Source: Gloeobacter kilaueensis JS1 (GTDB lineage Bacteria > Cyanobacteriota > Cyanobacteriia > Gloeobacterales > Gloeobacteraceae). From it: a stretch of DNA of 64,000 nt. Both the position numbers and the translations under genes were made by a program. This document shows, piece by piece, positions 1 to 64,000 of the stretch. The stretch's first letter is position 1. Each line of letters opens with the position of its first letter. The stretch lies in assembly GCF_000484535.1 (NCBI RefSeq), contig NC_022600.1, forward strand, positions 3,410,001 through 3,474,000, read 5' to 3'. A model generated the notes under the pieces. It made no database searches, was not told the DNA's origin, and was given only the letters and a program-made list of their open reading frames with translations.

Positions 1-429
1 ATCGGTGGAGTGAATGTCGCGGTAGTTGCCGGTCTCGATGTAGCTCCACTGCGGAAAGCTATCGAGGTAGTAGGAGCTTTCGTCCTTGCGGTGGCCGATG
101 ATCGCCACGGCGCTGTCGTCGTCGGCGATGGCGAGCACTTTTTGCTGAATATCGGCTACCCAGAGGTTGTCGCTGTAGAGCTGGTCGCGCACCGGTACAA
201 AGTGAATGCGCGCCAGCAGCTCCGGCTCGTCCTTGAGGGTCTGGCGGATCATCTGCTCCCGCTGGGCCGAGGTCCAGGGGTTCTTGATATTCGGTGCCGT
301 CCGGTGGCTGCCGATAACGATAATCAGCCTTTCGGCTTCCTCCAGGGCAATGCGCACACTCTGAAGGTGGCCGAGATGAAACGGCTGAAAGCGACCAATA
401 TAGATGCAAAAGTCGTATTTTTTGCGCAT
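1..429 (-). CDS. nadM: NMN adenylyltransferase (NadM-type), 3' part cut by window edge
   Basis: Makes NAD from nicotinamide mononucleotide and ATP in the cytoplasm. The ATG at 429 opens a frame that stays open to base 1, so 143 residues are visible and the end lies outside the window. Near the N-terminus the protein reads IGRFQPFHLGHL, the nucleotidyltransferase motif GxFxPxHxGH, followed by a GSHRTAPNIKNPW segment typical of the NadM family. Cyanobacterial members usually continue into a Nudix hydrolase domain; that part would lie off the window and cannot be checked. The gene is divergent from the hypothetical gene at 553. Confidence 0.9.
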   Translation of the reverse strand, partial: MRKKYDFCIYIGRFQPFHLGHLQSVRIALEEAERLIIVIGSHRTAPNIKNPWTSAQREQMIRQTLKDEPELLARIHFVPVRDQLYSDNLWVADIQQKVLAIADDDSAVAIIGHRKDESSYYLDSFPQWSYIETGNYRDIHSTD

Positions 430-440
430 CGCAGGCTCCC

Positions 441-479
441 TGTGATGAAAAAATCCTCTCTCCGAGGATTAAAATCACA
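441..479 (-). promoter_or_regulatory. hairpin with U-tract in the nadM leader
   Basis: On the minus strand a 7-bp stem (AATCCTC / GAGGATT, loop 459-463) at 452-470 is followed by a run of T, and a second pair TGTGAT / ATCACA (441-446 with 474-479) can enclose it. It lies 12 to 50 bases upstream of the nadM start. It looks like a terminator or attenuator placed in the leader. No known riboswitch core was recognised. Confidence 0.4.
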
Positions 480-552
480 TTCCCACAGGCGGCCCATAAT
501 TGCAAGGGCTGAGCGAACTGGTACCCTGAAGGGAGGCTTTGATCTCGACTGA

Positions 553-1158
553 ATGTCTGTTTCCCCGAGGCTGCTTCAACTTTTTCGTGAGCGGCACCCG
601 ACCGGCACCGTCGTCGCCGAGTTGTTGCGCTTTGACGCCGGGGCGTACACCGTCCGCGCCGAGGTGCGCATCGACCGCAACTGGGTGCTCGCCTCGGGCC
701 TGGCTGTTCACGCCGACATCGAAAAGGCCGAGGAGCGGGCGATCGAGCGGGCCTTGCAGGTGGCCGGATTTGCCCTGTTCGACCAGCGTGGACGCGAGCC
801 GACGGGCGATTCTTTTGCCCTGCCGTCTGCCCCGGCCCGGCCAGGCGAGGTGAACCACGCCCCCACCAACGGTTCTCTGCCCGTCTACGAAGAAGAAGCG
901 CCGTCGCTGCTCGCGAGCAGCAACGGCCACAGCTACGAGTTGGAGCCGCCGGTGGACCTCTCGGACCTGCTTGCCCAGACCGACGTGCAGATGCAGCGCA
1001 TCGGCTGGAGTTCAAAGGAAGGGCGCGACTACCTGCAGCGGACCTTCGGCAAAAATACGCGCTCGCAGTTGGAGGCAGGCGAGTTGCAGGCGTTCTTGCG
1101 CCACCTCAAGTCCCAGCCCAACCACCTGCCCCGCCGCAATCAACCGGCACCATTCTGA
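553..1158 (+). CDS. conserved hypothetical protein, cyanobacterial type
   Basis: A 201-residue soluble protein of unknown function. The N-terminal 75 residues have the alternating beta/alpha look of a small nucleic-acid-binding fold ([17 protein letters not shown], then a helix with [12 protein letters not shown]). A low-complexity linker follows, and the C-terminus has a short helical module ([17 protein letters not shown], then [12 protein letters not shown]). This layout is familiar from cyanobacterial hypotheticals, but I cannot assign a function. Its TGA overlaps the pyrF ATG (TGATG), so the two are translationally coupled. Confidence 0.75.
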
Positions 1159-1874
1159 TGATTCCAGTTGCCGAACGGATCATTGTCGCCCTCGATGTGC
1201 CCGACGCCCCGACGGCCTGGCAGTGGGTGCAGCGCCTGCCCCAGGTCCGCTTCTGGAAAGTCGGCCTTGAGCTGTTTGTTGCCGCCGGCCCCGGACTGGT
1301 GAAAGATCTCAAGGCTCAGGGACTGCGGGTGTTTCTCGATCTCAAGTTGCACGATATTCCCAACACGGTCGCCGGAGCCTGCCGCCGGGTGACGCACCTG
1401 GGAGCGGACTTGCTCACCGTTCACGCCGCCGGTGGCACCGCCATGCTGAGGGCGGCAGCCGATGCGTGTGCGAGGGAAGCGGAGCACCTGGGCATCCCCG
1501 CTCCAGCGGTGCTCGCCGTCACCCTGCTCACCAGTCTGGACGAGACAGTTCTAAAAGATGAGCTGCTCATCGAGCAGAGCCCAACCGATTACGTCGCCCA
1601 CCTGGCCGGTCTTGCCCTGGCGGGGGGCGTTCCAGGGATCGTCTGTTCTCCCCACGAAGCGGAGGCGGTGCGTGCCCGGCTCGGCGACAAATTGCTCATC
1701 GTCACCCCCGGCATCCGGCCTGCCGGTGCCGAGGTCGCCGACCAGCGCCGGACCTGCACACCCCTCCAGGCGATCCGAGCGGGGGCCGATTATCTGGTGG
1801 TGGGCCGGCCCGTGCTCGCCGCCCCCGATCCAGCCGCTGCCTTCGCGGCCATCGTCGAGGAGATTGCCCTGTGA
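1158..1874 (+). CDS. pyrF: orotidine 5'-phosphate decarboxylase
   Basis: Decarboxylates OMP to UMP, the last step of de novo pyrimidine synthesis. The 238-residue length fits the family. The catalytic D-x-K-x-x-D motif is present as [11 protein letters not shown], and the phosphate-binding end is present as TPGIRPAG and VVGRPV. The start is coupled by TGATG to the upstream gene, and the stop overlaps the next gene as GTGA, so 553-2401 reads as one operon. Confidence 0.96.
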
Positions 1875-2401
1875 AACCCAGGCTCATCCTCGCCCTCGCT
1901 GCCGGACTGCTACTGCTCAACGTTCTTGTTGCCCAGGCAGAAAATAGCCCGCTCGCGGTGGACGAACTTTCGACCCGGCTCACCGCAGCCTTGCCCGATT
2001 ACGTCAACCGCGAGTACGCCCGAGCGCGCTCAGACTGGCATCTGGTGCTCACGAGCAACCCCCGCGTCGCCCACGGTCCGGGCGACAGCTACGCGATCGC
2101 CTTCGTCACCCTTGAGCGAATTTTTCAAAAGGGCCGGCTGGTGCCGGTGCTCATCGACCGCACGATCCGCGTCGCCCCGAGTGGTGGGCGCTGGTGGTTG
2201 AGCGATGTGCGCACCGTCTTTCGTCCGATTCCCGAAGCACTCGACAGCAAGCTCGGCCCCTACCTGGGCGATTATCCAAAACCCCAGTCCGACCCGCCCA
2301 CCATCGACGCTCTGCCGCCTTACACGGTGGTCGAGAGTGCCTTCAGCAAGGCAGTCACTACCTGGCTGCGGGATATCCAGACAACCAGCGATCAGTACTA
2401 A
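1871..2401 (+). CDS. exported conserved hypothetical protein
   Basis: A 176-residue protein with a clear Sec signal peptide ([23 protein letters not shown], cleavage expected after residue 23). The mature part is about 150 residues, without cysteines in a pattern or a recognised catalytic motif. It contains beta-rich segments such as [11 protein letters not shown] and [13 protein letters not shown]. The GTG start overlaps the pyrF stop by four bases. Function unknown; a periplasmic location is inferred. Confidence 0.75.
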
Positions 2402-2426
2402 AGAAAACGTTCATCGCCACTGGACG

Positions 2427-2455
2427 TTGACAAACAGTCGCCGCTTATTGATAAT
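2427..2455 (+). promoter_or_regulatory. sigma70-type promoter for the cupredoxin gene
   Basis: TTGACA at 2427-2432 and GATAAT at 2450-2455 are separated by 17 bases, a near-consensus housekeeping promoter. It lies about 70 bases before the cupredoxin ATG, with an AGGAG ribosome site at about 2514-2518. Confidence 0.65.
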
Positions 2456-2526
2456 AACTTGCGGTAAGCGACGGGCTTTTCCGTCCCACCGGCCCGCTAT
2501 CACCCGTTTTAACCAGGAGACACCTC

Positions 2527-2913
2527 ATGCTGCGACGGTCTGTACCCGCCCTGCTGCTTGCTTTTGCTGCCTTTGCTTCGGCTGGGGTAGCTGCCGACAT
2601 GAAAAAGCCGGTCGATGTCAAGATTACGCTCGGCGAATACACAGTCGAGTCATCGCTGACCAGCTTTGAGAAGGGCGTCCCTTATCACTTCATAATTGAG
2701 AATGCTGGACAAAGAGAACACGAGTGGATGATCATCCCGCGCAGCGAGCGCGATACCAAAAAGGCGCTCATCGAAGTCGAAGAAGACGATCTCAAGCCCG
2801 GTGCCACGGCGGTGCGCGACTTTACATTCAAAGAGGCAGGCGAGTTTGAATTCGCCTGCCACGTTGGTCGCCACTACTCGAAGGGCATGGTGCTCGCGAT
2901 CACCGTCAAGTAA
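2527..2913 (+). CDS. exported cupredoxin-fold type 1 copper protein
   Basis: A 128-residue protein with a signal peptide ending near residue 23 (SAGVAA) and a single cupredoxin domain. The four likely copper ligands are His65 (in QREHEW), Cys111, His116 and Met121 (CHVGRHYSKGM), a spaced C-x4-H-x4-M loop. It is not canonical plastocyanin, whose loop differs. Periplasmic electron transfer or copper handling is the likely role. A strong promoter and an AGGAG site precede it. Confidence 0.85.
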   Translation: MLRRSVPALLLAFAAFASAGVAADMKKPVDVKITLGEYTVESSLTSFEKGVPYHFIIENAGQREHEWMIIPRSERDTKKALIEVEEDDLKPGATAVRDFTFKEAGEFEFACHVGRHYSKGMVLAITVK

Positions 2914-2924
2914 CCCCGGAGAGT

Positions 2925-3377
2925 CTACTCGGCTTTTTTGGTTTCTCCTTCGATAGCGAGGGTGCGGCCTGCAAGGGCAACCTGGCCCTGCAGGCGGCCA
3001 CCAGCCACGCTCGCTTCGAGGGTTACGGGTTGCTTTTCTTTGCAGGTGCCGAGGCTGATTCTGCCTGCGAGATGCACCTTTGCGGACTCGACCTGCCCGT
3101 GGAGCAGGCCGTTGCCCTTGAGGGCGCGGGTGAGCAGGTTCTTTTTGGCGTCGGCGGGCACGATGTCAGCTCCCAGGTAGCTGCCGGACTGGCCAACCAC
3201 CAGCAGGGGCGGCTCGCTGAAGCAGTCGCCGGGTAGTCCCCTCACGACGTACTGGCCACCGATCGCCTCGGGGGCGCGCAGGTGGGTCGAACCGTAACTG
3301 GCGATAGCGCTGAAGGCGGCGACGATGAACCCGATCATGCCGATGTAGAGGGCGACGGTTTTGGGGTTGGCTTTCAT
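2925..3377 (-). CDS. membrane-anchored hypothetical protein beside antiporter
   Basis: A 150-residue protein with one N-terminal membrane segment (residues about 8-28, ALYIGMIGFIVAAFSAIASY) and a soluble beta-rich domain containing two cysteines (GDCFSEPP and GTCKEKQP) that could form a disulfide outside the membrane. It starts six bases after the antiporter stop on the same strand, so the two are probably cotranscribed and may work together. No family recognised. Confidence 0.7.
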   Translation of the reverse strand: MKANPKTVALYIGMIGFIVAAFSAIASYGSTHLRAPEAIGGQYVVRGLPGDCFSEPPLLVVGQSGSYLGADIVPADAKKNLLTRALKGNGLLHGQVESAKVHLAGRISLGTCKEKQPVTLEASVAGGRLQGQVALAGRTLAIEGETKKAE

Positions 3378-3383
3378 GGCTGG

Positions 3384-5579
3384 CTACTCCGAGGCGGTGG
3401 TCACAATCGCCGGGCGCTCGCCGATGAGCGATTGCAGGTGGGGCGTCGCATCTTTGTGGTGCTTGACGATGAGAAGAGAAGTCTGGCAGCGGGTGGCCAG
3501 CTCGTCGGTGCTCTTACCGAAGATGTGGCGATCGAGGCCCCAGCGGGCGCTGGTGCCGACGACCAGCAGATCGGCGCTGCGGCTCGCTTCGACCGTATCG
3601 CTGAGCGGATCGCCCAGGATAGGCGAGACCTCGATCCCAAGGCGCTCCTGGAAAAGCGCAATCAGATCGCCCACCTCCCGGCTGAGGGCTACCGCCTGCA
3701 GCACCCGCAGACTCGCCCCACAGCCGAGGGCGAGGCGCAGGGCGATCTCGACGGCGAGCCGGTCGTGGATCGTGCCGGAGTAGGGAACGACAATCCGCGA
3801 GCGCGCTTCGAGTTTGAGACCCCGGTCGATGAAGACCGCCACATCGGCGGGGGCGGCTTCGAGGATGGGCCGCACATTGCCGCCCAGCAGATCCTGGGTG
3901 AAGGTGGGCCGGTGCCAGCCTAAGAGCACCAGGTCGGCGTGGTATGCCTGGGTGATCCGGCGGATGTCGCCGGGGATGTCGTCGGAGAGCTGGCTCATCG
4001 AATGCACCTGCTGATGCTTCACGATCACCCGCCGCACGAGAGCGTCGAGGCGCTCACGGCTCTGGCTTACCAGCTTCTCGGCCTGCTCCGGTAAACTCTC
4101 AAAGCTGTACTCGTCGCCCAATCGCACCAGGTTGACCGGATAGATGCGCGAGGCGGACGCCTCCGGCAGGGTGAGAGATTGGGCCATTTGCAACAGTCCC
4201 AGTTGGGAATCGGGGTTGGCCACCGGCACGACGATCGAATAGGTGCTTGCCGGATCGGCTGCCTGCAGGTAGACTTCTTCCTCCTCTTCGCTCACCACGC
4301 CGAAGCGGTCCTGGGGATAGATCCATTCGAGGATGGGGGTGGTGGCAAAGGTAGTCACCAGCGCCATGATCACCATCATCGCGAACAGGGCCGGGGAAAT
4401 GACGCCCAGATCGAGGCCGATATTGAGGATGATCAGTTCCATCAGGCCACGCGTGTTCATCAGCACGCCGAGGGCAGAAGATTCGCGCCAGTTCAACCCC
4501 GAGAGTTTCGCCGAGAGGCTTGAGCCGCCGAACTTGCCCAGGGTGGCGGCGAGCACCACCAGGGCACAGTCGAGCCACAGCGAGGAGTTATTTAATAGAC
4601 CGAACTGGGTGCGCAGGCCGGTGTAGGCAAAGAAAATCGGCAGCAAAAAGACGACTGTAAAATCTTCGGTCTTCTCGGCCAGATCGCGCACGAAGACGCG
4701 GCGCTGGGGCATGACCGCACCAAAGAGAAACGCGCCGAAGATATTGTGGATGCCGATGAGTTCTGTGATCGTGGCGGAGATGATGAGGCCAATAAAGATC
4801 ACCGCTACCCACAGTTGCGTCAGCCGACCGTTGTTGCTCTTTTCGACAAAATCAGCCAGTTGGGCGAGCAGCGTGCGGCCAACGGTGAGCATAAAGCCGA
4901 TATAGACCACTGCTAAAAGCGTCGTCGGCACCGCCCCCAGCAAGTCGCCCGAGCGCACCACCGAAATCACAAAGGCGAGCAGACACCAGGCAGTGACATC
5001 ATCGACCGCCGCACAGGTGATGGCGATCGTTCCCAGATAAGTCTTGTGGAGGTTGCGCTCCGTCAGAATGCGCGCCAGGACCGGAAAGGCCGTCACCGAC
5101 ATCGCCGCGCCCATAAATAGCGAAAAGGACAAAAAGGGCACGGCACTGGTGGAGAGCGACTCGTAGAGGTAGAGCGCGAGCAATCCGCCCAAGAAAAAGG
5201 GCGCAATGATGCTCACATGGGAGACGACCACCGCCGCGTGGCCCTTGCCCTTGAGGTTGTCGCTGTTGAATTCAAGCCCCACCAAAAACATAAAGAACAC
5301 CAGCCCGACCTGGGCGAGGATGTTCAAGTAGGGCAGCGTCTCAGGCGGAAACAGCTGCGCCGAGAGATCCGGGGCGATCAAGCCAAAAAACGACGGCCCC
5401 AGCAAAATACCGGCGACGATTTCGCCGATGACAAGGGGCTGGCTGATCTTTTTGAACAACAGCCCGACGCCCCGCGAGAGGGCGATGATGATGCCGATTT
5501 GAATCAGCAGCAACATGACGATGTTGGCTTCCGCCGGTGCCGCTGTCGCTGCCAGCAGGGGTGAGCTAGCGATCCACAT
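3384..5579 (-). CDS. CPA2-family cation/proton antiporter with universal stress domains
   Basis: A 731-residue protein. Residues about 20-420 form the polytopic KefB/NhaS-type exchanger (QPLVIGEIVAGILLGPS, then the ion-site region ITCAAVDDVTAWCLLA, with the DD pair typical of electrogenic members). Residues about 445-725 form two universal-stress-protein-like domains (YSIVVPVANPDSQLG and SRIVVPYSGTIHDRLA) that usually bind nucleotides and regulate transport. It should exchange Na+ or K+ for H+ across the plasma membrane. The small gene 2925-3377 follows it directly. The transported ion cannot be fixed from sequence. Confidence 0.92.
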   Translation of the reverse strand: MWIASSPLLAATAAPAEANIVMLLLIQIGIIIALSRGVGLLFKKISQPLVIGEIVAGILLGPSFFGLIAPDLSAQLFPPETLPYLNILAQVGLVFFMFLVGLEFNSDNLKGKGHAAVVVSHVSIIAPFFLGGLLALYLYESLSTSAVPFLSFSLFMGAAMSVTAFPVLARILTERNLHKTYLGTIAITCAAVDDVTAWCLLAFVISVVRSGDLLGAVPTTLLAVVYIGFMLTVGRTLLAQLADFVEKSNNGRLTQLWVAVIFIGLIISATITELIGIHNIFGAFLFGAVMPQRRVFVRDLAEKTEDFTVVFLLPIFFAYTGLRTQFGLLNNSSLWLDCALVVLAATLGKFGGSSLSAKLSGLNWRESSALGVLMNTRGLMELIILNIGLDLGVISPALFAMMVIMALVTTFATTPILEWIYPQDRFGVVSEEEEEVYLQAADPASTYSIVVPVANPDSQLGLLQMAQSLTLPEASASRIYPVNLVRLGDEYSFESLPEQAEKLVSQSRERLDALVRRVIVKHQQVHSMSQLSDDIPGDIRRITQAYHADLVLLGWHRPTFTQDLLGGNVRPILEAAPADVAVFIDRGLKLEARSRIVVPYSGTIHDRLAVEIALRLALGCGASLRVLQAVALSREVGDLIALFQERLGIEVSPILGDPLSDTVEASRSADLLVVGTSARWGLDRHIFGKSTDELATRCQTSLLIVKHHKDATPHLQSLIGERPAIVTTASE

Positions 5580-5827
5580 AGACAGTTCCGCCCAGATGAG
5601 GACATTCTCAGGCTAGGGCTGTCTTCTTGCTGCAGGCTATACGACAGTGAGCGTATTGTGGATAGCTCTCTCCTCTTAGTGGCCTACGTCATCCAGCAGG
5701 TTCGATCGGCATCTGCCCATTTGGGGACGAGGTTTTTGGTCAGGCACTCAAAATCGCCAAACCTTTGCTGGAACTACTCAAGCCAGGGCAAACCGTGCAT
5801 CGGTTTTACGAACTGCCAGGAGCAGAA
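5580..5827. other. intergenic stretch with a start-less open frame
   Basis: Lies between the divergent antiporter start and the M16 peptidase stop. A plus-strand frame at about 5666-5863 is open for roughly 65 codons and has a protein-like middle (ICPFGDEVFGQALKIAKPL), but it has no start codon and runs into the peptidase gene. It may be a gene remnant. Nothing else is recognisable here. Confidence 0.2.
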
Positions 5828-7063
5828 TCAGATCAACGCTGGCACTTCGGCGGGGCCGACCAGTGAGACGAGGGGTTCTGTGAAAGTGCGCTCGGCGGCG
5901 GCGCGCAGATCCTCGGGGCGCAGGCGGGCAATCGCCTCGGTATAGGTGCGATCAAAGTCGGCTCCCACCCCGATCGCCTCGTACCAGCCCCATAGCTGGC
6001 TCACCTGGCTGTTGGTCTGCTTGCCCAGGGCGTACTGGCCGAGAAACTTGTTCTTGGCGATCTGCAATTCTTCTTCGCTCAGGTCGATCTGGGTGAGCCG
6101 CTTTGCCTCGAAGCGCAGGCTCTGCTCGCAGGTGCGCGTATTTTCGGGGGCGGTGCCGATGTAGGTGACGAAGTGGGAGCGATCGACCCTGGTCGGGAAA
6201 AAGGCGGAGACTTCGTAGGCCAGACCGCGCTTTTCGCGCAACTCGGTAAATAGACGGCTCGAAAGGCCGTTGCCCAGGTAGGTGCCGATGAGCTTGAGGG
6301 CGGCAAAATCCGCTTCACCGACAGCCACCGCCGGATAACCCACCAGGACCATGCTCTGCTGGGTGGGCTGCACCGTCTGCACCGTTTGCTGAGCCGGGAT
6401 CAAGACCGCAGAGGCCGGAGGCGTGGGCAGCGGCACCGCCGGAGCCTTCCAGCCCGCCAGGACCGCTTCGAGCTGCTCGACGACGGCCTCCGGTTCGACC
6501 GGGCCGACGCAGACAAAGATGGCGTTGTCGGGCCGGAAGTGAGTGCGGTAAAAAGCCAGCAACTGTTGGCGCTCGATCGCCTGGACGCTCTCCTCGGTGC
6601 CCAGTTCGGCAAAGGCGTAGGGATGCTCGCCGTAGAGGGCGCGGCGGAACTGGTTGTAGGCGACGGTAAAGGGACGCTCCTGCTGGGAGCGGATCGCCTG
6701 GAGGGTGACTTTGCGCTCGATCTCGATCTGCTCCGCCGGAAAGGTGGCTTCATTTAAGAGTTCGGCGGCGAGGGCCAGCAGGGCTGGAAAATCTTCGCCC
6801 AGGCTCTTTATCGAGAGCTGGAAGTAATCGGGGCTGCCGTCTGCTCCGAGCATCGCCCCGAGCGATTCGACGGCGTGGGCGATCGCCATCGAGTCGCGTC
6901 GCTGGGTGCCCTTGCTCAGCACCGAGGCTATCAGGTGAACGAGCCCCGGCTGGGTTTCGTGGCGGGAACCGGAACGGATAAAAAAGCGGGCGCTGACGAT
7001 ATCGACGGCAGGATTGGCAAGCACGAGCACGCGCAGGCCATTGCCGAGAACGGTACGAAACAT
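5828..7063 (-). CDS. M16 peptidase-family protein, non-catalytic subunit
   Basis: A 411-residue M16-fold protein. The zinc site HxxEH is absent: where the partner has HFLEH this protein reads LVHLIAS. The substrate-binding C-terminal half is conserved (REKRGLAYEVSAFF). In bacterial M16 heterodimers one subunit keeps the zinc and the other supplies the binding residues, so this is the likely non-catalytic half of the pair with 7070-8341. The genes are six bases apart, and this one is second in the operon. Confidence 0.9.
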   Translation of the reverse strand: MFRTVLGNGLRVLVLANPAVDIVSARFFIRSGSRHETQPGLVHLIASVLSKGTQRRDSMAIAHAVESLGAMLGADGSPDYFQLSIKSLGEDFPALLALAAELLNEATFPAEQIEIERKVTLQAIRSQQERPFTVAYNQFRRALYGEHPYAFAELGTEESVQAIERQQLLAFYRTHFRPDNAIFVCVGPVEPEAVVEQLEAVLAGWKAPAVPLPTPPASAVLIPAQQTVQTVQPTQQSMVLVGYPAVAVGEADFAALKLIGTYLGNGLSSRLFTELREKRGLAYEVSAFFPTRVDRSHFVTYIGTAPENTRTCEQSLRFEAKRLTQIDLSEEELQIAKNKFLGQYALGKQTNSQVSQLWGWYEAIGVGADFDRTYTEAIARLRPEDLRAAAERTFTEPLVSLVGPAEVPALI

Positions 7064-7069
7064 GGCACC

Positions 7070-8341
7070 TCAGAGCGATTCAGGAAGCAGGCGCAAGACG
7101 ACGGCCTTTTGCGGATCGATGTAGTGGCGGGCGATGCGCTGCAGGTCGGTGGGGCGCACCTTCTGCAGGTAAGCAGGATAATCCAGGGCCGTCTCAAGGG
7201 TGGCGACAGTGCTGTAGTAGCCGTAGAGCCCGGCCAGTTGGGCGGGGGCTTCGGTGTTAAAGACAAAGTCGTTGCGCAGGATGCGCACGGCCCGCCCTAA
7301 CTCGTCGTCGCTCACCGGCTCATCGATTAACTGGGCAAGCTGCCCGCGCACTTCGGCTTCGACCGCCTCCAACCGCTGGTGATCGGCCTGGGCGGCGATT
7401 ACGAACAGTCCCGGCTGCTTCTGGGGCATAAAGTACGCCTGGATCGAGCGCACCCAGCCTTTTTCTTCGCGCAGCGAGCGGACCAGCCGCGAGGTGCGCC
7501 CCTCCGCGAGGATGGTGGCGAGCACATCGAGGCCGATCGCCTCCTCGATGTCGGCGATGGGCGCTCCCTGCCAGGCCAGGAGGAGCCGGGGCTGCTCCAG
7601 CCGCGCCAGGGTATGGGTGTGTATACCCGGCGGCACCAGGGCCGGAGGCTGCTCTACGGAAGCTGGGATCGGCTGCCCGGCAAGATCGGCAAATTCGGCC
7701 TCACAGGCGGCGAGCATCCGCTCCTCGCTCACGCCGCCCACGATCACGGCGACCGTGTTGGCGGGCTGGTAGCGCTCGCGGTGGTAGGCGCGCATCTGAT
7801 CGGCGCTCATCGCAAGCAAGCTCTCGGCGGTACCCAGCACCGGCCTGCCGTAGGGGTGATCCGGGTACATCGTGCGCGCCAGGATCTCAAAAGCCCGGCG
7901 GTCCGGGCTGTCGTGGGAGCGGCGGATCTCTTCGAGGACGACCAGCCGCTCGCGCTCGTACTCGTCGGGCGGGATCGCCGCTCGATTGACCAGCTCGACC
8001 AGGTACGGTAGCGCCGCCTCGAAGTGCTCGTTGGCGACGGTGATGTAGTAGTGGGTGTAGTCCTGGCTGGTAGCGGCGTTGGTCACCCCGCCCCGATTTT
8101 CGATCTGCGAATCGAAGACGCCGGGGCCGAGCTTCTCGGTGCCCTTGAAGATCATGTGCTCCAGAAAGTGAGACACCCCTGCCAGAGCCTCCGGCTCGGT
8201 CCGGGCTCCGGTGCGCACCCAGAGGTCACAGGTCACGGCAGCGGCAGTAGGAATCGAACGCAAGATCAAAGTCAGCCCGTTGGGCAGGGTGCGGACGGTG
8301 CCCGCAAAGTTCTGAACGGTAGTCGATGGAGTCGCAATCAT
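7070..8341 (-). CDS. M16 family zinc metallopeptidase, catalytic subunit
   Basis: A 423-residue processing-peptidase-like protein. The inverted zinc motif HxxEH is present (His58, Glu61, His62 in SHFLEHMIFKGTE), with a glutamate-rich helix about 75 residues later (VLEEIRRSHD) supplying the third ligand. Without a signal peptide it probably works in the cytoplasm, degrading or processing peptides together with the product of the following gene. Divergent from nadE. Confidence 0.94.
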   Translation of the reverse strand: MIATPSTTVQNFAGTVRTLPNGLTLILRSIPTAAAVTCDLWVRTGARTEPEALAGVSHFLEHMIFKGTEKLGPGVFDSQIENRGGVTNAATSQDYTHYYITVANEHFEAALPYLVELVNRAAIPPDEYERERLVVLEEIRRSHDSPDRRAFEILARTMYPDHPYGRPVLGTAESLLAMSADQMRAYHRERYQPANTVAVIVGGVSEERMLAACEAEFADLAGQPIPASVEQPPALVPPGIHTHTLARLEQPRLLLAWQGAPIADIEEAIGLDVLATILAEGRTSRLVRSLREEKGWVRSIQAYFMPQKQPGLFVIAAQADHQRLEAVEAEVRGQLAQLIDEPVSDDELGRAVRILRNDFVFNTEAPAQLAGLYGYYSTVATLETALDYPAYLQKVRPTDLQRIARHYIDPQKAVVLRLLPESL

Positions 8342-8398
8342 CTTTTCATCCTAACGTTATGGTGGGCTAGAAGACGCTGCCATTCGAGGTGTGCCTTT

Positions 8399-10030
8399 GT
8401 GCAGATTGCCCTGTTGCAACTGAACCTGACGGTGGGGGATCTGGTGGGCAATGCTGGCCGCATCGAGCAGGCCGCCCGCCAGGCGGCTGCTTGTGGGGCG
8501 GATCTGGCGGTCACCTCCGAACTCGCTCTCCTCGGGTATCCGCCCCGCGATTTGCTGTTGGACCCGGCTTTTGTTGCGAGAGCCGCCGGGGTGGGAGCGG
8601 ATCTGGCCCGCGCCCTGAGGGGTGTGCTGCCGGTGCTGGTGGGCACGGTGGTACCCAGCGACGGGGGCCGCCCCCTCGCCAACGCGGCAGTGCTGCTCGC
8701 CGGGGGCGAATGCCGGGTCGCAGCGCGCAAGGTGCTTTTACCGACCTACGATGTCTTCGACGAGGACCGCTACTTCGAGCCAGGTAAGACAGTCCAGCCT
8801 TTGGATCTCGCTCGCCAGTCCCTGGGCGTCCACATCTGCGAGGACGGCTGGAACGACCGCGAGTTCTGGCCGGTGCAGCGCTATCACCGCGATCCGGTGG
8901 AAGAACTCGTCACAGCCGGGGCCGGGTTGCTGATTAACCTTTCCGCCTCGCCCTACTACCGGGGGGTGCAATCGTTTCGTGAGCGCCTGCTGGGCCACAC
9001 CGCCCGCCGCCACCGCCTGCCGCTGCTCTACGTCAATCAGGTGGGCGGCAACGACGAACTGTTGTTCGACGGCTGTAGCTGTGCCTTTGGCCCCGACGGC
9101 GGACTCGTCGCCCGCGCCCGGAGCTTCGAGCCGGATCTGCTCGTAGTTGACACCGAAGCCCTCAGCGGTCACTGCTCGCCAGTGTTTGCGGGCGAAGCCG
9201 AGGTCTGGGAGGCGCTGGTGATGGGGACGGCGGATTACGTGCGCAAGTGCGGTTTTCGTCAGGCTCTCGTCGCCTTCTCCGGCGGCATCGATTCGGCCCT
9301 CACCCTGGCGGTGGCGAGCGCTGCCCTTGGACCTGCGAACGTGCTCGCTGTCCTGATGCCCTCGCCCTATTCGAGCCCCGGCAGCATCGACGACAGCCTC
9401 GCCCTTGCCGCCAACCTGGGCGTCGAAACGCTGAAGCTGCCCATCGCTCCGGCGATGGACGCCTTCGAGCAGATTCTTTCTCACAGCTTTGCCGGGTACA
9501 GCGCCGACATTACCGAGGAAAATCTCCAGGCGCGCATCCGGGGCACGCTGATGATGGCCCTCTCCAACAAGTTTGGCCGCCTCGTGCTCACCACCGGCAA
9601 CAAGTCGGAGACTGCCGTCGGCTACAACACGCTCTACGGCGACACCGCCGGGGCCCTGGCGGTGATTTCGGATCTGTACAAGGGCGAAGTGTATCGGCTC
9701 GCCCACTGGCTCAACCGCGACCGAGAGCTGATCCCCGCCAGCATTCTGACCAAGCCCCCCTCCGCCGAACTGCGCCCCGGCCAGCGCGACTCCGACAGCC
9801 TGCCCCCCTACGACGCACTCGACAGCATCCTGCGGCTTTTGATCGAGCAGAACCGCACCCCAGAGCAGATCGAAGCTGCCGGTCACGACCCGGCAACCGT
9901 CCGGCGGGTGCTCCAACTGGTCGATCGGGCCGAATTCAAGCGCCGCCAACTGCCTCCTGGCCTGAGAGTCAGCCCCCGCGCCTTCGGCATCGGCTGGCGG
10001 CAGCCCATCGCAGCCCATAAAGCGATCTGA
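8399..10030 (+). CDS. nadE: glutamine-dependent NAD+ synthetase
   Basis: Converts nicotinate adenine dinucleotide to NAD+, using ammonia from glutamine. The frame is open further upstream, but the protein fold starts at the GTG at 8399 (MQIALLQLNLTVGD), giving 543 residues. Residues 1-260 are the nitrilase-type glutaminase with its Glu-Lys-Cys triad (SELALLGYPPRD, KVLLPTYDVFDED, HICEDGWND). Residues 270-543 are the synthetase with the ATP motif SGGIDS. With nadM this is the second NAD-synthesis gene in the first 10 kb. Confidence 0.95.
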   Translation: MQIALLQLNLTVGDLVGNAGRIEQAARQAAACGADLAVTSELALLGYPPRDLLLDPAFVARAAGVGADLARALRGVLPVLVGTVVPSDGGRPLANAAVLLAGGECRVAARKVLLPTYDVFDEDRYFEPGKTVQPLDLARQSLGVHICEDGWNDREFWPVQRYHRDPVEELVTAGAGLLINLSASPYYRGVQSFRERLLGHTARRHRLPLLYVNQVGGNDELLFDGCSCAFGPDGGLVARARSFEPDLLVVDTEALSGHCSPVFAGEAEVWEALVMGTADYVRKCGFRQALVAFSGGIDSALTLAVASAALGPANVLAVLMPSPYSSPGSIDDSLALAANLGVETLKLPIAPAMDAFEQILSHSFAGYSADITEENLQARIRGTLMMALSNKFGRLVLTTGNKSETAVGYNTLYGDTAGALAVISDLYKGEVYRLAHWLNRDRELIPASILTKPPSAELRPGQRDSDSLPPYDALDSILRLLIEQNRTPEQIEAAGHDPATVRRVLQLVDRAEFKRRQLPPGLRVSPRAFGIGWRQPIAAHKAI

Positions 10031-10116
10031 CTTTTTTAAGAATCGAAGCGAACCGGTCGCTCTCCGCCCTCGAACGAGGCGCTATCCAGTGAGATCCGCC
10101 GGCTTTGAATGGCGCA

Positions 10117-10189
10117 TACCCCCAACCGGATTCGAACCGGTGTCGCCTCCGTGAAAGGGAGGTGTCCTGGGCCTCTAGACGATGGGGGC
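10117..10189 (-). tRNA. trnE: tRNA-Glu (anticodon UUC)
   Basis: The minus strand folds as a full cloverleaf of 73 bases. The acceptor stem pairs GCCCCCA with TGGGGGT (first pair G-U) and has discriminator A73. The D-loop region reads GTCTAGAGGCC. The anticodon loop CTTTCAC gives anticodon UUC, and the T-arm contains GGTTCGAATCC. CCA is not encoded. In cyanobacteria charged tRNA-Glu also feeds tetrapyrrole synthesis. Confidence 0.96.
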
Positions 10190-10223
10190 ACAGACACAGC
10201 TTCTTATTATGGATGTAAATCGA

Positions 10224-10377
10224 AGCGAGCGTCAATCTCGCTGCGGCGGCGCTCCGAGTGTACCCGCAGCAACCGCAGTGGAAACTTCATTCAGGCGCAA
10301 CCGTTGCTGCGGCCCTGCCACTCTACTCGAACGCCGCTTTGCCCGATCGTAAAAGAGGGTAGTGAAAGCTACCTCGG
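10224..10377 (+). ncRNA. candidate structured RNA or leader element
   Basis: This gene-free stretch contains nested inverted repeats: AGCGAG/CTCGCT (10224-10229, 10237-10242), GCGGCG/CGCCGC (10243-10248, 10332-10337), GAGTG/CACTC (10256-10260, 10319-10323), a perfect 10-bp pair CCGCAGCAAC/GTTGCTGCGG (10264-10273, 10303-10312), and GAGGGTAG/CTACCTC (10355-10362, 10369-10375). A terminator follows at once. I compared it by eye with the cobalamin, TPP and SRP/4.5S cores and found no match. It is either a small RNA or the leader of the TonB receptor gene. Confidence 0.45.
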
Positions 10378-10410
10378 CGGCCTGTACCCCCCTGCAGGCC
10401 GTCTTTTTTT
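10378..10410 (+). terminator. Rho-independent terminator before TonB receptor gene
   Basis: CGGCCTG (10378-10384) pairs with CAGGCCG (10395-10401), and seven T residues follow at 10404-10410. It ends about 76 bases before the receptor start. A TTGACA at 10414-10419 just after it could serve as a separate promoter, although no good -10 box was seen. It therefore either ends the structured RNA or acts as an attenuator. Confidence 0.75.
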
Positions 10411-10486
10411 GGTTTGACAGCCGGTCTTTTGACGAGTCATCCGTCCTGCCTGACAATGAGCGGCTGAGTTAGCCACCGGTAATCGC

Positions 10487-12499
10487 TTGAAAACTTCGAT
10501 CTGTCTTGCCCTGCTCATCCTGGGCCTGCCGACGCTTGCGGCGGCCCAGAGCGCGCCCACCCGCTCCGAACTGGTCCACCCGTCCCAGCGGGCAGCGGAC
10601 CTGCTATCCCAGGCAGAACCTGCGATCCCGGTTTTGACCCCCCAGGCGGAGACGCGCCAGCCCGCTCCCCCGGCGACGCCGGTCTACACCGTGCCCGCCG
10701 CCCAGATCGAAAAACAGGGAGCGCAGAGCCTGGCGGATGTGCTGCGGGGGCTGCCGGGCTTTGCGATCAACGATGTCGGGCCAGGGGCGGACATCCACAC
10801 CGGCACCTACTACCGGGGAGCTTCGATCAACCAATCGACCCTGCTCCTCAATGGCCGCCCCTTCGGCACCAACATCAACACCTACCACGGCACCACCGAC
10901 TTCAACGCCCTGCCGGTCGAGGCGATCGAAAAGGTCGAACTGACGAGCGGAGCCAGCTCGACTCTTTATGGCAGCGAGGGCTTTGGCGGCGTGCTCAACG
11001 TCGTCACCAAAAAAGGCCGGGGCCAGCCCCGGCTCAGCGCCAGCCTCGAATACGGTTCCTACGGCCAGAGCAACTACCGGGCCGCCTTCGCCGGGGCGGG
11101 CGATCAGTTCAGCTACACCGTCAACTACCAGAGCTTTTTGGCCGACAACCGCTACGGTGTTCCTTTTGAATCGGTCAATCGCGGCCCGGACGGGCGGCTC
11201 TTCAACGGCGACGCCTACCGCAACAGCTACGCCGCCAACTTCAGCTACGAACCCGACAGCCGCAACACCCTCTCCTTTGATCTCACCAAGATCGTCTCCC
11301 GCAAGGGCCTGCTGTACTTTGGCTTTCCCGGCAACTGCAACCCGGCTTTGCCCCTGCAGTGCGACCGCCTCGACCACGACGGCCTCAATACGGGCTTGAA
11401 CTGGCGCAGCCAGCTTGGAGGAGGGGAAGATTCGCTCTTGAGCGTCAGCCTGGGCTACAACCAGGACTACTTCAACACCTACGGCCCGAACCAGAACCAG
11501 TTCAGCCGCACCGGCAGCCTCGACTCGCAACTCATCAGCGCCCGCATCGAGCACGACTGGTACACCTCCCCCGGCCACCGCCTGCGCTATGGCTTCGACC
11601 TGCTCAACAACAGCCTCACCGGCACGATCTTGAGCACCAACCCGGCCCGCGCCGCCAACAACGGCGGCGAGAGCCACGCCGTCTTCAACGGTGCCTTCTT
11701 TGCCCTGAGCAGCTGGACCGTTGCGAAGCCCCTGCAGTTAGAACTGGGCGTGCGCCAGACGGTGAATAGCCTCTTTGGCAGCTACACCAACCCGAGCCTG
11801 GGCATCCGCTATGCACTGAGCCCGGATGTCGCCCTGCGGGCCAGTTGGGTGCTCGCCCAGCGCAATCCGGGCCTGGATCAGCTCTTCGTCTACGACACCG
11901 TTCACGGCTGGCTGCCCAACCCCAATCTGGTACCCGAGACCGGCTCCGCCTACACCGCCGGATTCGACGTGCGCTTCAGCGAGGCTCTGAGCGGCCAGTT
12001 CACCTACTTCGGCAGTGGCCTCGCCAACCGCCTCGCCGTCGGTTCCGACAATCGCTGGCAGAATATCGGCTCCGTCGCCACCAACGGCCTCGAACTCGCC
12101 CTGCGCTGGCAGATCGCCCCCGAGTGGTCGAGCTTTCTCAACTACACCTACACCGACGCCAAAATCCTCACCGGTTCCGACGCCGGACTGCAACTGGGCC
12201 TCGTCCCCTACTCGGTGGGCCAGGCGGGCGTGGGCTACGACCACGGCGGTTACCAGGCCAACCTCATCGCCACCTACGGCAGCGGCAGCCGCCGGGCCTT
12301 TTACACCCTGCCGGGGGTGAACAACACTGACTTTTCTTCGCCCTGGCTCTCCCTGGATCTACGCACCCGCATCCCGCTCACCCCGAATCTGGCCTTCACC
12401 GCCTACATCGAAAATCTGGCGGACGTGCCCTACGAGCGGGCCAACCGCATCTTCACCCCCGGCATTCTCTACCGAATTGGCGTGGAAACCAGTCTTTAG
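10487..12499 (+). CDS. TonB-dependent outer membrane receptor
   Basis: A 670-residue porin-like receptor for a scarce ligand such as a siderophore or cobalamin. The TTG start gives a good signal peptide (MKTSICLALLILGLPTLAAA). Residues about 70-185 are the plug domain (LADVLRGLPGF, then SGASSTLYGSEGFGGVLNVV). The rest is the 22-strand barrel, ending in a short YRIGVETSL strand without a terminal aromatic. Substrate not predictable. A structured leader and terminator lie upstream, and downstream its frame continues past the TAG into a 21-bp repeat array. Confidence 0.93.
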   Translation: MKTSICLALLILGLPTLAAAQSAPTRSELVHPSQRAADLLSQAEPAIPVLTPQAETRQPAPPATPVYTVPAAQIEKQGAQSLADVLRGLPGFAINDVGPGADIHTGTYYRGASINQSTLLLNGRPFGTNINTYHGTTDFNALPVEAIEKVELTSGASSTLYGSEGFGGVLNVVTKKGRGQPRLSASLEYGSYGQSNYRAAFAGAGDQFSYTVNYQSFLADNRYGVPFESVNRGPDGRLFNGDAYRNSYAANFSYEPDSRNTLSFDLTKIVSRKGLLYFGFPGNCNPALPLQCDRLDHDGLNTGLNWRSQLGGGEDSLLSVSLGYNQDYFNTYGPNQNQFSRTGSLDSQLISARIEHDWYTSPGHRLRYGFDLLNNSLTGTILSTNPARAANNGGESHAVFNGAFFALSSWTVAKPLQLELGVRQTVNSLFGSYTNPSLGIRYALSPDVALRASWVLAQRNPGLDQLFVYDTVHGWLPNPNLVPETGSAYTAGFDVRFSEALSGQFTYFGSGLANRLAVGSDNRWQNIGSVATNGLELALRWQIAPEWSSFLNYTYTDAKILTGSDAGLQLGLVPYSVGQAGVGYDHGGYQANLIATYGSGSRRAFYTLPGVNNTDFSSPWLSLDLRTRIPLTPNLAFTAYIENLADVPYERANRIFTPGILYRIGVETSL

Positions 12500-12526
12500 C
12501 GGCCTGACCTGAGCCGGAAGTTTTCA

Positions 12527-12799
12527 GTTCCAAACCGGAAGCTCGGGGTTCCGAACCTGAAGTTCGAGGTTCAAAACCCGGAACTTGAGGTTCGCAACCA
12601 GAAATTCGAGGTTCAAAACCTGGAACTTGAGGTTCTGAACCTGGAAGATGGGGTTCCGAACCCGAAGGATGAGGTCTGGAACCTGAAACTTGAGGTTCTG
12701 GACCAGAAAGATGAGGTTTTGAACCTGAAACTTGAGGTTCGGAACCCCGAGCTTGAAGTTCCGAACCTGAAAGACGAGGTTTTGAACCTGAAAGCCGAA
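12527..12799 (+). repeat. 13-unit 21-bp tandem repeat, heptad-coding, after the receptor stop
   Basis: Thirteen consecutive units of exactly 21 bases with no indels, consensus close to GTTCCGAACCTGAAACTTGAG cut at any phase. The frame is that of the TonB receptor: after its TAG at 12497-12499 it stays open for 114 codons to a TGA at 12842-12844. Each unit encodes V-x-N-L-x-x-E, which fits a coiled-coil heptad with V at a, L at d, and charges at e and g. There is no ATG or GTG in that frame. The opposite strand is also open (12453-12848), as expected for a 3n period. The units vary by substitution only, suggesting either selection on period or recent slippage. Confidence 0.85.
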
Positions 12800-12898
12800 G
12801 CCCGGAGCCTGGCCGTTCCAGACTCCGGGCTTGCATACCTGTGAGCATCGGTGCCGATAGCAGCTCAGAACACCGTCTCCCAGCGGGGACCGCTCAGC

Positions 12899-13375
12899 TC
12901 AAACCGTGGGAGCAGCAGGCTCACTGCGGCGTGCCTTGCGAGCAAAGCGGCGGCCCATCTCATCGAGCGCTCCATCCAGACCTAACCCCTTGCCGCTGTA
13001 ACGACCAAAGTTGTAGACCGTGAGCGCTGCTCCATACGCCTCTGCCCCTACTACTGTCGTCGTGTCCTCCAGCAACTCGTCCAACTGCCTGAGCGACAGG
13101 GCAATCGGATACAGCTTCTCGAACAATTCCACATCCCGCCGCATCTCCTGCACCTCGAAGGTGCGGGGCAGGAAGTCCGGATTTTGCCCGGCTATCTCAA
13201 GAGCGCGGGCGACAAAGGCGCGACTTTTATCTCCGAGCCTGGGCAGGGCGCGTCTTTCATCTGCGGTGAGCCCAACCAGAAACGGCAACTTCTGGCGGAT
13301 GAGGGCAATGGCGTCAAGAATGGCTTTCTGGTCTTCGGCAGAAAATTCAACACTCACACGGTTGTTCGTCGTCAT
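12899..13375 (-). CDS. conserved hypothetical protein
   Basis: A 158-residue, mostly helical soluble protein of a family I know only as a conserved hypothetical. Its signature is a region like LRQKLPFLVGLTADERRALP, then GDKSRAFVARALE, and an aliphatic C-terminal segment with VGAEAYGAALTVYNFGR. An AGGAG ribosome site sits eight bases before the ATG at 13375. It lies downstream of the CHAT gene on the same strand with a 137-base gap, so it may be read from that operon. Role unknown. Confidence 0.75.
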   Translation of the reverse strand: MTTNNRVSVEFSAEDQKAILDAIALIRQKLPFLVGLTADERRALPRLGDKSRAFVARALEIAGQNPDFLPRTFEVQEMRRDVELFEKLYPIALSLRQLDELLEDTTTVVGAEAYGAALTVYNFGRYSGKGLGLDGALDEMGRRFARKARRSEPAAPTV

Positions 13376-13512
13376 GCGGTTATCTCCTACAACTGGAAGG
13401 ACAGTTTCCCAGCAAACACTAGAGAGCAGGGTATACCGACGCAGACAAGATTTGCAAGACCGACTGCTCTACCAGTAACACTATTTCCTGGTTGCAGACA
13501 GCCGAAAGCTTA

Positions 13513-16500
13513 TTACTCCTGCTGAAGCATCTGCCTGAGCAGATCCTGGGTCATTGGAGACCCCTGCGATAGTAGCTTTTCGAGCAGGGCGGGCTGTTCC
13601 TGCACGATGCGCTCCAGCATGCCGACATAATTCTGCCGAACAGTGATGGTGTTGGGATGTTCGGTACCGAGCTTCTTTAGTAGTACCTCAACTGCCCGTA
13701 CATACAGTGGCTCCGCCTGCTCATACCGACTCTGGGCTGTGTAAAGCAAAGCTAGATTGCATAAGTTTATGGCCACGTCTGGATGCTCCTGACCCAATAG
13801 CTTCTGTCGCATTTGGAGAGCCTGAAGGTACAGTGGCTCGGCCTCTTCGTACCGACCCTGGGAATAGTAAAGCATGGCCAAATTTCCCAGGCTGACAGCT
13901 ACAACTGGATGCTCCTGGCCCAGTAGATTTTGTTGCATCTGGAGAACCTGGGTGAACAGTGGCTCGGCTTCCTCGTACTGTTTCTGGGAATATTTGATTA
14001 TGGCTAAATTACCCAAGCTATCAGCTAGGTCCGGATGCTCCTCACCTAGCAGCTTTTTCTGCATCTGGATAGCCTGCATAAAGCGCGGCTCCGCCTGCTC
14101 GTATTGGTTCTGGGAATAGTAAAGTAAGCCAAGGTTATTGAGGTTAGCAGCCACGTCTGGATGCTCCTGACCCAATAGCTTCTGTTGCATTTGGAGAGCC
14201 TGAAGGTACAGTGGCTCGGCCTCCTCGTACCGACCCTGGGAATAATAGAGAAAGGCTAGATTGCCCAGATTTCTGGCCACGTCTGGATGCTCTTGACCCA
14301 ACAACTTCTTTTGTATCTGAAGCGCCTGAAGGAACAGCAACTCGGATTTATCGTACTTTCCCTGGGATTCGTAAAGTGCGGCCAAACTGCCCAGATTTTT
14401 GGCTACGTCTGGATGCTCCTGACCTAATAGCTTCTTTTGTATCTGAAGCGCCTGAAGGAACAGCGGCTCTGCTCTCTCGTACCGACCTTGGTGATAGTAT
14501 AGTCTAGCTAGATTGCCCAGGATAATAGCTACTTGTGGATGCATCTGGCCCAACCGCTTCTTCTGTATCTGGAGAGCCTGCATGTAAAGCGGCTCCGCTT
14601 TCTCGTACCGACCCTGGTCCATGTAGAGTGCAGCCAGGTTGTTAAGGCTATCAGCTACCTTTGGATGCTCCTGACCCAATAGCTTCTGTCGCATTTGGAG
14701 AGCCTGAAGGTACAATGGCTCGGCCTCTTCGTACCGACCCTGAGCGTAGTAGAGAACGGCTAGGTTGTTGAGGCTAGCAGCTACCTTTGGATGCTCCTGG
14801 CCCAGTAGATACCGGCATGATCGCAACACGTCGGACTGTAGTGGTTCAGCTTCCAAGTAACGACCCTGCTGTTGCCACTGCATTACGAGAGCATCAGCAA
14901 CTTTTTGCATCTGCTCCCATTGCTCAGCTACCTTTGCCAGGCGATAGATCTCCAGAGCCTGCGCTTCGATGCATCTACCAGAGTGCTCCCACCAGCAGCG
15001 GTACAGTGCATCGACAGCTAATTGTGCCAGCGGTTGTACTGGCTCCGGGACAGCAGCAATGACCAACGGGGGCACCCACAGACTGCCGTCCAGTCCGGCT
15101 TCCAGCAGGCCCAGGGAACGGGCGCGCTCGATGTGTCGTTCCAGTGAGGCAATACCCTGACAGACAGCCAGGAACGCCTCGGCAGGCACCGGCAACTCGT
15201 ACACCCGTCCACACTCCAGCATCCGGCGCAACTCCGGCTCCTGCTTGTTCAACAGGTGCTCCACCAGAATCTCTTCGCAGTACTCCACTCCGGTCTGTTC
15301 CAGCTTCAGCAGTAGAGCCTGCTGGTCCAGATCTTTTGCCTGCAGTACTTTGTCTAGCCGTTCCAGCAAGCGCGGGTTGCCTGCAGCCAACTTCAATGCT
15401 CGCCGCCGGTTATCTGCATCTACCTCTGCGCCTGGTCGAAATGATTTCAGACGCTCACACTTTTTCATCAGGTCTGCTCCGCGTAGGGCAGGCACCTGAA
15501 ATCGTTCGAGTAGGGCGTTGAGTTTGGGGTCAGCTACCGTGAAGTCGTAGCGGCTGGTGATGATGAGGCGGTGAGGCAGGCCGCTTCCCTGCACTGCTGC
15601 CAGCAGATCTCGCAGGATTGGGACGACTTCGGCTTTGAGGAGGGGTTTGCCCTCCCGGAGAATGACTTTGCCCTCGTCGTCAGTCTCGAAGTTGGCCTCG
15701 AAGTCGTCCAGCACAATAGCCAGACGCTGGTTGGGTGCATTGAGACCGGCCTTGAAGAAGCGCTGCCACTTCTGCAGGGTGGGCAGCCTACCGTTCAAGA
15801 TGTCATGGCCCCCATCTGACTCACACTGGCGAGCCAACTTGCTTGTCAGGCGCTCTTCTGTGAGATCCCGATACAGCACGATGCGGCTATATTCTGCCAA
15901 TCGCTCCAGTAAGCGGGCAGCGAGACTGCTTTTGCCTATTCCTCCTTGACCAAGCAGCACCACGCCGATGTTGCGGCTGCCCTGCAGGATCTTTAGAGTC
16001 TTCTGCAACAACCGGCGGCGGCCAACAAACTGCTCGGAGGTCGCTACCCGTACCTGCTGCTCCTCGTCAAGAAATTCTGTGGCAGCAGGAGGCAGAGGTA
16101 GCGTGAGCATGTCCCCAGATGGTTGCACCAGGGAGCCAGGACATTCGCCCCGAACATGCAGACGCAGCAGATGCCAGTTGGCAGCCTTCTCGTCCAGCAG
16201 GTGCAGGTAGGTCTTGATCAAAGCTTCCGACAGAGCACATCCGGCGGCGAGATGCTCGTACAGTTGAGCGGCAGCCTTGGTAGCAGTAGTGTCCTCGATA
16301 GGCAAGCCCCAGCCGAGCACCGCCGTGGCTCCAGCTTCCACCAGCGCTTCGGCCATCGAAGGGATGGCTCCTTCGCTTCCTCCCTGACCGGTGCGGCAAC
16401 CGGACAGGAACACCAGCGGCGGGATACGAAACTGCAGTGCTCTGGCAATGTCCTTGTCACTCACATCCTGACGCTCGCCAACCTCGTTCTCCGCCACAAA

Positions 16501-17157
16501 AAAGGGACCATTAGCACCCAGGCCCGCATGTCCAGTCAAATGCAGAATATCGACCTCGCCAGAACCGTAGCGTTCCAGACGTTTGCCCAGCAGAGGCAGG
16601 TTGCCACTTTCTTCCACCCGCATTTGCAGGGGCAAGTCGGCAGTAGCTTGGAGAATGGCACTCTCTTCCCGCTCGAAGTCCAGGGGCGGCTCTACCCCTT
16701 CGGGTGAACAGGCCATGAAGACTGTGAGCAGTGGACGATCCTGCGGTTGCCATTTCTTACTCTCACCGGGGATAGTGCGCACGGGCAACACGGGTGGGAA
16801 CCGCTGCACCAAGAATTGCTCACCATCGTGCAGAGCCTCCCAGGGCAGATGACGCAGGCGGCCTGCTCGTTTGACGCCGATGTGCAGCACCAGCAAATTA
16901 GCACTGCTTTGACTCACAGCCTGACCGAGCCACCGCTCATCTCCATCGAGCCAGGCGAAGAGCCGTTTGCCAATAGCGACAATATCGGGTCGTACTACGT
17001 AAAAGTCCCGCTCTGCCTGTCCCAGCAGGTCTTCGATCTGAGCCAGTGGTAAAGTGCGTTCCTCAGAGGCGGCCTTGCCCGGTAAGCGACAATCCAGACG
17101 GACATATTGGCTGTCGCCGGTCTCGTTCAACTGCAGGAAGAGACTATCAATAGGCAT
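13513..17157 (-). CDS. CHAT protease - STAND NTPase - TPR protein
   Basis: A 1214-residue multidomain protein. Residues about 60-340 form a CHAT caspase-like protease with candidate catalytic His210 (HLTGHAGLG) and Cys254 (LSGCRTGQ). Residues about 375-720 form a STAND-type P-loop NTPase (GQGGIGKSS at 403-411, with LAIVLDDFEAN as Walker B). Residues about 780-1170 hold one partial and nine full 42-residue TPRs of kinesin-light-chain type. Such proteins act as threat sensors whose TPRs or NTPase gate a protease. The gene follows the small gene at 17160 by two bases, so the two form an operon. Confidence 0.93.
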   Translation of the reverse strand: MPIDSLFLQLNETGDSQYVRLDCRLPGKAASEERTLPLAQIEDLLGQAERDFYVVRPDIVAIGKRLFAWLDGDERWLGQAVSQSSANLLVLHIGVKRAGRLRHLPWEALHDGEQFLVQRFPPVLPVRTIPGESKKWQPQDRPLLTVFMACSPEGVEPPLDFEREESAILQATADLPLQMRVEESGNLPLLGKRLERYGSGEVDILHLTGHAGLGANGPFFVAENEVGERQDVSDKDIARALQFRIPPLVFLSGCRTGQGGSEGAIPSMAEALVEAGATAVLGWGLPIEDTTATKAAAQLYEHLAAGCALSEALIKTYLHLLDEKAANWHLLRLHVRGECPGSLVQPSGDMLTLPLPPAATEFLDEEQQVRVATSEQFVGRRRLLQKTLKILQGSRNIGVVLLGQGGIGKSSLAARLLERLAEYSRIVLYRDLTEERLTSKLARQCESDGGHDILNGRLPTLQKWQRFFKAGLNAPNQRLAIVLDDFEANFETDDEGKVILREGKPLLKAEVVPILRDLLAAVQGSGLPHRLIITSRYDFTVADPKLNALLERFQVPALRGADLMKKCERLKSFRPGAEVDADNRRRALKLAAGNPRLLERLDKVLQAKDLDQQALLLKLEQTGVEYCEEILVEHLLNKQEPELRRMLECGRVYELPVPAEAFLAVCQGIASLERHIERARSLGLLEAGLDGSLWVPPLVIAAVPEPVQPLAQLAVDALYRCWWEHSGRCIEAQALEIYRLAKVAEQWEQMQKVADALVMQWQQQGRYLEAEPLQSDVLRSCRYLLGQEHPKVAASLNNLAVLYYAQGRYEEAEPLYLQALQMRQKLLGQEHPKVADSLNNLAALYMDQGRYEKAEPLYMQALQIQKKRLGQMHPQVAIILGNLARLYYHQGRYERAEPLFLQALQIQKKLLGQEHPDVAKNLGSLAALYESQGKYDKSELLFLQALQIQKKLLGQEHPDVARNLGNLAFLYYSQGRYEEAEPLYLQALQMQQKLLGQEHPDVAANLNNLGLLYYSQNQYEQAEPRFMQAIQMQKKLLGEEHPDLADSLGNLAIIKYSQKQYEEAEPLFTQVLQMQQNLLGQEHPVVAVSLGNLAMLYYSQGRYEEAEPLYLQALQMRQKLLGQEHPDVAINLCNLALLYTAQSRYEQAEPLYVRAVEVLLKKLGTEHPNTITVRQNYVGMLERIVQEQPALLEKLLSQGSPMTQDLLRQMLQQE

Positions 17158-17159
17158 CT

Positions 17160-17510
17160 TCAGGGCTCCAGCACCTTACGGATCTGCTCGGGGGTAGCAC
17201 CTTCCAATAACAAGCGCTTGCCGTTAGAGCCGATGAGCAAAACTTTTGTAATTTTGTTGGCCTCTTTGGTCTGCTTGCGCTTGCTGTACCACTGGTGGAT
17301 CTTCTCAGCAAGACTTACTAGACCCGAGACTCCGCTGATGGTACCGCCAGCGATGCTGACGATAGTAGCGACTGCAGCCAGGGTGATGGGTTCCCTTTTG
17401 CCGGAGGCATCCAGTGGTTCCTGGAAGCCCTCGATGTCAGGCTCACGAAGTAGCTCCGCTGCGGCTGAAACCGCTCCTTCTCCTTCAATAACCAGTTCGA
17501 TGGGTGTCAT
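17160..17510 (-). CDS. small EACC1-like partner of the CHAT protein
   Basis: A 116-residue protein. It has an N-terminal beta/alpha segment (MTPIELVIEGEG), a glycine-rich hydrophobic middle (LAAVATIVSIAGGTISGVSG) that could insert in a membrane, a basic helix (EKIHQWYSKRKQTKEANK) and a C-terminal beta unit (VLLIGSNGKRLLLEGATPEQ). This order matches the effector-associated constant component EACC1 described next to CHAT and other effectors in NTP-dependent conflict systems; that match is from memory of the family. It lies two bases upstream of the CHAT gene, so it is cotranscribed. Confidence 0.6.
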   Translation of the reverse strand: MTPIELVIEGEGAVSAAAELLREPDIEGFQEPLDASGKREPITLAAVATIVSIAGGTISGVSGLVSLAEKIHQWYSKRKQTKEANKITKVLLIGSNGKRLLLEGATPEQIRKVLEP

Positions 17511-17761
17511 AAATCTCCTGAGGTAGCCTAACGGTTGTAGTGCAAGAGCGTTTCGTGAGCGTTCCTGATTGAAAGAGCAACTCTAATGTAATGGAGATAT
17601 GCGGCTCTTGGGGTTGTAAAGCGATGCGCGAGGAGGCTGTGGTGCTCCGGCTCCATCGGGCTATAGCAACCGCAAGAATGACAGCGTGAATCATCCAGGC
17701 TGATATGGTTGGTTGTCAGAGGGAAGCCACAGGCTGCCAGGTTGGATGCACTTTTTCTGGG

Positions 17762-18229
17762 CTACACACTCGTTAGCTTCAGACGCACGACAAACCAGGA
17801 GTCTAGATCAGGAATAGCGCGCGTGAATGCGTCTGCCAGGGTCGGGGTGAGCCACCAGATCTGGCGAAGAGGCAGATCTGCAAACTTTTCGCGTTGGTAG
17901 TTCAGGTACACCAGATTGCGCACATCATCGCGCAGGAACGTTTCTTCAAAGCCGCTTACAGAAAGAACGCCCGGCTCTAGAGCAGCGAGGTTTTCAAGCA
18001 AATCCCAAACCAATTGGGCAGGAGCCTTTTCCTGCAGCAGGGCTACTTCGTGAAATTTGATTCCCAGTGGAGCCAGAGCCGAGCGCAACCGGATAACCAC
18101 TTCCTGGCGAGTCGATTCGGACAGGTACTCCACGCGGGCCAGGCTTCTGTCCACGCGCTTCGCCCACAAAACCAGACGGTCCACAACGTACTGGACGTTC
18201 TCAGAACTGGAAGTGTCAGCCTGGGCCAC
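17762..18229 (-). CDS. small protein, possible conflict-system N-terminal domain
   Basis: A 155-residue protein upstream of the EACC1-like gene on the same strand, 251 bases away. The C-terminal half reads like a domain found before TPRs in bacterial STAND-type proteins: LNYQREKFADLPLRQIWWL, then PDLDSWFVVR. Here nothing follows that domain, so it is either a stand-alone version or a remnant of a longer gene. The N-terminal half is helical and charged. A role in the CHAT module is inferred from position only. Confidence 0.5.
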   Translation of the reverse strand: MAQADTSSSENVQYVVDRLVLWAKRVDRSLARVEYLSESTRQEVVIRLRSALAPLGIKFHEVALLQEKAPAQLVWDLLENLAALEPGVLSVSGFEETFLRDDVRNLVYLNYQREKFADLPLRQIWWLTPTLADAFTRAIPDLDSWFVVRLKLTSV

Positions 18230-18319
18230 TAGAAGCTTTCCTTTTCACGAAACACTCCGGTCTTATATTGCGATTCCACTGTACTGCTGCGGTTCCTTAC
18301 CGCGAGATGAGTAGCTGGT

Positions 18320-18410
18320 GGGGACTGAACAGCAGGCACGCTGTCTGGCGGAGCGTCTGCGGCGGCTGAAGCTCGACCATCGACAACTCTGGATGAGAAA
18401 GTGGCCCTGA
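18320..18410 (+). pseudogene. possible 3' remnant of a Uma2/Rpn-type nuclease gene
   Basis: A short plus-strand frame ending in TGA at 18408-18410 encodes EQQARCLAERLRRLKLD, similar to the charged helical tail (ERLAERLRALGID) seen at the end of Uma2-type endonucleases and related proteins. No N-terminal part is present. It sits in the otherwise empty 18230-18465 gap. The call rests on a very short match. Confidence 0.25.
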
Positions 18411-18420
18411 AAAATCAGGG
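18405..18420 (+). other. perfect hairpin CCCTGA-AAAA-TCAGGG
   Basis: A six-base perfect stem with an AAAA loop, overlapping the stop codon of the nuclease remnant and lying 46 bases before the Rpn gene start. There is no T-run, so a normal Rho-independent terminator is unlikely. Confidence 0.4.
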
Positions 18421-18465
18421 TGCCCCGATGGTTAATGACAATGCTCCCGCTCGTGCCGTCCGCTC

Positions 18466-19368
18466 ATGACTGAACGCCGTCCCTTTGACACCAGCCTCCA
18501 GGGACTGGCCTCCCTCTACAGCCGCGACTTTCTCACCTGGCTGAGAGGACCAGGGGTGACCTGGCAACAGAATCTCGATACCGTCATCGTCGCCCAGCAA
18601 CGGCGGACCGATTTTCTCATCGCCTTTCAAGATCCGCAGGGTGAGCAGAAGCTCTTGCATATCGAATTTCAGCGCGCTGTCGTTCTGGGCAACCCCACCG
18701 AGGAGCCGCCCGGCAGAATGGCTACCTACGCCCTGTTCGCATTCAATCGCTACGGCCAGGTGCCCGAACAGGTACTGGTGCTGCTCATCGACAGCCCCGC
18801 CTCCCGCTCGGTGCCAGACTGCTTCACAGCCGGTGGGGTGCGAGTGGAGTATCAGGTGATTCGGTTGTGGGAGATAGACCCACAGCCGTTGCTGGAAAGT
18901 GGTCTGCCGGGACTGATGCCGCTGGTACCCCTGATGGCTGGACAGAATGTAGTCCCCCTGCTGGATGCCAGTATCGGGGTAATCGAGCAGGAGATAGAAT
19001 CAGCGCAGGAGCGGGCAGAAGTGCTGTCGGTGATGGCGTTGCTGGCCTCGCTGCGCAACCGGAGAATGATCCAGGAGTATTTCAGGAGTCAAGGGATGAA
19101 GGACTTGTTGCGCGAGACGCCCCTATTTCAGGAAATGGTGCAGGAAGAGGTGCAGCAGGCGGTGCAGGCAGCCAAGTTGCAGACATTGCTGCACCAGTTG
19201 GGCCGCCGCTTCGGGCCATTGCCGGAGGAGTTGCAGCGGCAGTTGGAGGCTGTGACCGATGCTGAGCAACTTGAGCGGCTGATCGACGCGGCCATCGACG
19301 CCGTACAGCTGGAAGACTTCAGGACATCGCTGCCAGCGGCGACTCAGAACGTGATCGCGCCTCAGTAG
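18466..19368 (+). CDS. Rpn/PD-(D/E)XK nuclease-family protein with DUF4351 tail
   Basis: A 300-residue protein. The N-terminal half has the PD-(D/E)XK pattern of the Rpn or transposase-like nuclease family: RRTDFLIAF supplies Asp and LLHIEFQ the E-x-Q element. The C-terminal 60 residues (LHQLGRRFGPLPEELQ, then LERLIDAAIDA) match the DUF4351 helical tail. Such genes are abundant and expand within cyanobacterial genomes; they are thought to be mobile or recombination-promoting nucleases. A single unit of the 21-bp repeat lies just after the gene. Confidence 0.85.
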   Translation: MTERRPFDTSLQGLASLYSRDFLTWLRGPGVTWQQNLDTVIVAQQRRTDFLIAFQDPQGEQKLLHIEFQRAVVLGNPTEEPPGRMATYALFAFNRYGQVPEQVLVLLIDSPASRSVPDCFTAGGVRVEYQVIRLWEIDPQPLLESGLPGLMPLVPLMAGQNVVPLLDASIGVIEQEIESAQERAEVLSVMALLASLRNRRMIQEYFRSQGMKDLLRETPLFQEMVQEEVQQAVQAAKLQTLLHQLGRRFGPLPEELQRQLEAVTDAEQLERLIDAAIDAVQLEDFRTSLPAATQNVIAPQ

Positions 19369-19389
19369 AGAGGCTGTTTTCGCTCCCAG

Positions 19390-19414
19390 AACCTGAAGTG
19401 CAGGGTTGGAACGG
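19390..19414 (+). repeat. solo copy related to the 21-bp repeat
   Basis: The stretch AGAACCTGAAGTGCAGGGTT followed by GGAAC matches the consensus of the array at 12527-12799 (GAACCTGAAA, then GAGGTTC-type) at most positions. It lies in the gap after the Rpn gene. A short match like this could be chance. Confidence 0.35.
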
Positions 19415-19451
19415 GACTATTAAGATTGGCTCTACGGCAGCGACCAGGTGA

Positions 19452-20456
19452 TCATCTGGCGCAGGTGTGGTTGCGCACCCAGTCCCCGGCGTCGATGAGC
19501 TGATAGTTGGTGAGGGTGCGGTCGCCCTGGCTCTCGGGCTGAATGCCGCCGCTGGTGAGTGAACCCTGGCCGCCTCCCAGGCTGAGGCGGTCGTATACCT
19601 GGTAGTCGCGGGTGCTGCCCAGGTCGGTCTTGTGCGAAAGAATCGAGGTGGAAGGACCGGCGTAGAGGACGTTGGTTTGCTGGTCCGAGAGGCTCAAGTT
19701 CAACAGGCGGCCCAGCTGAAACATGCCCTCCTGGGTGAGAACTTCGGGAGACCACCAGCGATAACCGGCGGAGAAGAGGGCGGCGACCTCCTGTTTGGCG
19801 GGCACCGGCAGCAGCACCTGGCCCGTCTGCTCGTCGATGCGGTAGCTGCTGTAGTCGGGATGATCTTGAAAGACGACGAAGCGGATATCGGCGGCCTTGG
19901 GATCGGAGGTGATCACAAAGGGATTGGTGACCTTGCCCTCGGCGTAGCCCACCACCGCGCCGTTCCACTTGAGGGCCGCCTGCTCCAGGGCCGTCACCGA
20001 GGTGGCAGGCAACACCTCGCCGCTATCCTGCAGGCGGTTGGGAACGTAGACTTTGAGCGGAAAACAGCTTTTGAAATAAGGGCTGCTGCGCGCCCGCAGG
20101 GTAAATTGGACCGGCCCGGTCGGTGCGGAGGCGACGGTGGTACCGGCGATCGCCTTCTGGACGCTCGCTGCGATGTCGTCTGCGGCCTGGCCCGTCGCGC
20201 CCTCGACGCTGATCTGGGCCTTGCCGAGGCTGCCGCCCGTCAGAACCTCGGTGCGCACCGTCACCCGCGCATCGCTCGTCAGTTTCGGCATCCGCCAGTT
20301 GTCGGCCACCCGCTCGCGCACCTGAACGGCGACAGATTGGCTGGAGCTGACGGCAAGATTCGCCTGGGGTACGCTCTGGGCCAGGACCGGGGCAACGGGC
20401 AACGCGATCCATACAGGCCATATCAGCCGCAATAGTTTTATGGCAGCGTCTAACAT
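19452..20456 (-). CDS. exported protein: TonB-C-like domain plus degenerate matrixin
   Basis: A 334-residue exported protein (signal peptide ends near PVLAQS, residue 27). Residues about 45-120 resemble the TonB/TolA C-terminal fold (VRERVADNWRMPKL, then a beta segment LGKAQISVEG). Residues about 130-270 align by eye with the matrixin at 25952-27010 (CFPLKVYVP against ALPLKVFIE, then WNGAV against WNDVG). The zinc motif HExxHxxGxxH is replaced by GMFQLGRLLNLSLSD at 244-258, so it should not be a peptidase. Role unknown; a binding or scaffold function is possible. Confidence 0.65.
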   Translation of the reverse strand: MLDAAIKLLRLIWPVWIALPVAPVLAQSVPQANLAVSSSQSVAVQVRERVADNWRMPKLTSDARVTVRTEVLTGGSLGKAQISVEGATGQAADDIAASVQKAIAGTTVASAPTGPVQFTLRARSSPYFKSCFPLKVYVPNRLQDSGEVLPATSVTALEQAALKWNGAVVGYAEGKVTNPFVITSDPKAADIRFVVFQDHPDYSSYRIDEQTGQVLLPVPAKQEVAALFSAGYRWWSPEVLTQEGMFQLGRLLNLSLSDQQTNVLYAGPSTSILSHKTDLGSTRDYQVYDRLSLGGGQGSLTSGGIQPESQGDRTLTNYQLIDAGDWVRNHTCAR

Positions 20457-20653
20457 ATCGGGCTCCCTGCTTTTCCTACTAAGCTACACGATTCTCTTGC
20501 GCAAATTCCCAGAGCTGTCTTTTTGAGCTGCGCGGCGGCCAGATTTTTGGAAGGCGGCGGTACCGGCGAAATCTGTTTGCTCGAACGGATGGAGCGATCA
20601 AGGCGACGCTTACGAACGGGCCTTCTTGCGCAAACCGAGCAGGCAGTGGTGGG

Positions 20654-20779
20654 CTAAGGCGTTTTTTTAAGCTGGCTGCGCAGCACCAGAATCAATAAGC
20701 TCAAACCGATCGCCAGACCGCCAAAGAAGTAGAGAAAAATCGGCAGCGAGATCATCTGGCCGGGGGTGTCATTGAACAT
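20654..20779 (-). CDS. small single-span membrane protein
   Basis: A 41-residue protein from the ATG at 20779 with one hydrophobic helix (LPIFLYFFGGLAIGLSLLIL) and a positive tail (RSQLKKTP). The frame is open further upstream, so a longer form is possible, but an upstream start would overlap the peptidase gene at 20886. Its size resembles photosynthetic small subunits, though I recognise none of them here. Confidence 0.5.
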   Translation of the reverse strand: MFNDTPGQMISLPIFLYFFGGLAIGLSLLILVLRSQLKKTP

Positions 20780-20885
20780 AGCGCTTTGATTACAGGCTTC
20801 TCTGTTTGCCTCCCAGTATCGCACAGCCCGATCGGCGGGCTCCGGGCTGGGGTACGGTGGTGAGAAGAAGACGTAGACCGCCAAG

Positions 20886-22715
20886 ATGGTACAGACCCTC
20901 GCCCCTGCCACCCACCGCGACCGCCTCGCCCAGTTGCGCCAGTTGCTGAACGAGCGCGCCCTCGACGGCCTGCTGGTCAACTCCGCCGACGAACACCTCA
21001 ACGCCTACCTGCCGGAATCGCGCAAGCGGCGCGACTGGCTGTGCGGCTTTGGCGGCTCGGCGGGCGATCTGCTGGTGGGCCGCTCCGACGCCTGGCTCTT
21101 TGTCGATGGGCGCTACCACGAGCAGGCCGCCGGCCAGATCGACGCAGCTCTTTTTACCCTCTGCAGGCTCGGCCTCGAAGGCGAGCCGACCCTCGTCGAA
21201 GTTCTCCAGCAACTGGGGCGGGCCGCCCGCGAGCAGGGAGGCCGCTTTCGGCTGGGCCTCGATCCGTTTACGGTGAGCGTCGAGCAGTGGCGCACCTTTG
21301 AGCGGCAACTGGTGCCCCTGGCAGTAGAGCTGGTGGCGCTGGAGAGCAATCTGGTGGACCTGGCGCGGGGCCGCCTCGAAGGTGTACCCGCCCCCGTTCC
21401 CTCGCCGCTTACGGTCGTGCCCGTCGCGGTGGCAGGCCAGAGCGTCACCGCCAAACTCGCCGCCGTGCGCACCGCCTTAGACCGGCGCGGCGCAGACCTG
21501 CTGCCCATTACCCGCCTCGACGAGGTGGCCTGGCTTTTTAACCTGCGGGGCAGCGATATTCCCCACAACCCGGTCTTTGTCGCCTACGCCATCGTCACCG
21601 CCAGCCAGAGCTTTCTTTTTTGCGATCCCGAACGCTTAGAAGCCGGGGTGGGGGCGGCTCTACCTGGGGAAGTGCAGCTATTGCCCTACGAGCGCTACGG
21701 CGAGACGCTCAGCGCCCTGGTGCAGCAAGATGGCTCCTCGCGGGTACTCATAGATGTGCAGCGGACCACCGCCGGTACCCTGGGCCGCCTCGGCAACTGC
21801 TCGATTATCGAAGCCACCCACCCGGTCACCGTCCTCAAGGCGCGCAAAAATAGCGCCGAAATTGCCGGGATGCGGCAGGCCAACCTCCAGGCGAGCCGGG
21901 CCAAGACCCGCACGCTCTACGAGGTGCTGCGGCGCTTTGCGGCGGGCGAAGCGCTGAGCGAAGCCCAGATCGCGGCACTCATCGAGCAGCGCTACCGCGA
22001 GGAAGACGCTTTCGAGAGCTTAAGCTTTACGACGATCGCGGGCATCGGCGCAAATAGCTCGATCGTCCACTACAGCACCCCCGATCCGGCCTGCAGGCTC
22101 GCTCCCAGTACCCTGCTGCTGCTCGATGCCGGTGCCCAGTATCGGATGGGCACCACCGACGACACCCGCACCGTCGTCGCCGGTCCGCCCCAAAGCGAGC
22201 AGATCGCCCGCTACACCGCCGTGCTCAAAGCCCACATCAACTGTGCCCGCCAGCGCTTTCCGAGGGGCACGACCGGAGCCCAACTCGACGGGATCACCCG
22301 TTCTTGTCTCTGGCAGGCAGGCCTGGACTACCAGCACGGCACCGGCCACGGCGTCGGAGCTTTCTTGAACGTCCACGAAGGACCGCAGGGCATCCACAAG
22401 CTGGCGCGGGAGAGCTTTGTCCCCGGCATGGTGACGAGCATCGAACCCGGCTACTACCTGCCGGGCTGGGGGGGGATCCGCATCGAAAACCTCTACGTCG
22501 TCTGCGAGGATGAAACCGACGGCTGGTACCGCTTCGAGCCGCTTACCTATATTCCCTTCGACGCCCAACTCATCGATATTGCCCGCCTCGACGAACCGCA
22601 GCGCGACTGGCTCGCCCACTACAACCGCGAGGTCTATTCCCGGCTTGCACCTGGCCTGGATGCCGACGAAGGGGCCTGGCTTGCCCACCAGTGCCGTCAT
22701 GGCCTGACAGGTTGA
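20886..22715 (+). CDS. pepP: M24 X-Pro aminopeptidase (aminopeptidase P)
   Basis: A 609-residue cytoplasmic enzyme removing N-terminal residues that precede proline. Two creatinase-like N-terminal domains lead into the pita-bread catalytic domain. The metal ligands are all visible: Asp in LLLDAGAQYRMGTTDD (two of them), His in GTGHGVGAFLNVHEGP, and Glu in SIEPGYY and GIRIENLYVV. The length fits the three-domain eukaryotic-like subfamily rather than short PepQ forms. No partner gene nearby. Confidence 0.92.
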   Translation: MVQTLAPATHRDRLAQLRQLLNERALDGLLVNSADEHLNAYLPESRKRRDWLCGFGGSAGDLLVGRSDAWLFVDGRYHEQAAGQIDAALFTLCRLGLEGEPTLVEVLQQLGRAAREQGGRFRLGLDPFTVSVEQWRTFERQLVPLAVELVALESNLVDLARGRLEGVPAPVPSPLTVVPVAVAGQSVTAKLAAVRTALDRRGADLLPITRLDEVAWLFNLRGSDIPHNPVFVAYAIVTASQSFLFCDPERLEAGVGAALPGEVQLLPYERYGETLSALVQQDGSSRVLIDVQRTTAGTLGRLGNCSIIEATHPVTVLKARKNSAEIAGMRQANLQASRAKTRTLYEVLRRFAAGEALSEAQIAALIEQRYREEDAFESLSFTTIAGIGANSSIVHYSTPDPACRLAPSTLLLLDAGAQYRMGTTDDTRTVVAGPPQSEQIARYTAVLKAHINCARQRFPRGTTGAQLDGITRSCLWQAGLDYQHGTGHGVGAFLNVHEGPQGIHKLARESFVPGMVTSIEPGYYLPGWGGIRIENLYVVCEDETDGWYRFEPLTYIPFDAQLIDIARLDEPQRDWLAHYNREVYSRLAPGLDADEGAWLAHQCRHGLTG

Positions 22716-22782
22716 GCTTCCGTCCTAGTCCATCTTGCCTGGGAAGCAATAGTATATATTGGTTAAATCAGGATACCGGGTG

Positions 22783-23325
22783 TCATCGCCTGTGGTACTT
22801 CTCAGCTGTCAGTCTAAAAAGATCCAATGCTTCGCCGCCGTAATAGCGGGTGGTTGGGCCGAGCGCTTCCATGCCCAGCCTTGCGGTGACGCGAACCGAG
22901 GCTGTGTTGCCCGCTTCCACAAGGGCGTAGATTACAGGCAGCTCCAGGACGTTGAAGCCACGAGCAAGGGCGGCCCGGCCCGCCTCGGTGGCGTAGCCTT
23001 TGCCCCACCGATCGCGCCGCAGGTGCCAGCCCACCTGATAGTCGTCCGTCAACTCAGCATCCCTTCCCGGCAGGCGGCTCAGAAGGACCGCACCGACGAT
23101 GCAGCCGCTGTCTTTTTCGACCAGCGCCAGGGCACCTTTGCCCTCATCGACCGCCGCGTAGCGGTGCAGGCGCGCCCGGACAGCGGCAAGATCCGGTTCG
23201 GCTGACTTGCCCCCCAGATAACGGGTGACGAGCGGATCGGTGTAGAGCAAGGCAGCCTGCTCGGCGTCTGTCTCCGGCTGCCAGGGACGGGCGAGGAGGC
23301 GAGGGGTCTCGAAGATAATACTCAT
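22783..23325 (-). CDS. GNAT acetyltransferase, RimJ/RimL type
   Basis: Transfers acetyl from acetyl-CoA to an amino group, possibly of a ribosomal or other protein. The ATG at 23325 (MSIIFETPRLLARPW) gives 180 residues and starts exactly where the fold does; the frame upstream to 23469 is AT-rich and unlike the family. The acetyl-CoA loop is present as RDRWGKGYATEAGRA, and the late motif as NTASVRVTARLGME. It is convergent with pepP and divergent from the ATPase gene. Confidence 0.88.
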   Translation of the reverse strand: MSIIFETPRLLARPWQPETDAEQAALLYTDPLVTRYLGGKSAEPDLAAVRARLHRYAAVDEGKGALALVEKDSGCIVGAVLLSRLPGRDAELTDDYQVGWHLRRDRWGKGYATEAGRAALARGFNVLELPVIYALVEAGNTASVRVTARLGMEALGPTTRYYGGEALDLFRLTAEKYHRR

Positions 23326-23403
23326 GAATGAGGCTTTGTTGTTATAGAAAACAAAATTTTCTCTTGATGCAGAAAGCAAAATTAGGTTATCACTACAATC
23401 GAG

Positions 23404-23411
23404 TAGGAGGT
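23404..23411 (+). promoter_or_regulatory. strong ribosome binding site of the ATPase gene
   Basis: TAGGAGGT lies five bases before the ATG at 23416. This near-perfect anti-16S match fixes the start and stands out, since many genes of this window have weak or no such site. Confidence 0.75.
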
Positions 23412-23415
23412 AATT

Positions 23416-24723
23416 ATGCTTTACAAAATCGAAGCTCTCAACTATCGATGCTTGCATTATGTTTCTCAAACACTTGCACCGTTCCAGATATTGGTAGGGC
23501 CAAACGCTTCCGGCAAATCGACGTTTCTTGATGTCGTCGCACTACTTGGTGATTTTGTAAGGTCTGGCTTAGATGACTCACTCTTGCTCGACTTTGACAT
23601 CAGGAAAGGTCGAGCAAGCAAATTCAGTGAACTTATTTTCAACCAGCTGACTGACTACTTCGATGTCGCCATTGAATTTTATATTCCAGAGAATCTTCTA
23701 CAAAAAGAGGCGTCCGCAAAGTCAGCTTTTTCCTATGACCTGGCCAGGTATGAAGTGTCTTTTGGACGTCGAGAGACGGGAGAACTGGAGATCAGAGCAG
23801 AGCAATTGTGGCTCATCGATAGCCAAAGAGACCAGCAACGTCGGCAAAGCGGCAGCAGCAGACAATATAGTATATTATTTCCTGCAGAGCCGGAAGCGCC
23901 AAAGACAATAATCAACTCTGCGAAAACCCGCCCTGGCTGGCGTCCAGTCGTAAGAAAAGTTCAAACATCCGGAAATGATTATTTCAAATCAGAAAGCAGT
24001 GATTGGAATATCATGTTTCGTGTCGGCACTCGTAGAGCAGCTCTCTCGGGCTTACCAGATGATGCCGCTCGTTTTCCTGTAGCGATATGGGTGAGAGATC
24101 AATTGCTTGAAGGTGTCAGGTTACTTGCACTCAATAGCGTTTCAATGAGACGACCCGTCAGCCCCTCAAGATCTAGAGATTTTAGTGTCGAAGGTGCAAA
24201 TCTACCTCTGGTCATTCAAGATCTAGAGAAGCAGGATCCTCTTGCCTACGGAGATTGGGTCGCTCATGTACAAACGATACTACCCGACATAGATCAGATA
24301 CTTATACGAGAGCGGAAAGAAGATAACCATTTATATCTAGCCATCCAGTATAAGAATATCTCAGATCCCGTTCCCTCCTGGTTGGTTTCTGATGGAACGC
24401 TGCGGCTACTTGCGCTTACTCTTCTTGCGTATCTGCCTAGTCAATCAGATGTTTTTCTAATCGAAGAGCCAGAAAATGGTGTTCATCCGAAAGCTATCGA
24501 AGGAGTTTTTCAATCGCTTTCGTCGGTGTATAAGGGACAAACACTCGTCGCCACACATTCACCAATGTTCCTTGGATTGGCAACTCCTCAGCAGCTGCTT
24601 TGCTTCGCCAAAAATCCTTCGGGAGCTATTAGCATTGTTACCGGCGATCAACATCCTGCTCTTAAAAACTGGAAAGAGCAATTGGATCTTTCTACGCTGT
24701 TTGCTGCCGGAGTCTTAGGATGA
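23416..24723 (+). CDS. AAA ATPase of OLD/SMC type, defence-like
   Basis: A 435-residue ABC-type ATPase. Walker A is GPNASGKST at residues 28-36, right after a RecF-like N-terminal strand (IEALNYRCLHYV). The signature and Walker B lie near residue 345 (FLIEEPENGVHP), followed by a His switch (VATHSP). Such AAA_15/AAA_21 proteins pair with Toprim nucleases in OLD, Gabija and PARIS defence. The next gene overlaps by four bases (ATGA) and carries Toprim-like motifs. Base composition is AT-richer than both flanks, pointing to transfer. Confidence 0.88.
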   Translation: MLYKIEALNYRCLHYVSQTLAPFQILVGPNASGKSTFLDVVALLGDFVRSGLDDSLLLDFDIRKGRASKFSELIFNQLTDYFDVAIEFYIPENLLQKEASAKSAFSYDLARYEVSFGRRETGELEIRAEQLWLIDSQRDQQRRQSGSSRQYSILFPAEPEAPKTIINSAKTRPGWRPVVRKVQTSGNDYFKSESSDWNIMFRVGTRRAALSGLPDDAARFPVAIWVRDQLLEGVRLLALNSVSMRRPVSPSRSRDFSVEGANLPLVIQDLEKQDPLAYGDWVAHVQTILPDIDQILIRERKEDNHLYLAIQYKNISDPVPSWLVSDGTLRLLALTLLAYLPSQSDVFLIEEPENGVHPKAIEGVFQSLSSVYKGQTLVATHSPMFLGLATPQQLLCFAKNPSGAISIVTGDQHPALKNWKEQLDLSTLFAAGVLG

Positions 24724-25334
24724 CAAAAGATCTGATTGTTCTGGTGGCGGATGGACAACAGGAAATAACACTAAAGACTTTATTAACAGAAAGAAGGCAA
24801 TCTATGGGCATTCAAAATATTACCTTCGATGTCTTTCGTCATCCGCGAAGAGATCCAGGAGTCTTTCACGAAGCCGATAAGTTCTTAGATTTGTTCATGC
24901 CTCCAGCATATGCTCATGCAATAGTGCTATTGGACCGAGAATGGGAAGGCTCCCCCGGAGATGCGCAGCATCAAAGACAATTAATTGTACAGCGTATGCA
25001 GTTGAGCGGTTGGCCGGAGGATACATTTGAGGTTATAGTTATCGACCCTGAGCTTGAAGCCTGGATATGGTCAACTTCTGAAGAGGTTGCTACAGTCCTG
25101 CGTCTTTCCTGGCAGGAGATAAAAGAGATTGCTCACAGTAAAGGATATTGGCCTGCTGGATGGGCAAAACCCACTCGTCCGAAAGAACTGTTTACAGAGA
25201 TCCTGCGACAGCAACGGCGTTCTTCTTCTGACGCTATCTTTCAGGCTCTTGCTCGCAAAGTGGGATTGACAAGATGTCAGGATCCTGCCTTCCTGCTTCT
25301 GTGCAACAGGCTCAGAGACTGGTTCAGCCTGTGA
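24720..25334 (+). CDS. DUF4276-like, Toprim-type putative nuclease
   Basis: A 204-residue protein translationally coupled to the ATPase (ATGA overlap). It shows a spaced acidic set like a small Toprim domain: Glu15 in ADGQQE, Asp72 and Glu74/Glu76 in LLDREWEG, and Asp109-Glu111-Glu113 in DPELEAW, which is a hallmark of DUF4276. It is expected to be the metal-dependent nuclease effector regulated by the ATPase. Its last 11 bases overlap the end of the convergent GST gene. AT-rich like its partner. Confidence 0.75.
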   Translation: MTKDLIVLVADGQQEITLKTLLTERRQSMGIQNITFDVFRHPRRDPGVFHEADKFLDLFMPPAYAHAIVLLDREWEGSPGDAQHQRQLIVQRMQLSGWPEDTFEVIVIDPELEAWIWSTSEEVATVLRLSWQEIKEIAHSKGYWPAGWAKPTRPKELFTEILRQQRRSSSDAIFQALARKVGLTRCQDPAFLLLCNRLRDWFSL

Positions 25335-25926
25335 TCGGTATGTGGCCCGGTTGGGAAGCGACGCGCTCAAGCCAGGCGCGGATGGCGGGATAGCCCGAGA
25401 GGTCGAAGTTGCCTTCTTCCGCGACGTGGGTGTAGGCGTAGAGGGCAATGTCGGCGATCGTATAGCGCCCGGCTACAAAAAAGTCGTGGCCAGTCAGGTG
25501 CTTTTCCATCCGGTCGAGGGCGGCGTGGCCTTTGAGCCGTTTCTGGTCGAGCACATCTTTGAACTGCTCCGCTTTTTTGAGATAGCTGATCAAAAAGCGC
25601 GAGGTAGCGATATTTGGCTCGTGCTCGTACTGCTCCCAGAATAGCCAGCTCAGCACCTGGGCGCGCTCCAGACGAGCGGTGGGCAAAAACGGCGTGCCCT
25701 CGGCAAAGTAGAAGATCACCGCATTCGACTCAGAGAGCAGTTCGCCCGAATCGAGGCGGACCAGCGGTACGCGACCGTTGGGATTGAGGCGGATAAATTC
25801 TGGGGTGCGGGTTTCGCCTTTGATGATGTCGAGTTCGGTGCGCTCGAAGGGAATGCCCAGTTGGGTCAGCAACAGCCGGATCTTGTAGCAGTTGCCCGAG
25901 GGCGTGTACTCGTAGAGGTGCGGCAT
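25324..25926 (-). CDS. glutathione S-transferase family protein
   Basis: A 200-residue cytoplasmic GST. The ATG at 25926 (MPHLYEYTPSGNCYKIRLLL) begins the thioredoxin-like domain; upstream residues are outside the fold. The cis-proline is in NGRVPLV and the gamma-Glu contact in LLSESNAVIFYFAE. The helical C-terminal domain follows, with GRYTIADIALYAYTHV. A detoxification role is likely; substrate unknown. Confidence 0.92.
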   Translation of the reverse strand: MPHLYEYTPSGNCYKIRLLLTQLGIPFERTELDIIKGETRTPEFIRLNPNGRVPLVRLDSGELLSESNAVIFYFAEGTPFLPTARLERAQVLSWLFWEQYEHEPNIATSRFLISYLKKAEQFKDVLDQKRLKGHAALDRMEKHLTGHDFFVAGRYTIADIALYAYTHVAEEGNFDLSGYPAIRAWLERVASQPGHIPITG

Positions 25927-25951
25927 GGCCTGTGTTGAGTGGGACGGTTTA

Positions 25952-27010
25952 TCAGTATCGCGCACCGGCGTGGATCAGTAAATCGATGACCTGCTTATAG
26001 TTGGCTGCCCTTGCGTAGCGCAGGGCCGTGTAGCCGTTGTTGTCTCTGGCGTCGAGCTGCGCGCCTTTTTCGATAAGGAGAGCCACCGTCTGGGGATGAT
26101 CTTCGGCGGCAGCGGCGATGAGCGCCGTCCAACCACTGTCGTCGTGGCCGTTGATGTCCTGTCCGGCGGCAAGCAGCCGCTCGACGGCGGCGTTCTCACC
26201 TTTGCCCGCCAGTTCGACCAGGGCAGAAGCAGAGTTGCCCGAGCGTACACTCTGTCCCGGCCTGCGCGATTCGGCGGCGAGGCGCGCGAGGCGAAAATCG
26301 AGCCAGGCATCCTCGTAGTAGCGTCCCAGGTTCTTTTTGGACTTTTCGGTGAGCACCTGGACGTTGGTGAACTCGATGCCGTAGTAGATAAACTTTTGTC
26401 CTTCCACCGGGTACATGATGTCCCCGGAGTCGTCGCTGTGATCGAGGCCGAGGCTGTGGCCCAGTTCGTGGGTGGCGATCACCCTCAGTTCGTCGGTGCC
26501 CCGCTGCTCGAGGTTTTCGGTGTTGATGTTGGGTATCGGCACCGGCACCGGTACAAAATAGCCCAACAGTCCCGTCGGAATCTGGTGCCGCGCCCAGTGC
26601 TCGATAATCAGCGTCACGCGGGATTTGGCGCAGACGCTGTAGCTGGCACCGCCGCCGGTGGTAAAGATGTGCTTTTGCTCGAATCCAGCAGCACTCGGAT
26701 TGGGCGGCAACTGCCAGGAGACCAGCACATCCGCTTCCCGGCGCTCGTTCGTTTGCTCGAAGACGGGTTTGCCGCCAATGCCCACGTCGTTCCAGGCTTT
26801 GATGCCGTCCTGGACCGCCTGCAGGTAGTCCTGGCGGTGGGCCGCCGCCTCCTGGGGAACCGCCTCGATAAAAACCTTGAGCGGCAGGGCGTGTTCTTTC
26901 CAGGCACAGCGCGGACCGGCGCTGTCGCCGCTGGCCTGATTGTCACTCTGGGCAAGGGCGGGAGCAGCGAGGAGCAGGAAGCAAACCAGCAGGCCAGGGC
27001 AGATCTTCAT
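25952..27010 (-). CDS. secreted matrixin-type metalloprotease with ankyrin repeats
   Basis: A 352-residue exported zinc peptidase. The ATG at 27010 yields a signal peptide (MKICPGLLVCFLLLAAPALA). Residues 40-230 form the metzincin domain with HELGHSLGLDH (His181, Glu182, His185, His191) and a Met-turn at IMYP (Met199). Residues about 260-350 contain three ankyrin repeats (SGWTALIAAAAEDH, then NGYTALRYARAANY). The protease plus ankyrin fusion is unusual. It is a paralogue of the degenerate protein at 19452. Confidence 0.92.
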   Translation of the reverse strand: MKICPGLLVCFLLLAAPALAQSDNQASGDSAGPRCAWKEHALPLKVFIEAVPQEAAAHRQDYLQAVQDGIKAWNDVGIGGKPVFEQTNERREADVLVSWQLPPNPSAAGFEQKHIFTTGGGASYSVCAKSRVTLIIEHWARHQIPTGLLGYFVPVPVPIPNINTENLEQRGTDELRVIATHELGHSLGLDHSDDSGDIMYPVEGQKFIYYGIEFTNVQVLTEKSKKNLGRYYEDAWLDFRLARLAAESRRPGQSVRSGNSASALVELAGKGENAAVERLLAAGQDINGHDDSGWTALIAAAAEDHPQTVALLIEKGAQLDARDNNGYTALRYARAANYKQVIDLLIHAGARY

Positions 27011-27125
27011 CGGGTGCGCAGGAGGGATCCGCCCATACTGATAGCACGAATTTGCCTCTGTGCCCAGTTCCCACACTGTTCCGTCACAAGCTGCCTGTTG
27101 GGCGGCGATGTGGGATGATGGCGGC

Positions 27126-27449
27126 ATGGCAGGCAGGCAGATTTGGGCCGTTATTCTCTTTTGTGCCACCGGGCTGGGGAGGGCGACGGCGGTGTGGGCC
27201 GAGGAACCAGTCGGGTACGAGTTGCCCCCGCCGGAGGACACACCGGAAGAAGTGCTGCGGCTGGAGGAGCCCGGTTACGCCACCTCACCGGTCGATGGCG
27301 AGCGGCTGAGTCTCGGCGACTATGCGCGGTTGCAGGCAGAATTGCAGGACGCCCAGTACGTGCAGCCCAAGATCAACCCGAAGCTTGCGAACCTGATTTT
27401 TTTGTTGAAACTGCGCAAGCTTCTGCGGGTCTTCCTGCCATTTCTGTGA
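27126..27449 (+). CDS. exported small conserved cyanobacterial protein
   Basis: The ATG at 27126 gives 107 residues with a signal peptide (MAGRQIWAVILFCATGLG, cleavage near AVWAEE). The mature part is acidic (LPPPEDTPEEVLRLEE) and ends in a conserved basic-hydrophobic tail (NLIFLLKLRKLLRVFLPF) that may lie on a membrane. I recognise the tail pattern from cyanobacterial hypotheticals. It lies 40 bases before ycf4 on the same strand. Confidence 0.65.
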   Translation: MAGRQIWAVILFCATGLGRATAVWAEEPVGYELPPPEDTPEEVLRLEEPGYATSPVDGERLSLGDYARLQAELQDAQYVQPKINPKLANLIFLLKLRKLLRVFLPFL

Positions 27450-27489
27450 CGCCGGTAATAAGATCAAGGGTGTTCGTACCGGTAAACCT

Positions 27490-28056
27490 ATGGCCACCCC
27501 GGCAATCCAGCAGACAGATACGCTCCTGCGCCTTGAGGTGCCGGGTTCCCGTCGCCTCAGCACGTACCTGGTCGCAATCGTGCTCACCCTGGGCGGCATC
27601 GGTTTTTTGCTGGCCGGGCTCTCGCCGTTTTTGAACACCGACCTGTTGCCTTTTACCAGCACCCGCGATCTCTCGCGCTTTCCCCAGGGGGTAACGCTCG
27701 TCTTCTACGGCACCGCCGCGCTGCTCGCCTCGCTCTACTACTGGATGGTGATTGGCCTCGATGTCGGCTCCGGCTACAACGAGTTCGACAAGGCCAAAAA
27801 GCAGGTGACGATCTTCCGGCGCGGTTTCCCTGGCAAAAACCGCACGATCGCGATCGTCCATCCCCTCGAAAACGTCCTGGGCCTCAAAGTCCAGATCAAA
27901 GAAGGCATCAACCCGACCCGCTCGTACTTTCTCAAGCTCAAGGGCGCACGGGACTTGCGCCTCTCGCCGGTGGGCCAGCCCCCTCCCCTTTCAAGCGTCG
28001 AAGATCAAGTCTCGGCGATTGCCCGCTTCCTCAATATCGGCGTCGAAGGGATCTAG
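27490..28056 (+). CDS. ycf4: photosystem I assembly protein Ycf4
   Basis: Membrane factor that helps assemble photosystem I. At 188 residues it matches the usual length of about 185. There are two membrane helices (LVAIVLTLGGIGFLLAGLS at about 25-45, and ALLASLYYWMVIGLDV at about 75-95). The family signatures are clear: VGSGYNEFDK, FRRGFPGKNR, VQIKEGINPTR and the GQPPPLSSVEDQ tail. This is the firmest sign that the host is a phototroph. Confidence 0.97.
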   Translation: MATPAIQQTDTLLRLEVPGSRRLSTYLVAIVLTLGGIGFLLAGLSPFLNTDLLPFTSTRDLSRFPQGVTLVFYGTAALLASLYYWMVIGLDVGSGYNEFDKAKKQVTIFRRGFPGKNRTIAIVHPLENVLGLKVQIKEGINPTRSYFLKLKGARDLRLSPVGQPPPLSSVEDQVSAIARFLNIGVEGI

Positions 28057-28059
28057 CCC

Positions 28060-31000
28060 TTGCGCCGACTCGCCGGACCGCTGCTCATTGCCGTTTCATT
28101 GCTTCTGGGAGCGCCCGCGCAGCGGGCCATTGCCCTGCCGCTGGAAACCACCCTCGCCCGCCTGCGCGCCATCGCCCAGGTGCCGCTCATCGGCCACTGG
28201 CGGCAGCACTCCGGCGATCTGCCCGATGCCGCCTTGCCCGCCCTCGACGATCGAAGCTGGCCTGTAGCCCAGCCCGACGCCAGAGGCGACATCAACTGGG
28301 GCAAGGGCCGACAGGTACTCTGGCTCAGGCAATGGATCACCGTCCCCGCCAGGTGGCAGGGCTATCCCGCCGCCGGTACCGCGCTGCGCCTGAATCTGAT
28401 CTGGTGGGCAGAAAAGGCCGAAATCTACGTCGATGGCCGCTTCGTGCAGGCGGGCGATCTCTACGACGCCGTTCAGCGGGTGCCACTCACTGCCACTGCC
28501 CGGCCCGGCCAGCGCTTTTTGGTGGCTCTAAAATTCACCAGTCCCGGCCACGACAATGGAGCCCTTACTCAGTCCCGCCTCGATGTCGAGGCACCGGCAA
28601 GCCGCATCGATCCCGGCAGGCTGGCGGATGAGCTGGCGGTGGTGAAGGGCTACCTGGATGACTTTGCCCCAGCCGCCGACCGTCCGCGCCTGCAAAAAAC
28701 ACTCCGGCGCGCTCTGGATACTATCGACTGGCAGGCACTCAAAGCCGGGCAAGCTGGCCGGTTCGACACGTCGCTCGCCCGCACCCGCAAAGAACTTCTG
28801 CCCGCAGCAAGTCTCGCCCGCCGCCGAACGATCGCCCTATTGGGCCACTCCCACATCGACATGGCCTGGCTATGGACCGTCCCGGAGACCAAGGAGGTGA
28901 TCGAGCGGACCTTTCGCTCGACCCTTGGCCTGATGGAACAATTTCCGGAACTCGTCTTTGCCGAAAGCACCGCCCAGTCCTACGCGTGGCTCGAAAAAGA
29001 ACGGCCCCAACTGTTCGATCAGATCCGTAAGCAGGTGCAAAAAGGCCGCTGGGAACTGGTGGGCGGGATGTGGGTCGAGCCGGACCTCAACCTGCCGGAC
29101 GGTGAATCTTTGATCCGGCAGGTTCTCTACGGCAAGCAGTACTTTATGAGCCGCTTCGGCACCGACATCCGGGTGGGCTGGAATCCGGACTCCTTTGGCT
29201 ACACCTGGCAGTTGCCGCAGATCTACAAAAAAGCCGGGCTCGACTACTTCCTCACCACCAAGCTCGACTGGAACGATACGACCAGATTTCCGCATCGGAT
29301 CTTCTGGTGGCAGGCTCCGGACGGCTCGAGGATCCTCACCTACTTTGCCAACCCGTTAGGCGAGCAGATCGACGGGGTGAAGATGGCAAGTAAAGCCCGC
29401 GCCTACGAAAAAAATACCGGCTACTCGAAGTTGCTCTGGCTCTACGGCGTGGGCGATCACGGCGGTGGCCCGACGCGGGACATGCTCGAAACCGGACGGC
29501 ACTGGCAGCGATCTCCGCTCTATCCGCGCCTGGAACCCACGACCGCCCGCGCCTACTTCGAGCAACTGGCCAAAGCCGATCCAGATGGCCGGCGCTTTCC
29601 TACCTGGAACAGTGAACTGTATCTAGAATTTCATCGCGGCACCTACACCACCCACGCCGATCAAAAACAGCAGAACCGGCGGGCAGAGGTGTTACTCGCT
29701 GAAAATGAAAAATTCGCCGCCGCCCGATCGCAACTTGCCGGGTCCGACTATCCCGCTGCACCGCTCGCCGCCGCCTGGAAGACGACCCTCTTCAACCAGT
29801 TCCACGACATTCTGCCCGGATCGGCGATTACCCCCGTCTACACCCGCGCCAACCAGGAGCGCGCCGCCGTCCGCGAGCAGGGAGAAAAACTGCTCTCCGC
29901 CTCGCTGCAGGCTCTCGCCTCCCAGATAGACACACGCGGCCCCGGCGTTGCGGTTGTTTTGTTCAACAGTCTCGCCGCCTCCCGCAGCTCGCCCGTCGCC
30001 ATCGCACCTCCCCCCCAACTGCCCGCCGGTGCTCTTGAGGCTGTAGACCGCACGGGCGAATCGGTACCCGTCCAAAAGGGCGAAGATGGCCTGCTGCACT
30101 TCTGGGCAAAGGATGTGCCTGGGGTGGGCTATAAAGTCTACTGGCTGCGCCTGGCTTCAGGTCCAACTGCCGCCGCCGGAACTCCCAAAAGTTCAGCCCT
30201 GTCTTTGAGCAACGATTATCTAACAGCAACGATCGATCCGCCCACGGGCAATCTGGCGAGCATTGTTGATAAGCGCACGGGCCGTGAGGTTCTGACTGGT
30301 CCCGGCAACCAGCTCCAGTTTTTCAAGGACGACGGCCAGTACTGGGATGCCTGGAACATCGATCCAAAGTACGAACAGTATCCCCTCGAAGCGCCGCAAC
30401 TACTCTCCATCCAGAGCGTCGAGGACGGGCCGGTGCGCCAGGTGATCCGCATTGAGCGCCGCTTTCGCAAATCTACGTTTGAGCAGGATCTGATCTTGTA
30501 CCGCCAGTCTCCTGCCCTCGAAGTCCACAACCGCATCGACTGGCAGGAGCGGCACGTCTTCGTCAAAGCCGCCTTTCCCCTCGCCCTATCAGCCGAGAAC
30601 GCCAGCTACGAAATTCCCTTCGCGACGATCGAGCGCAGCACCCGGCGCGACACCCCCGAGCGCAAGGCGAAATGGGAAGTACCGGCCCTGCGCTGGGCGG
30701 ACGTTTCAGACCCGCGCTCCGGTTTCAGCTTGATCAACGACAGCAAGTACGGCTACGACGCCCGCAAGAGCGACACCGGCACGCTCCTGCGCCTCTCGCT
30801 CCTGCGCGGTCCCGAGTGGCCCGATCCCCAGGCGGACCTGGGGGCGCACAACTTTCGCTACCTGCTCTATCCCCACCCCGGCGACTGGCGCGCTGCCGGG
30901 TCTGTCCAGGCGGGGCTGGATCTCAACACTCCCCTGCACGCCCTGATCGAGCCTCCGCACCCCGGCAGTCTCCCCGACCAGTTCCTGAACCTCGACAATT

Positions 31001-31236
31001 CCCAGATCGTGCTGGCCACCTGGAAGCAGGCCGAGGACGGCAAAGGCTGGATTCTGCGGTTCTATGAATCTACGGGCCGCCCGGCTAGCGCTCAGCTGCG
31101 CCTCGCCGCCCCGATCCGCACCGCTACTACAACCGACCTGCTCGAACGACCTCTCAAAACACTACCGCTCCAGAACGGCCAGATACCGCTGCAACTTGGT
31201 CCTTACGAGATCCAGACCATTCACGTTCGACTGTAG
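28060..31236 (+). CDS. secreted alpha-mannosidase, GH38 family
   Basis: A 1058-residue glycoside hydrolase acting on alpha-mannosides. The TTG at 28060 gives a signal peptide (MRRLAGPLLIAVSLLLGAPAQRAIA). The GH38 catalytic core starts near residue 265 with the zinc motif GHSHIDMAWLW and holds the nucleophile Asp in GWNPDSFGY, both diagnostic. Downstream beta-sandwich domains follow. It starts three bases after the ycf4 stop. Its place in envelope polysaccharide or glycan recycling is inferred. Confidence 0.93.
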   Translation: MRRLAGPLLIAVSLLLGAPAQRAIALPLETTLARLRAIAQVPLIGHWRQHSGDLPDAALPALDDRSWPVAQPDARGDINWGKGRQVLWLRQWITVPARWQGYPAAGTALRLNLIWWAEKAEIYVDGRFVQAGDLYDAVQRVPLTATARPGQRFLVALKFTSPGHDNGALTQSRLDVEAPASRIDPGRLADELAVVKGYLDDFAPAADRPRLQKTLRRALDTIDWQALKAGQAGRFDTSLARTRKELLPAASLARRRTIALLGHSHIDMAWLWTVPETKEVIERTFRSTLGLMEQFPELVFAESTAQSYAWLEKERPQLFDQIRKQVQKGRWELVGGMWVEPDLNLPDGESLIRQVLYGKQYFMSRFGTDIRVGWNPDSFGYTWQLPQIYKKAGLDYFLTTKLDWNDTTRFPHRIFWWQAPDGSRILTYFANPLGEQIDGVKMASKARAYEKNTGYSKLLWLYGVGDHGGGPTRDMLETGRHWQRSPLYPRLEPTTARAYFEQLAKADPDGRRFPTWNSELYLEFHRGTYTTHADQKQQNRRAEVLLAENEKFAAARSQLAGSDYPAAPLAAAWKTTLFNQFHDILPGSAITPVYTRANQERAAVREQGEKLLSASLQALASQIDTRGPGVAVVLFNSLAASRSSPVAIAPPPQLPAGALEAVDRTGESVPVQKGEDGLLHFWAKDVPGVGYKVYWLRLASGPTAAAGTPKSSALSLSNDYLTATIDPPTGNLASIVDKRTGREVLTGPGNQLQFFKDDGQYWDAWNIDPKYEQYPLEAPQLLSIQSVEDGPVRQVIRIERRFRKSTFEQDLILYRQSPALEVHNRIDWQERHVFVKAAFPLALSAENASYEIPFATIERSTRRDTPERKAKWEVPALRWADVSDPRSGFSLINDSKYGYDARKSDTGTLLRLSLLRGPEWPDPQADLGAHNFRYLLYPHPGDWRAAGSVQAGLDLNTPLHALIEPPHPGSLPDQFLNLDNSQIVLATWKQAEDGKGWILRFYESTGRPASAQLRLAAPIRTATTTDLLERPLKTLPLQNGQIPLQLGPYEIQTIHVRL

Positions 31237-31292
31237 TTATCGCGCCGGAAAAGAAAAGGATGTTTCCTACAGGAGTTGCTTCATTCCCTTCG

Positions 31293-32018
31293 TCATCTAT
31301 TCTGGTATTCGACAAGGTACATTTCGCCGATCTCACGAATATCTTCATCTGCACTATCAGCAGCTCTTCTTGCTAATTTAAAAGCAAGAGATGGATCGAT
31401 TTCTGAATATAACTTTATTAGTCCGCTATACTCCTCGTATGTGCCATCTTCAAGAATTCCCTCTGAGTATTTTTCAATATTAGCAAGTAGCCATTCACGT
31501 GAAAGAGACAGTATAATTTCTCTTGCGAGATCGGTGAAACCACTGTAACTGCTAGCTATGTAAAGTAGTTCTGAGAAAATCTGCTCGAAGTTATCTTCGT
31601 TTGTTAAGACATCATTATATCTTCTTAAAAAATTCGTGAAGCGTAGAGCAGTTGCTCTTTCAGAAGGATCGCTCAGGGCAATCTTAAGCAAATTGAGTAG
31701 TTCACTGCCAGTCGGTAGAACAGCTTCCAAGGCGGCAGATAGTTCCTCTTGCCGCAAAACAAATTCCTGATACAGAGCCCTTGACTTCGATTCAAATTCT
31801 CTCTCTGCAAAAGAGTCTAGAAATGTATCAGGTAGGCGTTTAAAGAACACCATAACTAATTCGTTTTGCCTTGGATAAGAATATGATTTCTCATCTAACA
31901 GGAGTCCGTCGGCATGTAAAGAATCAAAGAGTCTCATTCTTGCTTCGATGTAGCTTCTGTCAGCAACGACGAGCCTTTTCCAACGTTCACTAAGAGTAGA
32001 GGGCGAGTTTGTTATCAT
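31293..32018 (-). CDS. unknown protein, candidate immunity partner of the Tse2-like toxin
   Basis: A 241-residue protein, helical and acidic, without membrane segments, signal peptide or known motif (ARRAADSADEDIREIGEMYL near the end). Its ATG overlaps the stop of the upstream toxin-like gene by four bases, the usual arrangement for toxin then antitoxin or immunity gene. The region is AT-rich against its neighbours. It does not resemble the small Tsi2 immunity protein, so if it neutralises the toxin it would do so by a different fold. Confidence 0.55.
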   Translation of the reverse strand: MITNSPSTLSERWKRLVVADRSYIEARMRLFDSLHADGLLLDEKSYSYPRQNELVMVFFKRLPDTFLDSFAEREFESKSRALYQEFVLRQEELSAALEAVLPTGSELLNLLKIALSDPSERATALRFTNFLRRYNDVLTNEDNFEQIFSELLYIASSYSGFTDLAREIILSLSREWLLANIEKYSEGILEDGTYEEYSGLIKLYSEIDPSLAFKLARRAADSADEDIREIGEMYLVEYQNR

Positions 32019-32404
32019 GGCATTTTACCCACGTATTCCCACGGCAGATTGGAAAACTTTGCAATAAAATCCACTGGTAGCATCTTTACGCAAGGATAGA
32101 TGGTGTGATGGGTAGGGCTATGTATTCCTCCATTATCTGTGCCGTCTGGAATCACTGCTAAATCTGGTGCAAGGTTGGTGCTGTCTGGCAGACGCCAGTA
32201 GTGTCCACTCAATCCGGGAACTGTTGGATCTGCAAAGGTCGAAGCACCAGAATCAGGTGAGATGCCGACCATACCGTTCTCATCTAGTCTTAGATCTGGA
32301 ATTCGGTACGATCTGCCCTCATAACCCTGGATGCGAGGCTCGCGTGGTTTCGTAGAGTTGCCGAAAGCAAAAAGGTCGCAGGGTACAACCTGCAACGGTG
32401 CCAT
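32015..32404 (-). CDS. Tse2-like putative ADP-ribosyltransferase toxin
   Basis: A 129-residue protein that aligns by eye with the toxin Tse2. It has GASTFADP at about residues 53-60 (Tse2: GTSVFDRA), RLPDSTNLAPDLAV at 71-84 (Tse2: VIPDGTDIPPDLKV) and THHTIYPCVKM at 98-108 (Tse2: THYTIMPAKPM). An N-terminal LFAFGNSTKPREPR is shared in style with relatives. There is no export signal and no T6SS gene nearby, so it may act as a chromosomal toxin of a toxin-antitoxin pair with the overlapping gene 31293-32018. Confidence 0.6.
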   Translation of the reverse strand: MAPLQVVPCDLFAFGNSTKPREPRIQGYEGRSYRIPDLRLDENGMVGISPDSGASTFADPTVPGLSGHYWRLPDSTNLAPDLAVIPDGTDNGGIHSPTHHTIYPCVKMLPVDFIAKFSNLPWEYVGKMP

Positions 32405-32518
32405 ACGCTCATTTTATCAACAGCAGCACAAGCATACCACTCTACTCCCACCAATGGGAACGGGCAGGGTTTTGCAAAATTTGCTGTAGACTGTCATCGT
32501 CACCTTACCTGCTTACAA

Positions 32519-33547
32519 GTGAAATACGCTCTGGTACTGCTTTCTAGCTTGATGCTCGGCCTTGCTTTGGCAGGGCGGGTGTTTGCCCAGCAGGTGATGG
32601 ACGAAGCCGGTGGCAACCGGATCAAGACTCCCCAGGAATTATTTAACGAGCGGCACCTGTCGCCCGCCGAGGTGGATGCACTGGTCGATCGGGCGATCCA
32701 GCAGATGCAGTTCGACCGCGATGAATCCACTCGCCACCAGGCCATAGATTCGCTGATTCCTGTCGGGCCATGGGCAGCTAAGGCAATACCGCTGCTTGTG
32801 GAATATATAGAGCGGGGCGAATGGGCGGGCAATGCTATGGAGGCGCTTCAGGCGATGGGCGATGCGGCAGCTCCTGCCTATGTGCAGTTGCTGGCAAGCC
32901 CGAATCCCCGACGTCGCCAGTCGATAGCAGCTACTCGACTGGCTCCTCCACTCACTTCCCCGGAACTTTTCGACGCCTACGAACGGGTCTTGCACGATAA
33001 GTACTGGTGCGTTCGCAGTGAGGCAGTGTGGGGATTAGTTGGGTATGGCTCAAAGGCAGTCCCTATTCTCAAATCTGCTTATTTGGAGGATTCAGCCCCT
33101 GCGGTGAGAAGCAACGCGCTATTTGGCCTTGCTGCCATCCGGCCCATCGGCAGGGACGTAGCTCAGTTGTTCGTTGCAGCCCTGAGCGATCCTGCCACAG
33201 ACGTGCGTGTAGCTGCTGTTGTAGCCATGAACAATCCGGACCCACCCGACGACGCCTATGTGCCAGCCCTTGTGCAAGCGAGCAGCGACCCCAGTATGCA
33301 AGTCAGAGAAAGTGTTGCCGGTTCGCTCGCCAATATTGCTCCACGGGTTCCGGCCCAATTTCAACAAGCAACTGCGGCTCTCAGGAAGCTCGAAGAGGAT
33401 CCTTCCGAAAGCGCCCGCCGTTGGGCAGTACTGGGTATCCAGAGGCTCCATCTGCTTCCGCTAAAACCAAAGCACCCGCCAGAATTCACGGGTTCTCAAC
33501 AACAAACAACAGAGTTCGACAGGGATTGCTTCGGTAAGCAACCTTGA
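32519..33547 (+). CDS. exported HEAT-repeat protein
   Basis: A 342-residue protein from the GTG at 32519, with a signal peptide (MKYALVLLSSLMLGLALAG, cleavage near VFAQQ). The rest is HEAT/PBS-type helical repeats of about 32 residues (KAIPLLVEYIERGEW; YWCVRSEAVWGLVGYG; PATDVRVAAVVAMNN; SMQVRESVAGSLAN). It probably acts as a periplasmic binding scaffold. Target unknown. Divergent from the toxin-like gene. Confidence 0.85.
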   Translation: MKYALVLLSSLMLGLALAGRVFAQQVMDEAGGNRIKTPQELFNERHLSPAEVDALVDRAIQQMQFDRDESTRHQAIDSLIPVGPWAAKAIPLLVEYIERGEWAGNAMEALQAMGDAAAPAYVQLLASPNPRRRQSIAATRLAPPLTSPELFDAYERVLHDKYWCVRSEAVWGLVGYGSKAVPILKSAYLEDSAPAVRSNALFGLAAIRPIGRDVAQLFVAALSDPATDVRVAAVVAMNNPDPPDDAYVPALVQASSDPSMQVRESVAGSLANIAPRVPAQFQQATAALRKLEEDPSESARRWAVLGIQRLHLLPLKPKHPPEFTGSQQQTTEFDRDCFGKQP

Positions 33548-33575
33548 AAGCTACTGGTAAATTGGCGGCCCTTGC

Positions 33576-36056
33576 TCAGGGAGTGACGCGGAAGCGGAGG
33601 GCGCTCGTCGCCTTGCCCGCCGGGGTGACGACGACGATGCGGCCACTAACGGCTCCTGCGGGGACGGTGGCCTGAATCTGGCTGTCGGAGAGCACGGTGA
33701 ACTGGGCGTTCACCCGGCGCACGCCCTGCCCTTTGAACTGGACGGCAGTGGTACCGGTGAAACCTGTGCCGGTGATTGTCACTGGGCTACCGACCGGGCC
33801 GGAGCGCGGTAAGAGGTTGGTGATCGTTGGAGCGCCGGCAACGACCGTGGTATTGAGTAGCACCGTGACGCTACTGCTGTTCGCGTTGGCGGTGGCGAGG
33901 TCCGGCTTGTTGTCACCGTTCAAATCGCCCACCGTCACGGCAAGGGAGCCTGCACCGGCAGCAAATTCGCTGGAGGGGCCAAAATTGCCGTCGCCGCTGC
34001 CTGCGAGCACCGAGACGTTGTTGGTGTCGTGAAAATTGCCATTTGCCGTCGCAATATCGAGATCGCCGTCGGCGTCGAGATCGAAGAGGACCACAGAAGA
34101 AGGCTGACCGGCTGCCGGAAAGTTGCGGGCGGTTGCAAAGGTGCCATTGCCGTTGCTGAGCAGGATCGAGGCGCTGGCAGCGTCTCGGTTGGCAGTGACG
34201 AGATCGCCGTCGCCGTCCCTGTCGAGATCGCCGATCGCTACAGCGTAGGGGCCAGCCCCAACTGGCAGGGTGAGGGCGTTGGCAAAGCTGCCGTTGCCGT
34301 TACCCAGCAGCACCGATGCGGTGTTGTCAAAGAAGTTGGCCGTCGCCAGGTCGAGGTCGCCGTCCCCATCGATGTCTCCGGCGGCGATCGAAAAGGGACC
34401 ATCGCCGACCGTGAAGTTGGTGGCTGCGCCAAAGTTGCCGTTGCCGTTACCCAGCAGCACCGAGACGACGCCGGGGAAGTTGCCGGTGGAGGTGGCAATG
34501 TCGAGATCGCCGTCGCCGTCGAAATCCCCCAGGGTTACAGCGTAGGGCCGCACCGAGGCAGCAAAGTTGCGGGGTGCGGCGAAGCTGCCGTCGCCATTCC
34601 CCAACAGCACCGAGACCGTTCCAGGACTGGTGTTGTTGGCCGTCACCGCATCCAAGTCGCCGTCGCCGTCGAGGTCGCCCAGGGCAACGGCGTAGGGCCG
34701 GTAGCCAGTAGTAAAGACCTGGGGAGCGGCAAAGTTGCCGTCGCCTGTGCCCAGCAATACTGTGATGCTCGAAAAAAGATTGGCGCTCACCAGGTCGAGG
34801 TCGCCGTCGCCGTCGAGGTCACCCGCAGCGATCGAGACGGGATTTTCGGCTGTGGCAAAGTTCGTGGCGGCGGGGAAACTGCCGTCTCCTTTACCAATCA
34901 GTACTGAGACACTGCTACCTGCGCCGTCCGCGCTCACCAGGTCGAGTTTGCCGTCCTTGTCGATATCGAGGGCGAGCACCGCGTCCGGAATACCACCGGC
35001 GGCAAACGAACGGGCAGCAGCGAAAGTTCCATCTCCTTTGCCTGCAAGTACCGAAGCCGTTCCGTCGCCGTTGGCGCTCACAATATCCAGCTTGCGATCC
35101 GCGTTGAGGTCCGCGATATCGAGCGCTACCGGATTTCTACCAGCGGCAAAATTGCGGGCGGCGGTGAAACTGCCGTTGCCGTTGCCCAGCAGGACCGAGA
35201 CGTTGTTAGATCCAGAATTGGCCGTCGCCAGATCCAGATCGCCGTCGCCATCGAGGTCACCTGCTTTAACTGCGTAGGGGACGCTTCCGACCGCTGAGTT
35301 GACGGCAGGGGCGAAGCTGGCACTGCCGTTGTTGAGGAGCACCGAGACGCTGTTGGCTGCGAAGTTGGCCGTTGCCAGATCAATATCCCCGTCGCCGTCG
35401 AAGTCGCCCACATCGAGGGAGAGGGGCTTTTTGCCGACGGCGAAGGTGCGGGCAGGGGCGAAGGTGGCATTGCCGTTATTGAGCAAGACCGAGACCTGAT
35501 CGCGGCCTCTGAAAAAACCGCCGCTGTCGGTGGTGGCCAGATCCAGATCGCCGTCGCCGTCAAGATCAGCGATTTTCACCGAACCGGGCGCGCCCGAACT
35601 GCGGGCGTCGATGCGTCGGGCGGCAGCAAAGGTACCGTCGCCGTTGTTCAAGAAAACGGCCAGATCGCCCGCGCCATAAGTGTAGAGCTGGTAGTCGGCT
35701 GAGACGATATCGAGATCGCCGTCGCCATCGAGGTCTCCCACGGCGACCGAGAGGGCAAAATCACCCACCTGCAACGGCTGGGGTGCGCCGAACCCACCGC
35801 TGCCATTGTTGATCAAGACGGAGAGCGAACCGCCCGTAGTACTCACCGCCAGGTCGGGCCTGCCGTCGCCATTAAAGTCGCCGCTCGCCACAGCGGTCGG
35901 GTTAGAGTCGGTCGTGTAGCTGCGGGCAGCCTGAAAAGTGATCTGTGCCTGGCCAGGAGCGGCACAGATTGCCAGGGTCGCAGCCAGGCTGAGGCTGCCA
36001 AACCAGAGGCGAAACGACTGCTTGAGGGGCCATCCAAGTCCAGGGCTGGGTACCAT
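33576..36056 (-). CDS. secreted FG-GAP/VCBS repeat protein with IPT domain
   Basis: An 826-residue surface-type protein. The ATG at 36056 gives a signal peptide (ending APGQAQ); the frame upstream to 36176 lacks one. Fourteen Ca-binding blades of form GDLDGDGDLD occur between residues about 50 and 720, which suits two seven-bladed propellers. An IPT/TIG domain closes the C-terminus (PRSGPVGSPVTITGTGFTG). The DNA carries an internal repeat array. Adhesion or polysaccharide binding is likely. It lies downstream of three glycosyltransferases on the same strand. Confidence 0.92.
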   Translation of the reverse strand: MVPSPGLGWPLKQSFRLWFGSLSLAATLAICAAPGQAQITFQAARSYTTDSNPTAVASGDFNGDGRPDLAVSTTGGSLSVLINNGSGGFGAPQPLQVGDFALSVAVGDLDGDGDLDIVSADYQLYTYGAGDLAVFLNNGDGTFAAARRIDARSSGAPGSVKIADLDGDGDLDLATTDSGGFFRGRDQVSVLLNNGNATFAPARTFAVGKKPLSLDVGDFDGDGDIDLATANFAANSVSVLLNNGSASFAPAVNSAVGSVPYAVKAGDLDGDGDLDLATANSGSNNVSVLLGNGNGSFTAARNFAAGRNPVALDIADLNADRKLDIVSANGDGTASVLAGKGDGTFAAARSFAAGGIPDAVLALDIDKDGKLDLVSADGAGSSVSVLIGKGDGSFPAATNFATAENPVSIAAGDLDGDGDLDLVSANLFSSITVLLGTGDGNFAAPQVFTTGYRPYAVALGDLDGDGDLDAVTANNTSPGTVSVLLGNGDGSFAAPRNFAASVRPYAVTLGDFDGDGDLDIATSTGNFPGVVSVLLGNGNGNFGAATNFTVGDGPFSIAAGDIDGDGDLDLATANFFDNTASVLLGNGNGSFANALTLPVGAGPYAVAIGDLDRDGDGDLVTANRDAASASILLSNGNGTFATARNFPAAGQPSSVVLFDLDADGDLDIATANGNFHDTNNVSVLAGSGDGNFGPSSEFAAGAGSLAVTVGDLNGDNKPDLATANANSSSVTVLLNTTVVAGAPTITNLLPRSGPVGSPVTITGTGFTGTTAVQFKGQGVRRVNAQFTVLSDSQIQATVPAGAVSGRIVVVTPAGKATSALRFRVTP

Positions 36057-36189
36057 ACCACACCGTCGGAAGCGTAAACACCCAGAAGATACCAGCCGCC
36101 CTGCCCACAGTCGCGCATCCAGGATCACACGTTCACAAAAATTACCGACTGTTCCACAGAGCAACAACGCATACAAGAAGCCTGACAGA

Positions 36190-37413
36190 TTACAGGCCCG
36201 GCAAGACTGCCAGGATCTTCTCGCAGTAGGCTTTCCAGGTAATTTCCATTGCTCTCTGGCGCGCCTGTTGGCCCATCTGAATTGTCTCGGCGCGGCGGTC
36301 GGCGAACCAGTCGAGCTTTTCGGCCAGCTTTTCGGGGGAGCGAATCGGGACGAGAAAACCGGTCCGGCCCTCCTCGATCAGATCTTCGCCGCCGGTGTTG
36401 GGAGTAATTAAAAGCGGCAGGCCGCAAACCATCGCTTCCTGCTGGACCAGAGCGCGGCCCTCGACGATCGAAGGGAGGGCAAGCAGGTGGCAGCTCTGCA
36501 TCAGTTGGAGCACCAGGGCGTGGGGCCGGGGCGCTTCGTAGGTAAAATCCGGCAACTGGCGGCGGTAGAAAGGGAGCGGCAGCAGGGGCGTACCCAGCAC
36601 CACCAGTTCGATGTCAGAGCGTCCAAGCAGCCGGATCGCAGCGAACAGGTCGGCGAGCCCCTTGCGCTGGCTGAGGGATCCGGCAAAGAGCACCCGCAGC
36701 GGTCCGGTTTCAGATGCGGCCCGTTTCTTTGCGGCAAGGACCGGGGAGCCAAATTCAGCGACGACGCAGCGCTTGTCTTCGCGCACGCTCTCAGGCAGCG
36801 AATCGTACACAAACCGGCTCGGACAGATCACAACGTCCGCCAGGGCCAGTTCTTCGCTCTTGCGCTCGAGTTTGGCTTCCGAGTCGCGGGTGCCCACCAG
36901 GGTCGGCTCCCATTCGGGCAGGCGCTGGGCTTCCTCCTCCAACAATCGGCGGCTGGTCTGCCAGTAGGCGATGGGCAGGTCGTAGCAGCAGCCTAGACCA
37001 AGGCGGTGGGCGGCGCGGAAGGTTTCGAGGGCGGCATCCTCGTAGCAGTAGACAGCCTGGGCCCGATGTTCAGGGAGGCGAGCAGCAACGCGGCGGTCAA
37101 GATCCTGCCAGATCGCATCCACCGACGCCCAGCCCCGCTCGTGGGCAGTCAAAAAGCGCGGGCCGATGCGGGAGGCAAACAGGCGCACGCTCTCGCGCCA
37201 GGGCCGGGAGCGGATCTGCTGGACCGGTAGATCGTAGGTGCGGCGCAACAGTTCGCGGCGCAGAGGAGCCGGAGCGGCCCGCACGTACCAGTCGCCGGGT
37301 TGGACGGCAAGGGTGGTGTAGAAGGCGGCGAGTTTCTTTTGTGCCGCCAGGTGGGCAAGCAGGGCCCGCACGAACGGGTTGCCCGTCGGGTGACTTACCA
37401 GGACAGTGCTCAC
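36190..37413 (-). CDS. glycosyltransferase family 4 protein
   Basis: A 407-residue GT-B glycosyltransferase. The C-terminal donor-binding half is clear: LRVLFAGSLSQRKGLADLF, then LPSIVEGRALVQQEAMVCG with the EGRAL form of the EX7E motif, and NTGGEDLIEEGRTG. The N-terminal half carries acceptor-side features. It should add a sugar from a nucleotide donor during surface glycan synthesis. Its ATG overlaps the GT2 gene stop by four bases. Confidence 0.92.
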   Translation of the reverse strand: MSTVLVSHPTGNPFVRALLAHLAAQKKLAAFYTTLAVQPGDWYVRAAPAPLRRELLRRTYDLPVQQIRSRPWRESVRLFASRIGPRFLTAHERGWASVDAIWQDLDRRVAARLPEHRAQAVYCYEDAALETFRAAHRLGLGCCYDLPIAYWQTSRRLLEEEAQRLPEWEPTLVGTRDSEAKLERKSEELALADVVICPSRFVYDSLPESVREDKRCVVAEFGSPVLAAKKRAASETGPLRVLFAGSLSQRKGLADLFAAIRLLGRSDIELVVLGTPLLPLPFYRRQLPDFTYEAPRPHALVLQLMQSCHLLALPSIVEGRALVQQEAMVCGLPLLITPNTGGEDLIEEGRTGFLVPIRSPEKLAEKLDWFADRRAETIQMGQQARQRAMEITWKAYCEKILAVLPGL

Positions 37414-38228
37414 AATTGGCCGGTCCCGGCGGCCAGAGCGAGGGCACTCTTGATCGCGAGGGGCACGAAGACGGGGCAGGCAGTGCTCATCCGCCAGAAT
37501 TCGTGGCGGGCAAACCAGAGCCTGAGCCGGTGGCGGTCGCGCAGCAGCGGGGGACCGGTGCGGGTGATCGAGAGGTCGTGCTTGCGGTAGTAGTAGGACG
37601 GCCTGCGGAAGACGCGCACCTCATAGTTTTCGAGCAGAATCCAGAGGGCCATCGCCGTGTCGATGTGCTGGTTTTCGATGAGCGGCAGGCGGCGGACGGC
37701 CTCCCGGCGCAGCACAAAACTCGGAAAGTTGCCGAACCAGGAGGAGAGCCAGAGCCGCAGCCACTCGGGGCGCGAGCGTTCTTCGTAGCCTTCGAGCGGA
37801 TGGGTGGTGCTGCCGGTGGGCTTTCCTGCCGCGTCGATGTCAATCGCGTTGCTGGTGGTGAGGCCACGGCGGGAGTCGGCCACCAGCCAGTCCATCGCCT
37901 GCTCCAGGTGATGGGGCATCCAGATGTCGTCGTCGTTGTGGATGGCGACGAAGGGCGTGGCGATGGGCTGCAGGGCGAGATGATGGTGCTCGCACATCGT
38001 AAGCTGCCCGCCCCGGTAGACGTAACGGACCTGTTCGGGAGCAAAGTTCTCAGAAAATGCCTGGACTATCTTTTCGCAGCGGGCAGCACAGACCGGCTCG
38101 CTGGAGTTGTCGGAGACGAGCAGGTGCCAGTCGCTGAAGCGCTGCTCTGCGATCGAGGCGAGTGTCTGCACCAGGTAATCGGGCCGGTTGCGCGCCAGGA
38201 GCAAAATTGTCACAGCAGGCGATGCCAT
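37410..38228 (-). CDS. glycosyltransferase family 2 protein
   Basis: A 272-residue GT-A enzyme with the classic start VTILLLARNRPDYLVQTL, the donor loop WHLLVSDNSSEP and the metal-binding DDDIW in VAIHNDDDIWMP. It lies three bases after the upstream GT2 gene and overlaps the downstream GT4 gene, so three transferases form one operon. Sugar and acceptor unknown. Confidence 0.9.
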   Translation of the reverse strand: MASPAVTILLLARNRPDYLVQTLASIAEQRFSDWHLLVSDNSSEPVCAARCEKIVQAFSENFAPEQVRYVYRGGQLTMCEHHHLALQPIATPFVAIHNDDDIWMPHHLEQAMDWLVADSRRGLTTSNAIDIDAAGKPTGSTTHPLEGYEERSRPEWLRLWLSSWFGNFPSFVLRREAVRRLPLIENQHIDTAMALWILLENYEVRVFRRPSYYYRKHDLSITRTGPPLLRDRHRLRLWFARHEFWRMSTACPVFVPLAIKSALALAAGTGQL

Positions 38229-38231
38229 GCT

Positions 38232-39224
38232 TTAACTCTGCCTGAGGGCCAGCAATTGTTTCAAGCGGTCCTTGCTCCAGAGCCAGGCCCGGTTGTGCGT
38301 CCGCAATAGCGGCCCAAGGCCCAGACCCATCAGCACAAGCCGTCGGGTAAGTTCCGCCGATTCGCCCAACTCGCGCAACAGCGCGACGATCTGCTCGCGC
38401 TCTGCTGTACTGAAGGCGGGCGCATCGAGGACCGTAGCGTGCAGGAGCGCCAGCTGAATGCGCTGGCGGGTGAGGGGCGCGACATCCCAGCCTCGCCGCT
38501 TGAAAGCGGGGATGAGGCTTTCCTCGAAAACGCGGATCATCCCGCCCAACTCGTCGGCCTTGCGCCGGAAGCGCACCTGCTGGGCCGTATCCCAGACCCG
38601 GTAGGCAGCAAGAATCTGACTGGAATAGACGTTGCCCCAACCGGCGTCCGCCAGACGCACCGCCAGATCCCAGTCGTCGCAAAAATCCATGTCGAGCTTT
38701 AAGTAATCGACGCTCACCAGCGCCTCGCGCCGGAACAAACAGATATTCGCCGCCACCCGATAACCGCTCACCAGTGCCTGGAGGGATTCCTCGGCAGACT
38801 GGAAGCCGGTGGGGCGGGCGAGCCGCCGGATGCGCGTCACCCGGCCCTCTTCGTCGATCTGCTGCACGGCGGCGTGGGCGTAGCCCGCCTCGGGATGCTT
38901 TTGTAGTAGCTCGACGAGCACGGGCAGATAATCCGCAGCGAGCAGATCGTCGGAGTCGAGCTTGGCGATGTAGGTCGTGCGCGGCTGGCGGAGGATCCAG
39001 CGCGGGTTGCCCGACATGCCCAGGTTCCGCTCTTGCCGAAAGGCGCGCAGGTCCGGGTATTGCTGCTCTAAGCGGGAGACGAGGGCGGGGGTGGTGTCCG
39101 TACTCGCATCGTCCGACAACCAGACTTCCAATCCCTGCCAGTTCTGGCCGTAAGCGCTCTGCACCGCGCCTTCGAGGTAAGCAGCCTGGTTGTAGGTGGG
39201 GATGCAGACGGCGACGGAGGGCAT
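38232..39224 (-). CDS. glycosyltransferase family 2 protein
   Basis: A 330-residue GT-A enzyme. The ATG at 39224 starts the fold (MPSVAVCIPTYNQAAYLEGA); the open frame beyond it has no domain. It has WLSDDASTDTT and the metal motif KLDSDDLLAADYL. The C-terminal part has two helical segments. It is first in the transferase operon 36190-39224. Confidence 0.9.
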   Translation of the reverse strand: MPSVAVCIPTYNQAAYLEGAVQSAYGQNWQGLEVWLSDDASTDTTPALVSRLEQQYPDLRAFRQERNLGMSGNPRWILRQPRTTYIAKLDSDDLLAADYLPVLVELLQKHPEAGYAHAAVQQIDEEGRVTRIRRLARPTGFQSAEESLQALVSGYRVAANICLFRREALVSVDYLKLDMDFCDDWDLAVRLADAGWGNVYSSQILAAYRVWDTAQQVRFRRKADELGGMIRVFEESLIPAFKRRGWDVAPLTRQRIQLALLHATVLDAPAFSTAEREQIVALLRELGESAELTRRLVLMGLGLGPLLRTHNRAWLWSKDRLKQLLALRQS

Positions 39225-39469
39225 CAAAGACTGTTCCTGTTCTGGCCGCTCGATGCTTGAAACCCAATGTTTTGTACCGGCCACACACGCCAAGATACTC
39301 GATGCCTGCCAGATCCTGCCCCGCAGCTGCGCGGTGGAGGCAAGGCAGGCAGTTCTCCTGCCTGAGCCGTCAAAAATAGAACATTTGTCCATGTTTTCCG
39401 TAGTATACTGATTGACTGTGGCGTGCAGCGATGGGGCGGGGTCGAAATCCTGACGAGGACACCACAGGT

Positions 39470-42400
39470 ATGACCGAGCGCGTCTTTCACTTCAGCGACG
39501 ACAGATCGAACAAGTTCTGGGCGGTCACTCAGCTGGCAACTGGTTACACCGTCCGCTTCGGTCGGCAGGGAACTGCCGGACAGACGCAGAGCAAAGATTT
39601 TGCCACTGCCCAGGAGGCGGAACTGGCGAGCGCGAAGCTCATCTTCGAAAAGCTCAAAAAAGGCTACATCGAAGTTACCCCTCAAACAGCAGGCGACCAG
39701 GCCGACGTGATTGGGCCGGAACCTGCTGCACCCGTACCTGAAGCGCCCTCCGAACCCGCGACTGTCGTCTCAGCGCAACCGGCGCAGAGCGCCAGTCTTG
39801 AGCGGCAGTTGGACCTCGAAGCGCTCGACTGGCTCTGGGTGAGCGGTCCGCCGGAGCAGCCCTGGCCACAGCCCAGCCCGGCACCCTTTGATCGCGATCA
39901 TTGTCTGGATCGGCTGGCAGGTCTGGCCGAAGATTATCGGCGCTGGGAGCAGGCCCGGATTTCTGATTTTTTAAGCCCCGAGGAGGCGAGCTTCTGGCTC
40001 ACGGCGGCGGTGCTCATCGAAGTAGAGCACCTGCAACCGGCAGCAGCAGCGCGCAGGCTCGCCTCTCAGCCTCAGGAGGTACTGAGCGAAGAGCAGGTGC
40101 GGACGATAATCGCTGCCCTCGCCCATCATTCCGCCTACAGGCTGGCTGAGACGGCAATGGGCCTGCTCTGTAACCTGCCCTACTTCGAGCTGTTGCCGCA
40201 GCTGTGGGAGCAGGAGCCTTCCAGTTCTAACGAAGTCTCCTTTGGCAGGCGCTGCCTGGCTGTCTTCTGTGAACGTTTCCACACGCGGATTCTGCCCTAT
40301 CTGCTCCCGGCCCAGGTCACTTTGCTGCGCGCCTGGCTGCGCCCCCGGCTGACTGCGGCCCACTGGCCCCAGAGCTACTACGAGACGCCCTTCGAGTTTT
40401 TGCTCGCCGCCCAACTGGGCATGGCGGACGCCCTTTTGCCGGTGGTGGCCTCCTGGCCGGACGACCAGTACACCGCCCAGCCCTGGCACGATCACTACCA
40501 CCGCCCGCAAGCGATCATCTTCGGTCTGGGCGAGCGCGGGCAGATGAGCTATCACTTTCGTCGCCTCAAGCTCAAGCTCAAAGACGGCGAACAGGTGCGC
40601 GCCTGGCTGGCCCTCACTGGCTTCGACGACCTCGATATCGTTCGCGAGAGTGCCCTCGCCGCCGCCAACAAAGATCTGGCAGAAGATTTGGTGTCGGCCT
40701 TTGCCCGCACCGTCGCTCCCGAGGTGGCTCCGGCGATGTTCGAGCTGATGCTCTCCTCGAAGGCGTCGCGCCTTGCCCGCCAGTGGTTGCTTGCCCATCC
40801 CCAGCAGACGATTGCAGGACTGGTGCCCTTTGCCGTCATAAGCCGCAGCCGTCAGGCCGAAGGGGCGATCGATCTGTTGGGCAGTTTGGCAAAGCGGGGC
40901 TTCGAGCCGCAGCTGCGGGCTGAACTGGCCCGACAGGAACCGGCGGCGGCCCAGAAGCTCAGCGACGCTCTCTTCAACGCTTCCGCCCTGCCGCCATTTG
41001 AGGCGGCCACGACCCCGGACTGGCTGAAGGAGGGACTCGCCCGCGCCATGCCTGCCAAAAAGCCGATTACCTGGGTGACAGCGGCGGACCTGCCGCCCAT
41101 CGCCGCCCTGGGCCGGGTGCTCAACCCCGAGCAGACGGGGCTGGTGCTCGTCGCGCTGCAGCAGAGCAAAGACCAGCCCCAGCCGCTGGTGGTTGCCCTC
41201 AAGGCCCACGCCGAACCTGCCAGCCTCGATCGCTTTGCCTGGACACTTTTTGAGCGCTGGCTCCTCGAAGGTGGACCCTCTAAAGAAAACTGGGCAATGC
41301 AGGCGCTGGGCCACTTCGGTTCTGACACGAGTGCGCTCAAACTCGCGCCGCTGATTCGCGAATGGCCGGGCGAGAGCCAGCACCAGCGGGCGGTGGCTGG
41401 TCTGGAGTGCCTGCGCGCCATCGGCACCGACACGGCCTTGATGCAGATCAACGGCATCGCTCAAAAAGTCAAGTTCCAGGGCATCAAAAAGCGCGCCCAG
41501 GAGTGCATGGAGGCAATCGCCCAGGAACGGCACCTGAGCCGCGAACAGCTCGAAGATCGGATCGTGCCCGACTGCGGGCTGGATGAAAATGGCCGCCGCA
41601 GGTTCGATTTTGGTCCGCGCCAGTTTACCTTCACCCTGGGCGAGGGGCTCAAGCCGCTGGTGCGCGACAGCGACGGCAAGTTCAAAGGCGACCTGCCCAA
41701 ACCGGGCGCAAAGGACAGCGCCGATCTGGCCCAGCAGGCAGTCGCCGACTGGAAGCTCATCAAAAAGCAGGTGGCCGAAGTCGCCAAGATCCAGGCAGTA
41801 CGGCTGGAGCAGGCGATGGTGACAGGCAGGCGCTGGCAGAGTTCTGAGTTCGAGCTGTTGTTCGTGCGCCATCCGCTGATGAACTATCTGGCCCGGCTTC
41901 TGGTCTGGGGCGGGTTCGACGCTTCTGGCCAACTGGTTGCCGCCTTCCGGGTGAGCGAGGACCGGACACTGGCGGACAGCGAGGACAACCCCTTCGATCT
42001 AGCTGGGCTCGATCAGGTGGGCATCGTCCATCCGCTGATGCTGGACGAAGCGCAACTGACCGGTTGGGGGCAACTGTTCGCCGACTACGCGATCGTGCCG
42101 CCCTTTGCCCAGTTGGGCCGGCCCATCTACCGGCTCGAAGCAGGCGAGCGGCAGGCCAGCGAGATTACCCGCTTCGAGAAGATCGCCGTGCCCATGGTCG
42201 CCCTGGTACGCACCCTCGAAAATCTGGGCTGGGTGCGCAGCCAGTTGCACGATCATGGCGACTACACCGCCCACTGCAAGTACTTTCCAGGAGCCAACCT
42301 GACGGCGTTCGTGGGCGAGTGGGACGAGGTCTTCGTCGATCTGAGCGTGCAGATTGGCTCCGGCAAAGAAAAGCTCGACAGCTGCTGCTTTTTGGTGGGC

Positions 42401-42550
42401 CGCCACCTCGATCTCTACGACTACCCGACCAACAGCTGGCAGCGGCAGCACAAAGCTTACGAGATTCTGCCTCTGGCCCAGGTCGATCCGATCGCGCTGA
42501 GCGAAGTGCTCAAAGACCTGTACACGATTGCCGCAAAAGGAGAGCAGTAG
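39470..42550 (+). CDS. WGR-DUF4132 protein, MolR/YehI-like
   Basis: A 1026-residue protein. The ATG at 39470 begins a WGR domain (FHFSDDRSNKFWAVTQ, then YTVRFGRQGTAGQT). A long helical repeat region follows, and DUF4132 sits in the last third (RRFDFGPRQFTF, later HPLMLDEAQLTGWGQLF). The E. coli relative YehI/MolR lies next to a MoxR-type ATPase, and the same order is found here with the next gene. Its role is not settled; such sets have been grouped with ternary conflict systems. Confidence 0.85.
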   Translation: MTERVFHFSDDRSNKFWAVTQLATGYTVRFGRQGTAGQTQSKDFATAQEAELASAKLIFEKLKKGYIEVTPQTAGDQADVIGPEPAAPVPEAPSEPATVVSAQPAQSASLERQLDLEALDWLWVSGPPEQPWPQPSPAPFDRDHCLDRLAGLAEDYRRWEQARISDFLSPEEASFWLTAAVLIEVEHLQPAAAARRLASQPQEVLSEEQVRTIIAALAHHSAYRLAETAMGLLCNLPYFELLPQLWEQEPSSSNEVSFGRRCLAVFCERFHTRILPYLLPAQVTLLRAWLRPRLTAAHWPQSYYETPFEFLLAAQLGMADALLPVVASWPDDQYTAQPWHDHYHRPQAIIFGLGERGQMSYHFRRLKLKLKDGEQVRAWLALTGFDDLDIVRESALAAANKDLAEDLVSAFARTVAPEVAPAMFELMLSSKASRLARQWLLAHPQQTIAGLVPFAVISRSRQAEGAIDLLGSLAKRGFEPQLRAELARQEPAAAQKLSDALFNASALPPFEAATTPDWLKEGLARAMPAKKPITWVTAADLPPIAALGRVLNPEQTGLVLVALQQSKDQPQPLVVALKAHAEPASLDRFAWTLFERWLLEGGPSKENWAMQALGHFGSDTSALKLAPLIREWPGESQHQRAVAGLECLRAIGTDTALMQINGIAQKVKFQGIKKRAQECMEAIAQERHLSREQLEDRIVPDCGLDENGRRRFDFGPRQFTFTLGEGLKPLVRDSDGKFKGDLPKPGAKDSADLAQQAVADWKLIKKQVAEVAKIQAVRLEQAMVTGRRWQSSEFELLFVRHPLMNYLARLLVWGGFDASGQLVAAFRVSEDRTLADSEDNPFDLAGLDQVGIVHPLMLDEAQLTGWGQLFADYAIVPPFAQLGRPIYRLEAGERQASEITRFEKIAVPMVALVRTLENLGWVRSQLHDHGDYTAHCKYFPGANLTAFVGEWDEVFVDLSVQIGSGKEKLDSCCFLVGRHLDLYDYPTNSWQRQHKAYEILPLAQVDPIALSEVLKDLYTIAAKGEQ

Positions 42551-43642
42551 ATGGCGGACCCAAAATTGCAGCGCCCGGCGGCAGAGGCGCTCTACGCCGA
42601 CGAGCTGGAGCGGCTCGTGGCAGCGGACGGCGACGCGCCCCGGCCCGGTGGCTGGCGGCTCACCCCGCGCGGGGTGCTCAAATTTATCCTGGGCGACGAG
42701 GGGCTGGGCATTCGCGGCAAATTCGTCGGCAGCCGCAGTTTTCTGGAGCGCTGCGTCGTCGCCCTCGCCACCAATCGCGGCTTGATGCTCATCGGTGAAC
42801 CGGGCACGGCAAAAAGCTACCTGAGCGAACTACTGGCAGCGGCGATCAGCGGCGATTCGACCCTGACCATCCAGGGCAGTGCCGGGACGACCGAGGACAA
42901 CATCAAGTACTCCTGGAACTACGCGCTGCTGTTGGCAGAAGGACCGAGCGAGCGCTCGCTCGTCCCGGCTCCCATCTACCGGGGCATGGCGGCGGGCCAG
43001 ATTGTCCGCTTCGAGGAGATTACCCGCTGTCCCCTCGAAATCCAGGACACGCTGCTATCGATTCTCAGTGACCGGCTGATGAGCGTGCCTGAACTGCCCG
43101 AAAATGCCGACCGCACCCTCTACGCCAGGGTCGGCTTCAACGTGATCGCCACCGCCAACACCCGCGATCGGGGCGTCAACGAGATGAGCGCCGCCCTCAA
43201 GCGCCGCTTCAACTTCGAGACCGTCCAGCCCATCGCCGATCTGGCGCGGGAGATGGAACTGGTGCAGCGCGAAGCGAACCGGCTGCTGGAGCAGGCCCAG
43301 GTGCCGGTGAGCCTCGGGCCGGATCTGACCGAGGTGCTGGTGACGACCTTTCACGAGTTGCGCCGGGGCCAGACCACCGACGGCCACAGCCTCGAAGCGC
43401 TGAGTACGGTGATGAGCACCGCCGAAGCGGTTTCGGTGGGCTACGCCGCCGGTCTGCACGCCTACTACTACGACGGCGGAGCCCTTGCTCCCGACCATCT
43501 GGTGCAGAGCCTGGTGGGCTCGGCGATCAAAGATACCGCCGAGGATCTCAAAAAACTCCGCCACTACTTCAACCACGTCGTCCGGGAGCGCCGGGGCAAA
43601 AGCTGGCAGGGCTACTACGCCGCCCGCCACCACCTCGATTGA
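42551..43642 (+). CDS. MoxR-family AAA+ ATPase, YehL-like
   Basis: A 363-residue ATPase starting right after the stop of the MolR-like gene. Walker A is GEPGTAKS at residues 82-89, Walker B lies in [19 protein letters not shown], and the sensor region in [24 protein letters not shown]. MoxR ATPases usually remodel a partner that carries a von Willebrand domain. No vWA or SWIM protein follows, so the YehP and YehQ counterparts are missing from this locus. Confidence 0.88.
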
Positions 43643-43764
43643 CTTGTTCTGTCTCCTCTCGATGGGCAGAGCAAATGTACTCCTTTCGATAGAGAAAGAA
43701 TCTGAAGGTAAATACCGGCCAGCGGTTGCGGCTATGCTTTGGTTACGTTTTCTGTTGCATTACG

Positions 43765-45369
43765 ATGCTGCCGGATGCTGCCGGTTCACCAGCAGGCGGC
43801 TCAAAGTCACCGCTGAAGCCGCAATCTCCAGGTGTGCGCCCCTCCAGCCTGAGTGAAGGGCACCTGCGCACAGCCCTCGAATTTGCTGAGCTGGGGGTGT
43901 GGCACTGGGATCTGCTGAGGGACCGGCTGGAGTGGACAGATACCTGCAAGCGCCTGTTCGGGATTCCACTCGAAGCTGAGGTGGACCTGGATATTTTCTT
44001 GCAAACCCTTCATCCAGACGACCGGGAGCGCACCCTCGCAGCCATCCAGCGCACGATCGATAGGCCAGACGTTCCCTACGACATCGAGTACCGGGCCATC
44101 TGGCCGGATGGAACGGAGCGCTGGCTCGCCGCACGGGGCAACACCGAGTACGACGCCCAGGGGCGGGCGGTGCGGATGGTGGGCGTCGTTTTTGACATCG
44201 ACGAGCGGGTGCAGCTCACCCGCGAACTCAAGACGAGTCACGCCCGCGAGCGCATTGCCCAGCAGGCGGCAGGAATGGGCATCTTTGAGTGGGATCTGCG
44301 CACCGGCCTCTCGGTGTGGTCGGAGGAGCTGCTGGCCCTCTACGGCGTGGCAGGAGATCCGGACTTCCAGCCGGGGGTGGAAGGGTGGGTGGCGCTGCTC
44401 CATCCCGACGACCGCGAGCGCTGCCTGCAAGAGGCCGAAGCGCTCAATCAGGGCGACAAAGAGTACGCGAGCGAATTTCGGATCATCCGGCCCGACGGCC
44501 AGATGCGCTGGTTTTTAGCCCGTGGCCGCACCTTGCGCGACGAGGCCGGCCAGGTCCACAAAGTTGTCGGCATCAACATCGATATCACCGAGCGCAAGCG
44601 CTCCGAGCAACTGCTCGATGAGGCCCGCGCCGAGGCCGAGGCGGCCAACCGGGCAAAGGACCAGTTCCTGGCGATGCTGAGCCACGAATTGCGCACGCCG
44701 CTCAATCCGATTTTGGGCTGGACGCAGCTGCTCAGGCGCGGCCAGCTTTCTGCCGCTGCCCAGGCGCAGGCGCTTGAAATTATCGAGCGCAACGCCAGAC
44801 TGCAGAACCAGCTCATCGAAGATCTATTGGATGTATCGCGCATCGAGCGGGGCAAGTTCATCCACAAACCGCAACCGCTACAGTTGACCGGCGTGGTGCT
44901 GGCGGCGGTCGAGGCAGTCCGCACCCTGGCAGTGGAAGCCCAACTACAGCTGGAAGTGGAGATTGCCGAGAATCTGCCCCTGGTCGAAGCGGACCCGACG
45001 CGCCTGCAGCAGGTGATCTGGAATCTGCTCACCAACGCGATCAAGTTCACCCCCAGCGGCGGACAGATCCGCCTGCAGGTGGAGCGGACACCGAGCGGGG
45101 TGCGCGTCAGCGTTACAGATACCGGAGCGGGGATTGTAGCGGATTTTCTGCCCCATCTATTCGAGCGCTTCCGCCAGGCGGATGAGACGACGACCCGGCG
45201 GCAGGGCGGTCTGGGGCTGGGGCTTTTTATCGTGCGGCACATCGTCGAATTGCACGGCGGCAAAGTCTGGGCTGAGAGCGCCGGCGAAGGCAAAGGTGCG
45301 CGCTTCACCGTCGAGCTGCCCGCTGCTATCTACCCGGTTGTGCTGCCTGATGCTGTGGCAAACGCTTAA
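43765..45369 (+). CDS. PAS/PAC sensor histidine kinase
   Basis: A soluble kinase of about 534 residues from the ATG at 43765; an ATG at 43726 is also in frame. It has two PAS/PAC units (LGVWHWDLLRDRLEWTD; MGIFEWDLRTGLSVWSE, each ending in a VVFDIDE- or VGINIDITER-type PAC). The dimerisation H-box FLAMLSHELRTPLNP follows, then N-box WNLLTNAIKFTPSGG, G1 DTGAGI and G2 GLGLGLF. No membrane helices, so it senses a cytoplasmic signal. No response regulator lies nearby; it is an orphan. Confidence 0.93.
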   Translation: MLPDAAGSPAGGSKSPLKPQSPGVRPSSLSEGHLRTALEFAELGVWHWDLLRDRLEWTDTCKRLFGIPLEAEVDLDIFLQTLHPDDRERTLAAIQRTIDRPDVPYDIEYRAIWPDGTERWLAARGNTEYDAQGRAVRMVGVVFDIDERVQLTRELKTSHARERIAQQAAGMGIFEWDLRTGLSVWSEELLALYGVAGDPDFQPGVEGWVALLHPDDRERCLQEAEALNQGDKEYASEFRIIRPDGQMRWFLARGRTLRDEAGQVHKVVGINIDITERKRSEQLLDEARAEAEAANRAKDQFLAMLSHELRTPLNPILGWTQLLRRGQLSAAAQAQALEIIERNARLQNQLIEDLLDVSRIERGKFIHKPQPLQLTGVVLAAVEAVRTLAVEAQLQLEVEIAENLPLVEADPTRLQQVIWNLLTNAIKFTPSGGQIRLQVERTPSGVRVSVTDTGAGIVADFLPHLFERFRQADETTTRRQGGLGLGLFIVRHIVELHGGKVWAESAGEGKGARFTVELPAAIYPVVLPDAVANA

Positions 45370-45797
45370 GCCGGAGCGTGGTCGAAGTGGGCCTGCAACC
45401 GGCAAATCTGCCAGCGTCCACCAATCTTGCATACTTCGGCTGTGTAGAGGCCGGTGGTGAGGGGCCGCCACTCGCCCCTGGCGCGATCGCTGGAGGTGAT
45501 CAGGCAGTAGGCCACCGCCTGCGCCCGGCCCGGTTCGATTGGCTCGACGGCGATGTTGGTAAACAGGTGGCGGCGCTGGATGCCGCCATCGGCAAAACCT
45601 TGCACCCGCCGTTCAGCCACTGTGCGCAGCGCCTGGGGATTGTCGAAGATGTGGCCGCCCAGATCGATGTGGGCATCGCTGGCGAACAGGGCCATGTAGT
45701 CGTCGATCCGGCCACCGTCGTAGCTGTGGCCGTAGCGGGCGAACAATTCGGCAATCGCCAGGCGGTCGGCGGTCGAAAGACGTTTGTGCTCGCTCAT
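45366..45797 (-). CDS. SnoaL-like domain protein
   Basis: A 143-residue single-domain NTF2-fold protein with the SnoaL-type pattern LFARYGHSYDGGRIDDYMALFA, then DGGIQRRHLFTNIAVEPI and RWQICRLQAHF. Related proteins bind or turn over small hydrophobic ligands. The catalytic function cannot be predicted. It overlaps the histidine kinase stop by four bases in convergent orientation. Confidence 0.85.
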   Translation of the reverse strand: MSEHKRLSTADRLAIAELFARYGHSYDGGRIDDYMALFASDAHIDLGGHIFDNPQALRTVAERRVQGFADGGIQRRHLFTNIAVEPIEPGRAQAVAYCLITSSDRARGEWRPLTTGLYTAEVCKIGGRWQICRLQAHFDHAPA

Positions 45798-45905
45798 CCT
45801 GGACCACCTGTCCGCTCATCCGCCGCAGCCGCCGCCTTCGTACCGCAAGTAGGGCGTCGAGGAGCCGATACCTTCTTTGTGCCCTCTTCTTTTTGCATAT
45901 CGACG

Positions 45906-46391
45906 ATGAAAGCAACGACTCTCCACACTACCCTGACGGCCACGCGCATTCTGCTGGGCGTCTTCTTCGTTCTCTCCGGCATTGCTAATTATATACATTT
46001 TCATGACAGTGGCGCGCTGTTAGAAACGGTGCTCACCCAGAAGCTCAAGCTCTGGGGGCTGGGTTTTGGCGGCGTCGGTCCCCTGCCCCCCCTGCTGGCT
46101 CTGCCCTACGCCTATCTGCTGCCGGCAGTTGAGATTCTTGCAGGCATCCTGTTTGTCGTCAATCGCTGGACGACCTACGCCGGGGCGCTGATGCTGCTGA
46201 TGCTCTTTAGTTTCATCGTGGCCTTTGGCCTCTTCCCGGCGGCGGGCCTGTTTCCCAACAACGAATCGACCTGGGATAAAAACGTCTTCATCATGGTCCT
46301 CGTCTGGATCTGCGTTGTCTGGGAGGAGGTCAAGCCACAACTGGCCATTCCCACCCCTGAGCGCCCTGCCAGCCCGACCCTGCGCAATTGA
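45906..46391 (+). CDS. DoxX-family membrane protein
   Basis: A 161-residue inner-membrane protein with four hydrophobic helices, starting with a typical DoxX segment (ATRILLGVFFVLSGIANYIHF) and containing the conserved region LPAVEILAGILFVVNRW. The open frame upstream of the ATG at 45906 is only the antisense of the SnoaL gene. DoxX proteins relate to redox or oxidative-stress functions. It may be cotranscribed with the transporter 15 bases later. Confidence 0.85.
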   Translation: MKATTLHTTLTATRILLGVFFVLSGIANYIHFHDSGALLETVLTQKLKLWGLGFGGVGPLPPLLALPYAYLLPAVEILAGILFVVNRWTTYAGALMLLMLFSFIVAFGLFPAAGLFPNNESTWDKNVFIMVLVWICVVWEEVKPQLAIPTPERPASPTLRN

Positions 46392-46406
46392 CCCGGAGCG
46401 ATCGAA

Positions 46407-47447
46407 ATGCTCAGCGCGTCGCCGGGTCCGTGGTTCAAAGTTCCAGGGCAGCTCTTCTTGTGGATTGCCGTGATTATCTTTGCTGCCTCCGGTGCTGTCA
46501 CCCGCAAACTCACCGAACTGGGAGCCCAGCATCTGGTGGCTGGTCATAACCCCATCTCGCTGTGCAACCTGCTTTTTGTCGGCAACCTCTGTGCCCTGCT
46601 GGTGCTGGTGCCGCTCTACCGCAAACAGCTCACCCCTGCCACCTTCCGGCAACTGTCCCGCTCCGACTGGCTCGGAATGATCGCGGTGGCGGTTCTGGCC
46701 GGTGCCCTCGCCCCCGCCTTTTTTTTGATGGCCCTCAGCATCACGATGGTCAACAACGTCACCCTCGTCAGCCGCCTCGAACCGCTGCTCACCCTGGTGC
46801 TCTCCACCTGGCTGTTGCGCGAGCGCACGAGCGTCTGGGAAGGAGCCGGTGCCGTCGTCTCCTTCGCGGGCGTGATCGCCACCATCGCCCTTCAAAGTGG
46901 AGCGGCGGGCGGCATGGCCGCCTACAGCCTGGGCAGCGCCGCCCAGGGAGAACTGCTCACCGCCATCGCAGCGGTTGCCCTGGCCGTGGCAAATATCGTG
47001 AGCCGTGCCCGCCTGGGCCGGGTGCCAGTGGGCACCTTCAGCGTCGTGCGCACCAGCCTCGGTACAGTCATCTTTTTCTGTCTTGCCCTGATTCTTTACG
47101 GCAGCCGGCACTTCGGCGAAGCGTTCTCGCCCTTTCTCTGGCAGTGGATGCTCCTGTACGGTACGCTCATCGTCGTCGTCGGCCAGTCGCTCTGGCTCCT
47201 TGGCCTCAAGCGCGCCGGGGCTTCAGAAGCGGCCCTGGTCGAAGCATTCAACCCGGTGGCAGCCGTGCTCGCCGCCTACTTGATCCTGGGCGAAGTACCT
47301 ACCCTCGCCCAGTACCTCGGGGGCGGGATCATCCTGGCAGGGATCGCCTTGAGCCTGATCGGCGTCTACCGCAAATCTGGCCCGAGCGATCCGATGATCG
47401 AGGCGCGGGAGAAAGCGGGAACGGGTTCTGGCTTTCGCGGCATGTGA
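46407..47447 (+). CDS. EamA/DMT-superfamily transporter
   Basis: A 346-residue polytopic permease with about ten membrane helices in two EamA halves. The first half ends with VNNVTLVSRLEPLLTLVLS, a typical half-repeat boundary, and the second with EAALVEAFNPVAAVLAAYLI and LGEVPTLAQYLGGGIILAGI. It moves a small metabolite across the inner membrane; the substrate is open. Convergent with the Bax1-like gene. Confidence 0.9.
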   Translation: MLSASPGPWFKVPGQLFLWIAVIIFAASGAVTRKLTELGAQHLVAGHNPISLCNLLFVGNLCALLVLVPLYRKQLTPATFRQLSRSDWLGMIAVAVLAGALAPAFFLMALSITMVNNVTLVSRLEPLLTLVLSTWLLRERTSVWEGAGAVVSFAGVIATIALQSGAAGGMAAYSLGSAAQGELLTAIAAVALAVANIVSRARLGRVPVGTFSVVRTSLGTVIFFCLALILYGSRHFGEAFSPFLWQWMLLYGTLIVVVGQSLWLLGLKRAGASEAALVEAFNPVAAVLAAYLILGEVPTLAQYLGGGIILAGIALSLIGVYRKSGPSDPMIEAREKAGTGSGFRGM

Positions 47448-47453
47448 TCCCTC

Positions 47454-48665
47454 CTACCCCAGGGCTTTGAGCACGGCGCGGGCAGAAAGTTTGTCCTTGT
47501 ACCAGACGACTCGGGCGGGCAGATCTTCGAGTTTGACGCCTGCTTTTTCGAGGTTGAGGCGCTCGGAGATGGCCAGGAGCAACTCCGGGCAATCTACCCG
47601 GCGCACCTGGGAAAACTTTTTTTTGAGGTATTCGGGCCGCCAGTAGCCCACGATTTCGAGGATGACGCTGCGCCCGTCGGGGTGAATCAGCCGAAAATCG
47701 GGAATCATGACGCTGCCGGGAATGGGCAGCAGATGGACTTCGCGCTCCAGTTGCCACTCGGTTTTAAGCGTGCGCCACTGCTCGGCAAAGGACTGCTCGA
47801 TCATGCTGTCGAAGGGTTTGCCGGGCGGATAGTGGCTCACCAGACCACAGCCGGAGTCGAGGTGGAAACTGGCGGTGCGGATCTCTCGGGTGTAGGTGTC
47901 GCGGCTTTTGAGGTGGGCGACCAGATTCCAGCGCGAGACGTGCAGCAGGGCCGGCAGGAGTTTGGCGAGGGCCAGGCCGTACTGGGCGTGTACCTGGAAG
48001 AGGCTGGTGGGGCCGTCGATCGTGAGGGTAAAGCCGCAGTCGGGATCGCCCTCGATGTAGGTCATCAGGCCAAACAGTTTTAAGAAGCGAAACAGATACT
48101 TGTACTCGCCCGGATCGTTGCGGTGGACGTTGAGCTGGATGTGGGTGGCCCGGTAAAAGACACCCTGGACCTGGGCGAGGTTGTAGCGGTGCAACAGCGC
48201 CTCGGGAGTGGGCTCCTCGAAGGCGGTGAGAATCTGGTTCTGGGGCAGATCGGCGTAGAGCGACTGTTGCAGGACGGGGGCGGCTACCGGTCGGTCTAGC
48301 TCGGCACCGATCGCCCCTGCCAGTTGCTCTAAGTGGCGGGCGGTCTGGGCGGGGCTCGGAATGCTTCCGGCGGCGAGGGCGAACAGGCGCGAGCGCAGCT
48401 TCGGCGGCTCAATCGGGCTGACAGTCTCGAAGGTGCAGAGGCTTTTGAGCAGGTGGACCAGCCCGCGCCGCAATCGGTAGTCGGGGCTTTCGCCCTCCGC
48501 CTCCGCGAGTAATCGATCGAGGCTACCCTGGCTGCTGCTGTGGGCCGAACGAAACAGGCTAATCAACTCACCTGCCAGCTGCCGGTGGTACGTGTCGAGG
48601 GGCAGGCGGCGGGGTACGACCGTTCCGCCGCGCCAGCTGTGCAGGAGCAGATCACCGGGCAGCAT
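47454..48665 (-). CDS. DUF790 / Bax1-like nuclease partner of XPB helicase
   Basis: A 403-residue protein from the ATG at 48665 (MLPGDLLLHSWRGG), which overlaps the end of the helicase gene by 14 bases. DUF790 proteins are known as Bax1, the archaeal nuclease that binds XPB. The PD-(D/E)XK core is visible near residue 330: VMIPDFRLIHPDGRS supplies Asp and ILEIVGYW the E-x-V/G strand. It likely cuts DNA unwound by the helicase, a bacterial XPB-Bax1 repair pair. Confidence 0.9.
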   Translation of the reverse strand: MLPGDLLLHSWRGGTVVPRRLPLDTYHRQLAGELISLFRSAHSSSQGSLDRLLAEAEGESPDYRLRRGLVHLLKSLCTFETVSPIEPPKLRSRLFALAAGSIPSPAQTARHLEQLAGAIGAELDRPVAAPVLQQSLYADLPQNQILTAFEEPTPEALLHRYNLAQVQGVFYRATHIQLNVHRNDPGEYKYLFRFLKLFGLMTYIEGDPDCGFTLTIDGPTSLFQVHAQYGLALAKLLPALLHVSRWNLVAHLKSRDTYTREIRTASFHLDSGCGLVSHYPPGKPFDSMIEQSFAEQWRTLKTEWQLEREVHLLPIPGSVMIPDFRLIHPDGRSVILEIVGYWRPEYLKKKFSQVRRVDCPELLLAISERLNLEKAGVKLEDLPARVVWYKDKLSARAVLKALG

Positions 48666-50055
48666 CGCTTTTGGGGTGGTGGGGACGGGTGTGGGCGTGG
48701 CGGCGGGCACTGGCGCGCTCCTCGCCGGTGTCCTCAGAATAAATTTCGTAGAGGACGGCAAATTTGTCCGGGTCGCTGCTCTTGCGCAGCACCCGTCCCA
48801 GCCGCTGGATGTACTCGCGGGGTGAGGCGGTGCCGGAGAGAATAATCGCCACCCGCGCCTCCGGTACGTCCACCCCTTCGTTGAGCACCTGGGAGGCAAC
48901 CAGCGTGCGGTACTCGCCCCCACGAAAGGCTTTTAAGATGGCGTGGCGCTCTTTGATCGCGGTCTGGTGGGTGATGGCCGGGATCAAAAAATCCTGGGAG
49001 ATGCGGTAGACCGTGGCGTTGTCGTGGGTAAAGATCAACGTCTGCTCCGGCCAGTGGCGCTCAAGCAATTCGGCCAGCAGGCGCAATTTGCTCTCGGTGC
49101 CCAGGGCGATTGCCCGTGCCTGGTTGTGGGCGAGCATTGCCCGGCGGCCCTCGGCGCTGCGGGCGCTCACCTGCACGAAGCGCTGCCAGCCCTCTGCCGA
49201 GCCGAGGGACAGATTTGTAGTACGCAAAAAAGCGTTGCGCACCGCCAGCGCTGCGTCGTGGCGGCGGCGCTCGTCGTCGCTGAGGCGCACCTTGATCCGC
49301 TCGGTGCGGTGGGGAGCGAGCGCCGTACCGGCCAGATCGGCAGGGGTGCGGCTGTAGACCACCGGGCCGACCAGGGCTTCGAGGTCGCTGTGGCGGCCAT
49401 CGCTGCGCTCGGGAGTGGCAGTGAGCCCCAATCGGTAAGGGGCGACGGCGTACTCGGCCACCTTGCGATAAAAGTCCCCCGGCAGGTGGTGGCACTCGTC
49501 GAAGACGAGCAGACCGTAGCGGCAGCCGAGAGCCTCGGCGTGGATCGCAGCGCTGTCGTAGGTGGCGATCAAAATCGGGCTGTCGTCGCGCGAACCGCCG
49601 CCTAAAAGGCCCACGGCGGTCTGGGTGAAGGCGGTGCGCAGGTTTGCGTACCACTGATGCATCAACTCCAGCGTCGGCACGGCAATGAGCGTGCTGCGGG
49701 CGACGGCCTGCATCGCCAGCTGAGCCAGGTAGGTCTTGCCACTGGCGGTAGGAAGAACCACAAGACCCCGATGCCCCGCTGAGCACCAGGCAGCAAGCGC
49801 CTCCCGCTGGTGGGGGTAGGGTTCGAGAGCCTGCTCCAGAGCGAGCGGCAGCGGCACAAAGGCACCGGCCCTGTCCTCGAAGCGCGCCCCCTCGGCGCTC
49901 AGCGCCGCTACGAGGGGGCGGTAGTCGCTCGCTGGAATCCGAAATTTTTCGACTCGATCATCCCAGGTGGCAAAATCGACCCAGGCTTTGCCGCGCGGCG
50001 GCGGATGCAACAGCAGCGTGCCGCGATCGTAGGAGAGCACCGGGATGCGGGCCAT
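48652..50055 (-). CDS. XPB-like SF2 DEAD/DEAH helicase
   Basis: A 467-residue DNA helicase. The motifs are Walker A in LPTASGKT (residues 101-108), DECHH (186-190), motif III in GLTATPERSD, and motif VI in QRLGRVLRKSSDPDK. The family partner Bax1 lies directly downstream with a 14-base overlap, so they are made together. DNA repair such as nucleotide excision is the inferred pathway. Confidence 0.9.
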   Translation of the reverse strand: MARIPVLSYDRGTLLLHPPPRGKAWVDFATWDDRVEKFRIPASDYRPLVAALSAEGARFEDRAGAFVPLPLALEQALEPYPHQREALAAWCSAGHRGLVVLPTASGKTYLAQLAMQAVARSTLIAVPTLELMHQWYANLRTAFTQTAVGLLGGGSRDDSPILIATYDSAAIHAEALGCRYGLLVFDECHHLPGDFYRKVAEYAVAPYRLGLTATPERSDGRHSDLEALVGPVVYSRTPADLAGTALAPHRTERIKVRLSDDERRRHDAALAVRNAFLRTTNLSLGSAEGWQRFVQVSARSAEGRRAMLAHNQARAIALGTESKLRLLAELLERHWPEQTLIFTHDNATVYRISQDFLIPAITHQTAIKERHAILKAFRGGEYRTLVASQVLNEGVDVPEARVAIILSGTASPREYIQRLGRVLRKSSDPDKFAVLYEIYSEDTGEERASARRHAHTRPHHPKSDAAR

Positions 50056-50124
50056 CGGGCACCAAACGGTCTGGTTGGGACTATTGTGCCACCCTGAGCC
50101 GGAATGCCGGGGCTACTTTATCGC

Positions 50125-50574
50125 TCAAGGCTGCCGGACCGGCTTTTTGGTGGGCTGCTCGCTCTGCTCCGGCTGGATGGGCGAGCTGCCGCGCAGGGTC
50201 GTCAACTGCGGCTTGAGCGTTTCGAGTTCGGTGGCGGTGATCACCCCCTTGGTGACCAGATCCTGCACGAAGGTGTAGGGGCGATTAGCGATAAAGCGCT
50301 GGGCCCGTTCGGCGCTGATGCCTGCTAGTTGCTGCAACTCGTCGCAGTTGGCGGTGTTGATATTCACCGTTACCGAGCGCGATTTGGTGACGGGCACGGG
50401 CTTGCCCTGGGCGTCTATTCCCGGTTTGCAGCTGAGCAGGTTCGACCCGGCCTTGTCGCTGCTGGAGGGCCGGATCTCGGGGTTCGATGGGGTAGTGGGC
50501 GTCTGAGCCAGTGCTGTGCTGCCGCCAGAGGCGACCAGGCCCAACAGCAGTCCCAAAATCAAGTGCTTGAGCAT
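50125..50574 (-). CDS. exported helix-hairpin-helix protein
   Basis: A 149-residue protein with a signal peptide (ending STALAQ, residue about 24), a proline-rich linker and an HhH pair at residues about 70-125 (VNINTANCDELQQLAGIS, then GVITATELETLKPQL). The HhH fold is shared with the DNA receptor ComEA and the photosystem II extrinsic protein PsbU, and the sequence does not decide between DNA binding and a structural role. One extra cysteine sits in the HhH (TANCDEL). Confidence 0.7.
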   Translation of the reverse strand: MLKHLILGLLLGLVASGGSTALAQTPTTPSNPEIRPSSSDKAGSNLLSCKPGIDAQGKPVPVTKSRSVTVNINTANCDELQQLAGISAERAQRFIANRPYTFVQDLVTKGVITATELETLKPQLTTLRGSSPIQPEQSEQPTKKPVRQP

Positions 50575-50822
50575 GAGATTCTTTCCAGGATAATGTTCCG
50601 TTCCTCAAGCTAGACCGCTCCGGCAGCCACTGGACCTTTCTGCAGATAGAACCAGAAGGCTGATTTCTGTACTGGCTGAAATATCGCAGGTTACCCTTCC
50701 TCTTTACTGGCAGGAGCACCAAAAACCATTACAGCTACTGCACAGGAATGGGCCCGAGTGAACGACAGGTGCATTCCCGGATGCTAGGCTGCCAGGAACA
50801 GAAGCAAGAACCACCACCGACG

Positions 50823-51290
50823 ATGAACGCAGGACAAGCTTTACAACTATTAGACTTTCGCGTACTGCCAAGACACACAGGCACCTGGGAGGGCGATTGG
50901 CTTTTTCTCGATGCCGAGGGTCATGAAACGCTGCGCTACCGGGCAGTCCTCACCCAGCGCATCGAGGACAATCGCTGGCTGCAGACCAACCAGAATTACC
51001 TGAGCGATGGCCGGACGACGACCCAGAATTTCGTCGGTCAGGCGATTGGACCAGGACGGGTACGGGTCGAGAGCACAGAGCCGCCCTTCTCGAATTATCA
51101 AATGGTCGCCGAGGAGCATGGAGAGAGTCTGTTGCTCTTCGAGATAAAAGATCAGGCCATAGGCCAGCTCCTTGCCCTTGAGACGATCAATCTCCTCGAC
51201 GATGCCCGTCGGGTACGCTCGACCCAGAGCTTTGCCGAGGATGGTCAGCTGCGCGGCTTCTTGCTGATCCGGGAGACCAGAATCAAGTAA
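50823..51290 (+). CDS. hypothetical protein with lipocalin-like features
   Basis: A 155-residue protein from the ATG at 50823 (MNAGQALQLLDFRVLPRH). It is rich in beta strands with a W-x-x-D opening (GTWEGDWLFLDAEG), then NNRWLQTNQNYL-like and RVRVESTEPPF segments, which resembles the DUF3598-type or FABP-like fold of cyanobacteria. No signal peptide. The frame extends to 50748, but that part lacks a fold. Confidence 0.6.
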   Translation: MNAGQALQLLDFRVLPRHTGTWEGDWLFLDAEGHETLRYRAVLTQRIEDNRWLQTNQNYLSDGRTTTQNFVGQAIGPGRVRVESTEPPFSNYQMVAEEHGESLLLFEIKDQAIGQLLALETINLLDDARRVRSTQSFAEDGQLRGFLLIRETRIK

Positions 51291-51311
51291 AACCGCGCAA
51301 GCCCCCGGCTC

Positions 51312-51896
51312 CTACTCGCCCCCCAGGATGGTATAGATCTCGCGGCGGGCGCGCTCGAGCACTTCGCGCACCTGGCTTACTTTTTGCTGGTTGCCGGGGC
51401 GGGCCGACTCCATCACCGCTGCCGCGAGGCCAAGCATGGCGTCTTTGAGTTCGATCAAAGTCGAAAACCCCTCCGTCCCTGGTGCGCCGCGAGCGCGTCC
51501 GCCGCTGGAAGCTTTCCAATCGGCGAGCATCGCCCTGCCGCTCTCGGTGATCGTATAGACCCGCTTGCCGTCGATCAGCTCACTGGTGAGGTACCCCCCC
51601 TCTTCGAGCAGTTGCAGCGTCGGATAGACCGAGCCAGGACTCGGGCGGTAAAAGCCGCCGTGGCGCTTTTCGAGTTCTTTGATCAGTTCGTAGCCGTGGC
51701 GCGGCTGCTCCGCCAACAGCTCAAGCAAAATGTACTTGATGTCGCCCCGGCGCGTGCGCGGCTCCTCGCCAAAACCCCAGCTTCCACCAAAACCCCAACT
51801 GCTCTCAAAACCCGCTCCAAATGGCTGCTTGCCGCCCCGCCGGCCCGACCTGCCGCCAAAAGCAAACTCCCAGGGCCACCGTTCATTGCAAAACAT
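51312..51896 (-). CDS. PadR-family transcriptional regulator
   Basis: A 194-residue regulator. An unusual glycine-rich N-terminal tail of about 45 residues (FGGRSGRRGGKQPFGAG, GFGGSWGFGEE) precedes the winged helix (IKYILLELLAEQPRHGYELI, then GSVYPTLQLLEEGGYL). A C-terminal dimerisation helix follows. PadR proteins respond to small ligands, often phenolics, and repress adjacent genes. A likely operator lies 45 bases upstream, consistent with autoregulation. Confidence 0.9.
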   Translation of the reverse strand: MFCNERWPWEFAFGGRSGRRGGKQPFGAGFESSWGFGGSWGFGEEPRTRRGDIKYILLELLAEQPRHGYELIKELEKRHGGFYRPSPGSVYPTLQLLEEGGYLTSELIDGKRVYTITESGRAMLADWKASSGGRARGAPGTEGFSTLIELKDAMLGLAAAVMESARPGNQQKVSQVREVLERARREIYTILGGE

Positions 51897-51940
51897 CGTC
51901 CTGTCCTCCAGAAGACAGTGAATCCATTCACACTAGCACA

Positions 51941-51956
51941 ATACATCGCGATATAT
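51941..51956. promoter_or_regulatory. palindromic PadR-type operator candidate
   Basis: The core ATCGCGAT (51945-51952) is a perfect palindrome, extended by ATA and TAT with one mismatched pair, in ATACATCGCGATATAT. It lies in the region between the PadR gene and the small gene at 52001. TATATCGCGATATA-type sites are known for PadR-type regulators. Confidence 0.55.
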
Positions 51957-52000
51957 CGTGAAATTGGGTAAGTAAAGCAAGTTGTCCGCCGTTCGCCAGG

Positions 52001-52147
52001 TTAGATCAGGTGATAGACCTTGTTGGCGACGGTGAAGGCGATGAGGGCGACCAGAAGCAGCAGGCCGAGAATCTCAGCTAGGCGTTCACTTATCGCAGCC
52101 CCGAGGCTGGCGGGTTTAGAGGCAGCGTGGTGGGCGGGTTTAGACAT
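52001..52147 (-). CDS. small single-span membrane protein beside RND adaptor
   Basis: A 48-residue protein from the ATG at 52147 (MSKPAHHAASKPASLGAAIS) with one hydrophobic helix (ILGLLLLVALIAFTVANKV). It lies eight bases after the adaptor stop on the same strand, so it is part of that operon. It is too short to classify. It may be a small auxiliary subunit of the transport complex. Confidence 0.55.
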   Translation of the reverse strand: MSKPAHHAASKPASLGAAISERLAEILGLLLLVALIAFTVANKVYHLI

Positions 52148-52155
52148 AGCCGTTT

Positions 52156-53379
52156 TCAGGATTTGAGCAGTTCAGACTTGAGAACGAAACCACCTTCGAC
52201 GACGATCGCATCGCCGGGCTTGAGGCCACTGCGCACCTCGACGTACTGACCGGCGCGGCTACCGACCGTGACACTCCGAGGCCGAAAGCGGGTCGCCGAC
52301 TCGCGCACAAAGACGATCTGTTTGCCTGCGACTTCGTAGAGGGCTTTATCAGGAATGGCGAGCACCTCGCGGCTGGCAGATCCCAGGTCCACCTCCGCCT
52401 GCACGAGCATTCCGGGCTTGAGCTGGCGTCCGCGATTGGGGATGACGACGCGCACATCGGCGGTCCGCGTCTGGGGATCGAGCGCTTCGCTGATGCGCAC
52501 GACTCGACCATTGACATCCCTATTGCTCAGGCCGCGCACGGTAAAGCGGACACTATCGCCCACCCGCAACCGGCCCAGTTCAGACTGGAAGACCTTGAGC
52601 ACCACCCAGACTTCCGAAAGATCCGAGATCGAAAACAGCGCCTCCCCCGGCTGCACCACCTGGCCGACGCGCGCTTTGCGCTGGATGATCCGCCCGTCGG
52701 TGGCGCTTCTGGCGTAGAGCCTGGGGGTGATGTCGCCCTGGTTAATCTCCTGATTGGTCATGCCAAAGGCGAGCAGGCGCGCCTTCGCCGCGTCGATGGC
52801 CGCCTGGGCAGCGGCAAAATCGGCCTGGGCGCTCGCCAGTTGAGCCTGGGCTTCCTGCTTTTCGCGCTCGGAACTGATGCCCCGACCAAACAGGTAGCTC
52901 TCGCGCTCGCTCTGGCGGCGGGCGGCGATCAACCGCGCCTGTGAGGCGAGCAGACGCGATTTTGCCGAGAGCAAATCCGCCTTTGCCGTCCCCAGTTCGC
53001 TGCTGGTAAGTACCGCCAGCACCTGCCCCCGGTCTACCGAATCGCCAATATCGACATTGATCTGTTGCACGCGGGAGGACACCGGCATCGAGACGGTGCC
53101 GGAGCGGTTGGCTGCCTCCTCGATCGAAGCCGGGAAGACCTTGCGCTCCAGTAAGCGGCGGCGAGCGACGGTCTGAACCTGGATGCCCTGGTTGCGCACC
53201 GCCTCGGCAGAAAGCTCGATCGCCCCTTCTGGCTGACCGGCAGCGACCTGGCCGCTCGTCGCGGCAATCGCTACTTGTTGCTGACTTTGATCGGACACTT
53301 CGGAGTGACCGCACGCTCCCAGTAGCAGCGCCAGAACCCCGACAATTGTCCCGCCAGTCAGGCTTTTGCTCACGATCAT
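52156..53379 (-). CDS. RND efflux periplasmic adaptor (CusB/CzcB-like lipoprotein)
   Basis: A 407-residue membrane-fusion protein that would link an RND pump to an outer-membrane channel. The ATG at 53379 gives a lipoprotein signal with lipobox LLGAC. It has a barrel-sandwich segment (VQQINVDIGDSVDRGQVLAV), a coiled-coil hairpin with several Ala/Gln/Arg-rich helices (residues about 150-215), and a beta-barrel part (PGEALFSISDLSEVWVVLKV). The pump itself is not nearby, only a small membrane protein. Confidence 0.9.
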   Translation of the reverse strand: MIVSKSLTGGTIVGVLALLLGACGHSEVSDQSQQQVAIAATSGQVAAGQPEGAIELSAEAVRNQGIQVQTVARRRLLERKVFPASIEEAANRSGTVSMPVSSRVQQINVDIGDSVDRGQVLAVLTSSELGTAKADLLSAKSRLLASQARLIAARRQSERESYLFGRGISSEREKQEAQAQLASAQADFAAAQAAIDAAKARLLAFGMTNQEINQGDITPRLYARSATDGRIIQRKARVGQVVQPGEALFSISDLSEVWVVLKVFQSELGRLRVGDSVRFTVRGLSNRDVNGRVVRISEALDPQTRTADVRVVIPNRGRQLKPGMLVQAEVDLGSASREVLAIPDKALYEVAGKQIVFVRESATRFRPRSVTVGSRAGQYVEVRSGLKPGDAIVVEGGFVLKSELLKS

Positions 53380-53415
53380 CCCCCTGAGCGCGTAAAACTC
53401 ACATTCTCCCAATGT

Positions 53416-53428
53416 ACAGTGGCACTGT
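53416..53428. promoter_or_regulatory. 13-bp dyad upstream of RND adaptor
   Basis: ACAGTG-G-CACTGT is a perfect dyad about 40 bases upstream of the adaptor start. It could be the binding site of a dimeric regulator. No regulator was identified. Confidence 0.35.
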
Positions 53429-53456
53429 TTGTTTTACAAGAATTTACACGCCGGGC

Positions 53457-54398
53457 TTAGTTGTCGCCTGCGCCGTCCGCCGGGCTCTCAGCGGACAGAT
53501 TGAGGGTGTAGTTGCCTTCCTGAGCGGGCAGGCGTTCGACGCGGACGTAGTAATCTCCGGCCACCAGCGGCTGGGTAATCGCTTCGCCGATGCCGGTGCG
53601 TTTGCTGGTGGCGAGCGTCTCGCCGTTGCTGTCGAGCAAAACGGCGCGGGCGGCATCGCTGTCGAGCAAAAGATTCAGGGTGCTGTCGCGGTGAAGGGCA
53701 AAGCGCAAAAAGTCCTGGGGGTCCGCCTCCCCTACCCAGTCGCGGTATTTCTCGCTAGAGCGGCCCAGCCGACCAATATCGCGGGCTGTGCCCGGCGTAT
53801 CGTCCTCGCGCCGCGAGGCAATCGACTGGACGGACAGGCTCAGGTGATAGCTCGTCTCCCGCTGTTCCTTCGCCTTGATCCAGAGGTAGTACGTGCCTGC
53901 TTTGAGGCTGTGCTGCAGCGCTTCGCCGGTCGGGGTGCTGTGGGTCTCAGTGAGGGGGTTGCTGTTGCTGTCGAGCAGTACAGCGTGGATGGCATCGCCA
54001 TCGACCAGCAGGTTGAGCGTGCCGGTCTGCTCAAGCGCGATGCGATAAAAAGCACCCTTAACGCCGCGTTCGAGTTTGCCGTCAAAACTCTGTTCGTCCC
54101 CGTCGAGTCCCTCGACCAGGACCGCCGTTCCCAGAGTGTGGCCTTCGCTCGTCGCGACCGGAGCGGGCGGAGGGGGCAGCGGGGGCGGGGGCAGCATCTT
54201 GGCGGGGGCATCGTCGCGCTCACTGCAGGTGGCATTGACGACCCGGCAGAGCTGCGAGAAGACCTGGCCCAAAACCGGGAGCTTGACGAGGGAAGGTCCC
54301 CACCAGTTGAGTACCAGTCCGAGGGCCACCGTCGCCGCCAGACCGGCGGAAGCTCGAAACCACACCTGCTCGTCCAGCCGCTTCTTTACTCCAGACAT
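53457..54398 (-). CDS. membrane-anchored protein with two PPC domains
   Basis: A 313-residue protein. An N-terminal anchor (ASAGLAATVALGLVLNWWG at about 17-35) and a proline-rich linker (PPPPLPPPPAPV) lead to two pre-peptidase C-terminal-like domains (residues about 85-190 and 200-305), each with the GTLNLLVDGDAIHAVLLD or STLNLLLDSDAARAVLLD core and a LKAGTYYLWI or LVAGDYYVRV strand. PPC domains bind or target surface material. No enzymatic domain is present. Confidence 0.8.
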   Translation of the reverse strand: MSGVKKRLDEQVWFRASAGLAATVALGLVLNWWGPSLVKLPVLGQVFSQLCRVVNATCSERDDAPAKMLPPPPLPPPPAPVATSEGHTLGTAVLVEGLDGDEQSFDGKLERGVKGAFYRIALEQTGTLNLLVDGDAIHAVLLDSNSNPLTETHSTPTGEALQHSLKAGTYYLWIKAKEQRETSYHLSLSVQSIASRREDDTPGTARDIGRLGRSSEKYRDWVGEADPQDFLRFALHRDSTLNLLLDSDAARAVLLDSNGETLATSKRTGIGEAITQPLVAGDYYVRVERLPAQEGNYTLNLSAESPADGAGDN

Positions 54399-54474
54399 CG
54401 CTTGAGCGCCCAGCCGCTACGTTAGCTAGCCTACTCCCAGCCGGGCTTAAGCTGGTAGCCCCAGCGAGCATCTA

Positions 54475-55464
54475 TCAACTACTGCCTTGCGTGTTTGAGC
54501 TGGAATCTAGAGAGTTTGAAGGGCACTCCGGTTCCTGGTGGGAGGCTGCTGCGGGTACGGACAACCAACTGCCACTGCATTCCCATCTTCCTCTGAACAC
54601 TTTTTCTTCCGCGCAGGCTTGGTAAACCGGCGCGATGAAGTTTGTAATTTGTGCAACCACCTGAGCAAGGGGAGTCCTTGGTAGCTGCATCGGATTGCGT
54701 TTGAGGAACGCATCCCACTGTTTCAATTTCCTCTCGTCACGACAGAACTGATCCGAGAGCCCTTCGGGTAGCTCACAGTCAAACGCTCGCCTCCGCCTAT
54801 TGAATGTCGTCGCCAGCGCCTTTGCCAGGTTTTCACCGTCAAAATTGAAAATTTGCTGTAGAAACCAGAGGTCGTAGTAATCTTTCATGCGGCTATTATC
54901 CAGGCCACGCCTTACAATTGTTTCAAACTTTTCTGCAACGACTGTTTCTGGAGGGTACATCTTCAATTTGGGACTGGTTAATCCCTGAAGCAGCGATGGA
55001 TATTCCGCGACCTGCGGCGCGGGAGATACAGCGTCTCCTACTCCAATGTCGAACTGGATATGCAGCTTGGCCTGCTCAAGTTTCGCTTCTATTAAGAGTC
55101 GAACGCCCCCGTATTCCTGATCCTCTTTGATAAGTTCTGTTGTGATCGTAGCGGAATCAAAGACGAGTCCATCTGGTTCAAGGTCCATCTTGCAGAGTTC
55201 TTGAAAAATTCCAACCAATACCTCGGGGCTTGCATCCCCGTAGGCCAGCATGTCTGCATCTCGCGTGGGGCGGTAAGTGTCCTTTGCCCACAGTGAAACA
55301 AGCAGTCCGCCTTTAAGAACAAAGCGATCGACATGACTGGAGTTGCTGAGACGAAAAAGTACCCTTTCCAGCCCGTACCGCTCAAGCACGAGATTAAAGT
55401 CTTCTTTCCGCTCTTTAGCCAGGGCAAGCAAGCGCATTCGCACCGAGGCAGCCATGTTCTTCAT
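54475..55464 (-). CDS. AbiEii-like nucleotidyltransferase toxin
   Basis: A 329-residue MNT-fold toxin, the toxic half of an AbiE type IV toxin-antitoxin system. The ATG at 55464 is preferred; the frame runs upstream over the antitoxin end. The active site is G-G-L-L-V-S-L-W followed by RPTRDADMLAYGD, the GG-x-RxTxDxD pattern. Conserved tail elements include PPETVVAEKFETIVRRG and SRMKDYYDLWFL. The gene is lower in GC than the flanks. Confidence 0.9.
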   Translation of the reverse strand: MKNMAASVRMRLLALAKERKEDFNLVLERYGLERVLFRLSNSSHVDRFVLKGGLLVSLWAKDTYRPTRDADMLAYGDASPEVLVGIFQELCKMDLEPDGLVFDSATITTELIKEDQEYGGVRLLIEAKLEQAKLHIQFDIGVGDAVSPAPQVAEYPSLLQGLTSPKLKMYPPETVVAEKFETIVRRGLDNSRMKDYYDLWFLQQIFNFDGENLAKALATTFNRRRRAFDCELPEGLSDQFCRDERKLKQWDAFLKRNPMQLPRTPLAQVVAQITNFIAPVYQACAEEKVFRGRWECSGSWLSVPAAASHQEPECPSNSLDSSSNTQGSS

Positions 55465-55487
55465 CGCCACGTATCTTTTCGCCGGAT

Positions 55488-56102
55488 TTAGAGTGTTTCG
55501 AGAATAGTTTCTAGATACGGAGCCATCACCTTTGCTACGCGACATATTTGCGCATATCGGCGAATTTCTACCGGCGATGCAAGGCGTTTTCTTAGGCAAT
55601 CTCGGAGGGCTTCGATTGCCACGTCTATTCCCACTCTGTTGCGGAACTTGAAGCAATCCGCGACGGTTCTAGCAGCGCTGGTAATGCGTACCGGGACACC
55701 TTCAATGCGGTGCTCTTCTACTCCCTCCTGCAGGCAGATATCGGCCATGCGCACCACTTCAAGCTGGATTTCGGATGTCTTTGGTGGTTTCCCATCCTGT
55801 TTGATAGCAAACCACACTCGGGCAGGCTGCTGAGTTGTCAGACGATGGAAGCTCAGCGCTGACAGTAAACAGACTACCCCCTGTGGGGAGCGAAAGGCTG
55901 GTTCAACAAAACTGTGGAACTGCGATGGGGGAACAGAGATGTTCCTCCAGATTCCCTTGCCTACGGGCGCGATGGCATTTTGCTGTTGCAGTGTTTTGAG
56001 CAGCGTTTTGCGGCTCTTCTGTCCGCGCACCTGTGAAGAGCGTACAAGGGCGGTGTGTGAAATTCTCCTGCTCTCTGGCCCCTGCTGTCTGGCTTTTGCC
56101 AT
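55488..56102 (-). CDS. AbiEi-like antitoxin / regulator
   Basis: A 204-residue antitoxin. It has an N-terminal DNA-binding part (KSRKTLLKTLQQQNAIAPVGKG) and a C-terminal domain with a typical AbiEi region (RITSAARTVADCFKFRNRVG, then IEALRDCLRKRLASPVEIRRYA). It normally represses its own operon and blocks the toxin. It lies 23 bases before the AbiEii start. With its partner it forms a phage-abortive, or at least stabilising, cassette. Confidence 0.88.
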   Translation of the reverse strand: MAKARQQGPESRRISHTALVRSSQVRGQKSRKTLLKTLQQQNAIAPVGKGIWRNISVPPSQFHSFVEPAFRSPQGVVCLLSALSFHRLTTQQPARVWFAIKQDGKPPKTSEIQLEVVRMADICLQEGVEEHRIEGVPVRITSAARTVADCFKFRNRVGIDVAIEALRDCLRKRLASPVEIRRYAQICRVAKVMAPYLETILETL

Positions 56103-56303
56103 ATTGATACTTCCAGCTCATCCCGTAGTTATAACAAAGTACGGAGTCAGTGGGAAGCACGAGTCCGTTGGATCTATAATCTACAGTGCTTCCAGCCATT
56201 GAGAGCTTGGTGCCTGGTAGAGAGGAAGCAGGCCAAGGTTCTTTGTCTCTTAAGTAGTGGGTATAGACCGGATAGGATCGGGCTGTTTGCCTCAAGAGTA
56301 CTC

Positions 56304-56726
56304 ATGTCAGGCGCAATCACAATCCAGGACAATCCCGACCAGGCTGAGCTAGACGCGTTGTACGGCCAGCTAAGAGCGTACAACGCCCCTTATATCGGCG
56401 AGGCCACCCCCGAACGGCTCGCTGTCGTCTTAAAGGACGATCAGGGGCAGCTAGCAGGCGGCGTACACGCCTCCACTGCCCTGGGTTGGCTGGATGTCTA
56501 CCAACTCTGGGTGCGCGCCGATCTGCGCGGTCAGGGTTACGGCAAGGCGCTGATGCAAGCAGTCGAGCAGGCGGCCCGCGAACGCGGCTGCACCCAGGTG
56601 CTCCTTGATACCTTTAGCTTTCAGGCTCCCGGCTTTTACCAGAAGCTGGGCTATCAGATCGTCGCGGTGCTGGAGTACGGCGAGCACCACCGCTACTTGC
56701 TTAAAAAGAACCTGAACGCCGTCTAA
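56304..56726 (+). CDS. GNAT family acetyltransferase
   Basis: A 140-residue acetyltransferase from the ATG at 56304 (MSGAITIQDNPDQAEL). The acetyl-CoA pocket is LWVRADLRGQGYGKALMQ, and the late beta strand is QVLLDTFSFQAPGFYQKLGY. The substrate is unknown. Its stop overlaps the convergent peptide deformylase stop by four bases. Confidence 0.9.
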   Translation: MSGAITIQDNPDQAELDALYGQLRAYNAPYIGEATPERLAVVLKDDQGQLAGGVHASTALGWLDVYQLWVRADLRGQGYGKALMQAVEQAARERGCTQVLLDTFSFQAPGFYQKLGYQIVAVLEYGEHHRYLLKKNLNAV

Positions 56727-57232
56727 CTGGTGCCGCTGGCAGCGGGGGCAGCAAGCTGGGCCTCGCGATCGACGATCAAGATGCCATCGAGGTGATCGAT
56801 CTCGTGCTGGAGGATGCGGGCGAGAAATCCTTCTGCGATAAACGTCACCGGTTCACCCTCGCGGTCAAAGGCGCTCAGCTCAATCCACTCGGGTCGGTTG
56901 AGATTGATGCGCCGCTCCGGCACACTCAGGCACCCCTCCTCGCAGGCGACGGTCTTGTCTGCAGATCGCAGGATAACCGGGTTGATCCAGATCTGCAGCG
57001 GCACCGTCTCGCGATCTGGATAGCGGGGGTTGGCGTTGCACTCGGCGGCCACCACCCGGATCGAGCGAAACACCTGGGGGCCAGAAAGGCCCACCCCGCT
57101 CGCCGAGCGCATCGTCTCGACAAAATCATCCAGAAAGGTTTGAAAGGCGGGTGTGCGGATCTGTTCGATGGGCACCGGCTGGGCGGCCAGGTGCAGGATC
57201 GGCTCTCCTACCTGGGCAATGGGCAGAATCAC
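56723..57232 (-). CDS. def: peptide deformylase
   Basis: Removes the formyl group from new proteins. At 169 residues it has the three metal motifs: GVGLSGPQ (residues 46-53; the usual AA pair is SG here), EGCLS with metal Cys101, and HEIDH with His143, Glu144, His147. The relaxed first motif is a variation worth noting but leaves the catalytic set intact. The ATG at 57232 overlaps the carA stop by four bases, so the two are coupled. Confidence 0.93.
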
Positions 57233-58371
57233 GCCTCTACCTCCTGCTTTTCGCGCATCAGCTGGGCGAACTGGGCAAACAGATAGTCAGCATCGTGGGG
57301 GCCGGGGCTTGCCTCCGGATGATACTGCACCGAGAAGACCGGCAGCGTCCGGTGGCGAAAGCCCTCGACGGTACGGTCGTTGAGGTTGACGTGGGTAATT
57401 TCGATGTCAGCCCCGGCGAGCGAATCGGCATCGACGGCAAAGCCGTGGTTCTGGCTTGTGATCTCGACGCGATCGTTGGCGCGGGCGGGCTGGTTGAGGC
57501 CGCGATGGCCAAACTTGAGCTTGTAAGTGCGTCCCCCCAGGGCCAGGGCCAGAATCTGGTGGCCGAGGCAGATACCGAACATCGGTTTTTGAGCAGCGAG
57601 CAGCTGCTGGACCGTCTCGATGCCGTAATGCACCGCCGCCGGGTCGCCGGGCCCGTTAGAAAGAAAGATACCGTCGGGTTGGTACGCCAGGATCGCATCG
57701 GCGCTGGCGGTGGCGGGGACGACGGTAACTTCGCAGCCGTAGCTTGTGAGGCGGCGCAGGATATTGTGCTTGATGCCAAAGTCGATGGCGACGACCCGCA
57801 GGGGCCGTTCGATTGTCGGCGCGTCCGTCGCCAGCCAGCCGGAGCCGGAGGGATCCTCCCAGGTGTAGGGAGCCGCAGCTGTCACCTCAGGAACCAGATC
57901 CAGCCCCTGCATCGCCGGTTGCTCCCGCAGGCGGGCCAGCAGTTGCTCGCTCGTCAGCTCAGTCGAGATTGCCCCGTTCATCGCTCCCTGGCTGCGCAGG
58001 CGGCGGGTGAGCGCACGGGTGTCGATACCGGCGATGCCGACGATGCCGTGCTGGGCAAGCCATTCACTCAAGCTCTGGGTGGCGCGCCAGGAACTGGGCC
58101 GCCTGGCGACGTTGTGAGCGATCACCCCCTGCACCTGGGGACGGCTCGATTCGATATCTTCCGGATTAATCCCGGTGTTGCCCAGTTCTGGATAGGTAAA
58201 GGTGACGATCTGACCGCAGTAGCTCGGGTCTGTGATCACTTCTTGATAACCGGTCATGCCGGTGTTGAAGACCACCTCGCCGGTGGTGGTGCCGGTGGCA
58301 CCGAAGGACCAGCCGTCGAAGGCCGTTCCATCCGCGAGTACCAGCCGCGCCCCTATGCGCGAAGCTTCCAT
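57229..58371 (-). CDS. carA: carbamoyl-phosphate synthase small chain
   Basis: Glutamine amidotransferase subunit supplying ammonia for carbamoyl phosphate, used in arginine and pyrimidine synthesis. It has 380 residues. The N-terminal signature is [22 protein letters not shown] (split by the recognised TDPSY), the nucleophile is in ICLGHQIL, and the His/Glu triad members are in [13 protein letters not shown]. def follows with an ATGA overlap. The large subunit carB is elsewhere. Confidence 0.96.
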
Positions 58372-58413
58372 CTACCGCCCCCTTGCACTGTCTCTAAGCT
58401 AGCAGATGGGCTT

Positions 58414-58650
58414 TTAACCTTCCGCTGGGGCCGCCGCTCCCACCTCGACCAGTTGATCGAGCCTGAGCCAGATAGGAGGAGTGGGCACTGCGCCGAACTT
58501 GATGAAGGCGTAGTCGCCGCGCAGATCGAGCACTTCGCCGTCGGTCTCAAACAAGTACGGCGGCCAGAGCGGATCGCTTGCCAGAGCTTCTATGCTGTTG
58601 TCGAGTTTTTCGCGCACGGCGCGCACGAGTACGCCCTTTTTGATCGGCAT
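58414..58650 (-). CDS. ndhO: NAD(P)H-quinone oxidoreductase subunit O
   Basis: A 78-residue subunit of the cyanobacterial NDH-1 complex, which carries out cyclic electron flow and respiration. The ATG at 58650 fits the family start ([19 protein letters not shown]). The hallmark regions are [20 protein letters not shown] and the end [11 protein letters not shown]. The ORF continues upstream, but that part has no homology. A second firm mark of a phototrophic host. Confidence 0.93.
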
Positions 58651-58707
58651 CGCAGTCCTTCCACTTCCACTGAATCTCCAAAGTAACCGCATTTTGCCAA
58701 CTGTGAG

Positions 58708-59028
58708 CTAGAGGCGGCTCTCGGGCAGGGCGAGCGATTGGAGACGTTCGCGCAGGCTCTGGGCGGGAGTAAAAATAACGTTCCAGGCCGCTGGAACGGC
58801 AACCGGCTTGCCGGTGCGCGGATGGATGTTCGTGCGGGCTGCCCGCCGCCGCACCTGAAAACTGCCGAAGCCGGAGAGCTTGACAGCGCGGCCCCGACCC
58901 AATGCTTCGCTCATCACCTCGATCGCCGCCTCGATCGCCGCTGCGGCGGTCTTCTGGGTCAGGCCATCGACGCGCTGCGCCATCTGCTGAAGGAGCTGCT
59001 GGCGATTGAGGGGTTCTGGGTGATTCAT
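58708..59028 (-). CDS. hup: HU-family DNA-binding protein
   Basis: A 106-residue histone-like protein that bends and compacts DNA. It has N-terminal helices (NRQQLLQQMAQRVDG; AAAIEAAIEVMSEALGRG), the beta saddle VKLSGFGSFQVRRRAARTN, and arm residues HPRTGKPVAVPA. It is slightly longer than the usual 90 residues because of both termini. It lies 57 bases upstream of ndhO on the same strand. Confidence 0.93.
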   Translation of the reverse strand: MNHPEPLNRQQLLQQMAQRVDGLTQKTAAAAIEAAIEVMSEALGRGRAVKLSGFGSFQVRRRAARTNIHPRTGKPVAVPAAWNVIFTPAQSLRERLQSLALPESRL

Positions 59029-59066
59029 AAGAATAATACCGACGGAAACAAAAAAGTGGCCAGGTT

Positions 59067-60008
59067 ATGAGACCGGACCACTTATTTTTAGCTTGGGTGG
59101 GGAGGCGCATGGACCCAATGCACTGCATAGTGCTGGATCTCCTGGCGCGGTTCTGTGTTGCAGACTACAGCTACGCTAGGCTGAGGGGAGAAAAAGCGAC
59201 AGCACGGGGGGGAGAGCTGGCTTATTCCTGTATCGAACAGTTTCAACAGTGGAACGGCGTTTCCATCTACAGCCAGATCGCTGGTCGCGGTCTACCGGTT
59301 TACCTGTTGCATAGCCTGGGGGGCACTGCCCGGCACTGGCAGTTTACGATGCCCGCCCTGGCTGCCGCCAATTGTCGCGTCACGGCCATCGATCTACCCG
59401 GTCATGGCCGCTCGGGACTGAGCGAAGGGAGTCTCACTCCCCGCCGGATGGGCGCGGATCTGGCCCGATCGCTCTCCTCCCCAGCTGTCCTGGTCGGCAA
59501 CAGCCTGGGCGGCTGGGTGGCGCTGCAGGCGTACCTGCACCGCCCGGATCGAGTCCTGGGGATCTGTCTGGTGGCGAGCGCCGGGCTGGCGGGAATGCCC
59601 GTTCGCCCGCCGAAGCTCAGACTTGCCCCTGGCGCGTCGAACCTGCTGGAGATGCTGCTCGCCTCGGTCTTTCACCATCCGGAGCGCATCGACCCGCTCG
59701 TGCAGCAGAGTGTGCTGGGTGGGATCGCCGCTCCGGCTCTGCTGCGCCTTGCCCCCGAGGGAACGCTCAGCCCCGCCGATCTAAGGCGCGTCCGCTGTCC
59801 GGTCCTGATTCTCTGGGGTGAGAACGATCAGATCCTGCCGGTGCATTGGGCCGAGTCCTTCGCTCGCCATCTGGGCGCTTACAAAAAAACGATTTTGCCA
59901 GACTGCGGTCACCTGCCCCAGATCGAGTGTGCGGAGCGCTTCAACCGCGAGCTGATTGCCTTCACCGGGGTCTTTCAGAGTGCTACTCTAAACCCGGCAT
60001 CGCAATAA
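59067..60008 (+). CDS. alpha/beta hydrolase
   Basis: A hydrolase of about 260 residues in its real fold. The open frame starts at the ATG at 59067, which lies too close to the HU gene; the fold itself starts near 59235 and no standard start sits just there, so the start is uncertain. The oxyanion region is LLHSLGG, the nucleophile elbow GNSLGG, then acid Asp in WGENDQILP and His in CGHLPQIE. Substrate unknown. It sits just before ispF. Confidence 0.85.
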   Translation: MRPDHLFLAWVGRRMDPMHCIVLDLLARFCVADYSYARLRGEKATARGGELAYSCIEQFQQWNGVSIYSQIAGRGLPVYLLHSLGGTARHWQFTMPALAAANCRVTAIDLPGHGRSGLSEGSLTPRRMGADLARSLSSPAVLVGNSLGGWVALQAYLHRPDRVLGICLVASAGLAGMPVRPPKLRLAPGASNLLEMLLASVFHHPERIDPLVQQSVLGGIAAPALLRLAPEGTLSPADLRRVRCPVLILWGENDQILPVHWAESFARHLGAYKKTILPDCGHLPQIECAERFNRELIAFTGVFQSATLNPASQ

Positions 60009-60014
60009 GCTTCT

Positions 60015-60494
60015 ATGCGCATCGGCAACGGCTACGACTTTCACCGCCTGGTCGAGGGACGGCAGCTCGTCCTGGGGGGCATCGAGATTCCCTATCACCT
60101 GGGTCTGTTGGGCCACAGCGACGCGGACCTGCTCACCCACGCGATCACCGACGCCCTGCTGGGTGCCGCCTGCCTCGGCGATATCGGCCAGCACTTTCCG
60201 CCCGGCGAGCCGCGCTGGAAGAACGTCTCCAGCCTGCTGTTGCTCTCAAAGGTGCTGGAGTTGGTGCGCGAGAAGCACTACCGGCCCGTCAACGTCGATG
60301 CGGTGGTGGTGGCGGAGCGGCCCAAACTTGCTCCCCACATCCCGGCGATGCGTACCAGTCTCAGCAGCGCCCTGGATCTGCCCCTCGACCGGGTGAGTGT
60401 CAAGGCGACCACCAGCGAGGGCCTCGGCCCCATCGGCGAAGGGCTGGCGATGGCCTGCTACGCGGTCGTGCTGCTGGAAGAAGAGGCTAAGTGA
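60015..60494 (+). CDS. ispF: 2-C-methyl-D-erythritol 2,4-cyclodiphosphate synthase
   Basis: Fifth enzyme of the plastid-type (MEP) isoprenoid pathway, needed for carotenoids, chlorophyll and quinone side chains. It has 159 residues. The zinc ligands are in GNGYDFHRL and [19 protein letters not shown], and the substrate loop is [14 protein letters not shown]. The start is seven bases after the hydrolase stop, so they may share a transcript. Confidence 0.96.
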
Positions 60495-60541
60495 GCCGTC
60501 GGCCCTTCCTTCACGATGAGATTGGCTTATCAGTATCGACT

Positions 60542-60558
60542 GCGCCCCACTGGGGCGC
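60542..60558 (+). terminator. GC-rich hairpin after ispF
   Basis: GCGCCCC and GGGGCGC pair perfectly around ACT. It lies about 48 bases after the ispF stop. There is no T-run, so it may be a weak or Rho-dependent terminator. Confidence 0.4.
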
Positions 60559-60631
60559 GCAGATTGAGGGTCAGGGGTAGGTCACATTTTCTATAGTGGG
60601 TAGAAGGTAGTTCATCCTGACAGGTAAGGCG

Positions 60632-61060
60632 ATGCAAGTTGCTTTTTCCCTCCCACGTTTTACAGTTCTGGTTTTTGGACTGATGATTCTGGCCGGTTGT
60701 GCGCCCAATACCGAGAGCCGCACCTCAGCAGAGCGCTCGCTCGAATACGCCAACAAGTCCGTCGAGGAAGCGGGCCGGGCCGTCAGTGCCCAGACCCGCG
60801 AGGCGACCGATACCGTCAACCGCAAGCTGGACGATGCCAAAGTCAGCGCCGGCGATGCGGGACTCACCGCCAAGGTCAAGAGCATCCTTGCTGCCGACCC
60901 GCTCGTACACGACTTCTCGATCGATGTGCAGAGCAACCGGGGCATCGTCACCCTGAGGGGCGAGGTCAAAAGCGACGCCCTGCGCCGCCGCATCCTCGAA
61001 GACGCCCAGTCCGTTGATGGCGTGATGCAGGTGAACGATCAGCTGACGGTAAAAAGTTAA
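60632..61060 (+). CDS. BON-domain lipoprotein
   Basis: A 142-residue lipoprotein (lipobox LAGC, Cys23) with a charged helical spacer (SLEYANKSVEEAGRAV) and a single BON domain (LTAKVKSILAADPLVHDFSI; RGIVTLRGEVKSDALRRRI). BON domains bind membranes and phospholipids. It is likely an envelope-integrity protein. It sits 71 bases before an M48 peptidase gene. Confidence 0.88.
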   Translation: MQVAFSLPRFTVLVFGLMILAGCAPNTESRTSAERSLEYANKSVEEAGRAVSAQTREATDTVNRKLDDAKVSAGDAGLTAKVKSILAADPLVHDFSIDVQSNRGIVTLRGEVKSDALRRRILEDAQSVDGVMQVNDQLTVKS

Positions 61061-61131
61061 GTCCAGAAGCATGTAGCGCTTCTGGCGCGCAGGTGTTTTA
61101 ATCTCCAGCAGATTTAGCTACTGACAAAACC

Positions 61132-61902
61132 ATGGGCAAGGGTTTGCTTCCCGCTTTGCTGCTTGCTGCCACCGTTACCCTCGCCCTCCCTGCTCCCGCT
61201 GTGCTGGCCCAGGGGGGTGTCCTGGAGAATTTGCTGCAAGCTTTTACCCTCTCCAGCCTCTCCGATCGCCAGGAAGTCCAGCTCGGCAGTGAGATCAACC
61301 GCCAACTGGTCCGCTCCGGCCAGATCCGGCTGGTTCCTGCCAGTGCGGCTCTCAGGCGGGTGCAGGATGTCGCTGCGGTAGTTGCCCAGGCGAGTGATCG
61401 GCCCAACATTCCTTACACTGTCCAGGTCGTCGCCGACAAGTCGATCAACGCCTTTGCAACGATGGGCGGCTACGTCTACGTCACCACGGGGCTACTGCGG
61501 GCAGTAGATAACGACGCACAACTGGCCGGGGTGCTGGCCCACGAAATGGGCCACATCGCCGCCAAGCACGCCCTGCGCCAGATGAAGGACGCAGCAATCA
61601 CCCAGGCCGGTGAGGCGGCCCTGGGCCTTGAGCACAGCGCCCTGGTCAACATCGGCGCAAAGCTCTTTTTTTTGCGCTACAGCCGCGCCGACGAGTACGA
61701 GGCTGACCGGCGGGGACTCTTCACCCTGGCGCGTACCCCTTATCCGCCGCGCTCGCTGCCGGATTTTTTGCGCAAACTGGAGAATCTGCCCTCCAATCCC
61801 GAATTTCTCTCCTCGCACCCAAGTCCGCCGAACCGGGTAAAAAAGCTGGAGCAATTGATCGCCCAGTACCACCTCGATCGCAACAACGGAGGCCGCCTGT
61901 GA
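61132..61902 (+). CDS. M48 family exported zinc metallopeptidase
   Basis: A 256-residue peptidase with a signal peptide (ending PAVLAQ, residue 27) and the zinc motif HEMGH (His137, Glu138, His141); the third ligand is Glu in RADEYEADRRG. This fits BepA/LoiP-type outer-membrane protein quality control. The stop overlaps the next gene start (GTGA), so the two are coupled. Confidence 0.92.
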   Translation: MGKGLLPALLLAATVTLALPAPAVLAQGGVLENLLQAFTLSSLSDRQEVQLGSEINRQLVRSGQIRLVPASAALRRVQDVAAVVAQASDRPNIPYTVQVVADKSINAFATMGGYVYVTTGLLRAVDNDAQLAGVLAHEMGHIAAKHALRQMKDAAITQAGEAALGLEHSALVNIGAKLFFLRYSRADEYEADRRGLFTLARTPYPPRSLPDFLRKLENLPSNPEFLSSHPSPPNRVKKLEQLIAQYHLDRNNGGRL

Positions 61903-62390
61903 CCACCGTGGCCAACCGCCCCCTGGGCACGTTTCTCATCGCCCTCCACAAACTGATCTGGGGCGTTGTGCTCGTTTTTTTGGCTCTCGGCGTCGAGGTT
62001 TTGCGCTTCAAGGGCATCAACCAACCGATCCAGTTCGTGCTCTCGGAACTGGGGATCTCCGCCCGCAGCCACATCTGGACGCTCCTGGTCGGGCTGTTGC
62101 CTTCGGTCGATGGGACCCAGCTCAAGCGGGTGGGCGTCTTTTTGTTCGTCTATTCGGCGGTGACGCTCATAGAAGGCTGGGGGGTCTGGGAGGGCAAGCG
62201 CTGGGTCGAGATTTTCCTGGTGCTGGAGACGGCTGCGCTTTTGCCCGTTGAGCTTGTCGAACTGGTTAAAAAGTTTTCGTTCGGTAAGGTGGCGCTGTTA
62301 CTCATCAACCTCTTCGTCGTCGTCTATCTTGGCTGGTCCCTCTGGCGCAAGTGGCAGCAAGAAAAGAAAAAAGACCGCCCGGCCCAGTGA
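61899..62390 (+). CDS. DUF2127-like membrane protein
   Basis: A 163-residue inner-membrane protein with four hydrophobic segments (ALHKLIWGVVLVFLALGV; GVFLFVYSAVTLIEGWGVW; VLETAALLPVELVELV; KVALLLINLFVVVYLG), the conserved GVWEGKRWVE type of middle, and a basic tail. The DUF2127 assignment is from this layout. It is coupled to the M48 peptidase, which suggests it may anchor or assist it. Confidence 0.7.
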   Translation: MTTVANRPLGTFLIALHKLIWGVVLVFLALGVEVLRFKGINQPIQFVLSELGISARSHIWTLLVGLLPSVDGTQLKRVGVFLFVYSAVTLIEGWGVWEGKRWVEIFLVLETAALLPVELVELVKKFSFGKVALLLINLFVVVYLGWSLWRKWQQEKKKDRPAQ

Positions 62391-62465
62391 ATAAAAATCG
62401 CCATCTGAGCGCCACAGAGCCGTGCTAGCGTGATTTACAGTCCCCCTCAGTGCAGGAGGTGAGCG

Positions 62466-63071
62466 ATGAAGAGTTATCTACAGGCTGGTCTTTCTTTGCT
62501 GTTTGCGGCGATGCTTTCAGGGCCGTCTGCCCTGGCGCAGACAGCGACCAGTTCAACGCCAAATGTTGTACCGGCGGGTACGACCTTTGAGGCCAAATTG
62601 CAGCAAGAAATCTCCACCGCCAACAACCACGACCAGGAGCGCTTTACGCTGCGGGAGAAAAATCCGCTCTTCGGGGGCAACCCGATTCTCAAAGATTCTC
62701 AGATCGAAGGGCACCTCGAAGGGGTGGTCAAGGCGGCAAAGGGCACCAGGGCCCAGCTGCATCTGGTCTTCGACGATATCGTGCTCACCAACGGTACCCG
62801 GTTGCCCCTCGACGCTTCGCTGGTCGATTCAAAGCTGGAGACCAAGACCAAAGGCACCTTTTTGCGCAACGCCGGGATCATCATCGGCGGTGCAGTGGCC
62901 GGTCATTACCTGGGCAAGGCTGCCCACGTTCCTCTAGGCGGTACGGGCGGCGCAGCGGCAGCGACGGCGGTCGTGCTCAACAGTCCCGGCGGCGAGGTGG
63001 TGATCAAGCGAGGAACTGTTCTCAAGCTCAAGCTCAATAGTCCCCTCGAAGCTGGGGCAGCCGCCCGGTAG
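62466..63071 (+). CDS. exported conserved hypothetical protein
   Basis: A 201-residue protein with a signal peptide (ending ALAQTA). The mature part is beta-rich, with VVPAGTTFEAKLQQEI near the start and LKDSQIEGHLEGVVKAAKG in the middle. A glycine-rich stretch (IIIGGAVAGHYLGKAA) could be a hydrophobic helix. It resembles the TrbI/VirB10-type beta fold in style only. Envelope location inferred. Confidence 0.65.
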   Translation: MKSYLQAGLSLLFAAMLSGPSALAQTATSSTPNVVPAGTTFEAKLQQEISTANNHDQERFTLREKNPLFGGNPILKDSQIEGHLEGVVKAAKGTRAQLHLVFDDIVLTNGTRLPLDASLVDSKLETKTKGTFLRNAGIIIGGAVAGHYLGKAAHVPLGGTGGAAAATAVVLNSPGGEVVIKRGTVLKLKLNSPLEAGAAAR

Positions 63072-63122
63072 GCAACGGCGAGATTGATATAATCCGAAAA
63101 CCGATGCCCGAGCAAGACAGAG

Positions 63123-63407
63123 ATGATCGACCGCGAACAGGTCAAAAAAGTCGCCGCCCTCGCCCGCCTCGAAATCAGCGAGCAGGAACAGGAGCTATTT
63201 ACCCGACAGCTCTCATCGATCCTCGATTATGTGGCAGAACTACAGCAGGTCGATACCGAAGGCGTTGCGCCCACGACCCGCGCCATCGAGGTCAACAATG
63301 TCGTGCGGCCCGACCAGCTTGAACCCTGCGTCGAGCGCGAGCGCATTCTCGCGAACGCTCCCGAGCGCGAGGACGACTTTTTCCGCGTGCCCAGAATTAT
63401 CGAGTAA
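63123..63407 (+). CDS. gatC: aspartyl/glutamyl-tRNA amidotransferase subunit C
   Basis: A 94-residue helper subunit of the GatCAB enzyme, which converts misacylated Glu-tRNA-Gln and Asp-tRNA-Asn. The signature is complete: [19 protein letters not shown], then [19 protein letters not shown], and the RPDQLEP and RVPRIIE end. Its 3' half is overlapped on the other strand by the extended end of uppP. GatA and GatB are elsewhere. Confidence 0.95.
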
Positions 63408-64000
63408 CGCGCTGGGAGTACTGGCCGGTTCGATGTTGGCGATCTTGCCCATCGCCAGCAGGGCGAGCAGGGCCGCGCCGAATAAAAAGCGATAAAGGAT
63501 AAAGACGAGGGTCGATCGGGTCTGCAAGAACTTGAGCAGCCAGGCAATCGCCAGGTAGCTGAAGATCGTCGAGGAGATAAAGCCCACGATCACCGGCAGC
63601 GCTCCGCCGCTTCCGAGGCCGTCCTCGAACAGTTTCTTCAGTTCCAATAGACCGCTCAAAAAAATCGCCGGGATGGCGAGCAAAAAAGAAAAGCGAGCCC
63701 CCTCGGCGCGCTGAAAACCCAGCAACAGAGCGGCGGTGAGGGTGGAACCGGAGCGGGAGACGCCGGGGACGAGGGCCAGGGTCTGGGCGGTGCCGATAAT
63801 CAGCCCATCCAGGATGCGGATGCCGGTGATCGTTCGCTTGCGGCTACCGACGACTTCTGCCAGCCAGAGCAGGGCCGCCATCACGATCGAGGCGACGGCA
63901 ATCACGCTCAGCGCCCGCAACGGCGAATCGGGCGCTTCGAGGGTCTTTTTAAGGATCAGGCCCACAATTACGATCGGGATGGTGCCGAGGACAATGCTCC
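63240..64000 (-). CDS. uppP: undecaprenyl-diphosphatase, 5' end cut by window edge
   Basis: Recycles the lipid carrier of peptidoglycan and glycan synthesis; integral membrane protein. About 252 residues are visible, starting in-frame from the window edge. The motif PGVSRSGST is intact, with five or more hydrophobic helices and the end [17 protein letters not shown]-like ([16 protein letters not shown]). The normal end should be near 63420. The frame instead continues about 60 residues further, antisense to gatC, until a stop at 63240. Confidence 0.93.

Follow-up and report, generated by a model that had tools for sequence, protein, structure and literature searches.

In Synechocystis, the BlaI/CopY-family regulator PetR activates petJ and represses petE under copper scarcity, and in the presence of copper PetR is broken down by PetP, a membrane protease of the BlaR type (PMC7896320). 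According to a review, PetR/PetP involves no copper-homeostasis response (PMC10141476), and copper entry through the outer membrane has been attributed mainly to porin-like channels (PMC12292863). Among TonB-dependent transporters, IacT (all4026) of Anabaena sp. PCC 7120 affects copper uptake (PMC4284471), and what controls cyanobacterial TonB receptors in their response to copper starvation was, according to one paper, yet to be identified (PMC2771747).

We analyzed a locus in which a multi-hairpin region ending in a terminator precedes a gene encoding a TonB-dependent receptor. It lies in a window of 64 kb (the whole stretch of DNA that was analyzed) of a 4.72-Mb genome assembled as a single contig, designated G000 where it has to be told apart from other genomes. 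We consider it likely that a separate transcript ends at this terminator and that the receptor gene is initiated behind it, at a promoter controlled by PetR, for the import of copper or of a copper chelate. The RNA side of the locus is ordinary, as it consists of a terminator plus extra hairpins, and more interest attaches to the link between the receptor and copper.

Organization of the locus and fold of the hairpin region

Read on the + strand, the locus runs from a nadE-type gene through a tRNA-Glu gene on the opposite strand to the hairpins, the terminator and the receptor gene (Table 1). The initial annotation had described a perfect 10-bp pair, consecutive inverted repeats, a terminator and a gap of 76 bases to the receptor start, and all of these features were recovered. 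The + strand of 10224-10410 folds as three to four hairpins ending in the terminator, the perfect pair (10264-10273 with 10303-10312) being enclosed in the main hairpin, and the receptor starts at a TTG codon 76 bases past the T run. The terminator has a G+C-rich 11-bp stem and a 6-base loop followed by TTTTTTT, and it is the sole terminator-like site found on the + strand between nadE and the receptor. An apparent second copy of it at G000:3764386 was discarded, the T run being absent after that sequence.

Table 1. Coordinates of the features of the locus within the window.
Feature	Position	Strand	Basis
nadE-type gene (NAD synthetase and amidohydrolase domain)	8402..10030	+	ORF; name by sequence reading alone
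tRNA-Glu (TTC)	10116..10190	-	ARAGORN; Rfam RF00005, 59.6 bits
tRNA-Glu promoter (TTGACG, 18 nt, CATAAT)	10206..10235	-	promoter match
Hairpin 1 (AGCGAG/CTCGCT)	10224..10242	+	fold
Main long hairpin with internal bulges	10243..10337	+	fold; encloses perfect 10-bp pair
Weak helix	10338..10354	+	fold
7-bp hairpin, GGGTAGTGAAAGCTACCT	10356..10373	+	fold
Strong intrinsic terminator (hairpin 10376-10403, 7 T at 10404-10410)	10376..10410	+	terminator search
Putative PetR box, TTGACAGCCGGTCTTTTGAC	10414..10433	+	motif comparison; terminal TTGAC doubles as -35
Receptor promoter (TTGACG, 17 nt, GACAAT)	10429..10457	+	promoter match; aligned with GAGCAT/AAGCAT of relatives
TonB-dependent receptor, plug and barrel, CirA/BtuB-like	10487..12499	+	ORF, Pfam

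Compared with dinucleotide shuffles, the + strand gave z = -3.84 with the terminator and z = -2.5 without it (10243-10375), and the - strand gave z = -0.9 for both stretches. Because 3.1% of 962 windows of 133 nt within these 64 kb reach z -2.5 (0.5% reach -3.8), the hairpins 5' of the terminator are only modestly unusual; the terminator itself is strong. The strongest fold scores of the window are found directly past the receptor stop (12527-12794), in a tandem array of 21-nt units with a 63-nt higher period that sits inside a repeat-rich ORF of 131 aa on the - strand.

We also looked for relatives of the hairpin region among known RNA classes and in other genomes. Searched against Rfam even at E 10, the region returned the tRNA-Glu only; no known RNA class applies, in agreement with the earlier statement that no known riboswitch core was found, and the models of 6S and cobalamin RNAs, which had been suggested for comparison, do not match here. 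The 6S model (RF00013) has no match in the window, and the 6S RNA of this genome was found at G000:403156 (65.2 bits). An ORF spanning the hairpin region (10109-10417) had no match in a Pfam search. The covariance model of the main hairpin (R1) matches this locus alone among 390 cyanobacterial genomes, and no homologue of the hairpin RNA was found by blastn in relatives, by covariance model in sets of 59 and 390 genomes, or in plasmids and phages. The covariation search that had been proposed was run as a model search of 390 genomes, and because it found no relative of the hairpin, there were no sequences in which compensatory changes could be counted.

The neighbourhood of tRNA-Glu and receptor is kept in G001, G002 and G003, with an HD-domain gene in place of the hairpins (in G001, L079:2080-2712). 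A remnant of such a gene was looked for, and neither a trace of it in the window nor a close homologue in the G000 genome was found. An 18-nt match in the same three genomes (query 46-63) lies elsewhere in them, apparently in coding sequence, and was also set aside. The nadE orthologues of related genomes are located away from the receptor locus. Hairpin 1 overlaps the tRNA-Glu promoter of the opposite strand at its -35 box, and in G001-G003 this promoter is kept and the hairpin is absent.

A probable receptor promoter behind the terminator

The putative PetR box starts 3 bases past the T run, and the receptor orthologues of G001, G002, G003 and G005 carry the same element at a similar distance before the gene, with the hairpins absent. 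The -35 region of the predicted receptor promoter would overlap the PetR site, and its -10 (GACAAT) is weak. Among 175 unique box sites, 40 have a -10-like TANNNT at a spacing of 17-19 nt from the final TTGAC, an enrichment given that the other spacings account for 0 to 9 each. Judged from the sequence, transcription of the receptor gene very probably starts past the terminator, at a promoter of its own that carries the conserved site of a copper regulator; transcription may also reach the gene from farther upstream.

TonB receptors of this kind are often under riboswitch control, and the initial annotation had proposed a novel leader switch. The leader of the receptor gene would then act as a riboswitch or attenuator, with read-through at 10376-10410 under ligand control, a reading that suits the orientation and position of the hairpins before a TonB receptor as well as the strength of the terminator. 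However, the conserved receptor promoter and operator lie 3' of the terminator, the orthologues keep the operator without a hairpin leader, and the Rfam search even at E 10 reveals neither a cobalamin nor any other switch. Moreover, each hairpin pairs within itself in the predicted fold, and a non-systematic look noticed no competing anti-terminator pairing. Because the conserved promoter of the receptor begins after the RNA ends, we do not regard the hairpins as a riboswitch leader of this gene: the predicted promoter and the conserved box intervene between the two, and ligand-controlled read-through is very improbable.

The hairpins and the terminator (10224-10410) would instead lie at the 3' end of another transcript, distinct from the receptor mRNA, and the terminator would insulate the next promoter, that of the receptor. 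This insulation is not a conserved need, as the other genomes of the same genus have no terminator at the corresponding place. Two candidates for the transcript can be considered. Read-through from nadE, running antisense over tRNA-Glu, could be stopped at 10376-10410; alternatively, a short RNA could start divergently at the tRNA-Glu promoter, which is near-symmetric (its -10 region reads TATTAT on the + strand, 10205-10210), and end at 10410. Bidirectional promoters of such a kind have been described in other bacteria (PMC10268837).

The initial annotation had also suggested an independent small RNA, here a lineage-specific gene of ~190 nt starting near 10217, ending at 10410 and acting in trans or antisense. 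Its structure and terminator are compatible with this suggestion, since folding in excess of shuffled sequence is confined to the + strand, consecutive hairpins followed by a strong terminator are the usual layout of small RNAs, and TATTAT would suit a start ~6 nt before hairpin 1. Other observations speak against it. Beyond the lone TATTAT at 10205, no sigma-70-type promoter for the hairpin RNA was matched on the + strand, a -35 match being absent, and the TATTAT is accounted for by the conserved -10 of the tRNA-Glu promoter on the opposite strand. In addition, z is just -2.5 without the terminator, a level that 3% of the windows here reach, and there is no homologue in the 390 genomes, plasmids or phages. 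We keep a dedicated small RNA gene as a reasonable though less likely alternative, and prefer the 3' end of a separate transcript followed by the receptor's own promoter.

The box, PetR and copper

If up to one mismatch is allowed, the box (consensus TGACrGnCnGTCTTTTGAC) is present in 167 of 390 cyanobacterial genomes, compared with a handful of matches for the reversed pattern, and further instances precede petJ, sodC and petR. Of 110 sites that we read, 32 are followed by a petJ-type cytochrome gene, 10 by a TonB receptor and 7 by a SafE-type gene, and a petR homologue adjoins the box at 12. The petR genes of G001-G003 have a perfect palindrome upstream, which is GTTTGACAGCCTGTCAAAC in G001 and G003, and petR of G000 shares the core GACAGCCGGTC with the receptor box. 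This petR (2040710-2041123; Pfam Penicillinase_R; 66% identity to the G005 copy) is directly followed by a petP-like ORF, for which the M48/M56 match was obtained with the G005 copy.

As petJ and petR carry the box, and the genome encodes petR together with a petP-like gene, we named it the PetR box; both features make the receptor gene a candidate member of the PetR regulon, with PetR binding predicted. PetR, the BlaI-type protein that regulates petJ in response to copper, very probably has its operator in this box. The box could also be the operator of another BlaI-type or metal regulator, in which case the promoter would stand and the copper link would fall: the pairing of box and PetR is a prediction, and relatives encode several BlaI-type paralogues. 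Against this, petJ and petR themselves have the box, several genomes have it adjacent to petR, and G000 has one petR-type gene only at E 1e-8, making another regulator improbable. Text searches of the literature, which did not reach the original PetR paper, returned no paper with the box motif.

Association of the box with the receptor was then counted within 600 nt upstream, allowing at most 3 mismatches. The box precedes 22 of 31 receptor orthologues (~50% identity or more), a set that includes the five loci from which it was drawn and gives 17 of 26 as the independent count. For the other receptors of the Gloeobacter group the count is 1 of 24, and for reversed-pattern controls it is 0 of 55. 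Nine of the 31 orthologues have no box at this threshold, some of them showing 4-6 mismatches. The single boxed non-orthologue receptor is adjoined by petR, and so is another receptor whose box has four mismatches.

The receptor itself has the plug (PF07715) and barrel (PF00593) domains, both above cut-off. It fits none of the curated substrate families; the vitamin B12 receptor BtuB (TIGR01779) was rejected at 128 bits against a cut-off of 599.7. By sequence, the closest solved receptors are the colicin I receptor and BtuB. The protein is probably an importer of copper or of a copper chelate, a substrate that we infer from the regulator alone. If petJ is taken as the model, PetR should switch the receptor gene on under copper scarcity; the gene would be controlled at initiation, and its product would then import copper or a copper chelate.

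Several other genes carry the box. A second TonB receptor of G000 has a PetR-type box upstream with one mismatch (G000:2972168-2972187, L093), and the Cu/Zn superoxide dismutase (sodC) genes of Gloeobacter-type genomes are boxed (G000:3558581, L099; L094; L100), and in G003 sodC shares its box region with a petJ-type gene that runs divergently from it. Downstream of the box, many cyanobacteria, a Synechocystis among them, encode small proteins that contain GLTT-type repeats and, in several cases, His/Met-rich tails (L144, L204, L207, L210, L213, L215); these may be the uncharacterized members of the known PetR regulon. Boxes also occur upstream of MbnP-like (L192:1544) and PepSY-like (L140:1832) proteins, named by reading their sequence and both in keeping with copper handling, and near-perfect ones are found at DJ-1/PfpI-type genes, also identified by reading, in G003 and G001 (L089, L090).

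We give roughly even chances to the proposal that, across cyanobacteria, the PetR/PetP regulon has a dedicated outer-membrane receptor for copper or a copper chelate among its conserved members. If true, PetR would be more than a plastocyanin/cytochrome switch: it would act as a regulator of copper scarcity that promotes copper import as well. The conserved PetR-type box on one receptor group offers a direct and testable candidate both for the regulator of the receptor and for outer-membrane copper entry.

Comparison with described systems

The terminator resembles any ordinary intrinsic terminator in stem, loop and its seven T, except that two or three additional hairpins stand in front of it here. 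With the 6S RNA of cyanobacteria, the region shares a length of ~190 nt and a long bulged hairpin, whereas it has no 6S match and the 6S gene of the genome lies elsewhere. Cobalamin riboswitch leaders of btuB-type receptors are likewise placed upstream of a TonB receptor and have a terminator at their end, but here the cobalamin core is missing and the promoter of the receptor lies behind the terminator.

On the protein side, the likeness to IacT of Anabaena is that of a cyanobacterial TonB receptor with a copper link, and no orthology is claimed. The closest parallel is the PetR/PetP switch of Synechocystis sp. PCC 6803, with petR beside a petP-like gene and the same box at the petJ genes and at petR. 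The PetR regulon known in Synechocystis comprises four proteins and no receptor (PMC7896320), whereas in this genome and in many cyanobacteria a TonB receptor is boxed, and in Gloeobacter-type genomes sodC as well.
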